From NCBI RefSeq assembly GCF_023101085.1, contig NZ_CP064703.1, forward strand, positions 6,324,001 to 6,388,000: DNA of 64,000 nt, written 5' to 3'. Below the pieces are notes generated by a model. It was not told the DNA's origin and did not search any database. It saw nothing but the letters and a program-made list of their open reading frames with translations. The translations under genes were made by a program, and so were the position numbers. Shown one piece after another: positions 1 to 64,000 of the stretch (the first letter of the stretch is position 1; every line of letters begins with the position of its first letter). The DNA comes from Bradyrhizobium sp. 170. GTDB taxonomy: Bacteria > Pseudomonadota > Alphaproteobacteria > Rhizobiales > Xanthobacteraceae.

Positions 1-231
1 AAGCCCCGCAGAGCGCGCCCAGTCGGCGAGATCCTTTTTCATGTAGCGCGCCTTCAGCGGCACCGGCGTCTCGCGCTGCGCGTAGACGCTCGGGTTCACG
101 GTATTGAAGATGCCGCCGACCAGGATCGGCCGCCAATTGATCTCGACGCCGAGTTCCTTGGCGAGCGGCTGGATGTTGTGAAAGGCGAGATAGGTCCAGG
201 GACTGGAGCAGTCGAAGAAGAATTCGAGCAT
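1..231 (-). CDS. DsbA-family 2-hydroxychromene-2-carboxylate isomerase-like protein (partial, C-terminus off the window)
   Basis: Reading leftwards from the ATG at 229-231 gives 77 codons with no stop, starting MLEFFFDCSSPWTYLAFHNI. This is the N-terminal beta-alpha unit of the DsbA/GST-kappa thioredoxin fold; the F(F/Y)D-SPW-Y opening and a Ser where thioredoxins have Cys are typical of 2-hydroxychromene-2-carboxylate isomerases, which use glutathione in aromatic degradation. The C-terminal two thirds, including the all-alpha insert, lie outside the window, so substrate and intactness cannot be judged. A GST gene follows on the same strand upstream, separated by a palindromic repeat. Confidence 0.75.
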   Translation of the reverse strand, partial: MLEFFFDCSSPWTYLAFHNIQPLAKELGVEINWRPILVGGIFNTVNPSVYAQRETPVPLKARYMKKDLADWARSAGL

Positions 232-280
232 GGGGTTTTCCTTGTTATTGCAATTATATTCTTGCGACTAACGTTTCCAC

Positions 281-393
281 CGTCATTGCGAGCGAAGCGA
301 AGCAATCCATCGCTCCGCCCGAAGAAAGAATGGATTGCTTCGTCGCTTCGCTCCCCTTGCGCAAACGCTTCGCGTTTGTCGCAGGCAATGACG
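281..393. repeat. Dispersed palindromic repeat, family 1 (GTCATTGCGAGCGAAG type)
   Basis: The left end CGTCATTGCGAGCGAAGCG is mirrored on the right by the complement ending in GCAATGACG; inner arms AGCAATCCA and TGGATTGCT also pair. The same arrangement recurs at 2251-2360, 3016-3101, 46577-46687 and 50505-50563. It lies between genes and can fold on either strand. Family name and function are not known to me. Confidence 0.85.
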
Positions 394-406
394 ACGCGGC
401 GGCACT

Positions 407-1108
407 CTACTTCCTTCCCGCCAACTCCTTCGCGCGCGCCCCGAACATATTCTTCCGCGCCTCCTCATCGAACGGCTCCTTGACGAACTTGCCGATCGCG
501 AGCCCCGCTTGCACCTGCGGCCGCGCGCGCACGTCAGCGTACCAGCGCTTGACGTTCGGGTAATCGTCAAGCGTAAAGCCCTGCGCCTTGTGGGTCATGG
601 TCCATGGGAAGCATGCGATGTCGGCGATCGAATAATCGCCGGCGACATAGGCGCCGGTCTTGCCCAATTGGGTATCGAGCACGCGGTAGAGCCGCACCGC
701 CTCGTCGCGGTAGCGCTCGATCGCGTACGGGATTTTCTCTGCCGCATAGAGCGCGAAATGGCCGTGCTGGCCGAGCATGGGCCCGAGCCCACTCATCTGC
801 CACATCAGCCATTCCATGACGCGAGAGCGGCCCCGCGTTTCCTTCGGCAGGAAGCGCCCGGTCTTGTCAGCGAGGTAGATCAGGATCGCCCCGGTCTCGA
901 ACACCGGGATCGGCTCGCCGCCATCGCCAGGTGCGCGGTCGACGATGGCCGGAATGCGGTTGTTCGGGCTGATCGCCAAAAATTCCGGCCTGAACTGCTC
1001 GCCGGCCCGGATGTTGACTGGAATGACCTGATAGGGAAGCCCGAGTTCCTCCAGCATGATCGAGATTTTCCAGCCGTTGGGCGTCGGCGCGTAGTGCAGG
1101 TCGATCAT
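407..1108 (-). CDS. Glutathione S-transferase, Ure2/YfcG-like
   Basis: 233 aa. The start MIDLHYAPTPNGWKISIMLE is preceded by an AGGGGAG ribosome site, so the longer upstream reading is not used. The N-terminal thioredoxin-like domain (about 1-85) has the TPNGWK-I segment and an ETGAIL-YLADK glutathione-binding motif (roughly residues 66-76) characteristic of Ure2p/YfcG/YghU-type GSTs, many of which are glutathione-disulfide reductases. An all-alpha C-terminal domain follows. It is cytosolic and stands alone; the upstream neighbour 1225-2247 is divergent. Confidence 0.9.
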   Translation of the reverse strand: MIDLHYAPTPNGWKISIMLEELGLPYQVIPVNIRAGEQFRPEFLAISPNNRIPAIVDRAPGDGGEPIPVFETGAILIYLADKTGRFLPKETRGRSRVMEWLMWQMSGLGPMLGQHGHFALYAAEKIPYAIERYRDEAVRLYRVLDTQLGKTGAYVAGDYSIADIACFPWTMTHKAQGFTLDDYPNVKRWYADVRARPQVQAGLAIGKFVKEPFDEEARKNMFGARAKELAGRK

Positions 1109-1224
1109 GGCTCCCCTAGCTGCCGATGCGGAATATTCCCCACAATGCCGACTTTCGTTGTTCTGTACCTCGATCATAAGACATGGCAGACAGGCGCTCA
1201 ATCAGAACCGACCGGGAGGCTCCC

Positions 1225-2247
1225 ATGCTGTTTCCAACCACCATCGCAGGCTCGTTGCCGAAGCCGGAATGGCTGGCCGAGCCCAATACGCTCTGGGCCC
1301 CCTGGAAATCCAAAGGCGACGAGCTCGCCCGCGCCAAGCGCGACGCCACCATGCTGGCGGTGAAGCTGCAGGAGGATGCCGGCGTCGATATCGTCACCGA
1401 GGGCGAGCAGGCCCGGCAGCATTTCGTCCACGGTTTTCTGGAGAAGGTCGAGGGCATCGATTTCGCCCACAAGGTCGAGATGGGCATAAGGAAAGACCGC
1501 TACAAGGCGATGGTGCCGCAAGTGGTCGCGCCGTTGACGCTGAAGGGCCGCGTCCATGCCGATGAAGCCCGCGTCGCCCGCACCCACACCACCCGCAAGC
1601 TGAAATTCACCCTGCCCGGGCCGATGACGATCGCCGACACCGTCGCGGACAAATATTACGGCGACAAGGTCAAGATGGCGTTCGCCTTCGCCGAGTTGCT
1701 CAACAACGAAGCCAAGGCGCTGCAGGCCGACGGCGTCGACGTGATCCAGTTCGACGAACCCGCCTTCAACGTGTTCATGGATGAAGTCTCCGACTGGGGC
1801 ATCAAGGCGCTGGAGCGTGCCGCCGAAGGCCTGACCTGCACCACCGCCGTGCACATCTGCTACGGCTACGGCATCAAGGCCAATACCGACTGGAAGGAAA
1901 CGCTCGGCAGCGAGTGGCGGCAGTACGAGGATATTTTCCCGGCGATCGCGAAAAGCCCGATCCAGCAGGTCGCGATCGAGTGCCGTAATTCGAAGGTGCC
2001 GCTGGATTTGCTGGCGCTGCTCCCCGGCAAGGTCGTCCAGGCCGGCGTCATCGACGTCGCCAGCGACACGGTGGAGACCGCCGAGGATGTCGTGAAGGTC
2101 ATTGAGGCGGTGTCGAAATTCGTGCCGAAGAGCAACATCGTCGCGACGACGAATTGCGGCATGGCGCCGATGCGGCGCGATATCGCGGAAGCAAAGCTGG
2201 CGGCGCTGGGTGCTGGCGCGAAGCTGGCGAGGGAGCGATTGGGGTAG
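1225..2247 (+). CDS. Cobalamin-independent methionine synthase family protein (MetE core domain)
   Basis: 340 aa, corresponding only to the C-terminal catalytic barrel of MetE (core-MetE). The zinc site is complete: His and Cys in HICYGYG, Glu in IECRNS and the last Cys in TTNCGMAP. The tetrahydropteroyl-triglutamate-binding N-terminal half of classical MetE (about 750 aa) is absent, so the methyl donor is probably something other than methyl-THF-polyglutamate, as for other core-MetE proteins. The ATG at 1225 has GGGAGG 5 nt upstream; an earlier in-frame ATG at 1183 lacks a good site. No other methionine gene is adjacent. Confidence 0.88.
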   Translation: MLFPTTIAGSLPKPEWLAEPNTLWAPWKSKGDELARAKRDATMLAVKLQEDAGVDIVTEGEQARQHFVHGFLEKVEGIDFAHKVEMGIRKDRYKAMVPQVVAPLTLKGRVHADEARVARTHTTRKLKFTLPGPMTIADTVADKYYGDKVKMAFAFAELLNNEAKALQADGVDVIQFDEPAFNVFMDEVSDWGIKALERAAEGLTCTTAVHICYGYGIKANTDWKETLGSEWRQYEDIFPAIAKSPIQQVAIECRNSKVPLDLLALLPGKVVQAGVIDVASDTVETAEDVVKVIEAVSKFVPKSNIVATTNCGMAPMRRDIAEAKLAALGAGAKLARERLG

Positions 2248-2250
2248 CTC

Positions 2251-2360
2251 CGTCATTGCGAGCGAAGCGAAGCAATCCGTATCGCCGCTTGCGGAGGTAT
2301 GGATTGCTTCGTCGCTTCGCTCCCTTGCGCAACGCTTCGCGTTTGTCGCAGGCAATGACG
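2251..2360. repeat. Dispersed palindromic repeat, family 1
   Basis: Begins CGTCATTGCGAGCGAAGC and ends GCAGGCAATGACG three bases after the methionine-synthase stop codon; the inner part GCGCAACGCTTCGCGTTTGT matches the copies at 281 and 46577 almost exactly. It may double as a transcript 3' structure. Confidence 0.85.
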
Positions 2361-2371
2361 ACCGAAAGAAT

Positions 2372-2989
2372 CTAACCCGCCACACTCGGATGCAGCACCG
2401 GTCGATACCCTGCACCCAGTGCGCGCAGCGTTGATGGTGGCGTCAGCAGCATCGCGTCCTCGATCGCTCCATCCACCATCTGATAGCCACCCATCGACCA
2501 TTGCAACGCCCTGCCCTGCACCATCAGAAAGCTCTCCTCACCTCGCTGCACCATCGCGCCGTCGGGCAAACGCTCCACCGGTACAGGCAGTGGATGCAAC
2601 CGCTTCTTCCTGCGCTCCAGCCTCTCGCCATGCAACACACTGTCCATCTCCCGCGCGCGAATATCCGCAACGCCATTGCCCTTCTCCCACGCTGCGCGAA
2701 ACCGGTTGGCATCGTCGCGGCGGCAGAAGAAGCATGGGCGGTGGCCGGCCGCGAATGCGGTTGCCTCGTCGAGAAAGAACAGCTCAGTCCAGCTCCGCCC
2801 ACCCATCACCTTGCGCCGCCAGCCCCTGAACTCGCAGACGCAGGTGATCCAGGCCGGGCTCGACCAGCGTTTCTTCAATAACGTCTTCGTCGCGGGATCG
2901 TGGATGATGCCGCGGTTGCCGGTGAACAGGCCGCGATGCGGGGTGGCGATGATGTCGCCGGTGGGCGTGACGCGGTTTTGAAGGGGCAT
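2372..2989 (-). CDS. Conserved hypothetical protein with HxxCxxC motif
   Basis: 205 aa, family not recognised. It starts MPLQNRVTPTGDIIATPHRG and contains a central HRPCFFCRRDDANRFR segment (about residues 82-97), i.e. His-x2-Cys-x2-Cys, which could bind metal or be redox active. The C-terminal third is Leu/Pro rich, ending in LRALGAGYRPVLHPSV. No signal peptide or membrane segment. It is flanked by family-1 repeats on both sides and shares no operon. Codon use looks like that of the neighbours, and the frame is open with a plausible start, so I take it as a real gene. Confidence 0.7.
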   Translation of the reverse strand: MPLQNRVTPTGDIIATPHRGLFTGNRGIIHDPATKTLLKKRWSSPAWITCVCEFRGWRRKVMGGRSWTELFFLDEATAFAAGHRPCFFCRRDDANRFRAAWEKGNGVADIRAREMDSVLHGERLERRKKRLHPLPVPVERLPDGAMVQRGEESFLMVQGRALQWSMGGYQMVDGAIEDAMLLTPPSTLRALGAGYRPVLHPSVAG

Positions 2990-3015
2990 GAAAGGCTCAG
3001 TCGTTAGCCACGTCA

Positions 3016-3101
3016 GTCATTGCGAGAGCAGTGAAGCAATCCATCTCTCCCCACCCGCGGCGGTATGGATTGCTTCGTCGCTGGCGCTCCTCGCAATGAC
3101 G
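3016..3101. repeat. Dispersed palindromic repeat, family 1 (variant)
   Basis: A shorter, more diverged copy: GTCATTGCGAGAGCAGTGAA at the left and CTCCTCGCAATGACG at the right, with AGCAATCCAT/ATGGATTGCT as inner arms. Confidence 0.75.
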
Positions 3102-3124
3102 GTGGTTGGATCACCCCCCCGCCG

Positions 3125-3631
3125 TCACGGACGGATCGGCGGCTGGAACGACAGCGCAGTATCCCAGGGAAAGTGGATCCAGGTATCCTGCGACACTTCG
3201 GTGATAAACGTATCAACCAGCGGCTTGCCCTGCGGCTTGGCGTAGACGGCCGCGAAATGCGCGTCCGGCATCATCGAACGCACCAGCCGCCCAGTCTTGC
3301 CGGTGTCGACGAGGTCGTCGACGATCAACAGTCCCTTGCCCGTGCCGCCGCCGAGTTTTGCCACCTCAGTCGAAACGCCCTTGAGCGCCTGCAGGTCGCC
3401 CTGCCTTGTGTGGTCGTAGCTGGCGATGCAGACGGTATCGATGATGCGAATGCCGAGTTCACGCGCCACGATGGCCGCCGGCACCAGCCCGCCGCGGGTA
3501 ATCGCGATGATGGCGTGAAACGGCCCGACCTCGTTGAGCCGCCAGGTCAGCGCACGGCAATCCCGGTGAAACTGGTCCCAGGAAACCGGAAAGGCTTTCT
3601 CCGGCGGCGGAGTGGCTTTTTCGCGCTCCAT
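3125..3631 (-). CDS. gpt: Xanthine(-guanine) phosphoribosyltransferase
   Basis: 168 aa. The PRPP-binding loop [13 protein letters not shown] lies at about residues 100-112, and the family's pyrophosphate loop ITRGGLVPA at about 44-52. The enzyme salvages xanthine and guanine to the nucleotides using PRPP in the cytosol. Length matches bacterial Gpt. Start choice is between GTG at 3634 and the directly following ATG at 3631; I use the ATG. The CinA-like gene lies upstream on the same strand, about 100 bp away. Confidence 0.93.
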
Positions 3632-3737
3632 CACGAACGCGCTCCAGAACAGGTGGTCACTTTTGTTCTCCTGATAATGATGACGTTGCCATATCGCTGG
3701 TCGCCAACCACCCTGGTTGTTCGTACACCAGCCGCCG

Positions 3738-4478
3738 CTACCGGGCGGCGATGTTCAGGTTCGCCAGCATCTCCTTCACCGCGGCCATCGCGGCGTTGAG
3801 CTTTTCGGGATCGCGGGAGCGAACGACGAGGTTGGTATTCGGCTTCTTGTCCTCGTCCATGAACGGATAGCTGCCGATGATGGTGTCCGGGTGCGCATTG
3901 GCGATCTCCCGCAGCGGCCCGCCGATGTCGCCTTCCCGCGCATTGGCGCGGACCGAGTCCGAGAGCATCCGCACGCCCGACTTCAGCTTGGGAGCGACGA
4001 TGTCCATCATTGCCTGCATGATCGATGGGATGCCGGCCATCACGATGACGTTGCCGAGCTTGAAGCCCGGCGCCAGGATGGTGGCGCTCTGGATCAGCTC
4101 GGCGCCATCGGGGACGCGCGCCATGCGCAGCCGCGCCTCGTTCAGATCCTGCTCGGTCCAGCGCTCGCGGAAGCGCGCCACCACCTCCGGGTGATGGTCG
4201 ATGCGGACGCCGAACGCCTTCGCAACACTGTCCGCGGTGATGTCGTCGTGGGTCGGCCCGATGCCGCCGGTCGTGAAGACGTAATCGTAGCGATGCCGCA
4301 GTGCATCAAGGGCGGTGATGATGTCGGGTTCGTCGTCGGCGACGACGCGGACCTCCTTGAGGTCGATCCCGATGTTGGTCAGGTACTCGGCGATGAAGCC
4401 GATGTTCTTGTCCTTGGTCCGGCCGGACAGGATCTCGTCGCCAATGACCAGAATACCCGCCGTGACGATCTCGCTCAT
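3738..4478 (-). CDS. CinA-type competence/damage-inducible protein, molybdopterin-binding domain only
   Basis: 246 aa. The MoCF/MogA-like fold is marked by [13 protein letters not shown] (about residues 11-23) and by [22 protein letters not shown] (split here: [12 protein letters not shown], then [10 protein letters not shown], about 69-90). CinA proteins with this domain act as ADP-ribose or NMN-cycle pyrophosphatases. The C-terminal nicotinamide-mononucleotide amidase domain of full CinA (about 410 aa) is absent. The start has GGGGAG upstream. It may be cotranscribed with gpt downstream. Confidence 0.88.
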
Positions 4479-4697
4479 GACTTCTCCCCACCTGTCCCCG
4501 TACCTTGCGCAAGCAACGCATTCAAGTCACGGGGTTTGCTGCCGAAATAAGCACCCGGCAGCCCTTTTTTAGGGCAGCGCGGCAGGCTACCCACACGAAA
4601 TGCCGCAAGCCAATGCATATCGCGCTGGCCCGAGCCTTGCTACCATCCCGTGAAGTCATGCACTGTGCCGCATGGCTTCGAGAGATAGTCAGGATTT

Positions 4698-6116
4698 ATG
4701 GCAGTTGCCTTCGATGAAATGAACGGGCCCGGCGGCGACCTCCGCCCGGCCTATCGGGAGCTCTCCCGCTGGCTGAAGGAGACGCCTCCGGACGCCCTGG
4801 AATATCGCCGGCAGGAGGCGGAACTGCTGTTCCGCCGGATCGGCATCACCTTCGCGGTCTATGGCGACGCCGAAGCCCAGGAGCGACTGATCCCCTTCGA
4901 CGTGATCCCGCGAATCATGGCGGCCAAGGAATGGACGCTGCTGGAAAAGGGCCTGAAGCAGCGGGTCCGCGCGCTCAACATGTTCCTGCGCGACATCTAT
5001 CACGGCCGCGACATCCTCCGCGCCAACATCATTCCCGACGACCTGATCTTCCAGAACCCGGTGTTCCGCCCGGAAATGAACGGCCAGAGCGTGCCGCACG
5101 ACGTCTACGTGCACATCGCAGGCATCGATATCGTCCGGGTCGACGCCGACAATTTCATCGTGCTGGAGGACAATGCACGGACGCCCTCCGGCGTCTCCTA
5201 CATGCTGGAAAACCGCGAAATCATGATGCGGCTGTTTCCGGACCTGTTCGCCCGCCACCGCGTGGCGCCGGTGGAGCGATATCCCGACGAACTGCTCTCG
5301 GCGTTGCGCTCGGTGGCGCCGTTCTCGGCCTCGGCGGAGCCGACGGTCGCCCTGATGACACCCGGCGTCTACAATTCCGCCTATTACGAACACTCCTTCC
5401 TCGCCGACAAATTGGGGATCGAGCTGGTCGAGGGCCGCGACCTCATCGTCAAGAACGACGAGGTGTTCATGCGCACCACCGAGGGCCTCAAACGCGTCGA
5501 CGTGATCTACCGCCGCGTCGACGACGATTTCCTCGACCCCCTGACCTTCCGCCCGGATTCGGCGCTCGGGGTGCCCGGGCTGATGTCGGCCTATGCGGCC
5601 GGCAACGTCACGCTGGCGAATGCGGTCGGCACCGGGATTGCCGACGACAAGGCGATCTATTCCTACATGCCCGAGGTCGTAAAATTCTATCTCGGCGAAG
5701 AACCGATCCTGAAGAATGTGCAGACCTGGCGCTGCCGCGAGCCGAAGGATCTGGCCTACGTGCTCGACAATCTGAGCGAACTGGTCGTGAAGGAAGTCCA
5801 CGGCTCCGGCGGCTACGGCATGCTGATCGGTCCCGCCGCCACCAAGGCGACGATCGAGGCGTTCCGCGACAAACTCAAGCGCGAGCCCGAAGGTTTCATC
5901 GCCCAGCCGACGCTGGCGCTCTCGACCTGCCCGACCTGCACCGCCTCCGGCCTCGCGCCGCGCCATGTCGATCTGCGGCCGTTCGTGCTGACCGGCAGCA
6001 AGCACGTCACCATCGTACCGGGCGGGCTGACGCGGGTGGCGCTGAAGGAAGGCTCGCTGGTGGTCAATTCGAGCCAGGGCGGCGGCACCAAGGACACCTG
6101 GATACTGGACGAATAG
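4698..6116 (+). CDS. Circularly permuted ATP-grasp protein (COG2308), Anbu-cluster component
   Basis: 472 aa. Full-length match to the DUF404/DUF407 circularly permuted type 2 ATP-grasp family: MNGQSVPHDVYVHIAGIDIV near residue 125-145, LEDNARTPSGVSYMLENRE at about 156-174, and KEVHGSGGYGMLIGP at about 364-378, the nucleotide-binding glycine loop. These enzymes are predicted amide or peptide ligases whose product is unknown. The ATG sits just after an AGGA. The alpha-E gene follows after 16 nt, so the two are cotranscribed; transglutaminase and Anbu lie further along the same strand. Confidence 0.92.
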   Translation: MAVAFDEMNGPGGDLRPAYRELSRWLKETPPDALEYRRQEAELLFRRIGITFAVYGDAEAQERLIPFDVIPRIMAAKEWTLLEKGLKQRVRALNMFLRDIYHGRDILRANIIPDDLIFQNPVFRPEMNGQSVPHDVYVHIAGIDIVRVDADNFIVLEDNARTPSGVSYMLENREIMMRLFPDLFARHRVAPVERYPDELLSALRSVAPFSASAEPTVALMTPGVYNSAYYEHSFLADKLGIELVEGRDLIVKNDEVFMRTTEGLKRVDVIYRRVDDDFLDPLTFRPDSALGVPGLMSAYAAGNVTLANAVGTGIADDKAIYSYMPEVVKFYLGEEPILKNVQTWRCREPKDLAYVLDNLSELVVKEVHGSGGYGMLIGPAATKATIEAFRDKLKREPEGFIAQPTLALSTCPTCTASGLAPRHVDLRPFVLTGSKHVTIVPGGLTRVALKEGSLVVNSSQGGGTKDTWILDE

Positions 6117-6132
6117 AGAGCGAAATTTTCGT

Positions 6133-7077
6133 ATGCTGTCGCGCACTGCCGAAAATCTGTACTGGCTGGCCCGCTACGTCGAGCGCGCCGAATATATCGC
6201 GCGCACCATCGACGCGACCTTGCGCGTCACCGCACTTCCCGCCGCCTATATCGGCAAGACCAATGAGTGGGAATCGGCGCTGCTGACCGCCGGCGTCAGC
6301 GCGAGCTTCTACGAGGCCTATCAGGAAGCCAACGAGCAGAACGTCGTCGAGTATCTGGCGTTCTCGCCGTCCAACCCCTCCTCGATCAAGAACTGCATCG
6401 AGGCCGCGCGGCTCAATTCGCGCTCGGTACGAACCGCGCTGACCTCAGAGATGTGGGACACCATCAACTCGGCCTGGATCGAATTGCAGGAGGTCTGGGG
6501 CAAAGGCACCTCCAGCCGCGAGGAACTGGCGAGGTTTCTACGTTTCGTGCAGGAGACTTCACTGCGGTTCGACGGTTCGGCCTACCGGACCATGCTGCGC
6601 AACGACGCCTACTGGTTCTCGCGGCTGGGGCTACATCTGGAGCGCGCCGACAACACCGCCCGCATTCTCGACGTGAAGTATCACGTGCTGCTGCCCGAGG
6701 AGGAACACGTCGGCGGCCCGCTGGACTACTACCAGTGGACCTCGATCCTGCGCTCGGTGTCGGCGCTGACGGCCTATCACTGGGTCTATCGCGAGACGCT
6801 GAAACCTTGGCTGATCGCCGACCTTTTGATCCTGAACGACACCCTGCCGCGTTCGCTGGCGAGCTGCTACAGCAACCTCGTGCGCAACCTCGACCAGATC
6901 GGCGTCGCCTATGGCCGCCAGGGCGCCTCCCAGCGCCACGCCCGCGGCGTCCGCAACCGGCTCGAACACAGCCATATGGACGATATCTTCCAGCACGGCG
7001 TCCATGAGTTCATTCAGGAATTCATTTCGGATAATGCGCGGCTCGGTGAGATCATCACCCGGCAGTATTTGATTTAA
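6133..7077 (+). CDS. Alpha-E domain protein (DUF403, COG2307), Anbu-cluster component
   Basis: 314 aa. Opens MLSRTAENLYWLARYVERAE and is nearly all helix, with a second copy of the R-x-GLHLERADNTARILDVK signature around residues 159-180, as expected of the alpha-E family. No enzymatic activity is established; the family is almost always encoded next to the circularly permuted ATP-grasp protein and probably works as its partner. It follows the ATP-grasp gene by 16 nt. Confidence 0.92.
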   Translation: MLSRTAENLYWLARYVERAEYIARTIDATLRVTALPAAYIGKTNEWESALLTAGVSASFYEAYQEANEQNVVEYLAFSPSNPSSIKNCIEAARLNSRSVRTALTSEMWDTINSAWIELQEVWGKGTSSREELARFLRFVQETSLRFDGSAYRTMLRNDAYWFSRLGLHLERADNTARILDVKYHVLLPEEEHVGGPLDYYQWTSILRSVSALTAYHWVYRETLKPWLIADLLILNDTLPRSLASCYSNLVRNLDQIGVAYGRQGASQRHARGVRNRLEHSHMDDIFQHGVHEFIQEFISDNARLGEIITRQYLI

Positions 7078-7183
7078 GCTTCTGGAGAGCCATCGCGCAG
7101 CCTTTGAATGTTTCCCCATGAGCCTGGTCGCCCTCGCGGCACAGCCTTGTGCTATTCTCAAGCCTGATACATGGGAGGAGCGC

Positions 7184-7630
7184 ATGAGAAAGCTAGCTCG
7201 GGCTTTCTGCACTTCACTTGTGCTGGCGGCAACGTCGGCCCTCGCGGGACCTGCGGACGAGGCCAGCGCAATTGTCGATCAATGGTCGGCAACCTACAGC
7301 GCCAACGATCGTAATGCCCTGGTGAAACTCTACGCTCCGGACGCCCTGCTTCTCGGGACGACCGACCAGGCTGCGACCCGCGGGACCGAGGAAATCCGGG
7401 AATATTTCGTGGCCCTTGACAAGGGTGGGCGCAAGAACACCATCAAGGAGAGAGATGTGATTGTTCTTGGTCCCGAGGCCGTAATTGTTGTGGGGTTCTA
7501 CGATTTTGCGCGAAAAGAGCAGAATTACGAACCCCGCCCTTCTCGCTTCACGATGGTAGTCGTGAAGCGAGAAGGCCGTTGGATGATCGCGCATCACCAT
7601 TCCTCGCCGCGAGCCGCGACCAGGCAATAG
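7184..7630 (+). CDS. Secreted NTF2-like (SgcJ/DUF4440-type) protein inside the Anbu cluster
   Basis: 148 aa. The ATG at 7184 has GGGAGGAG upstream and begins a signal peptide, MRKLARAFCTSLVLAATSAL-AG; an in-frame start at 7118 has neither. The mature part reads DEASAIVDQWSATYSANDRN, then KLYAPDALLLGT, and ends with FTMVVVKREGRWMIAHHHSS, the cone-shaped NTF2/SnoaL fold of the SgcJ/CaMKII-association type. Such proteins are small-molecule-binding or assembly modules, and no catalytic residue can be assigned. It lies between the alpha-E and transglutaminase genes in the same direction, where the usual cluster has no such gene. Confidence 0.82.
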   Translation: MRKLARAFCTSLVLAATSALAGPADEASAIVDQWSATYSANDRNALVKLYAPDALLLGTTDQAATRGTEEIREYFVALDKGGRKNTIKERDVIVLGPEAVIVVGFYDFARKEQNYEPRPSRFTMVVVKREGRWMIAHHHSSPRAATRQ

Positions 7631-7694
7631 ACAAGTTTACGCTGTCTGGGCAGACTGCTATGCCCGGGCAAGACGATCCGAACCGGGTTCAACC

Positions 7695-8537
7695 ATGCGC
7701 CTGCGAATTGCCCATTCCACCAGCTATCGCTACGAGCCGCCGGCCTCCGGCGTGATCCAGATCCTGCGCATGACGCCCGGTAGCCATGACGGGCAGTATG
7801 TCGCCGAATGGCAGATCGACGTCTCAACCGACTCACGGCTCGACATGCACCAGGACGCGTTCGGTAATGTCACGCATGTCTTGACGCACGGGCCGATCGC
7901 CGACCTCACCATCCGTGTCGAGGGGCTGATCGAGACCCACGACACCGGCGGCGTGCTGCGCGGCACCGACGAGCGGTTCCCGGCGAGCCTGTTCCTGCGC
8001 CAGACCGCGCTCACCGAAGTCAATCCGGCGATGGCGACGTTTGCCCGCGAGCTGCGCTCGGAGTCCGACGGCGACGTGCTCGGCTTCCTGCATGCGCTGA
8101 TGGTGCAGATCAACGAACACATGACGTTCGACGAGGACCCCACCAATTCGGGCACGTCGGCGGCCGAAGCCTTTGCGCTCAAGCGCGGTGTCTGCCAGGA
8201 CTATGCGCACATCTTCATCGCCTGCGCCCGCTCCGGCGGCGTTCCGGCGCGCTTCGTCTCCGGGCACTTCCTGCGCTCTGACGGCACCGTGCACCAGCAG
8301 GCCGGCCACGCCTGGGCGGAAGCCTTCGTGCCTGACCTCGGCTGGGTCGGCTTCGATGCCGCCAACGGCCTCTGCACCACCGACGCCCATGCCCGTGTCG
8401 CCATCGGGCTCGACTACCTCGGCGCCGCGCCGGTCCGCGGCACCCGCTATGGCGGGGGTGCGGAGACGCTGACGGTGGCGGTCCGGGTCGAGCAGGCCGG
8501 GCGGCCGGGCCAGTGGCAGAGCCAGTCGCAGTCGTAA
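7695..8537 (+). CDS. Transglutaminase-like cysteine protease (COG1305), Anbu-cluster component
   Basis: 280 aa. An N-terminal beta-sandwich (MRLRIAHSTSYRYEPPASGV onward, about 1-80) precedes a transglutaminase core in which the triad is visible: Cys in KRGVCQDYAHIF (about residue 164), His in AGHAWAEAF (about 203) and Asp in WVGFDAANG (about 218). Homologues cleave or form amide bonds. No signal peptide, so it probably acts in the cytoplasm like Anbu. It shares the strand with the upstream ATP-grasp and alpha-E genes. Confidence 0.9.
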   Translation: MRLRIAHSTSYRYEPPASGVIQILRMTPGSHDGQYVAEWQIDVSTDSRLDMHQDAFGNVTHVLTHGPIADLTIRVEGLIETHDTGGVLRGTDERFPASLFLRQTALTEVNPAMATFARELRSESDGDVLGFLHALMVQINEHMTFDEDPTNSGTSAAEAFALKRGVCQDYAHIFIACARSGGVPARFVSGHFLRSDGTVHQQAGHAWAEAFVPDLGWVGFDAANGLCTTDAHARVAIGLDYLGAAPVRGTRYGGGAETLTVAVRVEQAGRPGQWQSQSQS

Positions 8538-8553
8538 AGCACTCTCTCTCCGT

Positions 8554-8682
8554 CGTCATTCCGGGGCTCGCGAAGCGAGAGCCCGGAATCCATCGCGAGG
8601 CGGCCCCCCGCGGTGAGATGGATCCCGGGTTCGCGCTAAGCGCGCCCTCAGATGCGCAATTGCGCATCGTAGATGACGGCCT
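8554..8682. repeat. Dispersed palindromic repeat, family 2 (GTCATTCCGGGGC type)
   Basis: GTCATTCCGGGGCTCGCGAA is followed by GAGAGCCCGGAATCCATCGC; a second hairpin CAGATGCGCAATTGCGCATC lies inside. The same words recur at 18930, 19283 and 63373. It sits between convergent genes. Confidence 0.8.
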
Positions 8683-8690
8683 TTCGGCCG

Positions 8691-10304
8691 TCACTTATCC
8701 AGCCAGACGTCCTCGAACCGCAGATTGTTGTACTGGCTGTTGTCATGCGGCCGGAAGTTCTTCACATGGGGTTGCCAGCAATTGCCGGCCGATGAGTGCA
8801 GGATGATCGGCCGCGCGGCGTCCTCAACCAGCAGCCGCTCGATGTCCCAGACCATCTTCCTGCGCTTTTCCTTGTCGAGCTCGCTCGATTGCGCGGCCAG
8901 CAGCCGGTCGACCTCGGCGTTGCAATACTGCGTGTAGTTGCGCTCCGACTTGCAGGAATAGTTCTCGACGATGTTGCCGTCGGGATCGTCGACGCTGACG
9001 CCGGTGACGTTCAGTCCGATCGTGTAATCCTTCTTTGCCAGCCGCGCGTACCAGCGCGGCGTGTCGAGAATGTCGAGCTCGCTCGTGATGTAGATCTTCT
9101 TGAGCTGGTCGGTCAGGATGACAGCGGGATCGCGATAGGTCGGCAGGTTCCGGGTCTGGATCTTGATCTGCAGCGGTTTGGCGTCGCTGTAGCCGAGCTT
9201 CTGCATGATCGCCTGCGCCTCGGCGATGTTCTTTTCGGCATCCGGGCCGTAGCCGGTCAACAACGACACCATTTCCGGCGGCATGCCCCACTCGCCTTCG
9301 GGCTTGGCCAGCATCGCCCCGCCCATCCGCGCCATCCCCTCCATCAGGATGGTGTTGAAGGGCTTGCGGTCCAGCGCCAGCGACATGGCCTTTCGGATAT
9401 CCGGATTGTCGAACGGCGGATTGACGCGGTTGACCATCAGATTGATCTGGGTTCCCGTGCCCGTCATCTCGCAAATCGCGTGCGGCGCGCGCGCCTTGAT
9501 GTCCTTCATCAAGGGAATGCTGACGTCGGAGGGAAAGGTGATGTCGTAGTCACCGGTGGCGAACGCCAGCATGCGCGTGGCGCGGCTGTCGATCATGCGG
9601 AACGTAATCTCGTCGAGATAAGGCCGGTCCTTCTTCCAGTAATCGGAATTGCGCACCAGACGCACCGACTCGCCGCGCCTGAACTCGACGAATTTGAAGG
9701 GGCCGGTGCCGACAGGCTTGGTGCGCATCACCTGCTGCGGCACATGACAGGGATAGACCGGCGAAAACGCGCTCGCCAGCAACACCGGCAGGCTCGGCTG
9801 CGGCTCGCTCAGCTCGAAGGTCGCCTCATAATCGCCGTTGATGCTGACATCCTGCAGCTTCGTGTACCAGACTTTTCGCGGATTGCGCTTGAAGTCCTGG
9901 GTCTCGGTCTTCCCGATCAGCATCCGCCAGGTGCACTGCACGTCCTTGGCCGTGAACGGCTGGCCGTCATGCCATTTCACACCCTGCCGCAGCTTGAACG
10001 TCAGTTTGGTGTTGGTGGAATCCCACGACCAGCTTTCGGCCAGATCCGGAATGACGGTGTCGATGCTCTCATGAACCCTGGCGGGATCGAACACCACGAG
10101 ATTGTTGAAGATCGCCGCGAACGGCGTCACCGAGGCGATCGTCGCTTCCTCATGCAGCGAGGTCGAGGGCGGATTGTCGTTGTGATAGAGCCGCAGCGTG
10201 CCGCCTTTTTTCTGCGCTGCGGCGGGGCTTGCGGCAAGCAGCACGACGCAAAGCAGCGCAGCCATCGACCCGGTTGATCCGCCTGACATGGTGCTGGCGC
10301 GCAT
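8691..10304 (-). CDS. Peptide/nickel-type ABC transporter substrate-binding protein (SBP family 5)
   Basis: 537 aa. Signal peptide about 1-30 ending ASPAAAQ, then the cluster C binding-protein fold with the family segment LRQGVKWHDGQPFTAKDVQ (about residues 107-125) and the conserved PVGTGPFKFVEF (about 196-207). It would capture peptides or similar ligands in the periplasm, but no permease or ATPase gene is nearby. Start has GGGGAGG upstream. It is antisense to the surrounding Anbu-cluster genes and interrupts that cluster. Confidence 0.92.
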   Translation of the reverse strand: MRASTMSGGSTGSMAALLCVVLLAASPAAAQKKGGTLRLYHNDNPPSTSLHEEATIASVTPFAAIFNNLVVFDPARVHESIDTVIPDLAESWSWDSTNTKLTFKLRQGVKWHDGQPFTAKDVQCTWRMLIGKTETQDFKRNPRKVWYTKLQDVSINGDYEATFELSEPQPSLPVLLASAFSPVYPCHVPQQVMRTKPVGTGPFKFVEFRRGESVRLVRNSDYWKKDRPYLDEITFRMIDSRATRMLAFATGDYDITFPSDVSIPLMKDIKARAPHAICEMTGTGTQINLMVNRVNPPFDNPDIRKAMSLALDRKPFNTILMEGMARMGGAMLAKPEGEWGMPPEMVSLLTGYGPDAEKNIAEAQAIMQKLGYSDAKPLQIKIQTRNLPTYRDPAVILTDQLKKIYITSELDILDTPRWYARLAKKDYTIGLNVTGVSVDDPDGNIVENYSCKSERNYTQYCNAEVDRLLAAQSSELDKEKRRKMVWDIERLLVEDAARPIILHSSAGNCWQPHVKNFRPHDNSQYNNLRFEDVWLDK

Positions 10305-10371
10305 GGTGCCCCCCTCCCCGGAGATTCTTGTTCTTATGGGAGAGGCAGCGTGCCGGAGACGGCTCGCCTAA

Positions 10372-10758
10372 TCAATACTCGCAATTGCGATAGTTCGACG
10401 CCTCGCACGCGTCAGCCATTGCCCGCCCCTGCGAGATTTCGGCCGGCGTCATGGTTCCCGAAACCGCACGCAATTCCGCCTTGGCCTTGGCATCGCCACG
10501 CTTGGCGGCAAGGCTGAACCACATGAACGCGCGGGCCGGGCTCTGCACCGTCCCCTCGCCCTTGCGGTACATCAGCCCGATCTGATTCTGCGCCTTCGGA
10601 TTGCCCGCTTCCGCCAGCGGACGGAACAGCCGGATCGCCGGCACATAGTCGCCGCGGTTGTAGGCCACCATGCCGTCTTCCCATGGGCCGGCCTGGGCGC
10701 CGGCGGTGCCCACGAGCAGCGTTGCCGCGATCGCGCCAATCAGAGCTGGTTTCCGCAT
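10372..10758 (-). CDS. Small secreted Sel1-repeat protein
   Basis: 128 aa. Start chosen at MRKPALIGAIAATLLVGTAG, a signal peptide cleaved after AQA (about residue 22); the longer upstream frame is not credible. Two Sel1-like repeats follow (about 27-95), with the A-x2-G-x2-A-Q-x2-(I/L)-G-x-M-Y and RAFMWFSLAAKRGD consensus. The last residues carry two Cys (EASNYRNCEY region and ADAC), perhaps a disulfide. Probably a periplasmic scaffold. It lies between the binding-protein gene and the Anbu gene. Confidence 0.85.
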   Translation of the reverse strand: MRKPALIGAIAATLLVGTAGAQAGPWEDGMVAYNRGDYVPAIRLFRPLAEAGNPKAQNQIGLMYRKGEGTVQSPARAFMWFSLAAKRGDAKAKAELRAVSGTMTPAEISQGRAMADACEASNYRNCEY

Positions 10759-10852
10759 GCCTTCCCCCGCCCATGGATGCGACGGCTTTTTTACCCGTTC
10801 GGCGCATGCCGCGCCACGGGAATTGGGGTTGGACGCCACCTTGAAATTGGCT

Positions 10853-10953
10853 ACTAGAGCCTTGTCGGTTCTGATTGCATCAGAACCGGGCTCTAGTGTC
10901 TTGCTTGACGCGTTTTCTTCATGCGAACCGGTACCCACTTCGCTCGAAAACGC
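10853..10953. repeat. Double-hairpin intergenic element
   Basis: First hairpin: CTAGAGCC at 10853 pairs with GGCTCTAG at 10889, enclosing CGGTTCTGAT-TGC-ATCAGAACCG (10866-10888, perfect). Second: GCGTTTTC at 10910 pairs with GAAAACGC at 10946. I remember very similar sequences widely dispersed in Bradyrhizobium genomes; only one copy occurs in this window. Confidence 0.7.
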
Positions 10954-10997
10954 TATGCTTTGGCGCCGAAAAAATCGGGCGCGTTCGGGGATCGGGA

Positions 10998-11756
10998 ATG
11001 ACCTATTGTTGCGGAATTCTGGTGCGGGACGGTCTCGTCATGATCGCGGATACCCGCACCAATGCCGGCCTCGACAACGTCTCGACCTTCCGCAAGCTCC
11101 ATATCTTCAGCAAGCCCGGCGAGCGCATCATGGCGATCGCCAGCGCCGGCAACCTGGCGATCAGCCAGTCGGTGCTGTCGACATTGACCGAGGGCATCGA
11201 AGATCCCGACACCGGCGAGATCGAGACGCTGATGAACGCGCCGACCATGTTCCAGGCGGCGCAGCGCATCGGGCGGGCGATCCGCCTGGTCCATGCCACC
11301 GAAGGCCCGGCGCTGCGGTCCGAAGACGTCTCCTTCGACGTCTCCTTCCTGTTCGGCGGACAGATCAAGGGCTCGCGTATGCGGCTGTTCATGGTCTATA
11401 CCGCCGGCAATTTCATCGAATGCACCACCGACACGCCCTATTTGCAGATCGGCGAGCACAAATATGGCAAGCCTGTGCTCGATCGCGCGATGCACTACGA
11501 CGTCGAACTGTATGAGGCGCTGAAGACCGGCCTGATCTCGATGGATTCGACCATGCGCTCCAATCTCGGCGTCGGCCTGCCGATCGACGTTCTGGTGGTG
11601 CGCACGGATGCCTGCGAGGCCGATCTCAACCACCGCATCGAGGCGGGCGAGCCTTACTTCCACGACCTGCGCTCGCGCTGGTCGGCGGCGCTGCGCGCGG
11701 CGCACCAGAATATTCCAAGACCACCCTACAAATCCGAAACAGAAACAAAAAACTGA
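10998..11756 (+). CDS. Anbu, proteasome-type peptidase (COG3484)
   Basis: 252 aa. The start [20 protein letters not shown] is chosen because the N-terminal Thr after Met removal is the nucleophile in this family. Counting from that Thr, Asp17 and Lys32 match the proteasome Asp17/Lys33 catalytic pair, and the [10 protein letters not shown] strand follows. Anbu is an ancestral beta-subunit homologue that assembles into open, lock-washer-like rings; its substrate is unknown. Its usual neighbours (ATP-grasp, alpha-E, transglutaminase) are all upstream on this strand, but 2.4 kb away. The SDR gene follows after 13 nt. Confidence 0.92.
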
Positions 11757-11769
11757 AGGCGAGGAAACA

Positions 11770-12534
11770 ATGGCCGACGCAACAAACAAGATCGCGATCG
11801 TTACCGGTGCCGGCACCGGCGTCGGACGCGCGGCATCGCTGGCGCTGATGAATGCCGGCTTCACCGTGGTGCTCGCCGGGCGGCGCATGGAGATGCTGGA
11901 AGAAACCAAGAAGCTCGGCGACAATGTCGGCAAGAGCCTGTGCGTGTCCGCCGACATGACCAACCCCGGCTCGATCGCAGCTTTGTTCGCCAAGGTGATG
12001 GACACCTATGGCCGGCTCGACGTGCTGTTCAACAATGCCGGGATGGGCGCACCGCCGGTCAACTTCGAGGATCTCAGCCTCGAGCAGTGGCAGGCGGTGG
12101 TGAACACCAACCTCACCGGCCCCTTCCTGTGCACCCAGCACGCCTTCCGCATCATGAAGGACCAGAACCCGCGCGGCGGCCGCATCATCAACAACGGCTC
12201 GATCTCGGCGCACGCGCCACGGCCGTTCTCCGCGGCCTATACCTCCACCAAGCATGCGATCACGGGCCTGACCAAGGCCAGCAACCTCGACGGCCGCATG
12301 TACGATATCGCGGTCGGCCAGGTCGACATCGGCAATGCTGCGACTCCCATGACGGACCGCATGGTCGCCGGCCCCGGCGTGATGCAGCCCGATGGCACGA
12401 CGAAACACGAACCGCGCATGGACGCGAAGGCCGTCGGCGATGCGGTCGCCTACATGGCCGGCCTGCCGCTGGATGCCAACGTGCTGTTCATGACGGTGAT
12501 GGCGACGAAGATGCCGTTCGTGGGACGGGGGTAG
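11770..12534 (+). CDS. SDR-family oxidoreductase
   Basis: 254 aa. Rossmann motif TGAGTGVGR at about residues 13-21, NNAG at about 90-93, and the catalytic Ser...Tyr-x3-Lys as NNGSIS...YTSTK (about 144 and 157-161). NAD(P)-dependent; substrate unknown. The ATG at 11770 has GGCGAGG upstream; a longer frame reading into the Anbu gene is a shadow. It follows Anbu by 13 nt and is probably cotranscribed with it. Confidence 0.92.
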
Positions 12535-12547
12535 ACAAACCCACCGC

Positions 12548-12667
12548 CGTCGTCCCCGCGAAAGCGGGGACCCATACTCCGCGGCGCTGATTGAGTTACG
12601 AGGCGTCTACCGTTCGTGTTCACACGAGAGATCACGCGGTATGGGTCCCTGCGTTCGCAGGGACGAC
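12548..12667. repeat. Dispersed palindromic repeat, family 3 (GTCGTCCCCGCGAAAGCGGGGAC type)
   Basis: Ends CGTCGTCCCCGCG and GCAGGGACGAC pair, each arm carrying its own hairpin (CCCCGCGAAAGCGGGG; CCCTGCGTTCGCAGGG). Inner arms GACCCATAC and GTATGGGTC also match. A second copy is at 30403-30522. It separates convergent genes. Confidence 0.85.
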
Positions 12668-12700
12668 ATGCTGAGGCTTCGTAACGCAACCAGCCCACCC

Positions 12701-13924
12701 TTACTCCAGCCGCTCCACCTTCCGCAGCGCCGGGAACAACTTCATCCACAGCAGCGCGATCGCGATGGTGCCGACGCCGCCGAGCACGGCGGCCGGCACG
12801 GTGCCGAACAGCGCCGCGGTGACGCCGCTCTCGAACTGGCCGAGCTGGTTTGAGGCATTGATGAAGAGGAAATTGACCGCGCCGACCCGGCCGCGCATCT
12901 CGTCGGGTGTCGAAAGCTGCACCAGCGAAAAACGGATCACCACGCTGATCGTATCGGCCGCGCCCAGCACCGCCAGCGCCAGCACCGACAGCCACATCCA
13001 CTGCGAGAGAGCGAACACGACGGTCGCCGCGCCGAACACGATCACGGCCTGAAACATCCGTAATCCGATATGTCGGTTGATAACGTAGCGCGCCAGCACG
13101 ATCGTCATCAGCAGCGCCCCGATCGCGGGCGCGGCGCGCAGGATGCCGAGGCCGAGCGGACCGGTCTGCAGGATGTCGCGGGCATAGATCGGCAGCAGCG
13201 CCGTGACGCCGCCGAGCAGCACGGCGAACAGATCGAGCGAGATGGTGCCGAGGATCGCCGGATTGTTGCGGATGAAGCGGACGCCGGCAAATACATCGTC
13301 TGCCGTCGCATCCGGCTTCGCAAGCTCCTGCCTCGTCATATGGATGAAGCCGGTCAGAACCGCGCCCGCCAACCAGAAGGCGACGATGACGAAATAAGGC
13401 AGGCTTGGCGCGAACACATAGGCCAGCCCGCCGAGTGCAGGCCCGGTGATGGTCGCGACCTGCGCCGCGCCGGAGGAGATCGCGGTCGCGCGCTGCACCG
13501 AACCTTTGGGCGCGATCAGCGGCAGCAGCGCGGCCGTGGCGGGGCTCTCGAACGCGCCGGCGATCCCGATCACGAAGGTGGCGATGAATATCTGCGGCAC
13601 GGTGAGCCAGCCGGCAAAGGTGCTGACGGCCAGGAACAGCGCCGTCGCCGCTTCCGCGAGTTGGCAAAGCTGGACAACGCGCTTGCGCTCGAACCGGTCG
13701 GCGGCATGGCCGGCGACGAAGACAAGCAGCGCCGTGGGCAGGAATTGCACCAGCCCGACCATGCCGAGCTGAAAGGCGCTGCCGGTGATGTCGTAGATCT
13801 GCCAGCCGATCGCGACCGCCGCAATCTGGCTGGCGAAGCGCGAAAGGCTTCGCGACAACAGGAAGAACAGGAACGGCCCGTGCCTGAGCAACTCGCGGGC
13901 GCCCACCGGCATCGTCGAGGACAT
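12701..13924 (-). CDS. MFS transporter, EntS-like
   Basis: 407 aa, about 12 membrane segments, with the loop 2-3 signature GHAADRFERKRVV near residue 70-82. The overall sequence resembles the enterobactin-exporter (EntS) branch of the major facilitator superfamily. Cargo unknown. The ATG at 13924 (MSSTMPVGAREL) is used; a TTG six bases upstream is the alternative. A divergent CNT transporter gene begins about 110 bp away, so the two promoters share that gap. Confidence 0.88.
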   Translation of the reverse strand: MSSTMPVGARELLRHGPFLFFLLSRSLSRFASQIAAVAIGWQIYDITGSAFQLGMVGLVQFLPTALLVFVAGHAADRFERKRVVQLCQLAEAATALFLAVSTFAGWLTVPQIFIATFVIGIAGAFESPATAALLPLIAPKGSVQRATAISSGAAQVATITGPALGGLAYVFAPSLPYFVIVAFWLAGAVLTGFIHMTRQELAKPDATADDVFAGVRFIRNNPAILGTISLDLFAVLLGGVTALLPIYARDILQTGPLGLGILRAAPAIGALLMTIVLARYVINRHIGLRMFQAVIVFGAATVVFALSQWMWLSVLALAVLGAADTISVVIRFSLVQLSTPDEMRGRVGAVNFLFINASNQLGQFESGVTAALFGTVPAAVLGGVGTIAIALLWMKLFPALRKVERLE

Positions 13925-14036
13925 GGGCAAGAGCGGTGGCCGAGCGCGATGCCGATGTCAACGGGCAGGCCCGCAACACGGCATTGCGTGGCCGCCCGGC
14001 GCTGGCATAATCGCTCCTGGGGTTGGCGGGGGATTC

Positions 14037-15287
14037 ATGCTGCAACTGCAATCGGGGTTCGGCGTTCTGGCGTTGCTGGCGATCGCATGGGCGCTCAGCG
14101 AGAATCGCCGCGCGGTGTCGTTGCGGCAAATGGCGGTCGGGCTTGCGGTCACCGTCGTCACGGCGCTGGTGCTGCTCAAGCTGCCGCCGGTGGCAAGGGC
14201 GTTCGGCGCCATCAACGACGCCGTCAACACCGTCTCGGCGGCATCCCGCGCCGGCACGTCGTTCGTGTTCGGTTATCTCGGCGGCGGCGCGCTTCCATTC
14301 GACCTCAAGGCGCCGGGCGCGGATTTCATCCTGGCGTTTCAGGCCCTGCCGATCGTGCTGGTCATGAGCGTTCTGACGACGCTGCTGTTCTACTGGCGCA
14401 TCCTGCCGCCGATCGTGCGCGGCATGGCATGGCTCCTGGAGCGCACGCTCGGCGTCGGCGGCGCGGTGGGGCTGTCGACCGCGGCGAATATCTTTCTCGG
14501 CATGGTCGAGGCGCCGCTGTTCATCCGCCCCTATCTCGCGCAACTCACCCGCAGCGAATTGTTTCTGGTGATGACCGGCGGCATGGCCGGCATCGCCGGC
14601 ACCGTGCTGGTGCTCTACGCCACCTTCCTCGCGCCGCTGATACCGGACGCGGCGGCGCATTTTGTCATTGCATCCGTGCTGAGCGCGCCGGCGGCCATCC
14701 TGATCAGCCTGATCATGGTGCCGGAGACTTCAGACAAGCGCACCGGCGGATCATTGGAAGATCCCGACATGCAAACCTCGAGCACCATGGATGCGATCGT
14801 CAAGGGCACTACGGCCGGGCTTGAGCTGCTGCTTAACATCGTCGCCATGCTCTTGGTGCTCGTCGCGCTGGTCTATCTCGCCAACGCCATCCTCGGGCTG
14901 TTGCCCGAGATCGGCGGCGCGAAAATTTCGTTGCAGCGTCTCCTCGGCTACCTGATGGCGCCGGTGTGCTGGCTGATGGGCCTGCCGTGGCCGCAGGCGA
15001 TCACGGCGGGAAGCCTGATGGGCACCAAGACCGTGCTCAACGAATTGATCGCCTATGTCGACCTGTCAAAACTCGGCGCTGACACGCTCGACCCACGCTC
15101 GCGGCTGATCATACTCTATGCGATGTGCGGCTTTGCCAATTTTGCCAGCCTCGGCATCATGATCGGCGGCCTCGGCACTATGGCCCCGGAGCGTCGCGAG
15201 GAGATCAATGCGCTCGGGCTGAAGTCGATCGTCTCAGGCACGCTGACGACGTGCCTGATGGGGGCGATCGTGGGGGTGATGACGTAG
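14037..15287 (+). CDS. Concentrative nucleoside transporter, NupC/CNT family
   Basis: 416 aa. Multiple membrane helices; the substrate-site motif ANIFLGMVEAPLFIRPYL (about residues 150-167) and GGMAGIAGTVLVLYA (about 181-195) are diagnostic of NupC-type proton- or sodium-coupled nucleoside importers. Length matches bacterial CNT proteins (about 400 aa). ATG at 14037 follows a GGCGGGGG stretch. No nucleoside-catabolism gene is adjacent. Confidence 0.92.
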   Translation: MLQLQSGFGVLALLAIAWALSENRRAVSLRQMAVGLAVTVVTALVLLKLPPVARAFGAINDAVNTVSAASRAGTSFVFGYLGGGALPFDLKAPGADFILAFQALPIVLVMSVLTTLLFYWRILPPIVRGMAWLLERTLGVGGAVGLSTAANIFLGMVEAPLFIRPYLAQLTRSELFLVMTGGMAGIAGTVLVLYATFLAPLIPDAAAHFVIASVLSAPAAILISLIMVPETSDKRTGGSLEDPDMQTSSTMDAIVKGTTAGLELLLNIVAMLLVLVALVYLANAILGLLPEIGGAKISLQRLLGYLMAPVCWLMGLPWPQAITAGSLMGTKTVLNELIAYVDLSKLGADTLDPRSRLIILYAMCGFANFASLGIMIGGLGTMAPERREEINALGLKSIVSGTLTTCLMGAIVGVMT

Positions 15288-15293
15288 CCGTAG

Positions 15294-15412
15294 CCTGGAT
15301 GGAGCGAAGCACAATCCGGGACACGTGTTCAATCACTCGCAGCGGCCCCGGATTTCGCGGAGCCTGTCATCGGGCGCGCGTTCGCGCGACCCGTTGGCTC
15401 CATCCGGGCTAC
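15294..15412. repeat. Dispersed palindromic repeat, family 5 (TAGCCCGGATGGAGCG type)
   Basis: TAGCCTGGATGGAGCGAAGC at the left is complemented by GGCTCCATCCGGGCTA at the right; CGGGCGCGCGTTCGCGCGACCCG is an internal hairpin. Other copies are at 43769 and 53364. It lies between the convergent CNT and cupin genes. Confidence 0.8.
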
Positions 15413-15416
15413 AAGG

Positions 15417-15962
15417 TCAACTCGCCAATTCCACCGTCTTGAACTCCGCCGGCAAAATCACTTCCAGCAATTCGACGTCGTCCGAATAATCCATGATCAG
15501 GTGCTTGATGCGCGGCGGCTGGGTCCAGGCGCTGCCCTCTTTCATCAGCGTCTCGCCCTGACCTTCCATGTAGGTCTTCACCCAGCCCTTGAGCACGTAG
15601 ACCATCTGGAATTCGACGTCGTGGTAATGCAGTTTTGAAACTTCCGCCGGATTGCAGGGACCCTGCAGGCGGATCACATGCGCCTGCGCCAGGCCGTGGG
15701 TTGCGTCAGCGATGCCGAGGTCGCGGTAATGCGCGTAAGCGCGCAGGCCGTCGGCCTTGAAATCTTCTTCGCGGTGATGGCTGATGGCGATGCGCTGTTT
15801 CGGCCGCGCCTTCCTGGCCGGTTTCGACTTTGCCGCCGCAACGCCCCTCGCCTTCTTGATGGTCTTGCGGGGTGAGGATTTGGCTGCCGTCTTGTGGCCC
15901 GACCATTTCTTCTTCACAGCGGGCTGCGCCGCGGCGCGCGACGCGACTTTCTTCTTGGCCAT
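15417..15962 (-). CDS. Cupin-domain protein with Lys/Ala-rich N-terminal tail
   Basis: 181 aa. Residues 1-57 are a disordered, strongly basic tail (MAKKKVASRAAAQPAVKKKW, later KTIKKARGVAAAKSKPARK) resembling histone-H1/AlgP-like tails. Residues about 60-181 form one cupin: KLHYHDVEFQMVYVLKGWVK supplies the first metal-ligand motif (H-x-H-x3-E-like) and GSAWTQPPRIKHL the second. Cupins bind metal or small ligands, and the tail may attach this one to nucleic acid. The start has GGGAGGCACCC directly upstream. No partner gene is adjacent. Confidence 0.82.
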   Translation of the reverse strand: MAKKKVASRAAAQPAVKKKWSGHKTAAKSSPRKTIKKARGVAAAKSKPARKARPKQRIAISHHREEDFKADGLRAYAHYRDLGIADATHGLAQAHVIRLQGPCNPAEVSKLHYHDVEFQMVYVLKGWVKTYMEGQGETLMKEGSAWTQPPRIKHLIMDYSDDVELLEVILPAEFKTVELAS

Positions 15963-16012
15963 GGGTGCCTCCCTTTTTTGTTTGTGGCGGGAGGCTAACA
16001 CAAATCGGATTT

Positions 16013-16105
16013 CGTAGGGTGGGCAAAGGCGCGCTTGCGCCGTGCCCACCATCAGGAGCGTGATAGAAATTGGCATGGTGGGCACGCTTCGCTTTGCCCC
16101 CTACG
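16013..16105. repeat. Dispersed palindromic repeat, family 4 (GTAGGGTGGGCAAAGG type)
   Basis: CGTAGGGTGGGCAAAGGCGC at the left, GTGCCCACCAT / ATGGTGGGCAC as inner arms, and GCTTTGCCCCCTACG at the right. Related copies are at 28710 and at the right end of the window (63928). Confidence 0.85.
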
Positions 16106-16114
16106 CCACCTCGA

Positions 16115-16402
16115 TCAATGCAGCCTGAACACGCCATCCACCGCGCGCAGCTCGGCGGGCTTGATCAGCCTGGAATGCGCGACCGTCACGGAGAACAACG
16201 GGCCATCAAGCTTTTCCTGCCAGAAGGCCAGGAAATCCTTGAGCGCCGGAAATTTCGGGCAGAGATCGTAGTTCTGCCAGACATAGGTCTGCAGCAATGA
16301 GGGATGATCCGGCATCCGATACAGGATTTTCGCCGTCGTCAGCCCGTAACCCAGCACCTGCTTCCGGAAGTCTTCGGAAGCAACGCCAACCCGCGAGACC
16401 AT
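16115..16402 (-). CDS. usg: Usg family protein
   Basis: 95 aa. Start at MVSRVGVASEDFRKQVLGYG; the conserved block LTTAKILYRMPDHPSLLQTY continues to about residue 40, and the ending IKPAELRAVDGVFRLH is family specific. Usg proteins are small alphaproteobacterial proteins, first noted near trp genes, with no assigned function. Here it is divergent from groESL. A longer frame to 16513 is not supported by homology. Confidence 0.9.
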   Translation of the reverse strand: MVSRVGVASEDFRKQVLGYGLTTAKILYRMPDHPSLLQTYVWQNYDLCPKFPALKDFLAFWQEKLDGPLFSVTVAHSRLIKPAELRAVDGVFRLH

Positions 16403-16617
16403 GCCAAACCTCCATTGCTGGAAGCGCATTTCACGTGGTGGCCACACACCGAGCCACCCCGGCGGAGATGCGCTCACATGAGAGAAATGTGACGCACGAT
16501 ACCAACCCATCACAAGCCTAAATGTTTAATGAATTGTTGAAAGTTCACGCATTAGCAGCAGCTTACCGCACGTGCTAATTCGGGGGCTTGTACGGGGCCT
16601 TGGGTCCGGCCGACCCG

Positions 16618-16633
16618 ATTAATCATGATTAAT
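16618..16633. promoter_or_regulatory. Perfect 16-bp palindrome ATTAATCATGATTAAT
   Basis: The sequence equals its own reverse complement and lies 5 bp upstream of the CIRCE element, in a position suited to an operator. The binding protein is unknown. Confidence 0.6.
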
Positions 16634-16637
16634 GAAA

Positions 16638-16664
16638 TTGGCAGGCGTCATATTTGAGTGCCAA
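16638..16664. promoter_or_regulatory. CIRCE element (HrcA operator) of groESL
   Basis: TTGGCAGGC, a 9-bp spacer and GAGTGCCAA. The right arm differs from the consensus GAGTGCTAA at one position and the left arm matches 6 of 9 of TTAGCACTC. Spacer length and position upstream of groES are exact for CIRCE, where HrcA represses until heat shock. Confidence 0.85.
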
Positions 16665-16795
16665 TTTTTCTGCTAGAAGCCCTTGTCCCCCGAACAAGAC
16701 TGGCCTAAATCAGCCGCAGCCGAGCTGGCACTCGCTGGCCCGGACTGCCAAAATTTCCAATTCTGATAACATCTTCAGAAACTTAGGAGGACTGC

Positions 16796-17113
16796 ATGAA
16801 ATTCCGTCCGCTTCACGACCGCGTCGTGGTCAAGCGCATCGACGCCGAAGAGAAGACCGCTGGCGGCATCATCATTCCGGACAGTGCCAAGGAAAAGCCC
16901 TCGCAGGGCGAAATCACCGCCGTCGGCCCGGGTGGCCGCGACGAAGCCGGCAAACTGATCCCGATCGACCTCAAGGTCGGCGACCGCGTTCTGTTCGGCA
17001 AATGGTCGGGCACCGAGGTCAAGATCGACGGTGAAGATCTCCTGATCATGAAGGAGAGCGACATCATGGGCGTGCTCGACGTCCCCGCCGGCACCAAGAA
17101 GAAGGCTGCCTAA
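16796..17113 (+). CDS. groES: Co-chaperonin GroES (Cpn10)
   Basis: 105 aa. [20 protein letters not shown] opening; the mobile GroEL-binding loop [17 protein letters not shown] is at about residues 18-34; ends in [11 protein letters not shown]. It forms the heptameric lid of GroEL. AGGAGG lies 6 nt upstream of the ATG. It is the first gene of the CIRCE-controlled operon; groEL follows after 91 nt. Confidence 0.98.
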
Positions 17114-17130
17114 GCGCATCGCCTGCAACG

Positions 17131-18848
<1,718 letters not shown>

Positions 18849-18880
18849 TCCAGCCACTCAAGGCGACTATCAAGGAATGC

Positions 18881-18909
18881 AAAACCCCGGCAGCGATGCC
18901 GGGGTTTTT
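18881..18909 (+). terminator. Rho-independent terminator of groESL
   Basis: AAAACCCCGGCA-GCGA-TGCCGGGGTTTTT: a 12-bp stem with a 4-nt loop running into a T tract. An almost identical 40-bp block occurs again at 22518-22557. Confidence 0.93.
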
Positions 18910-18929
18910 GTTTGCCGAATTCCCTCCCC

Positions 18930-18971
18930 CGTCATTCCGGGGCGCGCCCCTGGCGCGAGCCCGGAATCCAT
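18930..18971. repeat. Dispersed palindromic repeat, family 2 (short copy)
   Basis: GTCATTCCGGGGCGCGCCCC and GGCGCGAGCCCGGAATCCA; same words as at 8554 and 19283. Confidence 0.75.
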
Positions 18972-18982
18972 AACCACGAATG

Positions 18983-19270
18983 CTAATTGGAGATACCGGG
19001 ATAGAGATCCACCCATCCCGGATTCTGCTCTTCGACAAGCCGTATCTTCCAGTCGCGCCGCCATTTCTTAAGTTCTTTCTCGCGAGCAATCGCCGTCAGC
19101 GCATCCTCGTAAATTTCGAACCACACCAGTTTGTCGACACCGTACCGTGTAGTGAATCCAGGGACTGCCTTCGTCTTGTGCTCATATACGCGACGCACGA
19201 TGTCATTGGTCACGCCGAGATACAGCGTACCGTGTTTCCTGCTGGCAAGCAGATAGACGTAGTATGCCAT
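18983..19270 (-). CDS. GIY-YIG nuclease-domain small protein
   Basis: 95 aa from MAYYVYLLASRKHGTLYLGV (ATG at 19270; an ATG at 19288 gives six more residues). The Y-V-Y...L-Y-L-G-V-T-N-D core, the following Arg of RRVYEHK and the Glu in the AREKELKKW segment match the small single-domain UPF0213/GIY-YIG endonuclease family. Such proteins are common in alphaproteobacteria; their substrates are unknown. It is framed by family-2 repeats on both sides. Confidence 0.9.
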   Translation of the reverse strand: MAYYVYLLASRKHGTLYLGVTNDIVRRVYEHKTKAVPGFTTRYGVDKLVWFEIYEDALTAIAREKELKKWRRDWKIRLVEEQNPGWVDLYPGISN

Positions 19271-19282
19271 CACAATCTCGAC

Positions 19283-19409
19283 CGTCATTCATTCCGGGAC
19301 GCGCCGCTTGGCGCGGACCTCAGATGCGCAGTTGCGCATCGGGGAATCCATACTCCCGATCGTGGTTATGGATTCCGGGCTCGACGCTGCGCGTCGCCCC
19401 GGAATGACG
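19283..19409. repeat. Dispersed palindromic repeat, family 2 (long copy)
   Basis: CGTCATTCATTCCGGGACGC at the left and GTCGCCCCGGAATGACGA at the right; an internal CAGATGCGCAGTTGCGCATC hairpin is shared with the copy at 8554. Confidence 0.8.
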
Positions 19410-19493
19410 AAGGATATTTTGCGATCGCTCTTCGATCAATAAAGACTGTGACGTAAATTAGCCTATTCATTACACCCCCCACGGAACACCCCC

Positions 19494-20054
19494 TCAATAA
19501 GGTTTGGCCCACGCATCCGCAGCGGCGATGATCTTGCCGAACAGCCGGACGAGTTCGCGCCGCTCACCCGGATCGAGCGTTTGCAGCATTTCCTTTTCGC
19601 GTTCGACAAAACTCTTGATGATCGCGGCATAGGTGCGTTGTCCGGATTCGCTCAGGTGCAAAACCTGGCGACGGCTGTCGGCAATGTCGGTCTTGCGCGT
19701 GATCAGTCCTTTTTTCTGGAGCAGCTTGACCGCGCTCGCGATGCTGGTTTTCGGTCGCCCGGTCACCGTGCTGATCTGCTGGGCGTTCAGGCGCGGCTGC
19801 CGCGTCAGGCAGAACAGGACGATCCATTCGGAGCGTGTCAGCTTGAACGACTTCTCCATCATCGCCACCAGCGGACCGACATAGAAATTGGCGATGTAGT
19901 TCATCCGGTACGCCACGGGGATTGGATTGTCCCTCAGGATCGCCTCGAGCAGCAATCCGTGAAGCACGCGTTCGCCGGGCTGCCAGCCGACATTCAACTC
20001 TTCTGTCTTGCCGGTCCTGCGCTTCGCTGCCGCTCTACCCGCCATTGCCGCCAC
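19494..20054 (-). CDS. MarR-family transcriptional regulator
   Basis: 186 aa from a GTG that directly follows the TGA of the upstream hydrolase gene (translation-coupled); an ATG three codons on is the alternative. The winged helix is visible: LTRSEWIVLFCLTRQPRLNA, then STVTGRPKTSIASAVKLLQK as the recognition helix (about residues 93-112) and the wing DIADSRRQVLHLSESG. It probably regulates the hydrolase operon, possibly through the palindromes at 21074-21097, and the ligand may be the hydrolase substrate. Confidence 0.9.
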   Translation of the reverse strand: MAAMAGRAAAKRRTGKTEELNVGWQPGERVLHGLLLEAILRDNPIPVAYRMNYIANFYVGPLVAMMEKSFKLTRSEWIVLFCLTRQPRLNAQQISTVTGRPKTSIASAVKLLQKKGLITRKTDIADSRRQVLHLSESGQRTYAAIIKSFVEREKEMLQTLDPGERRELVRLFGKIIAAADAWAKPY

Positions 20055-21014
20055 TCAATTCCCCGCCAGAAAGGCCGTTATCGCCCGGTATAGGCTCACG
20101 TGATTCTTCTCGATACAGAGGAAATGCGAGCCGCCGGGTATTTCCAGACAGGTTTTGTTCACCGAGCCGATCGCTGATTGCAGCCGCTGCATGTCGGTCC
20201 TTGTCGAGGTGGTGTCGCGCTCTCCCCGCACCAGCAGGACAGGCGTGGTGATCGTTCGCGGATCATACAGCGGCTGGCCGTTGAACACCTCGATCAAGTC
20301 GGCAAATGCGCCGTTCGGACAACGAAACGCCGGCGGATGATGCAAGCCGGCGCGCGGATCATTGGCTGCCAGAGTCTCGAATAATTTTTCCACCACGCCA
20401 TCCTCGCGCACATCGCGCGGGTCGCCGGACACATCGCCGTTCCAGCGCGCAGTGACATCGTTCCTGGTAATCAGGCGATAGGCGCCAAAATGCCCGGCCA
20501 GCCTGCGCCCGTCTGCGGGATCGCCGATCCGCTCCAGCCACATCGGGTTGTTCTCGGCGAACAGCGGCGCGTAGAGCACCAGCCTGCGAACTTCGGCGGC
20601 ATGTCCGCTGGCGTACCAACCCGCGATGATCGAGCCCCACGAAAAGCCGATCAGGTCGATCGATTGAACCGAGCGTCGCTGCAGAATGGCTGACACCGCC
20701 ACGCCAATGTCCGCGACGGCGTGCCGCGCCCGGGAAAACGGCGGATGTGCGTCCGGCGGCGCGTTCATCACGTCGTGCGCGACCGACGCGCCATACCCGC
20801 GAACATCGAGCGCATAGACGAAGCGGCCGCCGCTCGCGAGCTCCTGCATCAGCGAGTAACCGGCAAGCGGAAGATCGAACAGCGCCGATCCGAAAGAAGC
20901 GCCGTGCATCAGCAGCACCGGCGGATGAAGCGCCTCGCCTGCCGGCGCCATCTCCCACAGGCCGAGCGCCATCTCGCCGTCAGCCGTCTCGATCCGCAGC
21001 AATCGCTTCGTCAT
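20055..21014 (-). CDS. Alpha/beta-hydrolase fold protein
   Basis: 319 aa. LLMHGASFGS forms the oxyanion region (about residues 34-43), GFSWGSIIAG carries the nucleophile Ser (about 124), and GGSHFLCIEKNH near the end supplies the catalytic His; the acid is probably Asp in LLVRGERDTTS. No signal peptide. The ester or amide substrate is unknown. It overlaps functionally with marR downstream (stop and start codons abut), and its promoter faces that of the beta-lactamase-fold gene at 21180. Confidence 0.9.
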   Translation of the reverse strand: MTKRLLRIETADGEMALGLWEMAPAGEALHPPVLLMHGASFGSALFDLPLAGYSLMQELASGGRFVYALDVRGYGASVAHDVMNAPPDAHPPFSRARHAVADIGVAVSAILQRRSVQSIDLIGFSWGSIIAGWYASGHAAEVRRLVLYAPLFAENNPMWLERIGDPADGRRLAGHFGAYRLITRNDVTARWNGDVSGDPRDVREDGVVEKLFETLAANDPRAGLHHPPAFRCPNGAFADLIEVFNGQPLYDPRTITTPVLLVRGERDTTSTRTDMQRLQSAIGSVNKTCLEIPGGSHFLCIEKNHVSLYRAITAFLAGN

Positions 21015-21073
21015 GGCCTTACCGCACCCGCGAAATCCTGCATCGCACCATCTCCACGCTATTCCAAGGTCTA

Positions 21074-21097
21074 TAGTGCGACATCGTACTAATTAGT
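21074..21097. promoter_or_regulatory. Overlapping palindromes in the divergent promoter, candidate MarR operator
   Basis: TAGTGCGA-CA-TCGTACTA (21074-21091, one mismatch) overlaps the perfect palindrome ACTAATTAGT (21088-21097). Size and position between two divergent genes fit a MarR site. Confidence 0.6.
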
Positions 21098-21179
21098 CTA
21101 ATCTGGCTCCATAACAAGAAGCTGCCGGCGGCGCGCCTTGTGCCCCGAAGCAGGCTTCAAAACAGGGGGAGAAGCAACC

Positions 21180-22454
21180 ATGCGCAACATCGCACTGGCA
21201 CTTTTGTTGGCGGCGGGCACGGCGCTCGCCGCGCCTGTACCCGGCTTCGCACGCGACGCGGTGGTCGCCACGGCCTCATCGCGTGCGGGGTTCGACACGG
21301 AGAAACTGAAGGCCATCACGGGATGGTTGCAGGCCGACGTCGACAAGGGCAGGACGCCGGGCGCGGTGGTCCTGATTGCCCGTGATGGTCAGGTGGTTCT
21401 TCACGAGGCGGTCGGGTGGGCGGACAAGGACAAGAAAGTCCCGATGCAGCGCAACTCCATTCATGCGATTGCCTCGTCGACAAAGCTGATCACCACCGTG
21501 GCCGCACTTCGGCTGTTCGAGCAGAACAGATTGCAGGTCATGGCGCCGATCGCGCTTTATCTTCCCGAACTGAAGGACCTCAAAATCGAGAAGAAAGACG
21601 CCAGCGGCAATGTGACGTCCGAACTCGCCGCCCCGGCGCGCCAGCCGACGGTTCACGATCTGATGACCCACCGCGCCGGCTTCACCTATTTCTTCTTCCC
21701 GCCCAATCCGCTGCGCACCAAATACAAGGAGCTGGGCATCGATCGCGTCGACAACATGACGGCCGATGAGATGCTGCAGAAGCTGGCGACATTGCCGCTG
21801 GCTTTCTCGCCGGGCACCTCCTTCGAGTATTCGATCGCGACCGACCTGCTCGGTCATATTATTGAACGCGTCACCAAGAAACCGCTCGACGTCGCCCTGA
21901 AGGAACTGGTGCTGGATCCGCTCAGGATGAGCGACACCACGTTTCATGTTCAAGGTGACGCCGTCGCACGCTACGCGCGGCCGCTGCCGACGGACCCCGA
22001 TATGTGGGTGTTCGACTGGCTGAACGTGACGCGGGCACCCAAGCGGTTTTCGGGTGGCGCGGGCATGGCATCCACCACAGGCGATTACTTCCGGCTGCTG
22101 CAAATGCTCGTCAATGGCGGAACGCTCGACGGCAGGCGCCTGCTGTCGCCGATGACCGTTCGATGGGCGCTGGCCGATCAGATCGGAACGATGCGCGGCG
22201 TCGCCCATCCCGGGGACGGCTATTCCTGGAGCCTGGTCAATCCGGTCAGGGTGAGCACCGGCGGCGCTCCGTTCCAGGGCAATGTCGGCGACCTGTTCTG
22301 GGGTGGCATCACCGGACCGCGCTACTTCGTCGACCCGAAGGAAAAGCTGGTCGGTATCGTCTTCGTGCAAGGCCCGTCGATCCGCGCCGCCTATCATGCC
22401 GAACTGAGGGCGATGGTCTACGGCGCAATGAATTCGAGCAAGGACGACAAGTAG
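21180..22454 (+). CDS. Secreted serine hydrolase, class C beta-lactamase family
   Basis: 424 aa. The ATG at 21180 follows GGGGGAGAAG and starts a signal peptide (MRNIALALLLAAGTALAAPV). The active-site S-x-x-K is SSTK in AIASSTKLITTVAAL (about residues 99-102); the second motif is the Tyr of FEYSIATDLLGHI, where Ser replaces the usual Asn, and the region FSGGAGMASTTGDYFRLLQM is typical of esterase-type members. More likely an esterase or peptidase in the periplasm than an antibiotic-resistance enzyme. It faces the MarR/hydrolase pair and ends before a groEL-like terminator. Confidence 0.9.
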   Translation: MRNIALALLLAAGTALAAPVPGFARDAVVATASSRAGFDTEKLKAITGWLQADVDKGRTPGAVVLIARDGQVVLHEAVGWADKDKKVPMQRNSIHAIASSTKLITTVAALRLFEQNRLQVMAPIALYLPELKDLKIEKKDASGNVTSELAAPARQPTVHDLMTHRAGFTYFFFPPNPLRTKYKELGIDRVDNMTADEMLQKLATLPLAFSPGTSFEYSIATDLLGHIIERVTKKPLDVALKELVLDPLRMSDTTFHVQGDAVARYARPLPTDPDMWVFDWLNVTRAPKRFSGGAGMASTTGDYFRLLQMLVNGGTLDGRRLLSPMTVRWALADQIGTMRGVAHPGDGYSWSLVNPVRVSTGGAPFQGNVGDLFWGGITGPRYFVDPKEKLVGIVFVQGPSIRAAYHAELRAMVYGAMNSSKDDK

Positions 22455-22885
22455 CGACCGACTGGCAACAAGGGCGGACGGGATTTCCACGTCCAGCGCT
22501 TCAAGACGATACGCAGGGAATGCAAAACCCCGGCAGCGATGCCGGGATTTTTGTTTGAGCAGACGATGTAAATGCCCGCCACAACACAGCTAGCGCCAAC
22601 GTCTCCCTTGCAACGCTACGCTGAAGAAAAGGCGTCCTGCTCCCTGAGATATCCCTGTTATGCACAGCGCTCCGTAAATATACGATCGTATGCGTTGACA
22701 ATCTCAAAAAAAATTTCGCGAGAGTCGCATTTCGAACCGACGCTCACCTTCTCTTAGGCCAAAGTCGTATTGGGTCGGGGCTAAATCAAAGCTCATCCAA
22801 AATCTGATCGAACACGGAGCGTGAGCTCTCGTGACGCAAGCGAGCGTTGCGGAGAATGCTTTCGCTTGAGAAGGAGTAATGTTGC
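22455..22885 (+). other. Non-coding gap with terminator
   Basis: 431 bp. It contains the terminator at 22524-22552; the remainder is less GC-rich (22600-22800) and shows no credible gene. A 61-codon frame at 22572 lacks a ribosome site and looks accidental. Confidence 0.6.
22524..22552 (+). terminator. Rho-independent terminator
   Basis: AAAACCCCGGCA-GCGA-TGCCGGGATTTTT. It differs from the groESL terminator at 18881 by one base in the right arm, and the flanks (GGAATGC..., ...TTTGTTTG) are also shared. Confidence 0.88.
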
Positions 22886-23347
22886 GTGAGTGAAAGCGAA
22901 ATGAAAGTGACAGCGAACGGAACCAATGTCTTCGGGATGCCGCTACCGGACTTCTCGAAGTTCGCCTTGCCTGGCATCGGCGGCAACGAGCAGGTCCTTG
23001 CCCGCGCCCGGGAAGGCTTCGAGAAGATCAAGGCCGCGTCGGAGGAGATGACGGAAGCGCTGCGCGAGACCTATTCGGGCAATGCCAGAAGCGCGACCGA
23101 CTACGGGCTGAAGGTGCTTGAAATCTCAAACGCCAATGCCACCTCTGCGCTCGATTTCTTGATCCATCTATGCGGCAGCAAGTCAGCGACCGATGTTTTC
23201 ACATTGTCCGCGGCGCAAACGCGCAAGGCGTTCGACACAGCTTCCGACCAGAACCGGGAATTGTGGGCGCTTACCCAGAAGCTTGCGACCGAAACGGGTG
23301 AGCCGATCAGTAAGCACTTCACGAAGGTTTTCCACCGAGCAGGCTAA
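22886..23347 (+). CDS. Phasin family protein
   Basis: 153 aa, starting at GTG (MSESEMKVTANGTNVFGMPL) with AAGGAG 10 nt upstream; ATG at 22901 is an alternative. Mostly amphipathic helix: AREGFEKIKAASEEMTEALR and DYGLKVLEISNANATSALDF are typical Phasin_2 segments. Phasins coat polyhydroxyalkanoate granules. It heads a run of small genes on this strand (23559, 23814). Confidence 0.9.
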   Translation: MSESEMKVTANGTNVFGMPLPDFSKFALPGIGGNEQVLARAREGFEKIKAASEEMTEALRETYSGNARSATDYGLKVLEISNANATSALDFLIHLCGSKSATDVFTLSAAQTRKAFDTASDQNRELWALTQKLATETGEPISKHFTKVFHRAG

Positions 23348-23558
23348 CAAGCCCGCTCAGTTCACGTCCAAGGAATCGTTTTCAGGAGGGATCCGGCCGG
23401 TTGGAACAAGCCCGGCGAGCATGCAGCCCCCACTGGCCAATGCTCGCACAAACAAGGTGCGCGATGCCCCCCAAGTAACCCGCACCGACAACAGGCGTAC
23501 TCCAACCGGCCGGTGCTTTTTTACGAAATACAACAAGTCAATCGCAAGGGAGGGCGAC

Positions 23559-23771
23559 ATGGGTATGGTTATGGTCAAATGTCCGCAAACCGGACTGGCG
23601 ATTCCCACCGGCATCAAGACTGATCGCGAAAGCTTTGGGCGCAGCGCGGTGTTTTTCTCGCGCACGCGTTGCGTGATCTGCCACACCGATCACGCGTGGT
23701 TTGCGCGCGAAGCCTGGGTCGACGAGCCGAGCATCCGGGTGCGGCGTCTCAGCGCTGGCTCCCCGGCGTAA
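23559..23771 (+). CDS. Small conserved hypothetical protein with Cys/His cluster
   Basis: 70 aa. ATG at 23559 with AAGGGAGGG upstream. MGMVMVKCPQTGLAIPTGIK, then RTRCVICHTDHAWFAREAWV: one Cys near the N-terminus and C-x2-C-H-x2-H later, arranged like a degenerate zinc ribbon. I have seen similar small proteins in Bradyrhizobium annotations, always as hypothetical. It could be a stress or metal-binding protein; the sequence does not tell. Confidence 0.7.
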   Translation: MGMVMVKCPQTGLAIPTGIKTDRESFGRSAVFFSRTRCVICHTDHAWFAREAWVDEPSIRVRRLSAGSPA

Positions 23772-23813
23772 TCATCGACACAGATCAAGTGACCATCGCG
23801 ATGGAGGGACGCC

Positions 23814-24011
23814 ATGGCGCGCATGCAAATCTCAAACGAGACATCCACCTGGCTGCTGCAAGCCAAGGAATTTCTTGACGAAGCGCGACGCTTGAAGCCG
23901 GGTCCTGAGCGTAAGGAACTGCGCCAGACGGCGAAGGTGCTGCGAGAAATTGCAAAGCTCGAGGCGGCATCCGAGCAGGCAGTCGAGCGTGATCGGCTGC
24001 AGAGAACCTGA
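23814..24011 (+). CDS. Small helical hypothetical protein
   Basis: 65 aa. MARMQISNETSTWLLQAKEF followed by a charged helix (EARRLKPGPERKELRQTAKV, LREIAKLEAASEQAVERD). TGGAGGG lies 8 nt upstream. No family recognised. Same strand as the phasin and Cys-cluster genes; convergent with the Crp/Fnr gene. Confidence 0.65.
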   Translation: MARMQISNETSTWLLQAKEFLDEARRLKPGPERKELRQTAKVLREIAKLEAASEQAVERDRLQRT

Positions 24012-24103
24012 TCAGACGGAGCATCCGCTCCTTGATGGGGCTTTGCCGTAACGCGGTAGCGGCAAGTCGCGACGTGGAAGGTCAAGCGGTTCGCGCGAAA
24101 TGC

Positions 24104-24865
24104 TCACCTGGCATCGCGCGATCTGACTTCGAGCAGTCCCCCCGCGCGAGATTGGGCCGAACTCGTCGAGAAGATCTCCTCGACTTCGAGATGCATGGCG
24201 TCGTGGCATTCGCACGCCGCCGCCGAGAGCCGCACCCGGTCGATCTCGATCAGGCCTCGTCGATCGGACCTGATGGCTCCCCGCGCGCGCAGATTGCGCA
24301 TCAGGAGCGTCACGGTCGTACGCCGCACACCGAGCATTTGCGACAGTGCATGCTGGGTGAGCGGGAGCACATCATGGTCGACGCGGTCCCGCAGTTGAAG
24401 CAGCCAGCGAGCCATGCGGGCTTCGACCGGATGCAGCGCATTACAGGCCAAGCCGAGCTGGAACTGCATCAGCATCGCCTTGACGTGATTTTGAACCATG
24501 CGCCGGATCGCGGGACTGCGATTAAAAACAACGTGAAATCGCGATGCAGGAATCCGAGAAGCGGTGCCGGCCGCACGAACGACGGCCGTCGTGGCCGAGG
24601 GCGATGGCCCGAGCACCGAAAGAATGCCGACGGCACCCTCACGCCCGATTGCCGCGGTGGCAACCGTGTGTCCGTCCGCCATGTCGATCATCAAGGTGAT
24701 CGCGCCGCTGTGGGGAAAGACGACGTACTCGATATCGTCGCCCGCTCGAGAAAGGACCGCGTCCTGATCGAGCGCGATCATCTCAAGTTCGGGTTCGAGC
24801 AGATCGAGCTCCGGTGCAGGCAATGCTGCAAGCAGGCGATTGCCCAATCCGCCGCGAGGCTTCAC
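24104..24865 (-). CDS. Crp/Fnr-family transcriptional regulator
   Basis: 253 aa from a GTG at 24865 (a TTG at 24928 would add 21 residues of doubtful character). The N-terminal cyclic-nucleotide-binding-type barrel covers about 10-130 (VVFPHSGAITLMIDMADGHT). The C-terminal HTH reads LPLTQHALSQMLGVRRTTVT then LLMRNLRARGAI. There is no Cys cluster for an FNR-type iron-sulfur centre, and the phosphate-binding R-S of true CRP is not obvious, so the signal is unknown. Confidence 0.88.
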   Translation of the reverse strand: MKPRGGLGNRLLAALPAPELDLLEPELEMIALDQDAVLSRAGDDIEYVVFPHSGAITLMIDMADGHTVATAAIGREGAVGILSVLGPSPSATTAVVRAAGTASRIPASRFHVVFNRSPAIRRMVQNHVKAMLMQFQLGLACNALHPVEARMARWLLQLRDRVDHDVLPLTQHALSQMLGVRRTTVTLLMRNLRARGAIRSDRRGLIEIDRVRLSAAACECHDAMHLEVEEIFSTSSAQSRAGGLLEVRSRDAR

Positions 24866-24928
24866 TGCGGAGACCCCGCAGTGACGCGTCTGCGGCGTTC
24901 TCCATTTGGAGTGTCGCGAAACGGACAA

Positions 24929-25449
24929 TTTAACATAGATTAAATCTGCTCTCTCTACGCGTACTCACACAAACACGCTCTAACAACAAACATCAAACGC
25001 TCGGTCGCGAGCCAACTTTCTGCCCGCGGCCTTAAAGAGTTAGATGCAAATGAGCCTCCGGACGCAACCGTAAAATACGCATGGGTAACACCGTAAGCTT
25101 ACGGGACCGTGGTTCCAATTCCGGTGCACGGCAGATCGATCAGCGCTTGAAACGGCGGCCTTTGTTTCTCAATAAGCCGCGCACGTCGAGAGCCGCGTCC
25201 AGCGTTGCGGCGCCGACGTTGTAATGCAGCCACTGGTGTCACGCTATTGCACCACCGTGCTGATCCGCCCGTGGCGAATGGCAGGCTGCGAGCCGTTGTC
25301 ACCGGCATCGAGGGAAAAGAAAATCATGGCCGACGCGACCGATGACATTCTCCAGCGGAATGTATCCCACAGCCGAGAGGATGCGGCTGTCGGTAGAATT
25401 CGGCGTCCCCTCTAACCTGACTGCATCACGGATGCGGGACCGCAGACGC
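24929..25449. other. Non-coding gap upstream of the Crp/Fnr gene
   Basis: About 520 bp with lowered GC near 24940-25110 and the palindrome GTAAGCTTAC at about 25092-25101. No frame has both a ribosome site and family-like sequence. It presumably holds the promoter of the Crp/Fnr gene. Confidence 0.5.
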
Positions 25450-26805
25450 TCATCTGGCCTTCCGCCATGGCGCATCGGCCTCCCAATCGCCGGCCATGAT
25501 CGAACCGTACGGGATCACCTCATCGATCACCTCCCCGAGGCCGTATTTCGTGATCTGCGATCGTACCGATGCGGCGTTCTTGTAAGCCTCCGGCAGTTCC
25601 GACAGGTCGGGCTTACCGCAGTAGCGGGCATCGATGCCGGTCGGCAGCCGAGGCTTGTTCTCGCGCAGGAAAGCCTTGCGTCCGATGTTGCGGCCGGCGC
25701 CGTGGGGCGCGAAGCCAAGCGCTTCCTTGTTGTCCTTGTGCTTCAGCACCAGGACCGGTTCGGCCATGTTGAGCGGAACGATGGTGCGTCCGTCATCATC
25801 ATCCGAGAAGCCGGACCAGTTCGGGGTAGCCCCCTTACCGTGGTCGAACAGGCCATCTGCCTTTCTGAAGACGAAGTTGTGTTCGTTCCAGAAGCGATCG
25901 GCGACACCATTTCCGATTTTCGTGGCGGTAAGGTCATGGATCGCCTGGTGGTTGGCCTTGGTCCAGAGTCGCACGATCTGCAGCGCCTCCCAGTAGGCAC
26001 GGCCGTGTTCGCTTGACGCCTTGATCCAGGCATTGTGGCTGGGGATCTTCGGCGCGTGGATCGCCGTGTGCTTTCTGGCGACCGCCATTCCGCGCTTGTA
26101 AACCTGGGCGCCAAGGCCGCGAGAGCCATGGTGCGTCACCAATGCGGCATGACCCGTCGACTTGAGGTGACCGACATAGGCAAAGTGATTGCCGTCGCCT
26201 TGCGTGGCGTAGTGACCGATCGCGAACCTCTCAAGTCCCCTCAGGAACGGATTGCCGTCAAACCTCGACATGATCTCGTCGGGCGGCATGTGAACGCCGT
26301 CTCGGCCGCCCGGACCGAAATGGGTGACATCCCAAACGGCATCGAGAATGCGCTTTGGATTATCCTTGCGGGCAAACACGGTCATGGCGACCGAGCAGCA
26401 AATGTCCGACGAATGGAATCCGGGATGTATCGCATCGTCGCATGCCACGACACCGCCAACCGGGATCGTCCCGGCCACCGTGCCGGACGGGCAGGCATCG
26501 GGCATCACAGCGCCGGCCACGATCGTCGGGACTCGCATCAATGCATCCATATGCTGGGCCACCGCCGCGATGTTGGCACGTTCCAACTCGTTCTCGGCAT
26601 CGATCAGCATCGAGAACTGGAGGCCGTTGGTTCGCATCAGCGTTTCGATCGGCTGCAGGGCCTGCAGCGCGACAAAGATCGCATCGTCATCCGCGCCGCC
26701 GGCACGCATGGTGCTGGCGGTCTGCAAGGCATCCTTGAACCAGCGCCCCGGTTTGAAGCCCCAGGCGATCAGGGTGTTGCCGTCAATGGGCTGCGATACT
26801 CTCAT
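25450..26805 (-). CDS. rtcB: RtcB-family RNA ligase (slipin-associated branch)
   Basis: 451 aa. The manganese and guanylation residues of RtcB can all be placed: Asp134 and Cys137 in SSDICCS, Asn206-His207 in GDGNHF, His225/226 in VTHHGSRGLG, His309 in WNEHNFVF, and the guanylated His368 in APHGAGRN. RtcB joins RNA 2',3'-cyclic phosphate or 3'-phosphate ends to 5'-OH ends with GTP. The N-terminus (GFKPGRWFKDAL) differs from the E. coli type. It lies 80 nt after the slipin gene and downstream of two tRNA-like RNAs, so it is probably a damage-repair ligase. Confidence 0.93.
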   Translation of the reverse strand: MRVSQPIDGNTLIAWGFKPGRWFKDALQTASTMRAGGADDDAIFVALQALQPIETLMRTNGLQFSMLIDAENELERANIAAVAQHMDALMRVPTIVAGAVMPDACPSGTVAGTIPVGGVVACDDAIHPGFHSSDICCSVAMTVFARKDNPKRILDAVWDVTHFGPGGRDGVHMPPDEIMSRFDGNPFLRGLERFAIGHYATQGDGNHFAYVGHLKSTGHAALVTHHGSRGLGAQVYKRGMAVARKHTAIHAPKIPSHNAWIKASSEHGRAYWEALQIVRLWTKANHQAIHDLTATKIGNGVADRFWNEHNFVFRKADGLFDHGKGATPNWSGFSDDDDGRTIVPLNMAEPVLVLKHKDNKEALGFAPHGAGRNIGRKAFLRENKPRLPTGIDARYCGKPDLSELPEAYKNAASVRSQITKYGLGEVIDEVIPYGSIMAGDWEADAPWRKAR

Positions 26806-26856
26806 GGTTTCGCCTCGACGAATTTTCCGTTCCTTGCCGCATTCCGTTCATTCAAT

Positions 26857-26882
26857 GAAGGGCCGCCCGTGGGCGACCCTTC
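26857..26882 (-). other. Intercistronic hairpin between slipin and rtcB
   Basis: GAAGGG-C-CGCCC-GT-GGGCG-A-CCCTTC: 11 pairs with one mismatch and no T tract. It could lower expression of the ligase relative to the slipin or mark a processing site. Confidence 0.6.
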
Positions 26883-26885
26883 CTG

Positions 26886-28037
26886 TCATGCGTTCTCCGC
26901 GGGCTTCAGACGGACCAGCTTTGTGAGCAGCGCGTCGAAGCCCTGCCCGTCACCCGCATGAAGGTCGATCCGGCCGACCTTCTCCACTAGCCGCTCCAGC
27001 GACTCCAGCTCCTTGAGCCGCAGCAGCAGAGGGTTCTCCTCCATCAGCCTGGCGGTGTTCAGGAGCGACCGCGTCGCCGCCGTCTCTTCCTGCCGGCGGA
27101 TCAGGTTCGCCTTCGCGACCCGCTCCGCCTCCACCACCTTGTTGACGAGCTCGCGGATCTCGCCAGGCAGGATCACGTCCTTCACGCCGAGTTCGGAGAC
27201 CTCGACACCGCTGTCGGCGATGCGCTCGCGGACGTAGTCGCGCAGCTCCGCATCCAGCGTAGCCTTCGCCGACAACACCTCGTCGAGCGTGCGGCCGGCA
27301 ACCGCCTCACGGATCGCGAACTGCACCAACCGGTACAGCCACGCATCCACGTCGGGCACGGCCGCGACCACGCGCTCGGGGTCGACGATCCGGCGGAACG
27401 CCGTCAGGGTCACACGCAGTGCGATGCGATCCCTGGTCAGCATTTCCTGCGCGGTGATCTCGACCGCCTGGGGACGCAGATCGAGGCGCTTGACCTCGAT
27501 CTTGCGGCCGGCGATCCAGAAGGCGTGCCGGCCCGGCGCAAGCCGCTCCACCAGCCGGCCCTCGACGTAGAGCAGACCAGCCTCGTGGTTTTCGACCACC
27601 GCTTCCGTCACGATGGTGGGACGGTTGCGCTCGATCATCGCAAGATGACGCTCGGTCACCCGGGGATCGCCCGCCACATCGATGCGCTCGACATCGATGG
27701 AGGTAGCGACCTTCCAGTAGACACGCGCCTGCCAAGGCGTCATCAGGTGCACGGGACGGCCGTCGAGGCTGACGATGGCGATCTCGTTCGCCTTCGTCTC
27801 CACAGCCTCGAACAGCTCCGTGGCCAGATCAGGCCGCGCGGCCTTCAGCACGGCGTAACGCTCCGCGGGGAATTCCGCGCGAACGACGTTGAAAATCTCC
27901 ACCGTCAACTGACGCTGCAGATCGAACAGCCGGTGACGACCGGGTTCGAGCATGCGCTCGAGCCTGCCGTTACGCGTCAGCAACGCGCGCTCGCCATCCT
28001 TCACCGTCAGCGTCTTCATCAGCAAATGCCAGGTCAT
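26886..28037 (-). CDS. Slipin / SPFH (Band 7) domain protein
   Basis: 383 aa. Start MTWHLLMKTLTVKDGERALL with GGAGG upstream; an earlier in-frame start at 28175 has no site. Slipin features: a repeated YVEGRLVERLAPGRHAFW-type segment (residues about 170-187), the SPFH core with LRVTLTAFRRIVDPERVVAA and RDYVRERIADSGVEVSELGV, then a coiled region AERVAKANLIRRQEETAATR. There is no strong N-terminal membrane helix, so it may be a soluble scaffold. It lies between the tRNA-like RNAs and rtcB on one strand, the arrangement predicted for Band-7/RtcB RNA-repair systems. Confidence 0.9.
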   Translation of the reverse strand: MTWHLLMKTLTVKDGERALLTRNGRLERMLEPGRHRLFDLQRQLTVEIFNVVRAEFPAERYAVLKAARPDLATELFEAVETKANEIAIVSLDGRPVHLMTPWQARVYWKVATSIDVERIDVAGDPRVTERHLAMIERNRPTIVTEAVVENHEAGLLYVEGRLVERLAPGRHAFWIAGRKIEVKRLDLRPQAVEITAQEMLTRDRIALRVTLTAFRRIVDPERVVAAVPDVDAWLYRLVQFAIREAVAGRTLDEVLSAKATLDAELRDYVRERIADSGVEVSELGVKDVILPGEIRELVNKVVEAERVAKANLIRRQEETAATRSLLNTARLMEENPLLLRLKELESLERLVEKVGRIDLHAGDGQGFDALLTKLVRLKPAENA

Positions 28038-28371
28038 GGCACGCCTCCATGGTTTGCCCTCCGGCCCTCGCGGGGTCGGAAAGCGGGTTTCGTTTTGCAA
28101 AGGACGTGGGACGCGGACGACGCTTCCTGAAAGCTCGGCGGGCCAAGTTTGAGCTTGCGCAGATAGCGGGCGCACGCGCTCGATCGCTCGACGTGTGTCG
28201 AGCGGTCAAACGTTGCCACCCGGCATCAACGCAAGCGGTATCCACCGCGGCGCAAAGCCGGTCTCACAGTGTCTAGGTTCGGACGAAAAGCCTTGCGGCG
28301 ATGCGGCCGGACTGCGACTGAAGCGCGCGTCCGGTCCCCTTCAATGGGAATCAGCGTATTAGGCTGAACCG
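28038..28371 (-). other. Leader between tRNA-like RNAs and slipin gene
   Basis: 334 nt on the minus strand with no gene. It contains two hairpins: CGCTCGAC-GTGT-GTCGAGCG (28185-28204, perfect) and CCGGAC (28307) paired with GTCCGG (28329). These may be processing sites in a transcript that begins with the tRNA-like RNAs. Confidence 0.55.
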
Positions 28372-28444
28372 GAGCGGAGCGGGATTCGAACCCACGACCC
28401 GATGATTATGATTCATCTGCTCTACCCAACTGAGCTATCCTTTG
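28372..28444 (-). ncRNA. tRNA-like RNA 2: CAU anticodon arm, broken acceptor stem, no CCA
   Basis: Read on the minus strand, 73 nt. D arm GCTC-AGTTGGGTA-GAGC, anticodon arm GATGA-ATCATAA-TCATC (anticodon CAU, canonical U33 and A37), variable GGGTC and T arm GTGGG-TTCGAAT-CCCGC are all intact. The acceptor strands CAAAGGA and TCCGCTC pair at only four of seven positions, and CGGT stands where NCCA should be. It begins immediately after the CCA of the preceding tRNA-like RNA. It cannot be a normal elongator tRNA; it may be a tRNA-Met/Ile2 relic or a purposeful tRNA mimic. Confidence 0.75.
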
Positions 28445-28516
28445 TGGTGCCATAGACCGGAATCGAACCGGCGACCTTCGGGTCACCCCGACGCTCTACC
28501 GCTGAGCTACTATCGC
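28445..28516 (-). ncRNA. tRNA-like RNA 1: full cloverleaf with GUGA tetraloop in place of the anticodon loop
   Basis: Read on the minus strand, 72 nt. Acceptor GCGATAG/CTATGGC (six of seven pairs) with encoded ACCA; D arm GCTC-AGCGGTA-GAGC; T arm GCCGG-TTCGATT-CCGGT. The anticodon arm is TCGGG-GTGA-CCCGA: a five-pair stem closed by a four-base GNRA loop, so there is no anticodon. The molecule could be recognised by tRNA-processing enzymes and the CCA machinery but cannot decode. Position upstream of slipin and rtcB suggests a substrate, guide or cofactor RNA of that repair module. A possible -35 (TTGACC) lies at 28613-28608 with only a weak -10. Confidence 0.82.
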
Positions 28517-28709
28517 GTCTTCACCTGGCGGAACACGAAACCGCAAGACCGGCCCGCGCCAGTCGGGATCACAACGAGCCCGAACCCATGGCCAAAGCGA
28601 AGGAGCGGGTCAATAGACGAAACATCTTTCAGTTGCAAGAGCGCTGAGGAGATTTTTTTCGCGATCGAGGAGATGCTGTGTCTTCACCATCACAGCGTTA
28701 ACCGAGCTT

Positions 28710-28797
28710 CGTAGGATGGGCAAAGGAGCGTAGCGACGTGCCCACCATTCTTGCCGTGCACGTGATGGTGGGCACGCTGCGCTTTGCCCACCCTACG
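28710..28797. repeat. Dispersed palindromic repeat, family 4
   Basis: CGTAGGATGGGCAAAGGAGC, then GTGCCCACCAT / ATGGTGGGCAC, then GCTTTGCCCACCCTACG. It ends three bases before the stop codon of the AMP nucleosidase gene. Confidence 0.85.
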
Positions 28798-28799
28798 GC

Positions 28800-30296
28800 C
28801 TACTGAAACGCGACTTCGGCAAAGCTTCTGAGCTTGCGCGAATGCAGGCGCTCGGATTCCTGGTGCTTGAGCCGTTCGAGCGCCTTCAGGCCGATCTCGA
28901 GATGTTGACCGACGCGTCGCCGGTAGAATTCGCTGGCCATGCCGGCGAGCTTGATTTCGCCGTGCAGCGGCTTGTCGGAGACGCACAGCAAAGTGCCGTA
29001 GGGGACGCGGAAGCGATAGCCGTTGGCGGCAATCGCCGCGGACTCCATGTCGAGCGCGACAGCGCGGGATTGCGACAGCCGTCGAATGACCGACGGGCCA
29101 CTGATTTCCCAATTGCGATTGTCGACACTAGCAACCGTTCCGGTGCGCATCACCCGTTTGAGCTCAAAGCCGGTCAGCCCGGTAACCTCGCCGACCGCTT
29201 CCTCCAGCGCGACCTGCATCTCGGCAAGCGCCGGGATCGGGACCCAGAGCGGCAGCTCATGGTCGAGCACGTGATCTTCGCGGACGTAACCATGCGCGAG
29301 CACGTAGTCGCCGAGCCGCTGCGTATTCCTGAGGCCCGCGCAATGCCCCACCATCAGCCAGGCGTGCGGCCGCAGCACCGCGACGTGGTCGGTGACGTTC
29401 CGCGCATTGGACGGACCGATGCCAATGTTGATCAGGGTAATGCCGCCATAGCCGGGCTCGACGAGATGAAAGGCAGGCATCTGTGGCGCGCGCTCAGGCG
29501 TAATCCCGGTCGTGCCACCGCCAAGCCGCGCATTGCGCGTGATCGCATTGCCGGGAGCAACAAAAGCATCGGGGCCTATCTCGCCCGATGCGAGGCGATG
29601 CTGGCACAGTTGCACGAAGGCATCGACATAGAGCTGGTAGTTCGTGAAGATAATGAAATTCTGGAAATGCTCAGGATCGGTGCCGGTGTAGTGATAGAGC
29701 CGGCGCAGCGAGTAATCGACCCGCGCCGCACGGAACAGGGACAGGGGTTCGGGTGCTCCGGGGGGCAGTTCAAATGTGCCGTCGGCGATCGCATCGTCCA
29801 TCGCTGCAAGATCGGGCGTATCGAACACGTCGCGCAGCGTTCGCGTAAAGGCCGAGCTGTCGGCAATCGTCAGCGCCGCCTCGATGTTGATGTCCCGCCG
29901 ATAGGCGAAATGAATCGGAATGGGCTCGTTCGACTCGCCGATTTCAACCGACACGCCGTGGTTCTTGACCAACAGCTCGATTTGCTCGGTGAGATAGGTG
30001 CGGAAAATATCCGGGCGCGTCACGCTGGTCTCATGCACACCCGGCCCCGCGACAAAGCCATAAGCGAGACGCGAATCGAGCCGCGCATGGGTCGAGGTCG
30101 TCATCCGCACCAGCGGATAACAGGCTCGCACGCGCGTCGCGAACGCCCCGCCATTGACATAGGCTTCAAAGCGATCGCGAAGGAACTGGGTATTGCGCTC
30201 GTAGATCTCTTCGAGACGGGCAACGGCCGCACCGGCATCGACGAATGCTTCGGTCGCGAAGGGCGGTGGAGTTTCGACGAGCATTGCGGAACACAT
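28800..30296 (-). CDS. amn: AMP nucleosidase
   Basis: 498 aa, full family length. The N-terminal regulatory domain (about 1-190, with HARLDSRLAYGFVAGPG) precedes a nucleoside-phosphorylase-type domain: INIGIGPSNARNVTDHVAVL (about residues 279-298), LDMESAAIAANGYRF (about 422-436) and LLCVSDKPLHGEIKL. It hydrolyses AMP to adenine and ribose 5-phosphate and so adjusts the adenylate pool. The first ATG (30296) is used; MLVETPPP at 30284 is possible. Confidence 0.95.
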   Translation of the reverse strand: MCSAMLVETPPPFATEAFVDAGAAVARLEEIYERNTQFLRDRFEAYVNGGAFATRVRACYPLVRMTTSTHARLDSRLAYGFVAGPGVHETSVTRPDIFRTYLTEQIELLVKNHGVSVEIGESNEPIPIHFAYRRDINIEAALTIADSSAFTRTLRDVFDTPDLAAMDDAIADGTFELPPGAPEPLSLFRAARVDYSLRRLYHYTGTDPEHFQNFIIFTNYQLYVDAFVQLCQHRLASGEIGPDAFVAPGNAITRNARLGGGTTGITPERAPQMPAFHLVEPGYGGITLINIGIGPSNARNVTDHVAVLRPHAWLMVGHCAGLRNTQRLGDYVLAHGYVREDHVLDHELPLWVPIPALAEMQVALEEAVGEVTGLTGFELKRVMRTGTVASVDNRNWEISGPSVIRRLSQSRAVALDMESAAIAANGYRFRVPYGTLLCVSDKPLHGEIKLAGMASEFYRRRVGQHLEIGLKALERLKHQESERLHSRKLRSFAEVAFQ

Positions 30297-30402
30297 GTTG
30301 CTTCGCGCCAGTTGTCGAGCGGAGACTCACTCTGGATCAGCAAATATAACCACAATCGCGTCTCGTTCCAGATACGTCTGGGGTTGTGCTCAAGAAGCAC
30401 CT

Positions 30403-30522
30403 CGTCGTCCCGGGCTTGACCCGGGACCCAGAACCACAAATGCCTATTGTTGCGCGACGGGCCGCGATCCCGTCGACGACTCGACTCGGTGGCTATGGGC
30501 CCCTGCGTTCTCAGGGACGACG
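30403..30522. repeat. Dispersed palindromic repeat, family 3
   Basis: CGTCGTCCCGGGCTTGACCC and GCGTTCTCAGGGACGACG form the ends; related to the copy at 12548 although the middle differs. Confidence 0.75.
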
Positions 30523-30583
30523 AATTTTTGCGAGGCGCCTGGTTTGCGCCATCAGGCGCACGAGAGCAGCGGATCCGATCCCG

Positions 30584-31759
30584 CTACTGCACCTTCGCCA
30601 GCACCGCGAGGCGCCGGATGCCCTTGTTCTTGTAGGCATCGAGGAACGCGTAGTAGTCCTTGAACGAGACGCAACCGTTGGACTGGCCGCTCGGCCCGAG
30701 CATGTAGGTGTGCGCGAGCAACCCGTCGCGGCCATGGATTTTTTCCTCGCCGCCAAGCGGCGTCAGCCGCAGTGCCGGCACGCCGTGAAACAGCGCCTCG
30801 CGCGGCTTCAGTTCGTAAATGTGCGGCGGCGTCACGCCCTGCATCCGCACATGCGAATAGCGCACGTCATCCATCTTCGAGCCGAGCCCCGAATGCGCCT
30901 CCAGCCTGGTGCCGTCGGGCAGATACACCGTCTTGGCGGCGATATCGTAGACCGCGGTCTGGCGGTCATAGGGCGGCGCGCCGCCCATCATCGGGTTCTG
31001 GCTTCGGGTATCGATGATGCTGCCGGTGACGCTGGCGTCGGCGGATGCATAAGCCAGGAACCCTCCAGCTGCCGGCTGCTTGCCCCACAGCTTTTCGACC
31101 ATGGTCTGCTTCTCGTTGGAAGCAATCGACATCACGGCGGCCTTGGCGCGCTGCGCCATGTCGCGAACGGAAGAGCCGGAGGATGCCTTCGCGGTCTTAT
31201 CCTCCGCAGTCTTGGCTTCGGTCTCCTTTGGCGCCGTGGCCGGAACGTTCAAGGCGAGCTTGGTAGTCGGGGTGGAAACTTTCGGCTTCGGCGTCTCAGC
31301 AGGCTTCGACGCCTGCACGGCCTTCGGCGCTTCGGCCGACGGCGAAGCTTCCGCCAGCTTCGTCGCTTCGACCGGTTGGGGCTCGACAGCTCTGGATGGC
31401 TGGCCTTGCGCCGCCGCTGCGGCGAACCGTTCGGTGAACATCAGCGAAGACGCGACGTTCTCTGGTGCGGGGATCACCAGGGACTGTTGCGGCAGCGATG
31501 CGAATATTTCGTTGAAGGCCGGCTGCACCGGACGGGCAGCGACGGTAGTCGGGTTCCTGAAGACAGGCGCCTCGAAGGCGGCGCTGTTCACGGATGGATA
31601 GACGCTGGAGCCAAGCACGTTGGTGTAAACGGTCCAGGCGCAGCCCAGCACGAGGCCCGCGAGCGCGACACCGCCGAGAAAATATTGGGGAATACCCTTG
31701 CGAGAGGATTTCCTGCGGTTGTGGGCCGCAGGGCCGAACGCACGCGTACGCTTACTCAT
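30584..31759 (-). CDS. DUF2778 (L,D-transpeptidase-like) envelope protein
   Basis: 391 aa. A basic N-terminus and one membrane helix (about 26-48, QYFLGGVALAGLVLGCAWTV) anchor it; residues about 100-230 are a Pro/Ala/Lys-rich spacer crossing the periplasm. The C-terminal 130 residues form a DUF2778 domain with His in LAHTYMLGPSGQ and the Ser-x-Gly-Cys core SNGCVSFKDY, like the YkuD active site. DUF2778 proteins include peptidoglycan-modifying enzymes and type VI effectors (Tlde1); with its own anchor and no secretion genes nearby, a housekeeping wall role is likelier. Confidence 0.83.
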   Translation of the reverse strand: MSKRTRAFGPAAHNRRKSSRKGIPQYFLGGVALAGLVLGCAWTVYTNVLGSSVYPSVNSAAFEAPVFRNPTTVAARPVQPAFNEIFASLPQQSLVIPAPENVASSLMFTERFAAAAAQGQPSRAVEPQPVEATKLAEASPSAEAPKAVQASKPAETPKPKVSTPTTKLALNVPATAPKETEAKTAEDKTAKASSGSSVRDMAQRAKAAVMSIASNEKQTMVEKLWGKQPAAGGFLAYASADASVTGSIIDTRSQNPMMGGAPPYDRQTAVYDIAAKTVYLPDGTRLEAHSGLGSKMDDVRYSHVRMQGVTPPHIYELKPREALFHGVPALRLTPLGGEEKIHGRDGLLAHTYMLGPSGQSNGCVSFKDYYAFLDAYKNKGIRRLAVLAKVQ

Positions 31760-31969
31760 TCACACAACGCCCAGAACAATTCCACCAAGTCCCCCATTGA
31801 TGCCGCGTCCGGAGACGTTCCCTGCAGCATCTCGCAGAGGCACAGAGCGTCATTAAGGCGACTTTTAGTTAAATCCGGATTAAACGCGGGCGGATGTAAG
31901 GCAGGCTCAAATCCATGGAACTATTAGAGAAATTACCCCCGTAACGCTCCGGGGATCGGTCCCAAACAG

Positions 31970-32003
31970 GGACATCCGGCGTGAAGCCACGCCGGATGTC
32001 CCA
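31970..32003 (-). terminator. Strong hairpin 19 bp past the second rtcB stop
   Basis: GGGACATCCGGCGTG-AAGC-CACGCCGGATGTCCC, 15 perfect pairs. No T tract follows on the minus strand, so it is either a rho-dependent or processing structure rather than a classical terminator. Confidence 0.65.
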
Positions 32004-32022
32004 TAACGGGCCAAGTTCGGCC

Positions 32023-33363
32023 TCAATCCTTGAACGGATCGAACTCATTCTCGCCAGCCATGGCGACAGCGAACGGGCGCAGCGTGTGCTGCACCTTGAT
32101 CGAGCGAGCGTGCTCGGCCAGCACCTCCGTCAGCCGGCGATAGGCCATCGGACTTTCATCGAGGTCAGCGCCTACCAGCGTCACGCCACGCGATTGCAGC
32201 CAGGCGTCCATCTCGGACCGCGTGAACCGCCGCTTGGCCTCCTTGCGGCCAAACAAACGGCCCGCGCCGTGCACCGTCGAGTAGAGCGAAGCCTTCGCCT
32301 CCTCGCTGTCGACGCCCTCGACGATGACCGCGTCGTCGCCCATCGATCCGCCGATGAAGCCACGCTGGCCGGGAAATGCCGGCGTTGCGCCCTTGCGCAC
32401 TACCCACAAATCCTTGCCGCCATGGTTCTCCCGCCACGCGTAATTGTGGTGGTTGTGAACCATGTCGGTGACCTCGCCACCGATAATCCTGCGCACGCGC
32501 TCGATCACCCATTCACGGCCGGCATAGGAGTAGCGCCCGGCGAGTTGCATCGCCGCGATGTAACGCCGCCCGATCTCGCTGTCCTCGTCGATGACGGCGG
32601 GCGGCACGTTCATGCCGTCCTTGCCGCCCGCGGCCTTGAGGTAGCGGGTCGCGCTGGTGTGGCCGAGGCCGCGGCTGCCGAAGTGCACGCCGATCCAGAC
32701 AAAACCCTCCTCGTCGCGCAGCAGGTCGACATAGTGATTGCCCGATCCGACGGTGCCGAGTTGCGAGACCGCCTTCTGCCGATAGGCGCCCATGTCGGAT
32801 TCACGCCACGCGTCGACGTCGTCGAACAGTTCATGCTCGACGCGCTCGTCGTTGGTGCGTCCGACGCCGAACGAAATCACGTTGTGCACGTCCTTGATGA
32901 TCGCGCCAACATTGCCTTCGATCTGGCTGAACGACGTGTCGAGGCGCACGGCCATGTTGCCGCAACCGATGTCGAAGCCAACGCCGGAGATGCTGATCTG
33001 CTTCTCATAGGCGATCACGCCGCCGACCGGCTGCGCATAGCCGAGATGCCCGTCAGCGCAAATCACGCCGGCGACTGCGTTGCCGACCGACATGCAATTG
33101 CGCATCTGCGCGATCGTCGCGTCATCGTGCTTGCCGAATATCTTGAGCGGGCTGTTCTGATACTGCTCCGCTTGCGGCTTGAGCGCGACATCGGCGGCAA
33201 CGGCCTGCGCGTCGCGCGCAAGCTTCTCCTTGCGCGCGGCATCGCGAAACAGGCACCACGTCGGCATCGGTCGCTGGCCGGGCCGATCGATCTTCGCGTC
33301 GGGGTCAAGCCCGGCTTCGACGGCCAAAGCCCTGGCCCGCTCCTGGTAGGGATCGGATCGCAT
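32023..33363 (-). CDS. rtcB: RtcB-family RNA ligase, second paralogue
   Basis: 446 aa. ATG at 33363 with AAGGAGG upstream; the GTG at 33378 overlaps that site and is rejected. Active-site residues are complete: Asp131/Cys134 in DIGCGN, Asn209-His210 in GSGNHY, His227 in VHFGSRGLGH, a His in VHNHHNYAW and the guanylation His in VHGAGRLFGR. Sequence differs widely from the RtcB at 25450 (N-terminal PMPTWCLFRDA and the QPVGGVIAYEKQ loop). No archease, RtcA or RtcR gene is adjacent. Confidence 0.93.
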   Translation of the reverse strand: MRSDPYQERARALAVEAGLDPDAKIDRPGQRPMPTWCLFRDAARKEKLARDAQAVAADVALKPQAEQYQNSPLKIFGKHDDATIAQMRNCMSVGNAVAGVICADGHLGYAQPVGGVIAYEKQISISGVGFDIGCGNMAVRLDTSFSQIEGNVGAIIKDVHNVISFGVGRTNDERVEHELFDDVDAWRESDMGAYRQKAVSQLGTVGSGNHYVDLLRDEEGFVWIGVHFGSRGLGHTSATRYLKAAGGKDGMNVPPAVIDEDSEIGRRYIAAMQLAGRYSYAGREWVIERVRRIIGGEVTDMVHNHHNYAWRENHGGKDLWVVRKGATPAFPGQRGFIGGSMGDDAVIVEGVDSEEAKASLYSTVHGAGRLFGRKEAKRRFTRSEMDAWLQSRGVTLVGADLDESPMAYRRLTEVLAEHARSIKVQHTLRPFAVAMAGENEFDPFKD

Positions 33364-33776
33364 CTGATCCTCCTTCACTGCAATATACTACGTTCCGAAG
33401 GCCCTTCGGGACTCCGGTAGAATCCCATGTCAGTCGCGACACGGGCCGGTTCGGTTTGCAGGCAGGGAGTTGGGAGGTGCATTTAGCCGCGAAGGGCATC
33501 GTGCGGATCATTTCTCGCTGCCTGGACGGCAGAGGGAGGACCCGCCGCCGTCTTACGCTGCTGGTTCGCTTTGCGAAATCGGTGCTCTCGTTGGATACAC
33601 GACAACCGAACACGCCAAAGCGCGACCGCGCCGGACGACCGGCTGGCCTGCATAACGTGAACCATTGGTGTCTATACGAAGCATCGTCTTTCCCAGAGAT
33701 CGGCGAGAAGCGCGCGATCACATACAGCAATTCCAGGATTTGTAAATAGGGCCGGCAACGTCCACTTGTGCCGGCG
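33364..33776. other. Non-coding gap
   Basis: 413 bp between the second rtcB and the DUF899 gene. Several open frames of 60-140 codons exist on both strands, but none has a ribosome site together with recognisable sequence. Nothing further seen. Confidence 0.5.
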
Positions 33777-34472
33777 CTAATAACTCAGGCGCGGATACCA
33801 ATCCATGCCACGTCCTTCCGGCGTGGTGTCGAGAATGGTCCACAGCGGATCGATATCGGGCGCGCCGCGCGGATCCTGTCCGGGATCGGCGGTCGATGGT
33901 CCCATTTCGCCGGACCAGAAGTGACGGATGCTGCCGTCGCGGCGGGTGAACACGTTGTAGCCGGGCGCGTCGGCATCCTCAGCGCTGACATAATCGCGGG
34001 TGTAGTCGCCCGATGCATCCGAGTAGATCCGGTGCCGCGTCCAGCCGCGCGCCTTCTTCGCCGCGATCAGCCGCGCGATCGGCGAGCGCGCTGTGAAGAC
34101 AAACGCGACGCGCTGTTCGACGTCGGGCAACTTCGCTTCCCAGGTGCTCATGAAGGACGTGCACATCGGGCACGGCGCCTCGCGCTGCGGTCCGAACATG
34201 TAGCTGTAGATCACGAGCGTCTGCTTGTCGCCGAACAGGTCCGACAAGGTTGCCTTGCCGCCCTCGCCTTCGAATTCATAGTTCTTCGTCGCTGCGCCTC
34301 CCGGCGGCAGCGCGCGACGCAATTCGGCGACGCGTTCGATGTGACGGCGCAGTTCGATTTCTTCGGTCAGCAATTGCTCGCGGGCGCGGCGATACTCGGC
34401 ACTCTCATTGGGAAAGCGCACGCTGTTTCCGCGGGCGAGTTCGACGGCGGGTTTCGGGGCGGAACCGGACAT
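33777..34472 (-). CDS. DUF899 thioredoxin-like protein
   Basis: 231 aa. The DUF899 family signature is complete: YEFEGEGGKATLSDLFGDKQ, the redox pair in REAPCPMCTSFMSTW (about residues 98-112), and the ending DPLWTILDTTPEGRGMDWYP. The fold is thioredoxin-like; some members are annotated as dithiol-disulfide isomerases. No signal peptide. Stands alone. Confidence 0.92.
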   Translation of the reverse strand: MSGSAPKPAVELARGNSVRFPNESAEYRRAREQLLTEEIELRRHIERVAELRRALPPGGAATKNYEFEGEGGKATLSDLFGDKQTLVIYSYMFGPQREAPCPMCTSFMSTWEAKLPDVEQRVAFVFTARSPIARLIAAKKARGWTRHRIYSDASGDYTRDYVSAEDADAPGYNVFTRRDGSIRHFWSGEMGPSTADPGQDPRGAPDIDPLWTILDTTPEGRGMDWYPRLSY

Positions 34473-34688
34473 GGCATGACCTCGGCGTTGGTTGCTCAGT
34501 TACAAGACGTTCCACACCCCATGGGTCCGACAGAAGCGGGCAAAAAATTCGGCCTACAACCGCCATTTCCGCCCGTTTTGGAGCCAATTTGCGCGGATTT
34601 TCTGCATAGGAGCTATCGCCGAACCTTAACCGCCGGAGGCAGACATACTATCGGCTGCCGACGGCTTTGCATTGGAGGCCGGCCCTGT

Positions 34689-34704
34689 GATACGGCACCG
34701 TATC
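34689..34704. promoter_or_regulatory. Inverted repeat upstream of the FecR-like gene
   Basis: GATACGG-CA-CCGTATC, perfect, ending 41 bp before the ATG at 34746. A candidate operator; the regulator is unknown. Confidence 0.5.
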
Positions 34705-34745
34705 GCCAACGCCTGTTTCGCCCATACCCCGAAGGGGAAGCTGCC

Positions 34746-35267
34746 ATGACAATGCTGGCACGCGCCGGAAGTATCGCTGTTGCAAGCCTTGGCCTCCTCG
34801 CTGGACATGCGTTGGCGCAGCCAGCGAAATTGGGCTGCACGTCGGCGCAGACGGCACAAGGAACGCAAACGCTGCATTGCCCGACGGCGATCACCATCGT
34901 GGCCGAAAGCGGTGCGAAGTTCGAGCTCGGGGATCGCAACCGCGACGGCCATGTCGATTCCGTCGAACTCAGCAACAAGGCCCTGCTGCTCGAAGTGCCG
35001 AAGAAGCCGGGCCGTACCCGATTCAACGTTGTGACGCCGCAGGCGATTGCTGCCGTACGCGGTACCAAATGGGCGGTGGACGCCGAAGGTGCAAAGACAT
35101 CGGTCTTCGTCGTCGACGGTCGTGTCAGCGTGGCGCGGGCCGCCGGCCGCGGCAGCGTCGTACTCGGCCCCGGTGACGGCGTCGACGTCGAGACATCCGG
35201 CGACCTGATCGTGAAACGCTGGCCGCCCGCGCGCGTTACGGCCCTGATGGCAAGATTAGGACAATAG
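34746..35267 (+). CDS. Secreted FecR-like protein with an embedded EF-hand loop
   Basis: 173 aa. Signal peptide about 1-24 (ending GHALA). Residues 63-74, DRNRDGHVDSVE, are a textbook 12-residue EF-hand loop (D1, N3, D5, G6, V8, D9, E12). The second half, about 92-155, is a FecR domain: TPQAIAAVRGTKWAVDAEGA, then VFVVDGRVSVARA and GPGDGVDVE. Periplasmic. ATG follows GGGGAAG. The CHASE2 cyclase starts 11 bp after the stop, so the pair is one unit, and the protein may pass a calcium or ligand signal to the CHASE2 domain. Confidence 0.87.
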   Translation: MTMLARAGSIAVASLGLLAGHALAQPAKLGCTSAQTAQGTQTLHCPTAITIVAESGAKFELGDRNRDGHVDSVELSNKALLLEVPKKPGRTRFNVVTPQAIAAVRGTKWAVDAEGAKTSVFVVDGRVSVARAAGRGSVVLGPGDGVDVETSGDLIVKRWPPARVTALMARLGQ

Positions 35268-35278
35268 AAGTCAGACGA

Positions 35279-37174
35279 ATGAGCCATCGACGTCTTCATA
35301 TTCTGGCTGCGTTGCTCTGCACGGGATTGTGGGCAGGCGCGATATGGCTCGGCCATACCAGCGGCCATTTGCGTTTTCTCGATCGGCTCGAGTCGGCGTT
35401 GACCGACGTGCGAACGTTGGCGCGCGGTGTAAAGGCGCCGCCGGATCTCGTCACGATCGTTGCGATCGACGACACCATCGTCAAACTCAGCGGCACCTAT
35501 CCCCTGCCGCGCGCAGAGATAGCCAAAATCGTCGAGGCGATCGCGCGGCTGGAGCCGAAGGTCATCGCGATCGATCTTCTTTTGGTCGACAAAGGGCCCG
35601 CCGACGGCGACGCGGCACTCGCGAAATCGCTGGCGGCGAGTCCGACCGTGCTTGCGGCGGCGGCGGTATTTTCAAACATCGTTCAGCCTTCCGCGGAGGA
35701 CGACGGGCCGCTGGCCCGCCTGCCGAAGGCCGACCGCTTCCTGCTGCCGCTCCCGGCCTTTGCCGACCGCGCGGAAGTCGGCATCGCCAATGTGGCGACG
35801 GGCCAGACCGGCACGCCGCTATCGGTCCCGATGCTGTTCCGGACACGCGACAGAATCGAATTGTCGTTTCCGCTTCGTGTCGCATCCGTCGCGATCGGCC
35901 AGAAGCTGACGATCGAGCCCGACCGCCTGCTGTTCGGCGACCGGCCGATCGCGACTGCTTCCGATTATGCGCTGCCGATTTCCTATTACGGCCCGCGCCG
36001 CACCATTCGCACCGTCAGCGCCGCAAATCTGGTCGACGGCCAGGTCGACAAGGAGGCCATTCAGGGCCGGATCGTCGTCCTCGGCGCGACCGCAACCGGC
36101 GCCGGCGACTTCTTTCCGACGCCGTTCGATTCCCTGATGCCGGGGGTGGAAATCATTTCCACCGCGATCACGCATCTGGTCGCAGGCGACGGTGTCGTGC
36201 GCGACGGGCCGGTTCGCGTCGTCGAAGCCATCACGACGGTCCTGCTCCCGATACTGCTGGTCGGCTTGCTGGCGTGGCGGCGAAACGCGGTTGGTCTGCT
36301 CACGGTCAGCGCGGTGATGCTCGCATGGGCGGCTGCGAATACGGTTGCTTTCGCGCACGGCATATCGCTCGACACCGCGACGACTATGGCCGCGGCGGTG
36401 CCGCCGATCGTCCTGTTCGGTACGTTGCAGCTATGGTCGGGCCGGCGCAGCGCCCAGCATCTCGCCGTCCAAAACAGGCTGCTCGAACAATTCCAGACGC
36501 CGGGCCTGCAGGAATGGCTGACGCGCGATCCCGATTTCCTGCTGGCGCCGGTCAGGCAGAATGCCGCCGTCGTGTTCGTCGATCTGTCCGGATTTACCTC
36601 GCTCAGCGAAACGCTCGATCCGGATGCCACGAGGGGGCTATTGAAGGAGTTTCACGCCCTGGTCGACAAGGAAGTGATGCGGTGCGGCGGCATGATCACG
36701 AGCTTCCTCGGCGATGGCGCCATGATCCTGTTCGGCCTGCCGGAGGCGGCGCCGGATGACGCTGCGCGCGCGGCGCAATGTTCGATCGCGCTCTGCGTCA
36801 AGACCGAACGCTGGATCGAGGCGTTGCCGCCGCCGATTGCCGTGCGGATCGGCTTCAAGATCGGCGCGCATTTCGGGCCGATCGTTGCCTCCCGGCTCGG
36901 CGGCCGCAACCATCAGCATATCACCGCAACCGGCGACACCGTGAACATCGCGAGCCGTCTGATGGAAGTGGCGGCCCGCCACGATGTCCGATTGGCGTTG
37001 AGCGATACGTTGCGTATCGCGGCGGAGCGCATCGGCGCCCGGCTGAAAACCGGAAGCCTTGCCGGCCCCGTCGAGACGCAGATTCGCGGCCGATCAGGCT
37101 CGCTCACGGTCTGGCTGTGGCGGGGCGAACATTCCACGATGGATCAACGCACGCATCCCGACGCCGCGGAGTGA
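35279..37174 (+). CDS. CHASE2-domain class III adenylate/guanylate cyclase
   Basis: 631 aa. N-terminal membrane helix (about 7-25), periplasmic CHASE2 sensor (about 35-310, ending PGVEIISTAITHLVAGDGVV), three membrane helices (about 318-395), then the cyclase domain. Metal-binding Asp435 (VVFVDLSGF) and Asp479 (FLGDGAM) and the transition-state Asn/Arg of TVNIASRL are present. The base-selecting Lys four residues before the second Asp is Ser475, so nucleotide choice or activity may be unusual. Coupled to the FecR-like gene upstream. Confidence 0.92.
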   Translation: MSHRRLHILAALLCTGLWAGAIWLGHTSGHLRFLDRLESALTDVRTLARGVKAPPDLVTIVAIDDTIVKLSGTYPLPRAEIAKIVEAIARLEPKVIAIDLLLVDKGPADGDAALAKSLAASPTVLAAAAVFSNIVQPSAEDDGPLARLPKADRFLLPLPAFADRAEVGIANVATGQTGTPLSVPMLFRTRDRIELSFPLRVASVAIGQKLTIEPDRLLFGDRPIATASDYALPISYYGPRRTIRTVSAANLVDGQVDKEAIQGRIVVLGATATGAGDFFPTPFDSLMPGVEIISTAITHLVAGDGVVRDGPVRVVEAITTVLLPILLVGLLAWRRNAVGLLTVSAVMLAWAAANTVAFAHGISLDTATTMAAAVPPIVLFGTLQLWSGRRSAQHLAVQNRLLEQFQTPGLQEWLTRDPDFLLAPVRQNAAVVFVDLSGFTSLSETLDPDATRGLLKEFHALVDKEVMRCGGMITSFLGDGAMILFGLPEAAPDDAARAAQCSIALCVKTERWIEALPPPIAVRIGFKIGAHFGPIVASRLGGRNHQHITATGDTVNIASRLMEVAARHDVRLALSDTLRIAAERIGARLKTGSLAGPVETQIRGRSGSLTVWLWRGEHSTMDQRTHPDAAE

Positions 37175-37187
37175 CCGGCCGCGCGCT

Positions 37188-38690
37188 CTATCGCGCTTCC
37201 GGCGGCGGCGTGCGGTCGAGCACTTCGCCCTTCGGCCCTTCCAGCACATCGAGCGCATAGGTCTCGATTACCAGCGGGCCGCGCTTGCGCTGAACCTCCC
37301 CGACCCGTTCGACACGGGCAAACCTGTCCTTCAGATAGGGTGCATCGCCGAGCCACGCCTCATATACATACAACGATTTGCCGGCGAGCTGCGCCGCATC
37401 AGGTTCGGGCATGTTGATCCAACGGATGCGCTGGCTGGGCTGTGCGACGCAGGTGCCCTTCGGCAGATGGAAGGCCAGCCAGGCGGTGGTGCCGTAATCC
37501 GACGCAAGCACGCATGTTGCGCCGACGCGCGCCCTCACCGCCTCAATTCCATCGGCCGTTTCGCGCCAGCCGACGCCGACGCTGCGCACGGTGGCATCGC
37601 GACGATAGCCCGATAGCACGCCGGTGTCGGCCTGCACGACCAATAGCACGAACATCAGGACGCCGCCCGGCGCCGCCCAGCGCCGGCAGAAGTCGACCAG
37701 GCGCTGCCAGCGTGGTTCCCATTCGACCAGATGCGCGGCGACGGCGGCGGCGATCGCAAACGCCGGATAGACCGGCGCAAACCAGTTGGCCTCGACGCGG
37801 GCATGCAGCGAGTGCCAGACGAAGTAGGCAACGATGATCCAGAACATCGTATTGACGAGCGCGCGCGCCGGCAGCGCGCCGGCGCGGCGGCGGAACAGCG
37901 CGTAAAGCCCCATCGCGCCGAGGATCCACACCAGCGGCGTCGCGAACGCAATCTGCGTCGGGATCAGTTCGGCGATGTAGACCGGGCGGAAATCCTCGAT
38001 CCGAGCCCGCCCCATCTGCTTGATGAAGGAAACCCAGTGGTGGCCGGCGTTCCAGAGAATGACCGGCGCAAACAGCACCAGCGCGACGAGCCCGCCGAGA
38101 TAAAGCCAGGGCGAGATCAGCCAGTGCCGCAGTTTGGGAACGGCGACCAGCCAGATCAGGATCGCCGGTCCGAAGAACAGCGCGGTGTATTTCGACAGCA
38201 GCGCGCAACCGGCGGCGGCGCCGACCGCCAGCCACCACACGCCGCGACCGGTCTGCAGCACCTTGGCGAGCGCAAACAGCAGGAGGCTGGAAGCCACCAG
38301 GAGCGGCGCGTCCGGCGTGACGATCATGGTGCCGACCGCGGCCATCAGCGTGATGTTCAGGAGGATCGCTGATGACGCGGCCACGCGCCGGCTGCCGAAC
38401 AGGATGGCGGCGGCCTGATAGATCGCCCAGCTCATCGGCAGCGCCAGCAGGATCGAAACCAGCCGCACGCCGAATTCGGTATCGCCTGCGATCAGCGTGC
38501 CGAGCCGGATCACGACCGCGACCATCGGCGGATGATCGTAATAGCCGCCGGCAAGATGCTTCGACCACATCCAATAGTAGGCTTCGTCGAAGGTGATCGG
38601 CGTGAACGCCGCGGCGATCAGGCGCAGCGCAACGAGCCCCAGGATCGCCAGACCCGTATTGAGGGCAACCCGCGCCTCGTTGGAGCTCAT
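37188..38690 (-). CDS. ArnT/PMT-type membrane glycosyltransferase (GT39/GT83 family)
   Basis: 500 aa. About 11 to 13 membrane helices; the first periplasmic loop has the acidic catalytic motif TFDEAYYWMWSKHL then GYYDHPPMVA (residues about 33-60), as in ArnT and RgtA-type enzymes. These use polyprenyl-phosphate sugars to decorate lipid A or core sugars at the periplasmic face. The GT2-GtrA gene upstream on the same strand (7 bp gap) could make that lipid-linked donor. Confidence 0.9.
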   Translation of the reverse strand: MSSNEARVALNTGLAILGLVALRLIAAAFTPITFDEAYYWMWSKHLAGGYYDHPPMVAVVIRLGTLIAGDTEFGVRLVSILLALPMSWAIYQAAAILFGSRRVAASSAILLNITLMAAVGTMIVTPDAPLLVASSLLLFALAKVLQTGRGVWWLAVGAAAGCALLSKYTALFFGPAILIWLVAVPKLRHWLISPWLYLGGLVALVLFAPVILWNAGHHWVSFIKQMGRARIEDFRPVYIAELIPTQIAFATPLVWILGAMGLYALFRRRAGALPARALVNTMFWIIVAYFVWHSLHARVEANWFAPVYPAFAIAAAVAAHLVEWEPRWQRLVDFCRRWAAPGGVLMFVLLVVQADTGVLSGYRRDATVRSVGVGWRETADGIEAVRARVGATCVLASDYGTTAWLAFHLPKGTCVAQPSQRIRWINMPEPDAAQLAGKSLYVYEAWLGDAPYLKDRFARVERVGEVQRKRGPLVIETYALDVLEGPKGEVLDRTPPPEAR

Positions 38691-38697
38691 TTTCCGG

Positions 38698-39828
38698 TCA
38701 TCGCCTGCGCCAGACGAACAGTCCGGACATCGCGTAGTTCCAGACCACGCCCATCAGCGCGCCGGCAAGCCCTGCGAGCCACCAGATCGGCTCCTGGTCG
38801 AAGACCGCGAACGCAACGCCGACATTGGCGAGCAGTCCGACGCCGCAGACGAGATAGAACAGCAACAGGCCGCGCAGGATCGCAAATCCCTTGAGCCGCT
38901 GGTCGCGATAGGTGAGAAAATTGTTCAGGATGAAGTTGCTGGTCATCGCAACCAGCGCGCCGGCGGCCTGTGCCTCCGCAAACGGTTCCTTGAAGATTTC
39001 GAGCGCGATGAACAGCGTCGCGAGATGCACGACAAGGCCGGTGCCCCCGACCATCGCGAACAACAGGAAACGCAGCGAGACCACGTCGTGCGTCAGCTTG
39101 GCCAGCACCAGGCCGAGGAAGTCCAGCGCCACCATGGAATCGAGCTTGCTCTCGCCGTGCTGGCGCGAACCGAAAGTGTAGGGAATCTCGACGGCGCGCA
39201 GCTTGCCCTGTGCGGTCGCAATGATGTCGAGCAGGATCTTGAAGCCCTGGGTCGAGAGCTGCGGCGCCAGTTGCTCGAAGCGGTCGCGGCGGATCATGAA
39301 GAAACCGCTCATGGGATCGGCGACCTCGACCTTCAGGGCGCGTCTGGCGACCTCGGTCGCAAGCTGACTGGCCCCTGCCCGCTGCTTGTTGAAACTGTCG
39401 GCGCTGCCGCCCTCGACATAGCGGCTGCCGACCACGAGTTCCGCCTCGCCGCTTCGCAGCAGCGCGACCATCTTCGGCAGTTGCGTTTCATCGTGCTGCA
39501 GATCGGCGTCGATGACAGCCGCATAGGGGCCGCTCGAGGCCAAAATGCCCTCAATGCATGCACCCGACAGTCCGCGGCGCCCGATCCGGCGGATACATCG
39601 GACGCGCGAATCCTTCCGCGCCAGCCCGCGCACCACTTCCCAGGTCCCGTCAGGGGAATTGTCGTCGACAAAGACCACTTCCCAGGAAATGCCTGATAGC
39701 GTGGCCTCCAGCCGCCGGTACAGTACGGTGACATTGTCCCGCTCGTTGAAGGTCGGCACAACGACCGAAAGCTCAGGCAAACCGGCCTGCGACGGGGTTT
39801 CGGGGCCCGGTTTGATGGCGTCATTCAT
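38698..39828 (-). CDS. Polyprenyl-phosphate glycosyltransferase (GT2) fused to GtrA-like membrane domain
   Basis: 376 aa. The GT2 domain (about 20-235) shows VVVPTFNERDNVTVLYRRLE, FVDDNSPDGTWEVV, DADLQHDE (the DxD) and VGSRYVEGG, as in dolichyl-phosphate mannose synthases. Four membrane helices of the GtrA type follow (about 250-370). Expected role: transfer of a sugar from a nucleotide donor to polyprenyl phosphate in the inner membrane, for the GT39 enzyme encoded 7 bp downstream. Start at MNDAIKPG is preferred over a frame opening at 39861. Confidence 0.92.
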   Translation of the reverse strand: MNDAIKPGPETPSQAGLPELSVVVPTFNERDNVTVLYRRLEATLSGISWEVVFVDDNSPDGTWEVVRGLARKDSRVRCIRRIGRRGLSGACIEGILASSGPYAAVIDADLQHDETQLPKMVALLRSGEAELVVGSRYVEGGSADSFNKQRAGASQLATEVARRALKVEVADPMSGFFMIRRDRFEQLAPQLSTQGFKILLDIIATAQGKLRAVEIPYTFGSRQHGESKLDSMVALDFLGLVLAKLTHDVVSLRFLLFAMVGGTGLVVHLATLFIALEIFKEPFAEAQAAGALVAMTSNFILNNFLTYRDQRLKGFAILRGLLLFYLVCGVGLLANVGVAFAVFDQEPIWWLAGLAGALMGVVWNYAMSGLFVWRRR

Positions 39829-40152
39829 GATCGCCAGCGTATATCCGCAGCCGTCCGACATGCCAAGGCGAGCTTCAGGAACGACGTAACTGGACGGTGA
39901 AAACGGGGGACGAAACCGCCCCGGTGCCGGCCCGGCGCGGACGAATCATTAGCCGCCGCCGGATCGGATCCGGGGCCTGCTTCGCTTGAAAATGCTCTGA
40001 AAATGCCAACGACCACGAACAGAGGGCGCGCGTACATCCGGCGCAGCCAAACTATTCATGGTCGTCCCGGCGCCGGAGCTTTGAAGCGTCAACGTCGCCG
40101 TTGTGTCCCAGATAGGAATGCCCAAGGCATTCCGCAAGAGGCGATCCCGGCC
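39829..40152. other. Non-coding gap
   Basis: 324 bp between two minus-strand genes. No repeat family, hairpin terminator or convincing small gene was found. Confidence 0.5.
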
Positions 40153-40344
40153 CTAATTCGGAACCTCCCGAATCACCGGCCCGCGCGGGGCGGGAGCCTG
40201 CTGAAGCGGCGGCGCGGGTTGCTGGACGCTCGCCGGCTTGGCGGGCTTTCCGAACTGGCCGATCGGCCCATAGGCGATTGCAACCACCATCACGATCGAT
40301 GCGACGATGGCTCCCAAAAGACCGGCGACTGACTGCGAATTCAT
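40153..40344 (-). CDS. Small single-pass membrane protein with Pro/Gln-rich tail
   Basis: 63 aa. ATG at 40344 with AGGGGATC upstream. One membrane helix (about 6-26, GLLGAIVASIVMVVAIAYGP), then a Pro/Gln/Ala-rich tail (QQPAPPLQQAPAPRGP). Family not recognised; the composition suggests a membrane-anchored periplasmic stub. Divergent from the phasin gene at 40560. Confidence 0.6.
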   Translation of the reverse strand: MNSQSVAGLLGAIVASIVMVVAIAYGPIGQFGKPAKPASVQQPAPPLQQAPAPRGPVIREVPN

Positions 40345-40559
40345 AATCAACGATCCCCTAGGCCTGATCGGGAACTGATATCACGGAAAAAGCTTGTGGA
40401 AGAATAGTCTCGGCGTCAGCCATCGACAATACCGGCCGCCGAAGCGGGCTCCAAAATCTCACCACGCGAGCGCCGCGCGACGGACAAGCAAGAACCGCGA
40501 TTCCATCGCAAACATGGCGGAGTCTCGACCTTCGGGTTGACAGGGAATAGGGGAAAAAG

Positions 40560-41183
40560 ATGTCGAATACAGATCAGGGCAAACCGGCCGGGAAATCCGG
40601 ACGGCGCAACCGGAAGGGAGAGCGGGGCAAAAAGGCCGCTTCCCAAGAGAGCACGGCCGTGAGCCCGGCGCCGGTTGAATTGCAAAGCCCGGATCAGGAT
40701 CAACCACCGCGACCGGAGCCGGTTCACGCGGAGAGCCCGAAGGTGGATCAGCCGGCCATCGACGAACCAGTCGCCGTTGCCGCGCCGCCCGAGCCGCAGC
40801 CGGCCGTGGTGCCCTCGCTGGCCGAGCCGGCCGAGCCCGCAACAGTCGAGGCCGCGCTCGCCGAGGCCGCGTCGATCCAGCCCGCAGCAGTCGAGTCCAC
40901 GGCAGAGCCTGCGCCGGTAAGCCTGCAGACCATCGCGAATGCCTATCGCGACTACACACGGAAATCGATCGAGGAGTTCGGATCGTTTGTCGAGCAGCTC
41001 AGCGGCGTTCGCTCGCTCGACAAGGCGATGACGGTTCAGAGCGAATTCGTGAAGCGGGCCTATGAAACCTCGGTCGCCGAGTCGCAGAAGATCTGCGAAC
41101 TCCACAACCGGCTCGCCAAGCAGACCCTCGACCCGTTCAAGGGGCTGACGGGCAAGACGCCGGCGACGCACGGCAAGCCTTGA
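40560..41183 (+). CDS. Phasin family protein with long disordered N-terminal region
   Basis: 207 aa. Residues 1-30 are basic (GKSGRRNRKGERGKKAA), about 30-120 are Glu/Pro/Ala-rich and disordered, and 120-197 carry a Phasin_2 domain: TIANAYRDYTRKSIEEFGSF, then AMTVQSEFVKRAYETSVAES. Probably binds polyhydroxyalkanoate granules, and the basic start could contact DNA as in PhaM-type proteins (inference). GGGGAAAAAG lies upstream; a terminator follows. Confidence 0.85.
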   Translation: MSNTDQGKPAGKSGRRNRKGERGKKAASQESTAVSPAPVELQSPDQDQPPRPEPVHAESPKVDQPAIDEPVAVAAPPEPQPAVVPSLAEPAEPATVEAALAEAASIQPAAVESTAEPAPVSLQTIANAYRDYTRKSIEEFGSFVEQLSGVRSLDKAMTVQSEFVKRAYETSVAESQKICELHNRLAKQTLDPFKGLTGKTPATHGKP

Positions 41184-41222
41184 GGTTCACGCGAAACCAG
41201 TTTGGCGCAGATTGGTGGAATT

Positions 41223-41253
41223 AAAAGGCTCCGGTTATTCCGGAGCCTTTTTT
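41223..41253 (+). terminator. Rho-independent terminator of the phasin gene
   Basis: AAAAGGCTCCGG-TTATT-CCGGAGCCTTTTTT: a 12-bp stem, 5-nt loop and T tract. Confidence 0.92.
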
Positions 41254-41357
41254 CGAGGGATCATGCCTTTAAGTCGGCGCCTGGCAAACTGGCCAATCAG
41301 GGCTGACTTGGCTAACATATACGAGTTCCCTCCCCCCATTTTCCGACGAGCCCTCCC

Positions 41358-42182
41358 GTGAGCAAGCCTTCGAAATCGACCGCGAAAAACAGCGGCAACA
41401 TCTATATCGGCATCGGCGGCTGGACCTTCGAGCCGTGGCGCGGGGTGTTTTATCCCGAGAAGCTGACGCAGGCGAAGGAGCTGTCCTACGCCGCCTCGAA
41501 GCTGACCTCGATCGAGATCAACGGCACCTATTACGGCTCGCAGAAGCCGGAGAGTTTTCGCAAATGGGCGCGCGAAGTGCCGGACGGATTCGTGTTCTCG
41601 TTGAAGGGACCGCGGTTCGCGACCAATCGTCGTGTGCTGGCGGAAGCCGGCGATTCCGTAAAGCGCTTCTACGATTCCGGCGTGCTGGAGCTTGGCGACC
41701 GGCTCGGTCCGGTGCTGTGGCAGTTCGCGCCGACCAAAAAATTCGACGAGGCCGATTTCGGCACGTTCCTCGAACTGCTGCCGCGCAAGCTCGACGGCCG
41801 CGCGCTACGGCACGTGGTCGAGGTGCGGCACGACAGTTTCTGCGTGCCGGAGTTCATCGCATTGCTGCGCAAGTTCGAAACGCCGGTCGTGTTCGCCGAG
41901 CACGGCAAATATCCGGCGATCGCCGACGTCGTCAGCGACTTCGTCTATGCGCGGCTGCAGAAGGGCAATGACGAGCTCAAGACCTGCTATCCGCCGAAGC
42001 AGCTCGACGCCTGGGCCAAGCGCTTTCAGGCCTGGGCCGGCGGCGGCGAGCCCGACGATCTGCCGCGCGTCGATGCCGCAAAGCCCGCGAAGACGCCGCG
42101 CGACGTCTTCGCCTACGTCATCCACGAGGGCAAGGTGCGCGCGCCGGCCGGCGCGATGGAATTGATCGAGCGCGTGAAGTAA
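41358..42182 (+). CDS. DUF72 family protein
   Basis: 274 aa from a GTG. IYIGIGGWTFEPWRGVFYPE opens the TIM-barrel DUF72 family; EINGTYYGSQKPESFRKWAR and PDGFVFSLKGPRF are conserved blocks, and the C-terminal part includes VEVRHDSF and FVYARLQKG. Biochemical role unknown; proposed relatives of endonuclease IV-like barrels. Convergent with the Bug protein gene. Confidence 0.93.
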   Translation: MSKPSKSTAKNSGNIYIGIGGWTFEPWRGVFYPEKLTQAKELSYAASKLTSIEINGTYYGSQKPESFRKWAREVPDGFVFSLKGPRFATNRRVLAEAGDSVKRFYDSGVLELGDRLGPVLWQFAPTKKFDEADFGTFLELLPRKLDGRALRHVVEVRHDSFCVPEFIALLRKFETPVVFAEHGKYPAIADVVSDFVYARLQKGNDELKTCYPPKQLDAWAKRFQAWAGGGEPDDLPRVDAAKPAKTPRDVFAYVIHEGKVRAPAGAMELIERVK

Positions 42183-42186
42183 CTCC

Positions 42187-43155
42187 CTAGTCCAGCTTGA
42201 TGCCGGCCTCGCGGATCAGTTTGGTCCAGTTGTCGTATTCGGAGGCGACGAAGGCGTCGAGCTTGTCATCAGGCAGATCCCACACCTCCCCGCCGCTCTT
42301 CTCGAAACGCTCCTTGAGGTCGGGCAGCGAGGCGCGGATGTCGCGGCGCAGCTTTGCGATCACGTCCGGCGGCGTCTTTGCGGGTGCGAATATCCCGAGC
42401 CAGGAATCGACATCGAGGCCGGATACGCCGGCTTCCGACATCGTCGGCACATCGGGCGCCAGCGGGCTGCGTTTGGACGACAGCAGCGCAATGCCCTTCG
42501 CCTGCCCGGACTGAACGTAAGGGAGCCCGGCGGCGTTCGAATCGAAAAACAGGTCGATGCGGCCGGCAAGCAGATCGGTGAAGGCCGGCGGCGAACCCTT
42601 GTAGGGTATCTCCTGAAATTTTACGCCGGCTGCCTTCATGAACGCAGCCGCCACCAGATGCTGGCCAGTGCCGACACCGGCTGTCGCGACGGAAATCGAG
42701 CCCGGGTTCGCCTTTGCGGCGGCGACGATGTCCTGCAGCTTGGCGTGCGGCAAATCCTTGCGGCCGACCATCACGTAACCAAACTTGTAGATCAGCGCGA
42801 CCGGCACAAAATCCTTGCGGGGATCGTACGCCAGTTTCGAATACAGCGCCGAGTTGAAGGCCATGTTGGAGAGCCCGCCGACCACCAGCGTATAGCCGTC
42901 CGGCTCGCTCTGGCTGGCGGCTTGCGTGCCGACAACGGTTCCGGCGCCCGGCTTGTTCTCGACGACGAAGGCCTGCCCCATCCGCTTCGACAGCGCATCT
43001 GCAAGCTGCCGCCCGACCAGATCGTAACTGCCGCCGGGGCCGATCGGGACGATAATTTTCACCGCACGGTCGGGATAACTGGATTGTGCGTGCGCTGCGG
43101 CAACGCTGCAAAGCACGAGCGCGAGTGTTGTCAGCGAGCGGCTAATTCGGTTCAT
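42187..43155 (-). CDS. Tripartite tricarboxylate transporter binding protein (Bug/TctC family)
   Basis: 322 aa. Signal peptide about 1-23 (ending AAAHA). Bug motif VKIIVPIGPGGSYDLVGRQL (about residues 33-52) and VENKPGAGTVVGTQAASQSE (about 65-84) are diagnostic. It would bind a carboxylate in the periplasm. TctA/TctB membrane genes are not present, which is usual for this expanded family. Confidence 0.94.
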   Translation of the reverse strand: MNRISRSLTTLALVLCSVAAAHAQSSYPDRAVKIIVPIGPGGSYDLVGRQLADALSKRMGQAFVVENKPGAGTVVGTQAASQSEPDGYTLVVGGLSNMAFNSALYSKLAYDPRKDFVPVALIYKFGYVMVGRKDLPHAKLQDIVAAAKANPGSISVATAGVGTGQHLVAAAFMKAAGVKFQEIPYKGSPPAFTDLLAGRIDLFFDSNAAGLPYVQSGQAKGIALLSSKRSPLAPDVPTMSEAGVSGLDVDSWLGIFAPAKTPPDVIAKLRRDIRASLPDLKERFEKSGGEVWDLPDDKLDAFVASEYDNWTKLIREAGIKLD

Positions 43156-43294
43156 CTGTTCCCCCGGCGAGAATGGCCGTCGACTGGCTCTTTCGCAGGA
43201 CTATGCGACACACAGCTTCCGGCCGCAACGCGGGTGTAGCAATCGATCGACCATTACCGTAGCCTTCCGCCAGCGACATAATGTCTGGATCGAC

Positions 43295-43759
43295 ATGGCC
43301 CGCAGGACCAAACGCCTCTTCACCATCGGCTATGAACAGACGCCGGCGAAGGCGGTGCTCGACGAACTCGAAGCCGCCGGGATCAAGCTGCTGGTGGACG
43401 TGCGCGCGGTGGCGTCCTCGCGGCGGCCGGGCTTTTCGAAGAATCAGCTCGCGGCCGGCCTCGACGAACGCGGCATTTCCTATCTGCACCTGAAGGGACT
43501 CGGGACGCCGAAGAGCGGCCGTGAGGCGGCGCGCAGCGGCAAGTTCGGCCTGCTGCACAAGATCTATTCGGCGCATCTGAAGACGACGCAGGCGAAGGAG
43601 CAACTCGATGAGCTGTCGGCGCTAGTGAACAAGTCGGGGCCGGTCTGCATTCTCTGCTATGAGCGCGATCATGCCCAGTGCCACCGGCAATGGATCGCCG
43701 AGATCATCGAGGACCGCGACGGCGTGAAGGTAGAGAACCTGGTCGCGCCGCAGGTGTAA
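43295..43759 (+). CDS. DUF488 family protein
   Basis: 154 aa. FTIGYEQTPAKAVLDELEAA and LLVDVRAVASSRRPGFSKNQ (residues about 26-48) are DUF488 signatures, as is the end motif VCILCYERDHAQCHRQWIAE, with two Cys and His. Unknown function, cytosolic. Divergent from the Bug gene. Confidence 0.92.
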   Translation: MARRTKRLFTIGYEQTPAKAVLDELEAAGIKLLVDVRAVASSRRPGFSKNQLAAGLDERGISYLHLKGLGTPKSGREAARSGKFGLLHKIYSAHLKTTQAKEQLDELSALVNKSGPVCILCYERDHAQCHRQWIAEIIEDRDGVKVENLVAPQV

Positions 43760-43768
43760 AACGTGGCC

Positions 43769-43859
43769 CGTAGCCCGGATGGAGCGCAGCGCAATCCGGG
43801 AACGGTGCCGCAGGCGGATCGACCTGCCCCGGATTACGCTGCGCTCCATCCGAGCTACG
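43769..43859. repeat. Dispersed palindromic repeat, family 5
   Basis: CGTAGCCCGGATGGAGCGCA and GCGCTCCATCCGAGCTACG with AATCCGGG/CCCCGGATT inner arms. Between convergent genes. Confidence 0.85.
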
Positions 43860-43865
43860 AAGCGA

Positions 43866-44780
43866 CTACCCCTTGCCATCAAGCTTGAAAGTCCCCTCCA
43901 TCATCTGCACGCAACTCCCGCCGACATGGATGGATGCGACCGAGCCGTTCTGCTTGCGGACGCGCGTCAGCAGCAGGCTGGGCCGGCCCATGTCGACGCC
44001 CTGCCCGATCTTCAATTTCAGTTCGCCGTCCTTGATGGCGTCGAGATCGGCCAGCAGCGCCGCGCAGGCGGCCGTCGCGCTGCCGGTTGCCGGGTCTTCG
44101 GACAGTCCGCTGGCGGCGGGGTGAAACATCCGCGCCTGCAGCTCGCATGGCTTTTCGCTGGCCGGTACGTCGCGCGTATAGAAGTAGACGGCGTCGCTGC
44201 CGTCACACGGGAAGGTTTTTTCGAACGCCGCAGCATCGGGTCTGGCCCGCCGCAGCGCCTCGCGGGAAGTGACTTCGACGGCGAGAAACGCCAGCCCGAC
44301 CGAGATGATCTGCGGTGGATGACGGTCGGTCTTGACGTCGCCAGGCGACAGCGAGAGGCAGGCGGCGGCCTGTTCGACGGGAAGATGCGACATCCGCTTC
44401 AGCGGCTGCGGCGCCGTGAATTCGGTGCTGACGATCGTGCCTTGCTCGGTCACGATCTCGACCGGCACGAGGCCTGCGCCCTCCTCGAACAGCAGCCGCG
44501 CCGGTGGCTTCGCCGCCAGCGTCGCCAGCACGAAGGCGGTGCCGACATTCGGGTGGCCTGCAAACGGCAGCTCCCGGTTCACCGTGAAGATGCGCACCTG
44601 CGCGTCGTGGGCGGGATCGGCCGGCGGCAGCACGAAGGTCGTCTCCGAATAATTGAACTCGGTGGCGACCGCCTGCATCTGTTCGGTCGACAGTCCGCCG
44701 GCGTCGAGCACGACGGCAAGCGGATTGCCGCCGAAGGCGCGGTCGGTGAAGACGTCGACGGTGATGTAACGGCGCTGCAT
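43866..44780 (-). CDS. PhzF-family isomerase/epimerase
   Basis: 304 aa from MQRRYITVDVFTDRAFGGNP. The catalytic Glu is Glu46 in FNYSETTFV; the two-fold related second half has GLSEDPATGSATAACAALLA. The family catalyses proton shifts in phenazine synthesis and other unknown reactions; no phenazine genes are near, so a different substrate is likely. A longer reading to 44900 overlaps the next gene and is rejected. Confidence 0.93.
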   Translation of the reverse strand: MQRRYITVDVFTDRAFGGNPLAVVLDAGGLSTEQMQAVATEFNYSETTFVLPPADPAHDAQVRIFTVNRELPFAGHPNVGTAFVLATLAAKPPARLLFEEGAGLVPVEIVTEQGTIVSTEFTAPQPLKRMSHLPVEQAAACLSLSPGDVKTDRHPPQIISVGLAFLAVEVTSREALRRARPDAAAFEKTFPCDGSDAVYFYTRDVPASEKPCELQARMFHPAASGLSEDPATGSATAACAALLADLDAIKDGELKLKIGQGVDMGRPSLLLTRVRKQNGSVASIHVGGSCVQMMEGTFKLDGKG

Positions 44781-44796
44781 ACGCGGCTCCTTATTC

Positions 44797-45180
44797 TCAA
44801 CTACATGGGGCATAAACCGTGAAGACGACTTCAAGCCCAGCGTCGGCAAGCGCCGACACCGTCTCCTGCGAGATAGCAAAGGCGGACGAATGCGGTTCAA
44901 CGCCTGCCTGTATGCCGACGTTGAGACTTCGCAACTCGCACTGTCCCCAAATCGTCTTCGCTTCGGGCGGCAACGAATTTACCAACTCAACGAGCCTTGC
45001 AGTGGTCTCCTCAAGCGATGAATAGTTCTCATTCAACTCGACGGATGCAGTTTGTGCAGATTGGTTCAGCACGATCACGGAAGACGCCATGGCGTCGAGG
45101 ATCGCTTGCAATCCAGCCTGCACACGAATGTCGAGATCAACGTTGAGAAACTCGGTAACCGACTTGTCCTTGGATGACAT
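44797..45180 (-). CDS. Hypothetical protein, weakly DUF4279-like
   Basis: 127 aa from MSSKDKSVTEFLNVDLDIRV. The ending LNVGIQAGVEPHSSAFAISQ, then ETVSALADAGLEVVFTVYAP resembles the C-terminal pattern of DUF4279 proteins (an L-D-I-D-x-Y-like strand after a short helix), but the match is only by eye. No signal peptide. The ATG at 45180 has GAATTTCGC upstream, a poor site, so start confidence is modest. Between PhzF and the cyclase gene, same strand. Confidence 0.65.
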   Translation of the reverse strand: MSSKDKSVTEFLNVDLDIRVQAGLQAILDAMASSVIVLNQSAQTASVELNENYSSLEETTARLVELVNSLPPEAKTIWGQCELRSLNVGIQAGVEPHSSAFAISQETVSALADAGLEVVFTVYAPCS

Positions 45181-45209
45181 GCGAAATTCCTGAATGCTCG
45201 GGGTAGGCC

Positions 45210-46520
45210 CTATCCCAACCGCCACACGGCCATCGGCCGTTCATAGCCCCTGACCTCGACCTCGCCGAGCGAGACGGCATCGCCGCAGGCTTCGCCGAGC
45301 GCGTCGCGAACCGCTTCCGAGATCAGGAACTGCGAGTTGAAATCCTTGTTGAGCGCTTCGAGCCGCGAGGCGAAGTTCACGGTGTCGCCGATCACGGTGT
45401 ATTCCTTGCGCCGCGGCGAACCGACATTGCCGGCGACCACCTCGCCGATGTGGATACCGATGCCGATACGCAAGGGCCAGCTCGTCGCTTCATTGATGCG
45501 TGCATTCGCTTCCAGCATTTCGCGCGCCGCTGCGACCGCACGGTGTGCCGGGTCCGGCGCATGGAGGGGCGCTCCGAACAACGCCAGGAATCCGTCGCCT
45601 AAAAACTTGTTCACGATGCCGCCGTGGCGGTCGAGAATTTCGACCAGCACGGCGAAGGCGCCATCGAGCCGGTCCACCACTTCCTGCGGCGTGCGGGTGC
45701 GGGCGCCGGCAGTAAAACTGCGGAAATCGACGAACATGACGGCGACGCGGCGGATGTCGCTGTCGGTTTTCGTGCCCTCGGCCATCAGGCGTTCTACCAC
45801 CTGCGGCGAAACGTGCTGGCCGAACAGGTTGGTGATGCGGTCGCGCGCGGTTGCCGCCTTGATGCTTGCCTCGAACTGCCGTCGCAATTGATGCCCGACC
45901 GCTCCTGCGAGCACGCCGCAGATCAGCAGGATCAGGCTGCGCGCGGCGTGATAATAGAGGGGCTCCCCATTGGCCCCGACAGCGGGATGGTAGAACATCG
46001 CCATGCAGAACAGCTGCACGGCGGCGACGGCGCCGGTGAAGGTCGAGAGCCAGAAATCCAGCCGCAGCGTGGAGAGGATGATGAAGATGAAGTAGATCAT
46101 CGGCGTCACGAAGCCGAGCGCGGCCACCGATCCCATGCTGTTGATGTGCAGCGCCAGCGCGACCGTCGGCATCGAGGTTTCGATCAGCGCGCCGATATAG
46201 CGCCGGACCACCGGGAGGTCGCGGCCCCGCTGCATATGGCGGGTGATCTGGCTATGCACCCACAGCTCGAACAGGATGAACGGCCCGATGATCGAATAGA
46301 GGTATTCCGGCTTCAGATTGCCGTGCCAGACGCGGCTCACCGCCTCGGCTGCGAAGAAGTAGACGGTGCACAGGATGATGGCGAGCAGCGCGGTGGTTGC
46401 GATCAGGGCCTTGATGCGCAGGAGTTCGGTCGTCATCACTTCCTGCATCAGCGCGCGCTGGAAGTCGGCCGACACCCCTGTGTCTTGGTCTTTAGTTTTC
46501 TCGCCCCAGAACCCTGCCAT
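45210..46520 (-). CDS. Membrane-bound class III adenylate/guanylate cyclase
   Basis: 436 aa from MAGFWGEKTKDQ with AGGTGAGG upstream; longer starts enter a repeat. About six membrane helices (45-235), then a cyclase domain: VAVMFVDFRSFTAG (first Asp), VNKFLGDGFLALFG (Lys and second Asp), and KEYTVIGDTVNFASRLEALN. All catalytic and base-binding positions look normal, unlike the CHASE2 cyclase. The input sensed by the membrane domain is unknown. Confidence 0.92.
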   Translation of the reverse strand: MAGFWGEKTKDQDTGVSADFQRALMQEVMTTELLRIKALIATTALLAIILCTVYFFAAEAVSRVWHGNLKPEYLYSIIGPFILFELWVHSQITRHMQRGRDLPVVRRYIGALIETSMPTVALALHINSMGSVAALGFVTPMIYFIFIILSTLRLDFWLSTFTGAVAAVQLFCMAMFYHPAVGANGEPLYYHAARSLILLICGVLAGAVGHQLRRQFEASIKAATARDRITNLFGQHVSPQVVERLMAEGTKTDSDIRRVAVMFVDFRSFTAGARTRTPQEVVDRLDGAFAVLVEILDRHGGIVNKFLGDGFLALFGAPLHAPDPAHRAVAAAREMLEANARINEATSWPLRIGIGIHIGEVVAGNVGSPRRKEYTVIGDTVNFASRLEALNKDFNSQFLISEAVRDALGEACGDAVSLGEVEVRGYERPMAVWRLG

Positions 46521-46576
46521 CACCTCACCTGTCGCCGGCATCCCGTCTGTCGCCCTCGCTGCGTTTCCGTTTCCGT

Positions 46577-46687
46577 CGTCATTGCGAGCGAAGCGAAGCA
46601 ATCCATTTCACCGCTTGCAGAGATATGGATTGCTTCGTCGCTTCGCTCCCTTGCGCAAACGCTTCGCGTTTGTCGCAGGCAATGACG
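46577..46687. repeat. Dispersed palindromic repeat, family 1
   Basis: CGTCATTGCGAGCGAAGCGA and GTCGCAGGCAATGACG, with the AAACGCTTCGCGTTTGTCG block shared with 281-393. Confidence 0.85.
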
Positions 46688-46728
46688 GCCGCACCACCTT
46701 CTTCGGGAACGCATCCACATTTATAACC

Positions 46729-47895
46729 TCAATCAAGCGTACGACGGAAGCGCGTCACGGCGATCGTCATCGCCACCAGCATCAGTGCAATGAGTGCAAT
46801 CGCATCGTATTGCAGGTTCTGGATGGTCGCGCCCTTCAGCATGATGGCGCGGACGATGCGGACGTAGTGCGTCAGCGGCAGGCCCTCGCCGAGATACTGC
46901 GCCCAGACCGGCATGCCCGCGAACGGAAACATGAACCCGGACAGCAGAATGCTGGGGAGGAAGAACATCATCGACAGCTGCACCGCCTGCAACTGGTTCT
47001 GCACGATGGTCGAAAACGTGTAGCCGATCGACAGATTAGTGGTGATGAACAACGTCGTCAGCAGCGCCAGCATCAGCACGCTGCCGAGGATCGGTACCCC
47101 GAACAGGCCTACTCCGATGCCGATGATCAGCGTGGCCTGGATGAATCCAACCAGCACGTAGGGAATGATCTTGCCGAACATGATTTCCACAGGCCTGATC
47201 GGCATCGAGAGCAGGCTTTCCATGGTGCCGCGCTCGATCTCGCGCGTCACCGACAGCGCGGTGAAGATCAGCATGGTCATGGTCAGGATGGTGCCGACCA
47301 GACCCGGCACGATGTTGAGCCGCGACTCGGCAGCCGGATTATAGCGGGCATGCGCCCTGATCTCGAATGGCAGCGAGGACGGATCGCCGATGTGGAGGTC
47401 GTGCGCGAGTGCGGTCTGCACCACTACGCCGAGCGTGCCGAGCGCAGAGCCTGCCGCAACCGGATCGGTAGCGTCGGCTGCAACAAGCAGCGCCGGGCGG
47501 TCGCCGCGCCGCACCGCACGCTCGAAACCGCGCGGGATCTCGACCCCGAACAGCACCTTGCCGGACTGCAGGAGATCGTCAAATTCGGCGACAGTACGCA
47601 CTTCGCGGGTGAAGCGGAAGTAGCTCGTATTCTCAAGCGCCTTCAGCACGGAGCGCGCCAGATCGCTATCCTCCTGTATCAACACCGCGGTCGGCAGGTG
47701 GCGCGGCGTGGTGTTGATGGCAAAGCCGAACAGCACGAGCTGCATCACCGGGATCATCACGATCATCGCGAACGAGACGCGGTCCCGGCGGAGCTGGATG
47801 AATTCCTTGACCAGCATCGCAAAGCTACGCCGCCAGAAGCCGAAGCGCGGCTCCGGAACGTCGCGATTCTGATTGGTCGTCTCTATTGCACTCAT
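46729..47895 (-). CDS. ABC-2 type transporter permease
   Basis: 388 aa. One N-terminal helix (about 39-58, VSFAMIVMIPVMQLVLFGFA), a large periplasmic domain (about 60-190), then five helices with VTREIERGTMESLLSMPIRP (about 225-244), typical of YbhR/YhhJ-type permeases. It works with the ATPase encoded directly upstream (4-bp overlap) and the HlyD-type lipoprotein. Confidence 0.94.
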   Translation of the reverse strand: MSAIETTNQNRDVPEPRFGFWRRSFAMLVKEFIQLRRDRVSFAMIVMIPVMQLVLFGFAINTTPRHLPTAVLIQEDSDLARSVLKALENTSYFRFTREVRTVAEFDDLLQSGKVLFGVEIPRGFERAVRRGDRPALLVAADATDPVAAGSALGTLGVVVQTALAHDLHIGDPSSLPFEIRAHARYNPAAESRLNIVPGLVGTILTMTMLIFTALSVTREIERGTMESLLSMPIRPVEIMFGKIIPYVLVGFIQATLIIGIGVGLFGVPILGSVLMLALLTTLFITTNLSIGYTFSTIVQNQLQAVQLSMMFFLPSILLSGFMFPFAGMPVWAQYLGEGLPLTHYVRIVRAIMLKGATIQNLQYDAIALIALMLVAMTIAVTRFRRTLD

Positions 47896-48836
47896 TGGAA
47901 ATTGTCCTTTGAGCGGGTCATGAGATCGATGAACACGTCTTCCAGCGAAGGCTCGCTATCCTGCCACTGCCATCCCTTCGTATCGCGATAGGGAGCGATG
48001 GTCGCTTCAAGCGCGGATTTGTCGCGCCCCGAGACGTGCAGGCTGGTGCCGAACGGCGCCACCATGTCGATACCGGGCTTGCCTGCGAGTTCGGCCGCAA
48101 GCCCGTTGAGGTCGTCGCCGGAGACCGTCCAGGTCGACAACGCCGATTTCGCGATCACCTCGTCCACCGTGCCGTGCGCGAGCAGATGACCATAGGCGAT
48201 ATAGGCGATCTCGTGACAGCGCTCGGCCTCGTCCATGTAATGGGTCGAGACCAGCACCGTCAGCCCGTCGGCGGCGAGCGCGTGGATCTCGTTCCAGAAA
48301 TCGCGCCGCGCCTTGGGATCGACGCCGGCGGTCGGCTCGTCCAGCAGCAGCAATTGCGGATTGGGCAGCGTGCAGGCGCCGAGCGCCAGCCGCTGCTTCC
48401 AGCCGCCGGAAAGCTCGCCGGCGAGCTGCTCCTCGCGGCCGTTCAGGCCGATGCGCTGGATCATCTCGCGTGCCACGCCCCGCGCATCGCGCAGGCCGTA
48501 AAGCCGCGCGACGAATTCGAGGTTCTCGCGCACCGAGAGATCCTGATACAGGCTGAAGCGCTGCGTCATGTAACCGACCTGGCGCTTGATCTTGTCGGCG
48601 TCGCGGCGGATGTCGTAGCCGAGGCAGGTGCCCTCGCCGGCGTCAGGCGTCAGCAGCCCGCACAGCATGCGGATGGTGGTGGTCTTGCCGGAGCCGTTGG
48701 GGCCAAGGAAGCCGTAGATCGAGCCGCGCTTCACCTGCATCGAAAGGTCATGCACGACCTCGCGGCCGCCGAACGATTTTGACAGGCCCTCGACGTTGAT
48801 GGCGATGTCGGGGCCTGATGCGGGAGCCGAGTTCAT
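47892..48836 (-). CDS. ABC transporter ATP-binding protein
   Basis: 314 aa. Walker A GPNGSGKTT (about residues 44-52), signature LSGGWKQRLALG (about 143-154), Walker B LLLLDEPTAGVD (about 162-173), and H-loop VSTHYMDEAERC. DrrA/YbhF-type drug or polyketide exporter ATPase. It overlaps the genes on both sides by 4 bp. Confidence 0.96.
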   Translation of the reverse strand: MNSAPASGPDIAINVEGLSKSFGGREVVHDLSMQVKRGSIYGFLGPNGSGKTTTIRMLCGLLTPDAGEGTCLGYDIRRDADKIKRQVGYMTQRFSLYQDLSVRENLEFVARLYGLRDARGVAREMIQRIGLNGREEQLAGELSGGWKQRLALGACTLPNPQLLLLDEPTAGVDPKARRDFWNEIHALAADGLTVLVSTHYMDEAERCHEIAYIAYGHLLAHGTVDEVIAKSALSTWTVSGDDLNGLAAELAGKPGIDMVAPFGTSLHVSGRDKSALEATIAPYRDTKGWQWQDSEPSLEDVFIDLMTRSKDNFQ

Positions 48837-49618
48837 CGCTTGTCCGCCATTGGCGTTCGAGGATTGAGAAACACGCTGATCGGCTGGCCGACGCGCAGCA
48901 CATCAGGCCGGCTCGGCCGCGCCTGGATCAAATAGACCAGCTTGTTGCGCTCATCGAGGCTGTAGATCACCGGCGGGGTGTATTCGGCCGTGGTCGCGAT
49001 GAAATAGATCTTCGCCGTAAGGTCGGCCGCGCAATTATCGCAGGTCACCCGCACCTCGTCGCCGATCGCAAGCTTCGGCAGTTCCGTTTCGGCTACGAAG
49101 AAGCGCAGCTTCATGTTGCCGGGCGGCATGATCGACAACACCGGCCGCTGCGCCGGCACCATTTCGCCTTCGCGGAAGTAGATCTGCTGGATGGTGCCGC
49201 CGACCGGCGCAAAGCCGCTGCGCCGCGCCAACCTTGTCTGCGAGGTGTTGACGCGGGCTTCGGCGACGCGCAGCGCCGAAGTCGCAGAATCGAGATTGGC
49301 CTGCGTGCCGGAACCGGTCTTGCTCAGCGACGACGCGCGGTCAAAGGTCTGCTGCGCGTTGGCGAGCGTGGCCTTGTTCTGATTGAGGTCTGCCTGCTGC
49401 AGATCGTCGTCGACCGTATAGAGCTGCATGCCGGGCTTCACCTCGTCGCCCTCGCGCACGGTGAGCTTGGTGACGCGGCCGGTCTCGTCGGGACTGACGA
49501 AGATCATGTCGGCCTCGACCCAGCCCTGGAAGCCCGGGTCCTTCCGCTCCTTGCAGCCCGTGAGCACCGCGGCGAGCGCCAGCGCGGCCACAATTGCCGT
49601 CATTCGCGACGAGGTCAT
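48833..49618 (-). CDS. HlyD/EmrA-type membrane fusion lipoprotein
   Basis: 261 aa. Lipoprotein signal with lipobox LTGC (Cys at about residue 22). The biotinyl-lipoyl-like half VTKLTVREGDEVKPGMQLYT, a short coiled-coil ADLNQNKATLANAQQTFDRA, the second half RSGFAPVGGTIQQIYFREGE and beta-barrel follow. Shorter than classical HlyD (about 330 aa), as in YbhG-like proteins. The start overlaps the tetR stop in ATGA fashion. Confidence 0.92.
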   Translation of the reverse strand: MTSSRMTAIVAALALAAVLTGCKERKDPGFQGWVEADMIFVSPDETGRVTKLTVREGDEVKPGMQLYTVDDDLQQADLNQNKATLANAQQTFDRASSLSKTGSGTQANLDSATSALRVAEARVNTSQTRLARRSGFAPVGGTIQQIYFREGEMVPAQRPVLSIMPPGNMKLRFFVAETELPKLAIGDEVRVTCDNCAADLTAKIYFIATTAEYTPPVIYSLDERNKLVYLIQARPSRPDVLRVGQPISVFLNPRTPMADKR

Positions 49619-50325
49619 GTCGTCCTCCGTTCGCCAAAAATCAGATCGAGATGCACCCGAAACATTTCGAGGGCGTCCAGTGGCGCATGTCTGCTGAAAA
49701 GGCTCTGCCAGATCACGGCGATCAGCGCGGGCGCCACCATGATTTGCGGAAATCGCGCCAGGTTTTTCTGTTTGATCTCGCCGCGCGCAATCCCGAGTTC
49801 GATCAGCGCGCGCATGCCGGCGAGGCCTCGTGACACCACTTCGCGGTAATAGAAGTCGGCGACCGCGGGAAATCGCGGTCCTTCGGCGACGATCAGCCGC
49901 ACGAGGTCGCCGCGCCGTGTGGTCGCCACCTCCTCGATGAAGGTTTTGGCAAACCCTTCCACCATGTCGCGCACCGATGCGCCGGGCTGCGGTGGCGTGC
50001 CCCAAAGACGGTTGATCATCGGCACGATGGCGGTCCGGATCAGTTCCTCGAACATCGATTCCTTGTCCTTGAAGTGCAGATAGATCGTGCCCTTGGCGAC
50101 GCCGGCCCGCTTGGCGACGTCGTCCAGCCGCGTCGCCGCAAACCCGCGCGCAATGAACTCGTCCATCGCCGCCTCGATAATGGCCCCGCGCCGCTCGGCC
50201 GCGCGTTCGGCGCGGTTGGAGGCAAGTTTGGGCGACGTCGGAGCGGCCGGCGCCTTCTCCCCGGCCCGGCGATTGGCGGGTTTCGGGGCGGATTTCCGGG
50301 GTTTCCTGGCGGGTTCATTTGTCAT
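49615..50325 (-). CDS. TetR-family regulator of the export operon
   Basis: 236 aa. A basic, Pro-rich lead (about 1-45) is followed by the HTH: IEAAMDEFIARGFAATRLDD, VAKRAGVAKGTIYLHFKDKE (about residues 70-95), then the ligand domain. It is the first gene of the operon and lies directly behind a perfect palindrome at 50336, so self-repression is likely. Confidence 0.94.
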   Translation of the reverse strand: MTNEPARKPRKSAPKPANRRAGEKAPAAPTSPKLASNRAERAAERRGAIIEAAMDEFIARGFAATRLDDVAKRAGVAKGTIYLHFKDKESMFEELIRTAIVPMINRLWGTPPQPGASVRDMVEGFAKTFIEEVATTRRGDLVRLIVAEGPRFPAVADFYYREVVSRGLAGMRALIELGIARGEIKQKNLARFPQIMVAPALIAVIWQSLFSRHAPLDALEMFRVHLDLIFGERRTT

Positions 50326-50335
50326 GCTCGCAATA

Positions 50336-50353
50336 TGACTGACTAGTCAGTCA
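50336..50353. promoter_or_regulatory. Perfect 18-bp palindrome TGACTGACTAGTCAGTCA (TetR operator)
   Basis: Self-complementary over 18 bp and 11 bp upstream of the tetR start codon; length and symmetry fit a TetR/AcrR site. Confidence 0.85.
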
Positions 50354-50504
50354 CTGTCAATTTGGATCTGGAAATGGCCTTTCACATGGGCGTGACTGGC
50401 GTTGGTGAACTCCATTGCTGCCGGCCCTTGAGGATTTTGCGTGTCGCCAGCGGGCCGTCATATCCCACACATGCGGGGGTATCCGGCACACCGCGGCCTA
50501 TCCC

Positions 50505-50563
50505 CGTCATTGCGAGCGCAGCGAAGCAAAGAGATGGATTGCTTCGCTGCGCTCGCAATGACG
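50505..50563. repeat. Dispersed palindromic repeat, family 1 (short copy)
   Basis: CGTCATTGCGAGCGCAGCGA and TCGCTGCGCTCGCAATGACG, the most symmetrical copy in the window. Confidence 0.85.
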
Positions 50564-51334
50564 ATGGATGCAGTTTCGCATTCTCGCGGCGCACGGCGCC
50601 CGAGGTTTGCAGGGACCTTGTTCCTCCCCCGACAACGAGGGAGCAGGGAATGCCGGGTGCTTGCTGCACCCGCGGTCTCGTGTGCAATGGTGTAAAGAGT
50701 TGCGCACACGAGCATACAGGTACAGCCGGAGCACTCCGGCATCCCCTGCGCAATGGGTTGACGGCTTATGCCGCGCTCTCCCTGGAGACGAATTCGTCTT
50801 GCCTCCATCGCTGCCGGCTTGATGGCTAAATCGATCCGGTTGGATCGAAGTCGCCACCGGCAGCTTGGCACCAGCCACGGGTGTCGGGACCACACGGTTT
50901 TGCCGTACGCATCGGCGTCGTACGTCCTGCGCGACGTGCTCCACTCACAGGATAGACCTGCCCTGCGGCCACTCTTCGCGCCGACGCCATCGCGTCCACC
51001 GCATCCCGCCTCGCGTTCGTGACGATCGCGATACGCCCCTCTTGTCGAGACGGGACGCGCGGAAATAGCCACTGATTTGGGGTCAATTAGAAGCAGGAAA
51101 TTTTTGCAAGACAGGCTGGACGACCCAAATCAGATTGAATCTGTTCAGCAAATTAGATTTCTCGCGCACAGCTTTTCCAACGGGGTTGCCGGCGCTCGTG
51201 AGCGTATCACAGCCAGGACGTCGCCCGAGGCCTCGCCCCCAAAGCGTTGTCCGCGTCAGGATGACGTGATTGACTAAGTTATGGGGCGTTAGCCTGCCGA
51301 AATAGTCGGCGTGTTGAAGTCGAGCGAGGCGCAG

Positions 51335-51706
51335 ATGGATATTCGAGCCAGGCTAATAGAGATATGTGATGCGTTTAATGCACACGATCTGGATCGGATC
51401 ATGAGTTTCTTTGCCGATGATTGCGTTTTGGAGATGCCAAGGGGGAATAAACCGTATGGCTCCCGGTTTGAGGGCAGGCAGAATGTGCGGCAAGGGCTGG
51501 CTGCGCGTTTTGAAGGACTGCCCGACGTCCATTACGGGAACGCCGAGCATTTTGTGGATTCGGAATCTCAAACCGGCATTTCGAAATGGTGCCTCACCGG
51601 CACTGGTCGGGATGGCAAGAAGCTGGAAGTCCGGGGTTGCGACTTCTACAGCTTCCGCGACGGCATAGTGGTTCGAAAAGACTCATATTGGAAACTCGTC
51701 GAGTGA
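51335..51706 (+). CDS. SnoaL/NTF2-like protein
   Basis: 123 aa. ATG at 51335 with GCGAGG upstream; the GTG at 51311 is less likely. MDIRARLIEICDAFNAHDLD and IMSFFADDCVLEMPRGNKPY, then KLEVRGCDFYSFRDGIVVRK: the classic SnoaL-like order of helix, pocket and strands. Probably binds or isomerises a small molecule; substrate unknown. Alone between non-coding stretches. Confidence 0.85.
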   Translation: MDIRARLIEICDAFNAHDLDRIMSFFADDCVLEMPRGNKPYGSRFEGRQNVRQGLAARFEGLPDVHYGNAEHFVDSESQTGISKWCLTGTGRDGKKLEVRGCDFYSFRDGIVVRKDSYWKLVE

Positions 51707-51939
51707 ACCCGGGATGGCCGGTTGATGTGTCACCCGTAATCTCTAACCGGATATGACGCGGAAGTGCAGAATCGACACAAATGATACCGTTCGGGATCTT
51801 GCGCTCCCTGGCCCCTTACATATCGTCAACCACTCGGCCGTATCTGCGAAAGCGTCATCGTGCGTTAACGATGCGCGCAAGGGTCTTCTTAAGGGGCGCG
51901 GCCGGATAATGGTTTCAGCCATTGTCGCAAGAGCTCTCC

Positions 51940-52725
51940 ATGGATCGCCCGCGCCCCTCCGTCATCACTGCGCTCTTTTGGGCTTACTGGGATTTGGGCC
52001 ATGTGCTGCGAAAGGCCTGGCGCCCGGCCCTGTTCGCCTTTCTGGTGCTGTCGTTTGGGGGCTTTGCGGCGTTGGTTGTGCCGCTGCGGCTGACCTATGA
52101 TCCGGCAGGACAAGCGGTGATGCGGCTGGCCATCCTGATTGGACTTTGTTTTCTGCTGACGCCGTTTTTCCTGGCGGTCCACCGGCTTCTGCTCCTCGGC
52201 GAGGAGGCAACGCGATACGATTTCAAACCGTCGAGCCCGCGCTTTCAGTTGTTCTTCGGCTGGCTCGCCGTGGGCGTTGTTCTCTTGAGTTTTCCATCGA
52301 CTCTCGCTGCTTTCGCGGAGGCGAAGGGCCCTGTCTATTACTTTGGTCCATCTCCTCCCGATCTTGATCTCAAGATCGTAACGGTTGCGCGTATTGTCGC
52401 GTTGGCAATGGTCACGCAGCTTGTCGTGCTTTTTCCGGCAGTGGCTGTCGATGCGCCCGGAGCCGGCTGGCAAAATGCGTTCAGCGATTCACGCAATCAC
52501 ATCTGGTTTGTGCTTGCGGTAACGATCCTGCCGTTCATTCCAATCGGAATGCTCGCCGTCGCGGTCGCCCCCCTGTTCCGGTTCTCGCCGGGGACCCTGG
52601 CCGGAATGGTCGCAGGCCTGGCGTGGTTCGGCGCAATGATGCTTGCTGTATCGACACTCGGGGCTGTGATCGCATCACGTCTCTACCAGATCATCGGCGA
52701 TCGGCTGAACACGCCCTTGCGCTAA
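51940..52725 (+). CDS. Polytopic membrane protein, unknown family
   Basis: 261 aa. ATG at 51940 (MDRPRPSVITALFWAYWDLG); a TTG at 51922 is possible. About six membrane helices (for example PALFAFLVLSFGGFAALVVP and AMMLAVSTLGAVIASRLYQI). The layout resembles the YciC/DUF4013-like glycerophosphoryl-diester-esterase membrane-domain families, but I cannot assign it. Confidence 0.75.
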   Translation: MDRPRPSVITALFWAYWDLGHVLRKAWRPALFAFLVLSFGGFAALVVPLRLTYDPAGQAVMRLAILIGLCFLLTPFFLAVHRLLLLGEEATRYDFKPSSPRFQLFFGWLAVGVVLLSFPSTLAAFAEAKGPVYYFGPSPPDLDLKIVTVARIVALAMVTQLVVLFPAVAVDAPGAGWQNAFSDSRNHIWFVLAVTILPFIPIGMLAVAVAPLFRFSPGTLAGMVAGLAWFGAMMLAVSTLGAVIASRLYQIIGDRLNTPLR

Positions 52726-52913
52726 GGGCTGGGGTTGCGCCGAGCGCTCGTGTCCGGCGTCAGCCCTTGGATTTTTCAACGGTCAGCACCAAACGTTCAC
52801 GGCTTCGATGCCCATCCGACCAAAGCCCAATAGTGTGGAAGATATGCCGGCCGGTATTGTCATAAGCTGCCGACGAAAGCCTTTACCCGGTGAAACCAGA
52901 AGAGGGTCATCGC

Positions 52914-53342
52914 ATGAGCCCAGACGCCGTTGCCTTAGCCGCCATTGTCATCCTGATTTTTCCGATGGGTTACTTTTTTCTGGCGGCGCCCGCCTTTCTG
53001 CTGGTGAAGCTCGACATTCCACCCGTCACCCAGCTGTTGCGCGGCATGTTCAGTATCCATTTTCTGATGATGAGCGTTGCCGGTGTCATCGGGACGGTGG
53101 TCTTTGCCGTGACGGGCCGGCCGGTTTTCGCCATTGGCATCGGCTTGCTCGCGGCTTTCGCGGTCTGGGGGCGCCGCTGGTTTCTGCGACAGTGGGATGC
53201 CCAGCTCAGCGCCAGGGATGCCGGCGATGCCGATGCGGTGCGCCGGCTGCGGCGGCTGCATTGGGGCGGCATGCTGGCCAACGCGATGCAGCTTGCCGCG
53301 ATCGTGGGCAGCTTTCCTTATGTTGCGGCCACGGCCACTTGA
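52914..53342 (+). CDS. Small membrane protein, conserved hypothetical
   Basis: 142 aa from MSPDAVALAAIVILIFPMGY with AGAGGG upstream. Four membrane helices (about 5-25, 40-62, 64-84, 115-138) with an Arg/Asp-rich loop WGRRWFLRQWDAQLSARDAG between the third and fourth. Family not recognised. Confidence 0.7.
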   Translation: MSPDAVALAAIVILIFPMGYFFLAAPAFLLVKLDIPPVTQLLRGMFSIHFLMMSVAGVIGTVVFAVTGRPVFAIGIGLLAAFAVWGRRWFLRQWDAQLSARDAGDADAVRRLRRLHWGGMLANAMQLAAIVGSFPYVAATAT

Positions 53343-53363
53343 TCAAGTTCGCGCAACAAGCAG

Positions 53364-53431
53364 GTAGCCCGCATGAGCGAAGCGAGATGCGGGGCCTGGA
53401 CCCGGATGTCGCTTCGCTCATCCGGGCTACG
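53364..53431. repeat. Dispersed palindromic repeat, family 5 variant
   Basis: GTAGCCCGCATGAGCGAAGC and GCTTCGCTCATCCGGGCTAC; same ends as 43769 but with ATGAGCG in place of ATGGAGCG. Confidence 0.8.
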
Positions 53432-53457
53432 TTCTCTTCCGGTCCCAATGAGCGCAC

Positions 53458-54546
53458 TCAGCCCTTGCGCATTTTGCTTAGCAGGAAGTTGTCGTAATAG
53501 TTTTCCGCGATCTGCGTGTAGAACAGCACTTCCTTCATATACGCGTCGTGGCTCTCTTTGGTCTTCTTGAACAGCGGGCTCTTCTCGGCAATCTCGTTCA
53601 GATGGTCTTGCGTGGCTTTGTAGCAGGCCTCCATGACCGGTTGCGGGAACGCGCGCAGCTCCGTCCCGCCAGCGACAAGCCGCTTCAGGGCGGCGGGATT
53701 TACGCTGTCGTACTTTTCGATCATCCACGCGCCTGCGGCCGAGCCTGCCTGGTTGAGGACCGCCTGGTATTGCTTGGGCAACGCATTCCACTTCTCTTCG
53801 TTGACGATCATGTGCAGCATGGCGCCGCCTTCCCACCAGCCGGGGAAGTAGTAGTATTTCGCCACCTTGTAGAAACCGAGCTTCTCGTCGTCATAGGGGC
53901 CGACGAACTCCGCGGCATCGATCGATCCCTTCTCCAGCGCCGAATAGACCTCACCGCCCGCGATCTGCTGCGGCACGATGCCCAACTTGGCCAGCACATG
54001 GCCGCCCATGCCCGCGATGCGGAATTTGAGGCCGTTGAGATCATCTGGTGTCTTGATCTCCTTGCGGAACCAGCCGCCCATTTGCGTGCCGGAGTTGCCG
54101 CACAGGATCGCATGCGTCTTGAAAGGTTTCAGCGCTTCATTGCAGAGTTCGGCGCCGCCGCCGAACGACCACCAGGAATGCTGGTGGCGATGGTTCATGC
54201 CGAACGGCGCGCCCGTCGCATAGGTAAGCGCCGGCTCCTTGCCGATGTAGAAGTAGAGCGGCGTTTGCGCCATCTCGACGGTCGCGGAGCTCACGGCATC
54301 GAGCGCCTGCAGACCGGGCACGATCTCGCCCGCCGCAAAGGTCTGGATCTGAAACTTGTTGTCGGTGGCGTCAGCCACATATTTCGCAAAGGTCTGCGCC
54401 GTGCCGAAGATGGTGTCGAGCGATTTTGGAAAGCTCGAGGTCAGGCGCCACTTGATCTCGGGCGCACCTTGCGCGATCGCAGGCGCCGCAATCAGCGTCG
54501 TCGCGCCGGCCACGGCGCCGCCTTTGAGGAATGTACGGCGTTTCAT
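53458..54546 (-). CDS. TRAP transporter substrate-binding protein (DctP family)
   Basis: 362 aa. Twin-arginine leader MKRRTFLKGGAVAGATTLIA (cleavage near AIAQG). DctP/TAXI-like solute receptor: LRFRIAGMGG-type segment GLKFRIAGMGGHVLAKLGIV and EFVGPYDDEKLGFYKVAKYY, as in the TRAP receptors for keto acids. The Q and M membrane subunits are not nearby. Divergent from a secreted cyclase-family gene. Confidence 0.94.
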   Translation of the reverse strand: MKRRTFLKGGAVAGATTLIAAPAIAQGAPEIKWRLTSSFPKSLDTIFGTAQTFAKYVADATDNKFQIQTFAAGEIVPGLQALDAVSSATVEMAQTPLYFYIGKEPALTYATGAPFGMNHRHQHSWWSFGGGAELCNEALKPFKTHAILCGNSGTQMGGWFRKEIKTPDDLNGLKFRIAGMGGHVLAKLGIVPQQIAGGEVYSALEKGSIDAAEFVGPYDDEKLGFYKVAKYYYFPGWWEGGAMLHMIVNEEKWNALPKQYQAVLNQAGSAAGAWMIEKYDSVNPAALKRLVAGGTELRAFPQPVMEACYKATQDHLNEIAEKSPLFKKTKESHDAYMKEVLFYTQIAENYYDNFLLSKMRKG

Positions 54547-54823
54547 GATGGGTCACTCCCTTGAATTGCGGGTCCATTGGCTGGGGCAAAGCCCTTCCGG
54601 GACCATTTGGCCCTCATCATAACGAACTTCGAGACGTGCGTGGAAGCGCGAAACTGGCCAATTAGTGCACTGCAGCCTTGCTACCTGCTCCCATTGCGCG
54701 CCGCCACAACCCTCGATGGCACATCGTCTCAGGCACGTTATCGGACTTGAAACCGCCCGGATAGGACCCGCATTATTTGCCCGGGGGTGCCGTATCCAGA
54801 GCGCCTCTCTTGGGAGGATACAG

Positions 54824-55777
54824 ATGAAAGCATTCATATTGGGTGCGGCGATGACGCTTGCGTTTTCCGCCGCCGCCTACGCGCAGGCACCGACCTGGAC
54901 CGTTCCGGAGGAAAGCCAGCGCTGCCCCTCGAAATGGGGCGCGGCCGACGAGCGCGGTTCGGGCAATCATCAGAAGCCCGCGGCCGTGATGAACGCCGCG
55001 AAGCTGATCAAGACCGGCGAGGTGATCGAGCTCGCGCACGTGCTCGGCCCCAGCATGGCGTTCTTCGGAACGCGGCGCTTCGACATGCACGCCAAGCGCA
55101 CGTTCATGAACCAGTTCTCCAACATGCGCGGTTCGAACGAAGAGCTCATCATCACCGAGCTCGGCCAGGTCGGCACCCAGTTCGACGGCTTTGCGCACCA
55201 GACCCATCTCAACAGCTGGTACAATTGCCAGAAGGTCGACGAGAACGTCGATCGCACCGGCTTCAAGAAGTTCGGTATCCATAATGTCGGCACGCTGTTC
55301 ACGCGCGGCGTCCTGATCGACGTTGCCGCCTTCAAGGGCGTCGAGATGCTGGGCGACAATTACGAAATCACGGTGGACGATCTGGAGGGCGCCCTGAAGA
55401 AGCAGAACCTGACGCTGCAGCCCGGCGACGCCGTCATCATCCATACCGGCTGGGGCAAGCTCTACGGCAAGGACAACCCGCGCTACGTGAAATCCTGCCC
55501 GGGCATCGGCGTGCCGGCCGCGCTCTGGCTTGCCGCAAAGGACCCGATGCTGCTCGGCGCCGACAACTGGCCGGTCGAGGTCGCGCCCAACCCCGACAAG
55601 CAATTGTCGCTTCCGGTGCACCAGGTCGCGCTCGTGGTGAACGGCATCCATCTGCTGGAGAACCTCAAGCTCGATGAGCTCGCGCAAAAGGGCGTCGGCG
55701 AATTCGCCTTCGTGATGCAGCCGCTCAAGATTCAAGGCGGCTCGGGCTCGACGGTGTCGCCGATCGCGGTGCGGTAG
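54824..55777 (+). CDS. Secreted cyclase-family (kynurenine formamidase-like) hydrolase
   Basis: 317 aa. ATG at 54824 with TGGGAGG upstream; signal peptide MKAFILGAAMTLAFSAAAYA. Metal-site motif GTQFDGFAHQTHL (about residues 121-133), then GDAVIIHTGWGKLYGKDNPR. The family hydrolyses amides, esters or lactones with a divalent metal. Divergent from the TRAP receptor; a shared substrate is possible but unproven. Confidence 0.9.
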   Translation: MKAFILGAAMTLAFSAAAYAQAPTWTVPEESQRCPSKWGAADERGSGNHQKPAAVMNAAKLIKTGEVIELAHVLGPSMAFFGTRRFDMHAKRTFMNQFSNMRGSNEELIITELGQVGTQFDGFAHQTHLNSWYNCQKVDENVDRTGFKKFGIHNVGTLFTRGVLIDVAAFKGVEMLGDNYEITVDDLEGALKKQNLTLQPGDAVIIHTGWGKLYGKDNPRYVKSCPGIGVPAALWLAAKDPMLLGADNWPVEVAPNPDKQLSLPVHQVALVVNGIHLLENLKLDELAQKGVGEFAFVMQPLKIQGGSGSTVSPIAVR

Positions 55778-55851
55778 CGACGGTTCTTCGATTTCGGCAA
55801 GGCTTGGTGCTGTCTGATATCGCAGACCACGATCACGCCCGGGCGCAGCGT

Positions 55852-55880
55852 GACGTCCGCTCTGGAAACGAGCGGACGTC
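55852..55880. other. Hairpin downstream of the cyclase-family gene
   Basis: GACGTCCGCTC-TGGAAAC-GAGCGGACGTC: 11 perfect pairs, 74 bp after the stop, no T tract. A transcript 3' structure or a protein-binding site. Confidence 0.55.
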
Positions 55881-56064
55881 GCGTGACCGTTGCGCGTGTC
55901 CGTTCCAGAGCCGAAGTGGACTTCACATCATGTGGCCCTCGCCCATCATAACTAAGTCGTCGGAACTCGGATGAGGGCATGGAGTTGGCTCACAGTCGGA
56001 TCAAACGCCACAGCGGAGGCGGTAAACCCAGATTGCCCCGCTGACATTCCAACGGAGCTTCGCC

Positions 56065-56289
56065 ATGCCAAACACCGAAATGAAGGATCACGTTTACAAG
56101 ATCCTGGACCTCGTCGGATCCTCCGAGAAAAGCATCGAAGACGCCATTCAGAACGCGATCACCCGCGCATCAAAGACCGTTCGCTCCATGAAATGGTTCG
56201 AGGTGGTGCAAACGAGAGGCCACATCGAGGATGGAGCCGTGCGCCACTACCAGGTCACCTTGCGGGTTGGATTTACCCTGGAGGGGTAA
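56065..56289 (+). CDS. Dodecin
   Basis: 74 aa. [20 protein letters not shown], then [20 protein letters not shown] with the flavin-stacking Trp and the Gln/Arg after it, and YQVTLRVGF at the end. Dodecins form hollow dodecamers that store FMN or related flavins. Upstream, GGAAC (55972-ish) and GTT are spaced as in EcfG stress promoters (GGAAC-N16/17-CGTT) but with one mismatch. Confidence 0.96.
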
Positions 56290-56435
56290 TTCCCGGCGAG
56301 GCAGCGGGACGGGCAGAGTGCGCCGAGAAGCCGACGCATCTGCCGCGTACGGACTTGCTTGCCGGCTGATGGACGCTCACCCGGTCAACAGCTTCCGGCG
56401 CAAAGCCGACACGGAGGGCTAAGCACGGACGTCCG

Positions 56436-56657
56436 TTATTGCGCGGTCAGCGATAGATCGAGACCCGCCGGGCCAGCTCGCTCTCTCAACTGATCGAATT
56501 CGCCGGGCTGATAGGTGGCCCCATCGGGCGTCACGATCTCGACGTTCCAGCAGCCGTCCGATATCAGTTCCGCGGCTTTCTTCAACGCAGCAGGAACCGA
56601 CCCCCGGTTGAGGGTCACGTTTCCCGCCGTATCCTGCGCAGTAATCAAAAACCTCAT
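56436..56657 (-). CDS. Small conserved hypothetical protein
   Basis: 73 aa. MRFLITAQDTAGNVTLNRGS, then AALKKAAELISDGCWNVEIV and TPDGATYQPGEFDQLRE. The pattern of strand, helix and strand looks like a tiny alpha/beta unit also seen in other Bradyrhizobium proteins of unknown role. GGGAGGCGATC lies upstream, and TTGACG with AGAATG 17 bp further on may be its promoter. Confidence 0.75.
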   Translation of the reverse strand: MRFLITAQDTAGNVTLNRGSVPAALKKAAELISDGCWNVEIVTPDGATYQPGEFDQLRERAGPAGLDLSLTAQ

Positions 56658-56738
56658 ATGATCGCCTCCCGGCGCGAGCCGCCGGCCATTCTGGCTTGGC
56701 GCGCGGCTGCGTCAAGAGCATAGCCGAAATCCAGGCGC

Positions 56739-57089
56739 TCACTTCGCAAACGGGTTCACCCAGCCGCCCCTGCCCGCCGGCGCGCGCGGCGGGTAGGCCG
56801 TCTCGAGATAGTTCAGGACCACCTCGCGATCCTTGTCGTCGAGCGGCGGCATGTTATGGCGGCGGACCATCAGGCTGATCGAATCCTCCCACTGCGCGCG
56901 CGTCATGCCCTGTTGCGCGACCAGGCGGAAGCCGTGGCAGGCGGTGCAGGCGTAGAAGGCCTCGTCGCGGCCGGCGCCCGCGGCGAACTCCTCCGGGCTT
57001 TCCTCGCGCGGGGTGAAGCCTGTTTGCGCCGTGGCCGGCGTTATCAAGAGCATGCCGGCCAAAGCGAGCCACGCCAAACGCTGCATCAT
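56739..57089 (-). CDS. c-type cytochrome subunit of sulfite dehydrogenase (SorB-like)
   Basis: 116 aa. Signal peptide about 1-21 (ATAQ), one heme-binding CTACH (about residues 48-52) and the axial Met in RRHNMPPLDDKDRE. It overlaps the molybdenum subunit gene by 4 bp (ATGA), so it is expected to accept electrons from it in the periplasm. Confidence 0.88.
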   Translation of the reverse strand: MMQRLAWLALAGMLLITPATAQTGFTPREESPEEFAAGAGRDEAFYACTACHGFRLVAQQGMTRAQWEDSISLMVRRHNMPPLDDKDREVVLNYLETAYPPRAPAGRGGWVNPFAK

Positions 57090-58387
57090 CCGACCAGCAC
57101 GGCGATGCGGTGCATGGCGTTGCCGCCATAGCCCTGCGGATTCCAGAAGCCGGCCTGATGCGGCTGCATCGCACCCCTGGAATCGGTGGCGCGCGCCCAG
57201 ATTTCGAAATAGCCGTCGGTCGGCAGTTTGATGGTCGCGGTCCAGCGCTGCCAGTCATATTTGTTCTTCGGCTTTTCCAGCGTGGTCCGCTGCCAGCTCG
57301 CGCCAAAATCGGTCGAGATATCCACCTGCTTGACGGTGAGATCGCCGGCCCAGGAGGCGCCGCGCAGTTTCAGCTCCTTGGTACCGGCGGCGAACTTGGC
57401 GCCGTTGGCGGGATTGGTGATGATGGAGCGCACCGGCATCGATTCCAGGATACGGAAATTCGCCGGATCGGCCTTGCCGCCGGGCACCATCGGCTTGATC
57501 GCCGTGCGATAGGAAAATTCCGTCATGCCGGGGCCGTCATGCTCCTTGTCGCGGATGGTGATGCGCGTCAGCCATTTCTGCGACGCCGAGCCGGCCCAGC
57601 CCGGCACGACCAGCCGCACCGGTCCGCCATGGATGTTCGGCAGCGGCTTGCCGTTCATGGCCCATACGATCATCGTGTTCGGGTCCATTGCCTTTTCGAT
57701 ACGCACGCCGCGCGAGATGGTCGGCTTGCCGGCGTCGCCCGACAGATGCAGATCGGCCGCATAATGCGCGGTGTATTTCGCTGATGGCTTCAGGCCGGCC
57801 TTCTTCAGCAGGTCGGCGAGCGGCACGCCGGTCCATTCCGCGCAGCCGGCGCCGCCATTGGTCCACTGGTTGCCGCGCGCCGGCGGCGAGAACGCCGCAC
57901 GGCCGTTGCCGCCGCACTCCAGCACCATGCGCCGCGTCACCGCCTTGTACTTCGACTTCAACTCGCCGAGCGTGATCTCGATCTTGTTGTTGACCTCGCC
58001 GTCGATGGTGATCTTCCAGGCGTCGGGATCCTTCGCCTCCTCGGGGATCTGCCCGTTGTTGCGGATGTAGAATTTCTCGATCGGCGTGGTGTCATCGTCG
58101 AGCAGGCTTTCCGGCGTCTCGGCGACCAGCGGCTTTTCGCCGAGCACGACGAGCCCTTCGTTCTTGCCGGGGAATTTCAGGTGTTGCGGTCCCTTCGCCG
58201 CAGCAGGCGCGGCGGCCGGGGCCGCCTGCGCGTGGGCCTGGGGAATGCCGGCGCCGTTGCGCGAGAGCGGCAACGCGCCGCCGATGACGGCGCCGATCGC
58301 CGCCAGACCTGAACTGCCCAGAAATCTGCGCCGGCTGGTCTCGAACTTGTTGCCAACAGCCGTATTGCCCCCGGTTTCCCGCGCCAT
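57086..58387 (-). CDS. Sulfite dehydrogenase-type molybdenum oxidoreductase (SorA/SoxC-like)
   Basis: 433 aa. The start MARETGGNTAVGNKFETSRR gives a twin-arginine leader with SRRRFLGSSGL. The molybdenum ligand Cys is in VLECGGNGRAAF (about residue 155); the conserved Arg/His cluster and NIHGGPVRLVVPGWAG and the dimer domain VDISTDFGASWQRTTLEKPK follow. It oxidises sulfite to sulfate in the periplasm and passes electrons to the cytochrome encoded by the overlapping gene. The long reading to 58603 is Arg-rich shadow sequence. Confidence 0.93.
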   Translation of the reverse strand: MARETGGNTAVGNKFETSRRRFLGSSGLAAIGAVIGGALPLSRNGAGIPQAHAQAAPAAAPAAAKGPQHLKFPGKNEGLVVLGEKPLVAETPESLLDDDTTPIEKFYIRNNGQIPEEAKDPDAWKITIDGEVNNKIEITLGELKSKYKAVTRRMVLECGGNGRAAFSPPARGNQWTNGGAGCAEWTGVPLADLLKKAGLKPSAKYTAHYAADLHLSGDAGKPTISRGVRIEKAMDPNTMIVWAMNGKPLPNIHGGPVRLVVPGWAGSASQKWLTRITIRDKEHDGPGMTEFSYRTAIKPMVPGGKADPANFRILESMPVRSIITNPANGAKFAAGTKELKLRGASWAGDLTVKQVDISTDFGASWQRTTLEKPKNKYDWQRWTATIKLPTDGYFEIWARATDSRGAMQPHQAGFWNPQGYGGNAMHRIAVLVG

Positions 58388-58690
58388 GACGTCTCTCCCG
58401 TGTTGCCCGCTCCCGGGCTTTCTTGGCCAGGCTTCCCACCGGAAACCCAACTGGAAGGAGTATTTGCGTTTTGCGGCCGTGCCGCAAGACCGCCAGCGGC
58501 CGCAACCGCGACCGCGCCGACACGCTGCCCGACGCGGGACCGCGACGGCGCAGCGAACCGCCGGCAAACCACAAGCCGCAACCGCTGCGGCATCCTCCCG
58601 CACCGTCCAACGGGCCTGTTCGGTCGCCGCGTTCTGGATTAGAATTGCCCGATACCTGGCATGCGAAAGGGAACCAGCAGGAGACCTGCG
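58388..58690. other. Non-coding gap, very GC-rich
   Basis: 303 bp between divergent genes, with no recognisable repeat or gene; it should contain the promoters of the sulfite dehydrogenase operon and of the gene at 58691. Confidence 0.5.
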
Positions 58691-59002
58691 ATGGCTAGTA
58701 TCGAAGAAGCTCCGCGCAAGCTTGTTTTGAAATCAGGCTCAACGACGCTTACGCTCGACAAGGATTCCGGCAAGGCAACGCTGCAGCAAAAAATACTGTT
58801 GTGGAACAAAAAGCCCGTCGAATTCGCGCTCTCCAATATCGACGACATCGCCGTGAAATCGGATGTGGACGGCCTTTCAGGCGCGGCAATCCATCACAGC
58901 GTGTTGCATGAGCGTACCGGCGAGATCATCGTCCTGACAACCGAGGAAGCCAAGGACGCCGCCGAAACGGTCAAAAAGCTGCGTGGCTTTGTCGGACTGT
59001 AG
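58691..59002 (+). CDS. Conserved hypothetical protein, PH-like fold suspected
   Basis: 103 aa from MASIEEAPRKLVLKSGSTTL with AGGAGA upstream. Alternating strands (TLTLDKDSGKATLQQKILLW, then KKPVEFALSNIDDIAVKSDV) and a last helix EEAKDAAETVKKLRGFVGL look like a bacterial PH-type domain; this is an impression, not a recognised family. No signal peptide. Confidence 0.72.
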   Translation: MASIEEAPRKLVLKSGSTTLTLDKDSGKATLQQKILLWNKKPVEFALSNIDDIAVKSDVDGLSGAAIHHSVLHERTGEIIVLTTEEAKDAAETVKKLRGFVGL

Positions 59003-59379
59003 GGTTCGGGCGCAAACGGTTACTGCTCGGCTTCCGCCGCTTGTGCGGACGCGACTCTGGCTGTGAAAATTCAGCCCATCGACGATCTCGTCGATCGCCT
59101 TGCGCCCGGCGCGCATCGCGAGCCCAACCTTCGTAGTGACACCTGCGGGGCCAGGGCGTAGTTTTCCAATGCGCTGAGCAGCGGGCAAAAACGCCCCGAT
59201 CAAAAGAGCCCCGAATGGCCTTTGGGAGCGGCGCCGACTGATCAACTCAAACCGCGTTGGACGCCAGATCAAAGATCATCTGCATGACGGCGAGCTTGAC
59301 GCAGAAGTCCAATCGCGAAGTGGCGTGAGGCGGCTGCAAGCAAGCGCAAATGGGGGGTCCCGAAAGAGGAGGAACTTCC
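59003..59379. other. Non-coding gap containing a DUF2000 3'-end copy
   Basis: 377 bp. Apart from the copy at 59058-59135 no gene or repeat family was found. Confidence 0.55.
59058..59135 (-). pseudogene. Fragment B: copy of the DUF2000 gene 3' end
   Basis: On the minus strand it translates KVGLAMRAGRKAIDEIVDGL-NFHS-stop, matching the last 22 to 24 residues of the intact DUF2000 protein at 62950-63360 with a few changes. Nothing upstream in frame resembles the rest of that protein. Confidence 0.75.
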
Positions 59380-60429
59380 ATGAAACTTCGCGCAAAGTTT
59401 TTTCTTGCGGCCGCACTTGCCGGCGCCGCTGTCGTGATTGCCCCGGCTGGCGAGGCGACGGCTCAGCCCAGCAGCCAGATCACGATCCTCTACGACGCCT
59501 TCGGCACTGATGCCGCGATGAAAAAGGATTGGGGCTTCTCCGCACTTGTGGAGATTTCCGGCAAACGAATCCTGTTCGACACAGGCAACGATGCAGACAT
59601 CTTCGCAGCGAACGTCAAGGCGAAGAACATTGACCTCACCAGCATCGACTTCGTGGTGCTGTCACACCGGCACTCCGATCACATGGCTGGCCTGAACCAT
59701 GTTCTGAGCGTGAATCCGACGGTGAAGATCTACGCACCCAGGGAAGGATTCGGAATCTATGGCTCGTCGCTGCCCTCGAGCTTTTACCGAAAGGACGAAT
59801 CCTTGCCACCCGAAATGCGCTACTACGACGGCAAGCCGCCGGAAGTCATGAAATTCGGTGCCGCCTGGCAGCGAGCCAATATCGAGCCTATCGACAAGAC
59901 AACGGAAATCGCCCCAGGCATCACGTTAATAGCGCTTGTCTCCGATGCCCCCGGCACGAAGGAGCTGAAGGAGCTGTCCCTGGCCGTCAACACCGCGGAC
60001 GGCGTCGTGCTCGTGGTCGGCTGCGCGCACCCCGGGATCGAAAGGATCGTCGAGGCGGCGATAGCCATCAACCCCAAAATTCGTTTGATCGCTGGCGGCT
60101 TCCACCTCGTCGTCGCATCGGACGAGGTCATTGCCAAGGCCGTGGCAACGCTCAAGGACACGTTCAAGGTGGAAAACATCGCTCCGGGCCACTGCACCGG
60201 CGAGCCGACCTTCGCAGCATTGAAGCAGGCTTACGGTGATCGATACCTTTATGCGGGTGTTGGCACCTCGCTGCCGTTGGGACCAGCCATGGGCACTATC
60301 GGGCGACGTGGCGAGGGACCGGCGCTCCAGGAGGATGATCTCGCCACCTACCGGAAGCTGGCCCAACGGGAAGACCCGTTCGGCATTCTAAAGGCACGGA
60401 GTTTACGATCGGGGTTTTCGCACCTGTGA
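59380..60429 (+). CDS. Secreted metallo-beta-lactamase-fold protein, COG1237 type
   Basis: 349 aa. ATG at 59380 with GAGGAGG upstream; signal peptide about 1-29. H-x-H-x-D-H is SHRHSDHMAGL (about residues 97-107), then VVGCAHPGIERIVEA and APGHCTGEPTFA. This is the family of archaeal methanopterin-pathway-like hydrolases, but here exported. Substrate unknown. Its 3' end faces another metallo-beta-lactamase-fold gene on the other strand. Confidence 0.9.
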   Translation: MKLRAKFFLAAALAGAAVVIAPAGEATAQPSSQITILYDAFGTDAAMKKDWGFSALVEISGKRILFDTGNDADIFAANVKAKNIDLTSIDFVVLSHRHSDHMAGLNHVLSVNPTVKIYAPREGFGIYGSSLPSSFYRKDESLPPEMRYYDGKPPEVMKFGAAWQRANIEPIDKTTEIAPGITLIALVSDAPGTKELKELSLAVNTADGVVLVVGCAHPGIERIVEAAIAINPKIRLIAGGFHLVVASDEVIAKAVATLKDTFKVENIAPGHCTGEPTFAALKQAYGDRYLYAGVGTSLPLGPAMGTIGRRGEGPALQEDDLATYRKLAQREDPFGILKARSLRSGFSHL

Positions 60430-60477
60430 AGACATCAACCGCGTGCGACCTCGCTCTGAAATCCATCGGTTCATGCG

Positions 60478-60556
60478 CTAGCTGTGAAACTTCAGCCCGT
60501 CGACCATCTTGTCGATTACCTTGCGCTCGTCGCGCATCGCGAGCCCGACCAGTCGG
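60478..60556 (-). pseudogene. Fragment A: copy of the DUF2000 gene 3' end
   Basis: On the minus strand: RLVGLAMRDERKVIDKMVDG-LKFHS-stop, nearly identical to the ending of the DUF2000 protein at 62950. The preceding frame runs into the neighbouring metallo-beta-lactamase-fold gene and shows no DUF2000 similarity. Confidence 0.8.
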
Positions 60557-60565
60557 AAAACGGCC

Positions 60566-61537
60566 TCAATAAACATCGAGGTCACGCGCGACGACGACCT
60601 TACCGCCGTAGCGCGACTGCACTTCAGCGAGCAGCTCTTCGGGCGAGGAATTCGCGGCGGCGCCTGGAAAATTCGGGTTGACCCGCGGCCGGAGCGAAAT
60701 CGAGGCGTGATACAGAACCAGGAGTTTGGGTTTGGCCTGCGCGGCGAGTTCGGCAAGCTGGGCCGTCGAGGTATGGTACATCCCGGCAAAGGCCTGGAAC
60801 ATCGCCGGACGGGCGGCGAGCGCGGAGAGCGTATTGACCTCGTGGATGAGGACATCGCACCCGTTGCACGCGTCGATCGTTGCCTGGGTTGGAGCGGTGT
60901 CGCCGGTTATAACGATGCTGCGGTCGCCCGTATCGAACCGATAGCCGTAGCTCTCCATCGCGTGCCTGGTGGTGAAGGCTGTTACGGTGACGTTTGCATC
61001 CTTGTAGACGACGCCGGCTGCGATCTCATGCGCGTTAACCCACGACCCCTGCGGAAACTCACGCTGGTTTCCATGCGGATTGGTGCGAGTCTTGATATCC
61101 TCCCCGTAAGCAAGAAGGATGTGCTCGGTCATCGCCTTGATCCCTTTGGGGCCATGGACTTCCAGCGGGATTTTGCGGCCGATGACCCAGGGCGTCAGAA
61201 TGAGATCGGGGTAACCCACCGTGTGATCCGAGTGCAGGTGCGTCACGAAGACCACGCGCAAGCTTATCGGTTCAAGGGCAGGAATACCTTTGTCGAGAGC
61301 CGCTGCCTTTGCTCGCCGCACGACGCCCGCGCCGACATCAACCAGATAGGCCGTGCCGTTGACCACGACCGCTGTGGCCGGTCCGGAGCGATCCGGGTCA
61401 GGCCCCGGCGTGCCGGTTCCAAGCATGACGACCTGGGTGGCCGATGGGGACTGAGCTTTGGCAGAATGGCCAAGCCCGAAAATACCGATCAGCGCAGCAG
61501 CGCCAATCGTTGACAGCGCGCCAACACAGTTTCGCAT
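60566..61537 (-). CDS. Secreted metallo-beta-lactamase-fold hydrolase, RNase Z-like
   Basis: 323 aa. Signal peptide about 1-28 (HSAKAQ). Motif THLHSDHTVGYPDL (about residues 99-112) with further ligands in ITGDTAPTQ and VLYHASISLRPR. The opening LGTGTPGPDPDRSGPATAVV is that of the arylsulfatase/RNase-Z-like group; since it is exported, a small-molecule ester is a likelier substrate than RNA. Its 3' end abuts DUF2000 fragment A. Confidence 0.9.
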   Translation of the reverse strand: MRNCVGALSTIGAAALIGIFGLGHSAKAQSPSATQVVMLGTGTPGPDPDRSGPATAVVVNGTAYLVDVGAGVVRRAKAAALDKGIPALEPISLRVVFVTHLHSDHTVGYPDLILTPWVIGRKIPLEVHGPKGIKAMTEHILLAYGEDIKTRTNPHGNQREFPQGSWVNAHEIAAGVVYKDANVTVTAFTTRHAMESYGYRFDTGDRSIVITGDTAPTQATIDACNGCDVLIHEVNTLSALAARPAMFQAFAGMYHTSTAQLAELAAQAKPKLLVLYHASISLRPRVNPNFPGAAANSSPEELLAEVQSRYGGKVVVARDLDVY

Positions 61538-62230
61538 GATTGGTTGTCTCCGCGATCGCAGTTAAGGCTACGCCGTGTACCGATACAGACTTCCTTGCCA
61601 GCCGATGGGGCTCATTCGATCAACCGCACAGCGACGGGTTTGACTGCCACGTCAGTTCCCTCTTGAAGGTTGATGCCGCCGGCAACGCCCATGCCTTCTC
61701 AAGCCCGGCTTCAGATCGCGTAACGGACGAACGAATGGCATCAGGACGTACTTTGGTCTGGCTGAGAATAAGGCTGGCACCACCAACCAAAGTGATCAGC
61801 GCCAGCACGGCAGCAAACAACGCAGTCCTTGCCGCTCGGCTCATGAGTTTGAGTTCTCGCTACGGCAATCACGTACCGATGTTGGGCCGCAAACCGTGTT
61901 GCCTTGGACGGACTAGAGAACTTCTAATGCTAGCTGAGCAAGGATATTTTGGCTTACGCGTTGGCTCTATGAACGGTTTCACATTCGCAAAGCACCCTCG
62001 CCTGGCCTTCGGGCACTGAAGCGATGGATCAGCCGGGCGGTTAAGTGTTCGCCGATTACCGATCAAACCTCGAGTAAGCGGCGACGGAGATATCGGCTTC
62101 TGGCCAGGCGCGATGGTGCCCCATAGGGGGCTTTCGATCCGGCAGCCGCCTAATTGGAAAGGTGCGTGGGCACGCTCTGGTTTACCCCTCCAATCGGGCG
62201 TAGAGTGCACATCCAGCAAAGAAGGAGGGC
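61538..62230. other. Gap with one gene fragment
   Basis: 693 bp. It includes the phytochelatin-synthase-like fragment (61620-61844). From 61850 to 62220 no convincing gene or repeat was found. Confidence 0.5.
61620..61844 (-). pseudogene. Truncated phytochelatin-synthase-like gene (N-terminal piece)
   Basis: 74 codons: a membrane anchor MSRAARTALFAAVLALITLV, then KAWALPAASTFKRELTWQSN-PSLCG-stop. Bacterial phytochelatin-synthase-like proteins have QSNxSxCGPxSxAN at this place, the Cys being the catalytic nucleophile. Here a stop codon follows CG directly and the next codons do not continue the family. Probably a decayed gene; identification rests on about 12 residues. Confidence 0.5.
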
Positions 62231-62722
62231 ATGATGAAAGCGGCCTTTCTTTCAATCCTGATCCTTGCACTTTCGACGAGCGCCGGCTTCGCCCAACAGC
62301 CCGCGCAGTGCAGAAACTTTGAGGCGACAATTGCGCTTCAGATGACCAAAGAAGGTTGCTCAAGCCCGATCGACCTCTGCACCGTTGGAACGGTCATGAG
62401 CAACGAGTCCGCTCTAAGCGGCGCCAAATGGCTTTTCACGGCGCACGGAATGGCCGAAACGGCTGGCTTGGCTTCGTTGCCTAAAGCACTGCAATCTTAC
62501 GCGGGAACTGTGGTAGTCACGGCAAAAGGGGGAACATTCACGACCGCCACTGCTGGCATTTACGACACCGGATCGCAGGCCTTCAGCCAACTGGATAAGA
62601 TCGTCAGCGGAACGGATCGATTCAGCAACACCACCGGCCGGCTTATTTTCCTCATCGGCATCGGTCGGCAAGGCGGCGGCTTTGATTCCCACGTTCGCGG
62701 CGAATTGTGCGTGAACAACTAA
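62231..62722 (+). CDS. Secreted hypothetical protein
   Basis: 163 aa (162 if the second ATG at 62234, better spaced from AAGGAGGG, is used). Signal peptide MMKAAFLSILILALSTSAGF. Three Cys in the first 55 mature residues (CRNFEA, GCSSPIDLC) and one near the end (ELCVNN). The middle, AGIYDTGSQAFSQLDKIVSG and TGRLIFLIGIGRQGGGFDSH, reads like an allene-oxide-cyclase-barrel type beta protein, which is only an impression. Unknown role. Confidence 0.75.
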   Translation: MMKAAFLSILILALSTSAGFAQQPAQCRNFEATIALQMTKEGCSSPIDLCTVGTVMSNESALSGAKWLFTAHGMAETAGLASLPKALQSYAGTVVVTAKGGTFTTATAGIYDTGSQAFSQLDKIVSGTDRFSNTTGRLIFLIGIGRQGGGFDSHVRGELCVNN

Positions 62723-62949
62723 CGAGGCCGATCCGGTAACCTGAGGTGGAGATGGACCACTCGGGACCATAACCGCGCGGCGTTAACTTGCAAACCCCGC
62801 TGTTGGCGGTCTCCTTCGTTTCAAGCCTAATCTAGCCTGCAGTGTTGCCTGTTGGCACTTCGGACCTCACGCGACGGGCAGACTTGAGTCCGCAAATGCG
62901 CATCAAGAGGGACGTCCGCCGGCGACTCAGAATTTATCAGTTCCCGCCC

Positions 62950-63360
62950 CTAGCTGTGAAACTTCAGCCCGTCGACGATCTTGTCGATCACCTTGCGCTC
63001 GGCGCGCATCGCGAGCCCGACGAGATTGAGCTCGGCGCGGATCACTGCGCGCACCACCTCGCGGTTGGCGGCGTCGTGCGTGGTCTTGAACATGTCCTCG
63101 GTATAGACCGCGGGCGTGACGTTGCGCGCCAACGCCCGTTCAAGTGCGCGGGAAAGTGCGGCCCGGTCGGCGCCGTAGATCAGGATCGGTTGGCCGATCA
63201 GCGACAGATATTTCGTGCCCGAGGCGTCGCCATAGGGTTCGCCGATGCATTCGGGAAAGGCGGCGGCAATTCCGCCGGCGAGGAATGAAGCGACGTTGAG
63301 CTTCTGCCACGGTTCGAGATCGGTCCGGATCACGACCGCGATCTTGGTGTCGAATTGCAT
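62950..63360 (-). CDS. DUF2000 family protein
   Basis: 136 aa from MQFDTKIAVVIRTDLEPWQK with GGGAG upstream. Family blocks: LNVASFLAGGIAAAF, then GQPILIYGADRAALSRALER and LVGLAMRAERKVIDKIVDGL near the end. Peptidyl-tRNA-hydrolase-II-like fold is known for relatives; no function is established. Its last 24 codons reappear at 59058 and 60478. Confidence 0.9.
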   Translation of the reverse strand: MQFDTKIAVVIRTDLEPWQKLNVASFLAGGIAAAFPECIGEPYGDASGTKYLSLIGQPILIYGADRAALSRALERALARNVTPAVYTEDMFKTTHDAANREVVRAVIRAELNLVGLAMRAERKVIDKIVDGLKFHS

Positions 63361-63372
63361 GATTACTCCCGA

Positions 63373-63454
63373 TGACATTCCGGGGCGGGTCGAAGGACGA
63401 ACTATGATGTGCATTGCACATCATAGTTCGCGCTAACACGCGCCCGGAATGACG
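63373..63454. repeat. Dispersed palindromic repeat, family 2, with a nested perfect inverted repeat
   Basis: Outer ends TGACATTCCGGGGCG and CGCCCGGAATGACGA. Nested inside, CGAACTATGATGTGCA (63398-63413) is mirrored by TGCACATCATAGTTCG (63415-63430) with a single base between. Confidence 0.8.
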
Positions 63455-63463
63455 ATAACAGAA

Positions 63464-63856
63464 TCAGCCCTTGGCGTCGCAGGCCCAGGCGCGGATGACG
63501 CATTCCTTGCCGCCGAATTCGTAGCACTTCTTTGTCGCAGCATTGAGCGAGCTGGAAATTTTCGGCTTTACGGCATAGCCGTGGGGACCGCACGGATTGG
63601 TCATATCGACCGCGAGCGCGGCGCAGGCCCGATTCATGGTGAGCGCGGTGCAGTTGCCCTTGCACTGTTTCAGCGCCGCGGCACGCGCGGCGGCCTCGGC
63701 CGGATAGTCATAGGCCTGGCCGTAGGCGCCGCATTTGCCGACGGCGAAGGCGCCGGCCGCCCATGCTTTGGTGATGTAGCCCGAGACGCCCAGTATCAGC
63801 GTCAGCGCAAGGATAAAGAGCGCGCGGCGCTGTGCCGCGACGGTCGAAACGATCAA
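63464..63856 (-). CDS. DUF4189 domain protein
   Basis: 130 aa. Membrane or signal segment about 10-33 (ALFILALTLILGVSGYITKA). The rest is a DUF4189 domain with paired Cys: AVGKCGAYGQAYDYPAEAAA, then ALKQCKGNCTALTMNRACAA and KKCYEFGGKECVIRAWACD. Exported, probably disulfide-bonded; function unknown. Confidence 0.87.
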   Translation of the reverse strand: MIVSTVAAQRRALFILALTLILGVSGYITKAWAAGAFAVGKCGAYGQAYDYPAEAAARAAALKQCKGNCTALTMNRACAALAVDMTNPCGPHGYAVKPKISSSLNAATKKCYEFGGKECVIRAWACDAKG

Positions 63857-63927
63857 AAGCCCCTCCCCCGAGGTAACGGACAGAATCTAGCCGGGAGGGA
63901 GTTTCAACTTGGTGAACGGAAGCTTTG

Positions 63928-64000
63928 CAGGGTGGGCAAAGCGAAGCGTGCCCACCATTTCTCTGCGATCGTGAAAGGATGGTGGGCACGCTTCGCTTTG
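63928..64000. repeat. Dispersed palindromic repeat, family 4 (cut by the window edge)
   Basis: CAGGGTGGGCAAAGCGAAGC, GTGCCCACCAT / ATGGTGGGCAC, then CGCTTCGCTTTG at the last base. The right end lies outside. Confidence 0.8.

Follow-up and report, generated by a model that had tools for sequence, protein, structure and literature searches.

A predicted leader RNA with two tandem tRNA-like domains upstream of slipin genes in Bradyrhizobium and its relatives

Introduction

Y RNA with Ro60 and vault RNA with its SPFH-containing shell are analogues of the kind of RNA-slipin ribonucleoprotein (RNP) that is considered here. Burroughs and Aravind are said to have proposed in 2016 that the SPFH proteins of repair systems have a tRNA-like RNA as their cognate RNA. 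Further related systems have been described. YrlA occurs in the RNA-repair operons of some bacteria (PMC8394870), and its tRNA-like domain has been suggested as a possible competitive inhibitor of a nuclease (PMC7790460). A comparative study presents the TROVE proteins of repair systems as a platform that has a tRNA-like partner, and also describes RlaP there (PMC7824862). In Pseudomonas aeruginosa, an SPFH gene is reported within the rtc locus (PMC13086221), and RtcR is reportedly regulated by damaged tRNAs (PMC7790460).

We analyzed a stretch of 64,000 nucleotides from Bradyrhizobium sp. 170 (the window; contig NZ_CP064703.1, positions 6,324,001 to 6,388,000), for which a preliminary description had reported one tRNA-like RNA with a GUGA tetraloop in place of the anticodon loop. 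The locus has the arrangement of the 2016 proposal, a tRNA-like RNA beside an SPFH gene, which here encodes a slipin. The GTGA cap is one of many loop variants, and the RNA as a whole is old and widespread.

Results

The first tRNA-like RNA occupies positions 28445-28516 on the minus strand and forms a full cloverleaf with a GTGA-closed anticodon arm and an encoded CCA. ARAGORN calls a tRNA at 28445-28516 (-) but can assign it no anticodon, and 28448-28516 (-) scores 56 bits against the Rfam tRNA model (E 2.2e-9; gathering score 29). Six of the seven acceptor pairs are formed, the third being G-G, and ACCA is encoded, i.e., the 7-bp acceptor and NCCA end of a decoding tRNA are present apart from one mismatch. 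The anticodon arm (28478-28491, minus strand; TCGGG-GTGA-CCCGA, read from the sequence, with stem covariation in relatives) has a 5-bp stem and a 4-nt loop in place of the 7-nt loop and readable triplet of a decoding tRNA. The preliminary description was right about this cloverleaf, its tetraloop, its six acceptor pairs, and its CCA, and also about slipin (28037-26886) and an RtcB-family gene (26805-25450) lying downstream on the same strand; its view that an RNA incapable of decoding is kept upstream of slipin is supported. In single-sequence folding, the minimum-energy structure contains no cloverleaf and the folding energy is ordinary (z -1.29, with 26 of 200 shuffles equally good); support for the cloverleaf comes from the tRNA model and the comparative evidence.

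The first tRNA-like RNA is thus present as described, but a second one directly behind it had been overlooked. It lies at 28376-28443 (-), has D, anticodon, and T arms, and matches the Rfam tRNA model at 28376-28440 (-) with 47.7 bits. The 7-nt anticodon loop, with the triplet CAT, is that of a decoding tRNA; the acceptor end is not, with a helix of about 3 bp and no CCA. Among 32 relatives, the D stem is invariant, the anticodon stem is paired in 100% of cells with double-sided changes at all five pairs, and the acceptor helix is 64.7% paired, only its inner pairs holding. Within the anticodon arm (28401-28417, minus strand), a hypervariable loop (28406-28412) sits between nearly invariant stem strands. 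The loop has 7 nt in 77 of 84 loci, 65 of these 77 carry U33, and 24 triplets occur. Across 43 Bradyrhizobium loci, column entropy averages 1.02 bits in the loop, compared with 0.03-0.23 in the other parts of the domain, and 14 triplets are found in 39 seven-base loops; each triplet position has 1.15-1.55 bits, whereas there is hardly any variation at A37 and at nine of the ten stem positions, the exception being an A/G alternation at stem position 28416. An unconserved stretch upstream has an entropy of 1.32 bits, about equal to that of the triplet. As the loop does not exceed this stretch in entropy, drift under a missing decoding constraint would suffice to explain the variety of triplets, with no need for active diversification.

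For the anticodon loop of the first tRNA-like RNA, we parsed 84 of 93 loci (leaving out L008, L034, L083, L086, L087, L089, L100, L107, and L109 in our numbering), of which 79 had the first T-arm and 77 could be parsed; after nine misparsed or atypical cases were dropped, 68 remained, the loop of L094 being assigned by hand from its sequence. The loops range from 4 to 9 nt (4 nt in 16 loci, 5 in 10, 6 in 14, 7 in 20, 8 in 7, and 9 in 1) and comprise 45 distinct sequences, and CCA is encoded in 34 of the 68. Double-sided changes occur at four of the five pairs of the anticodon stem, with 53 such cells against a shuffled mean of 12.4, and the compensatory changes sought in the 5-bp stem are therefore found. 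The 100% pairing of this stem is partly by construction, as the parser favors paired solutions, and the number of pairs with double-sided changes was reached in 23 of 2000 shuffles with all rows and in 80 of 2000 with distinct stems. Five loci (L004, L005, L007, L114, and L035) are without a full first tRNA-like RNA, which makes that structure dispensable. The preliminary description had named loci lacking the structure and random stem substitutions as evidence against it; the former do exist, but the stems stay paired and do not change at random. In L100:3013-3132, L107:3011-3130, and L109:2923-3099, the first tRNA-like RNA is, by reading, apparently circularly permuted (T-arm, acceptor hairpin, D-arm).

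Both tRNA-like RNAs lie within one conserved leader, which spans ~566 nt up to the slipin start. A promoter-like site at 28610-28638 (-), made up of TTGCAA (28638-28633), a 17-nt spacer, and TATTGA (28615-28610), predicts an RNA start near 28603. In 38 of 85 loci, the best-scoring site is TTGCAA with a 17-nt spacer, which in most cases lies 22-24 nt ahead of the 5' domain segment used; in the window, 60% of 50 shuffles score as well as the promoter-like site, and a generic sigma-70 scan of the leader returned no promoter site. In 26 close loci, a column conservation of 0.45-0.64 gives way to 0.87 at about 28607, just past the promoter-like site and close to the predicted RNA start, and the blocks between this point and slipin average 0.63-0.97.

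The 5' domain consists of two hairpins at 28524-28591 (-) and is matched by our R2 model at E 2.9e-10 (6352524-6352591 in the window genome, G000). A pattern search for the domain gave a match in 85 of 92 loci, and R2 matched three of the seven missed (L094, L100, and L031). In an alignment of 38 of the 85 pattern-matched loci, its 16 pairs are paired in 96.3% of cells, 11 pairs show double-sided changes, and the covariation is 0.274 against 0.110 when shuffled and at most 0.083 with slid partners. One G-U pair of the second helix is kept in 38 of 38 sequences and a second G-U pair in 36 of 38; the helix also has a single-base U bulge. Behind the tRNA-like tandem, a 3' domain (28038-28368, minus strand) extends to the slipin start and carries a GCGCC..GGATACCG motif at 28253-28235. 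The motif GGATAYCG, which was picked after inspecting the sequences, occurs in 60 of 112 leaders and 0 of 111 control stretches; with the listed variants included, the counts are 81 of 112 and 1 of 111, and 1 of 14 in other classes.

The slipin (26886-28037, minus strand; 383 aa) has an SPFH/Band 7 domain (Pfam Band_7, 2.5e-30 on the longer frame 26886-28175), and a profile search found stomatin relatives in the PDB at 3.1e-29. A vault-like fold was considered but rejected, the sequence search of the PDB giving stomatin, QmcA, HflK/C, and flotillin and no major vault protein. Of 149 family genomes sampled, 7 have an intact orthologue (at least 79% identity) and an eighth, G095, has a broken one; slipins of ~40% identity are present in five other genomes among 385 of the class, and 23 of 398 genomes of a phylum sample have a match at E 1e-35 or better. 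Phage carriage and membership in known defence families were also considered and rejected: slipin had no match in 50,697 phage records at E 1e-10, and in PADLOC neither slipin nor either RtcB, nor the slipin or RlaP of E. coli, had a match at E 0.001.

Our R1 model, for which 32 of the 93 loci were used, places a tRNA-like RNA upstream of slipin in 91 of these 93, the exceptions being L008 with its broken slipin and L087, cut by a contig end; several of the loci come from the same or near-identical genomes. A tRNA-like RNA also lies upstream of slipin in 20 of 21 additional loci, L130 being truncated at a contig end. The distance to the slipin start is typically about 260-600 nt. These loci are not independent: L003/L070, L005/L072, and L007/L073 are seemingly from the same genomes, and the tRNA-like RNAs of L001 and L036 are identical. 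R2 finds the 5' domain in 7 of the 149 family genomes, which are exactly those with an intact slipin, in one adjacent copy each. In the class sample, it finds only the window genome, though six genomes carry slipin, and in other classes it matches 7 of 14 loci at E <0.01. The co-occurrence of 5' domain and slipin is therefore shown only within the family, and the single match among six carriers implies that the model misses the most diverged 5' domains. The locus with the broken slipin (L008, from G095) has neither a tRNA-like nor a 5' domain match, which fits joint loss.

Directly 3' of slipin lies a gene for a divergent RtcB-family protein (25450-26805, minus strand; Pfam RtcB, 92.9 bits), and direct slipin-rtcB adjacency of this type recurs in L037 and L078. 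Among the matches listed, which by title are mostly from Bradyrhizobium and other alphaproteobacteria, RtcB lies within about 3.5 kb of slipin in 8 of 80 named loci, several loci being cut by contig ends; all eight are Bradyrhizobium, and they have two different RtcB types. Searched for anywhere in the genome (E 1e-15), RtcB was found in 3 of 7 family carriers and 3 of 10 other alphaproteobacterial carriers, i.e., in 6 of 17, and was not found in 11 of 17 (4 of 7 within the family); RlaP was found in 4 of these 17 and not found in 13. With these counts, RtcB was rejected as a constant partner in alphaproteobacteria. The earlier link to RtcB holds up in other classes, where 13 of 14 loci have it within 1.5 kb of slipin, but such proximity is uncommon in the 80 named loci, and as 11 of the 17 alphaproteobacterial carriers give no match, a role in repair cannot be general among them. 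The constant partner of the leader is slipin, not RtcB. Elsewhere in the window, a second RtcB (32023-33378, minus strand; Pfam, 218 bits) is located ~5 kb from the slipin-adjacent one and is 29% identical to it; a third is found in the window genome at G000:C1:4677791-4678540 (Pfam). The window also encodes a Tlde1-domain protein (Pfam PF10908; 30584-31759, minus strand), which many of the Bradyrhizobium relatives likewise have close to slipin.

The leaders of Citrobacter and E. coli stand ahead of slipin and RlaP; Citrobacter has RtcR next to them as well. Together with the RtcB genes near slipin in other classes, this places the unit in the RNA-repair network. The leader is short and keeps one T-arm, the only part that R1 recognizes; its hairpins resemble the 5' domain by eye, and R2 gave E 0.85 against the Citrobacter leader and no match against that of E. 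coli. Both leaders lie downstream of a sigma-54-like site, and such a site is present in 8 of 22 non-edge loci. The short leader occurs, unannotated, in 1624 of 5426 complete E. coli genomes (~30%), including strain W. One T-stem pair differs among five aligned E. coli alleles, being T-A, T-G, or C-G, except for a single allele that has the non-pair C-A. At the locus of E. coli W (L149:3001-5239), slipin and then RlaP are accompanied by a zeta-toxin-family gene on the opposite strand. In E. coli TUM12355 (L154:301-821), the leader match runs into an annotated nucleotidyltransferase gene, and no slipin is annotated between.

In searches for known RNA families, the two tRNA matches were the only Rfam matches at E <0.1 in the window leader. 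For the window leader and eight further loci, the YrlA model (RF02553) stayed below its cut-off of 69, with 20.2 bits for the window and 39.9 bits at best. The best sub-threshold match is L109 (39.9 bits, E 1.5e-5), which hints that YrlA-like modules may derive from a tRNA tandem. No TROVE (rsr) gene was found by Pfam among six window proteins scanned; of 17 carrier genomes, one, that of the window, has a weak, partial TROVE match far from the locus (G000:C1:5101069-5101332). Among the matches listed from the open-licence literature, judged by title and the start of the abstract, we found no description of this RNA.

Discussion

We estimate at roughly 0.5 the probability that the leader is a non-decoding, tRNA-mimicking RNA partner of a slipin ring, showing a tRNA face. 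We favor this reading because the leader is tied to slipin, has a strongly conserved non-tRNA domain, and carries tRNA-like parts that do not decode. Transcription from the promoter-like site would give a single structured RNA of ~566 nt that runs into the slipin gene and comprises the two-hairpin 5' domain, the two tandem tRNA-likes, and the 3' domain, in this order. Following processing, this RNA could be bound by the ring that slipin is expected to form and act as its partner, protein binding probably falling to the 5' domain. Enzymes that handle tRNAs, or nucleases, may meet a tRNA face in the tRNA-like parts, chiefly in the T-arm and acceptor, although these parts cannot decode. The GUGA loop would simply cap an arm that lost its anticodon.

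The main rival is a leader that acts in cis, in which the tRNA-likes of the 5' UTR would sense tRNA processing or damage enzymes (e.g., RNase P or Z, nucleases, or modification enzymes) and set slipin expression with no action in trans. A fixed position in cis to a single gene would be just as expected of a cis-regulatory RNA: the leader is on the slipin strand wherever it was seen, no separate copy of the 5' domain was found in the 149 family genomes, and sigma-54-like sites stand ahead of the Citrobacter and E. coli leaders. A scan of the window leader also gave one terminator-like site, inside hairpin 2, with 0.9 expected by chance. However, the tRNA-like tandem and the CCA encoded in half of the first copies suggest that a processed RNA is released, and we consider purely cis action possible, if somewhat doubtful. 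The second tRNA-like RNA could instead be a bait or sensor for anticodon nucleases, offering a loop of fixed architecture with a fast-changing triplet, such that the cut RNA is repaired by RtcB or RlaP or signals to RtcR where these are present. The nearly constant loop length, the frequent U33, and the many triplets within a hardly varying arm are in line with this, as are the regulation of RtcR by damaged tRNAs and the possible nuclease inhibition by YrlA, as put forward in one source (PMC7790460). Nevertheless, we regard this role, appealing as it is where RtcB, RlaP, and RtcR are present, as improbable: the triplet varies about as much as the unconserved upstream stretch, which drift explains, 48 of 68 first tRNA-like RNAs have a loop of some other length than 7 nt, R1 recognizes no more than a T-arm in the leaders of E. 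coli and Citrobacter, and the patchy occurrence of RtcB and RlaP in alphaproteobacterial carriers means that the role cannot be general.

The preliminary description had instead interpreted the GUGA loop as a conserved GNRA docking element. GNRA sequences do make up 10 of the 16 four-base loops, in several lineages, and yet these are 10 of 68 loops overall; 52 of the 68 are not four bases long, the sequences are highly diverse, and GTGA itself occurs in 4 of 42 Bradyrhizobium-type loci, so that docking has become very improbable and the four-base loop that was expected to be conserved is not. The frequency of GNRA among the four-base loops fits a stable cap. The GUGA loop thus looks like a cap rather than a docking motif, on an arm that no longer has an anticodon, and the first anticodon arm seems to be kept as a stable cap whatever its closing loop. 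That the pair is no more than decaying pseudogenes of ordinary tRNAs is scarcely credible. Acceptor and anticodon features are indeed broken, and the first tRNA-like RNA is reduced or missing in some loci, but the tandem, its order, its stems, and the flanking domains are kept, with compensatory changes, across slipins of ~40% identity and across classes. Decay was rejected, as random stem substitutions would be expected and the stems stay paired with covariation.

If the leader is an RNA partner of slipin, it may belong to a large, so far unmodelled class of structured RNAs of ~300 to 600 nt in RNPs with soluble slipin rings, a generalization that we offer tentatively. The 5' double hairpin, with its invariant wobble/bulge helix, would be the defining element of this class, accompanied by at least one tRNA mimic with a freely varying anticodon loop; repair by RtcB would be optional, and a minimal form with only the T-arm would be present in ~30% of complete E. 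coli genomes. What began as curiosity about one loop has led to a testable object, i.e., an old and widespread RNA with two tRNA mimics that is evolutionarily tied to an SPFH scaffold protein and bears on what SPFH proteins do in RNA repair. The compact and probably related locus of E. coli W, a laboratory strain, would open RNA binding, control by RtcR, and the response to tRNA cleavage to direct tests.

Among described RNAs, tmRNA and other Rfam RNAs resemble this leader in that a longer RNA includes a tRNA-like domain. The nearest family in Rfam is YrlA, whose cut-off the leader fails to reach; both have a non-decoding tRNA-like module and a ring-shaped protein partner (a predicted one in the case of the leader), which is slipin here and Rsr in YrlA. 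The SPFH-linked RNA proposed in 2016 reportedly shares with this leader the position of a tRNA-like RNA beside an SPFH gene, with RtcB in many loci, although RtcB is patchy among the loci analyzed here. The tandem of two tRNA-likes, the two-hairpin 5' domain, the 3' domain, the extent from promoter-like site to slipin, the free anticodon loops, and the RtcB-free form of alphaproteobacteria may distinguish the leader described here.
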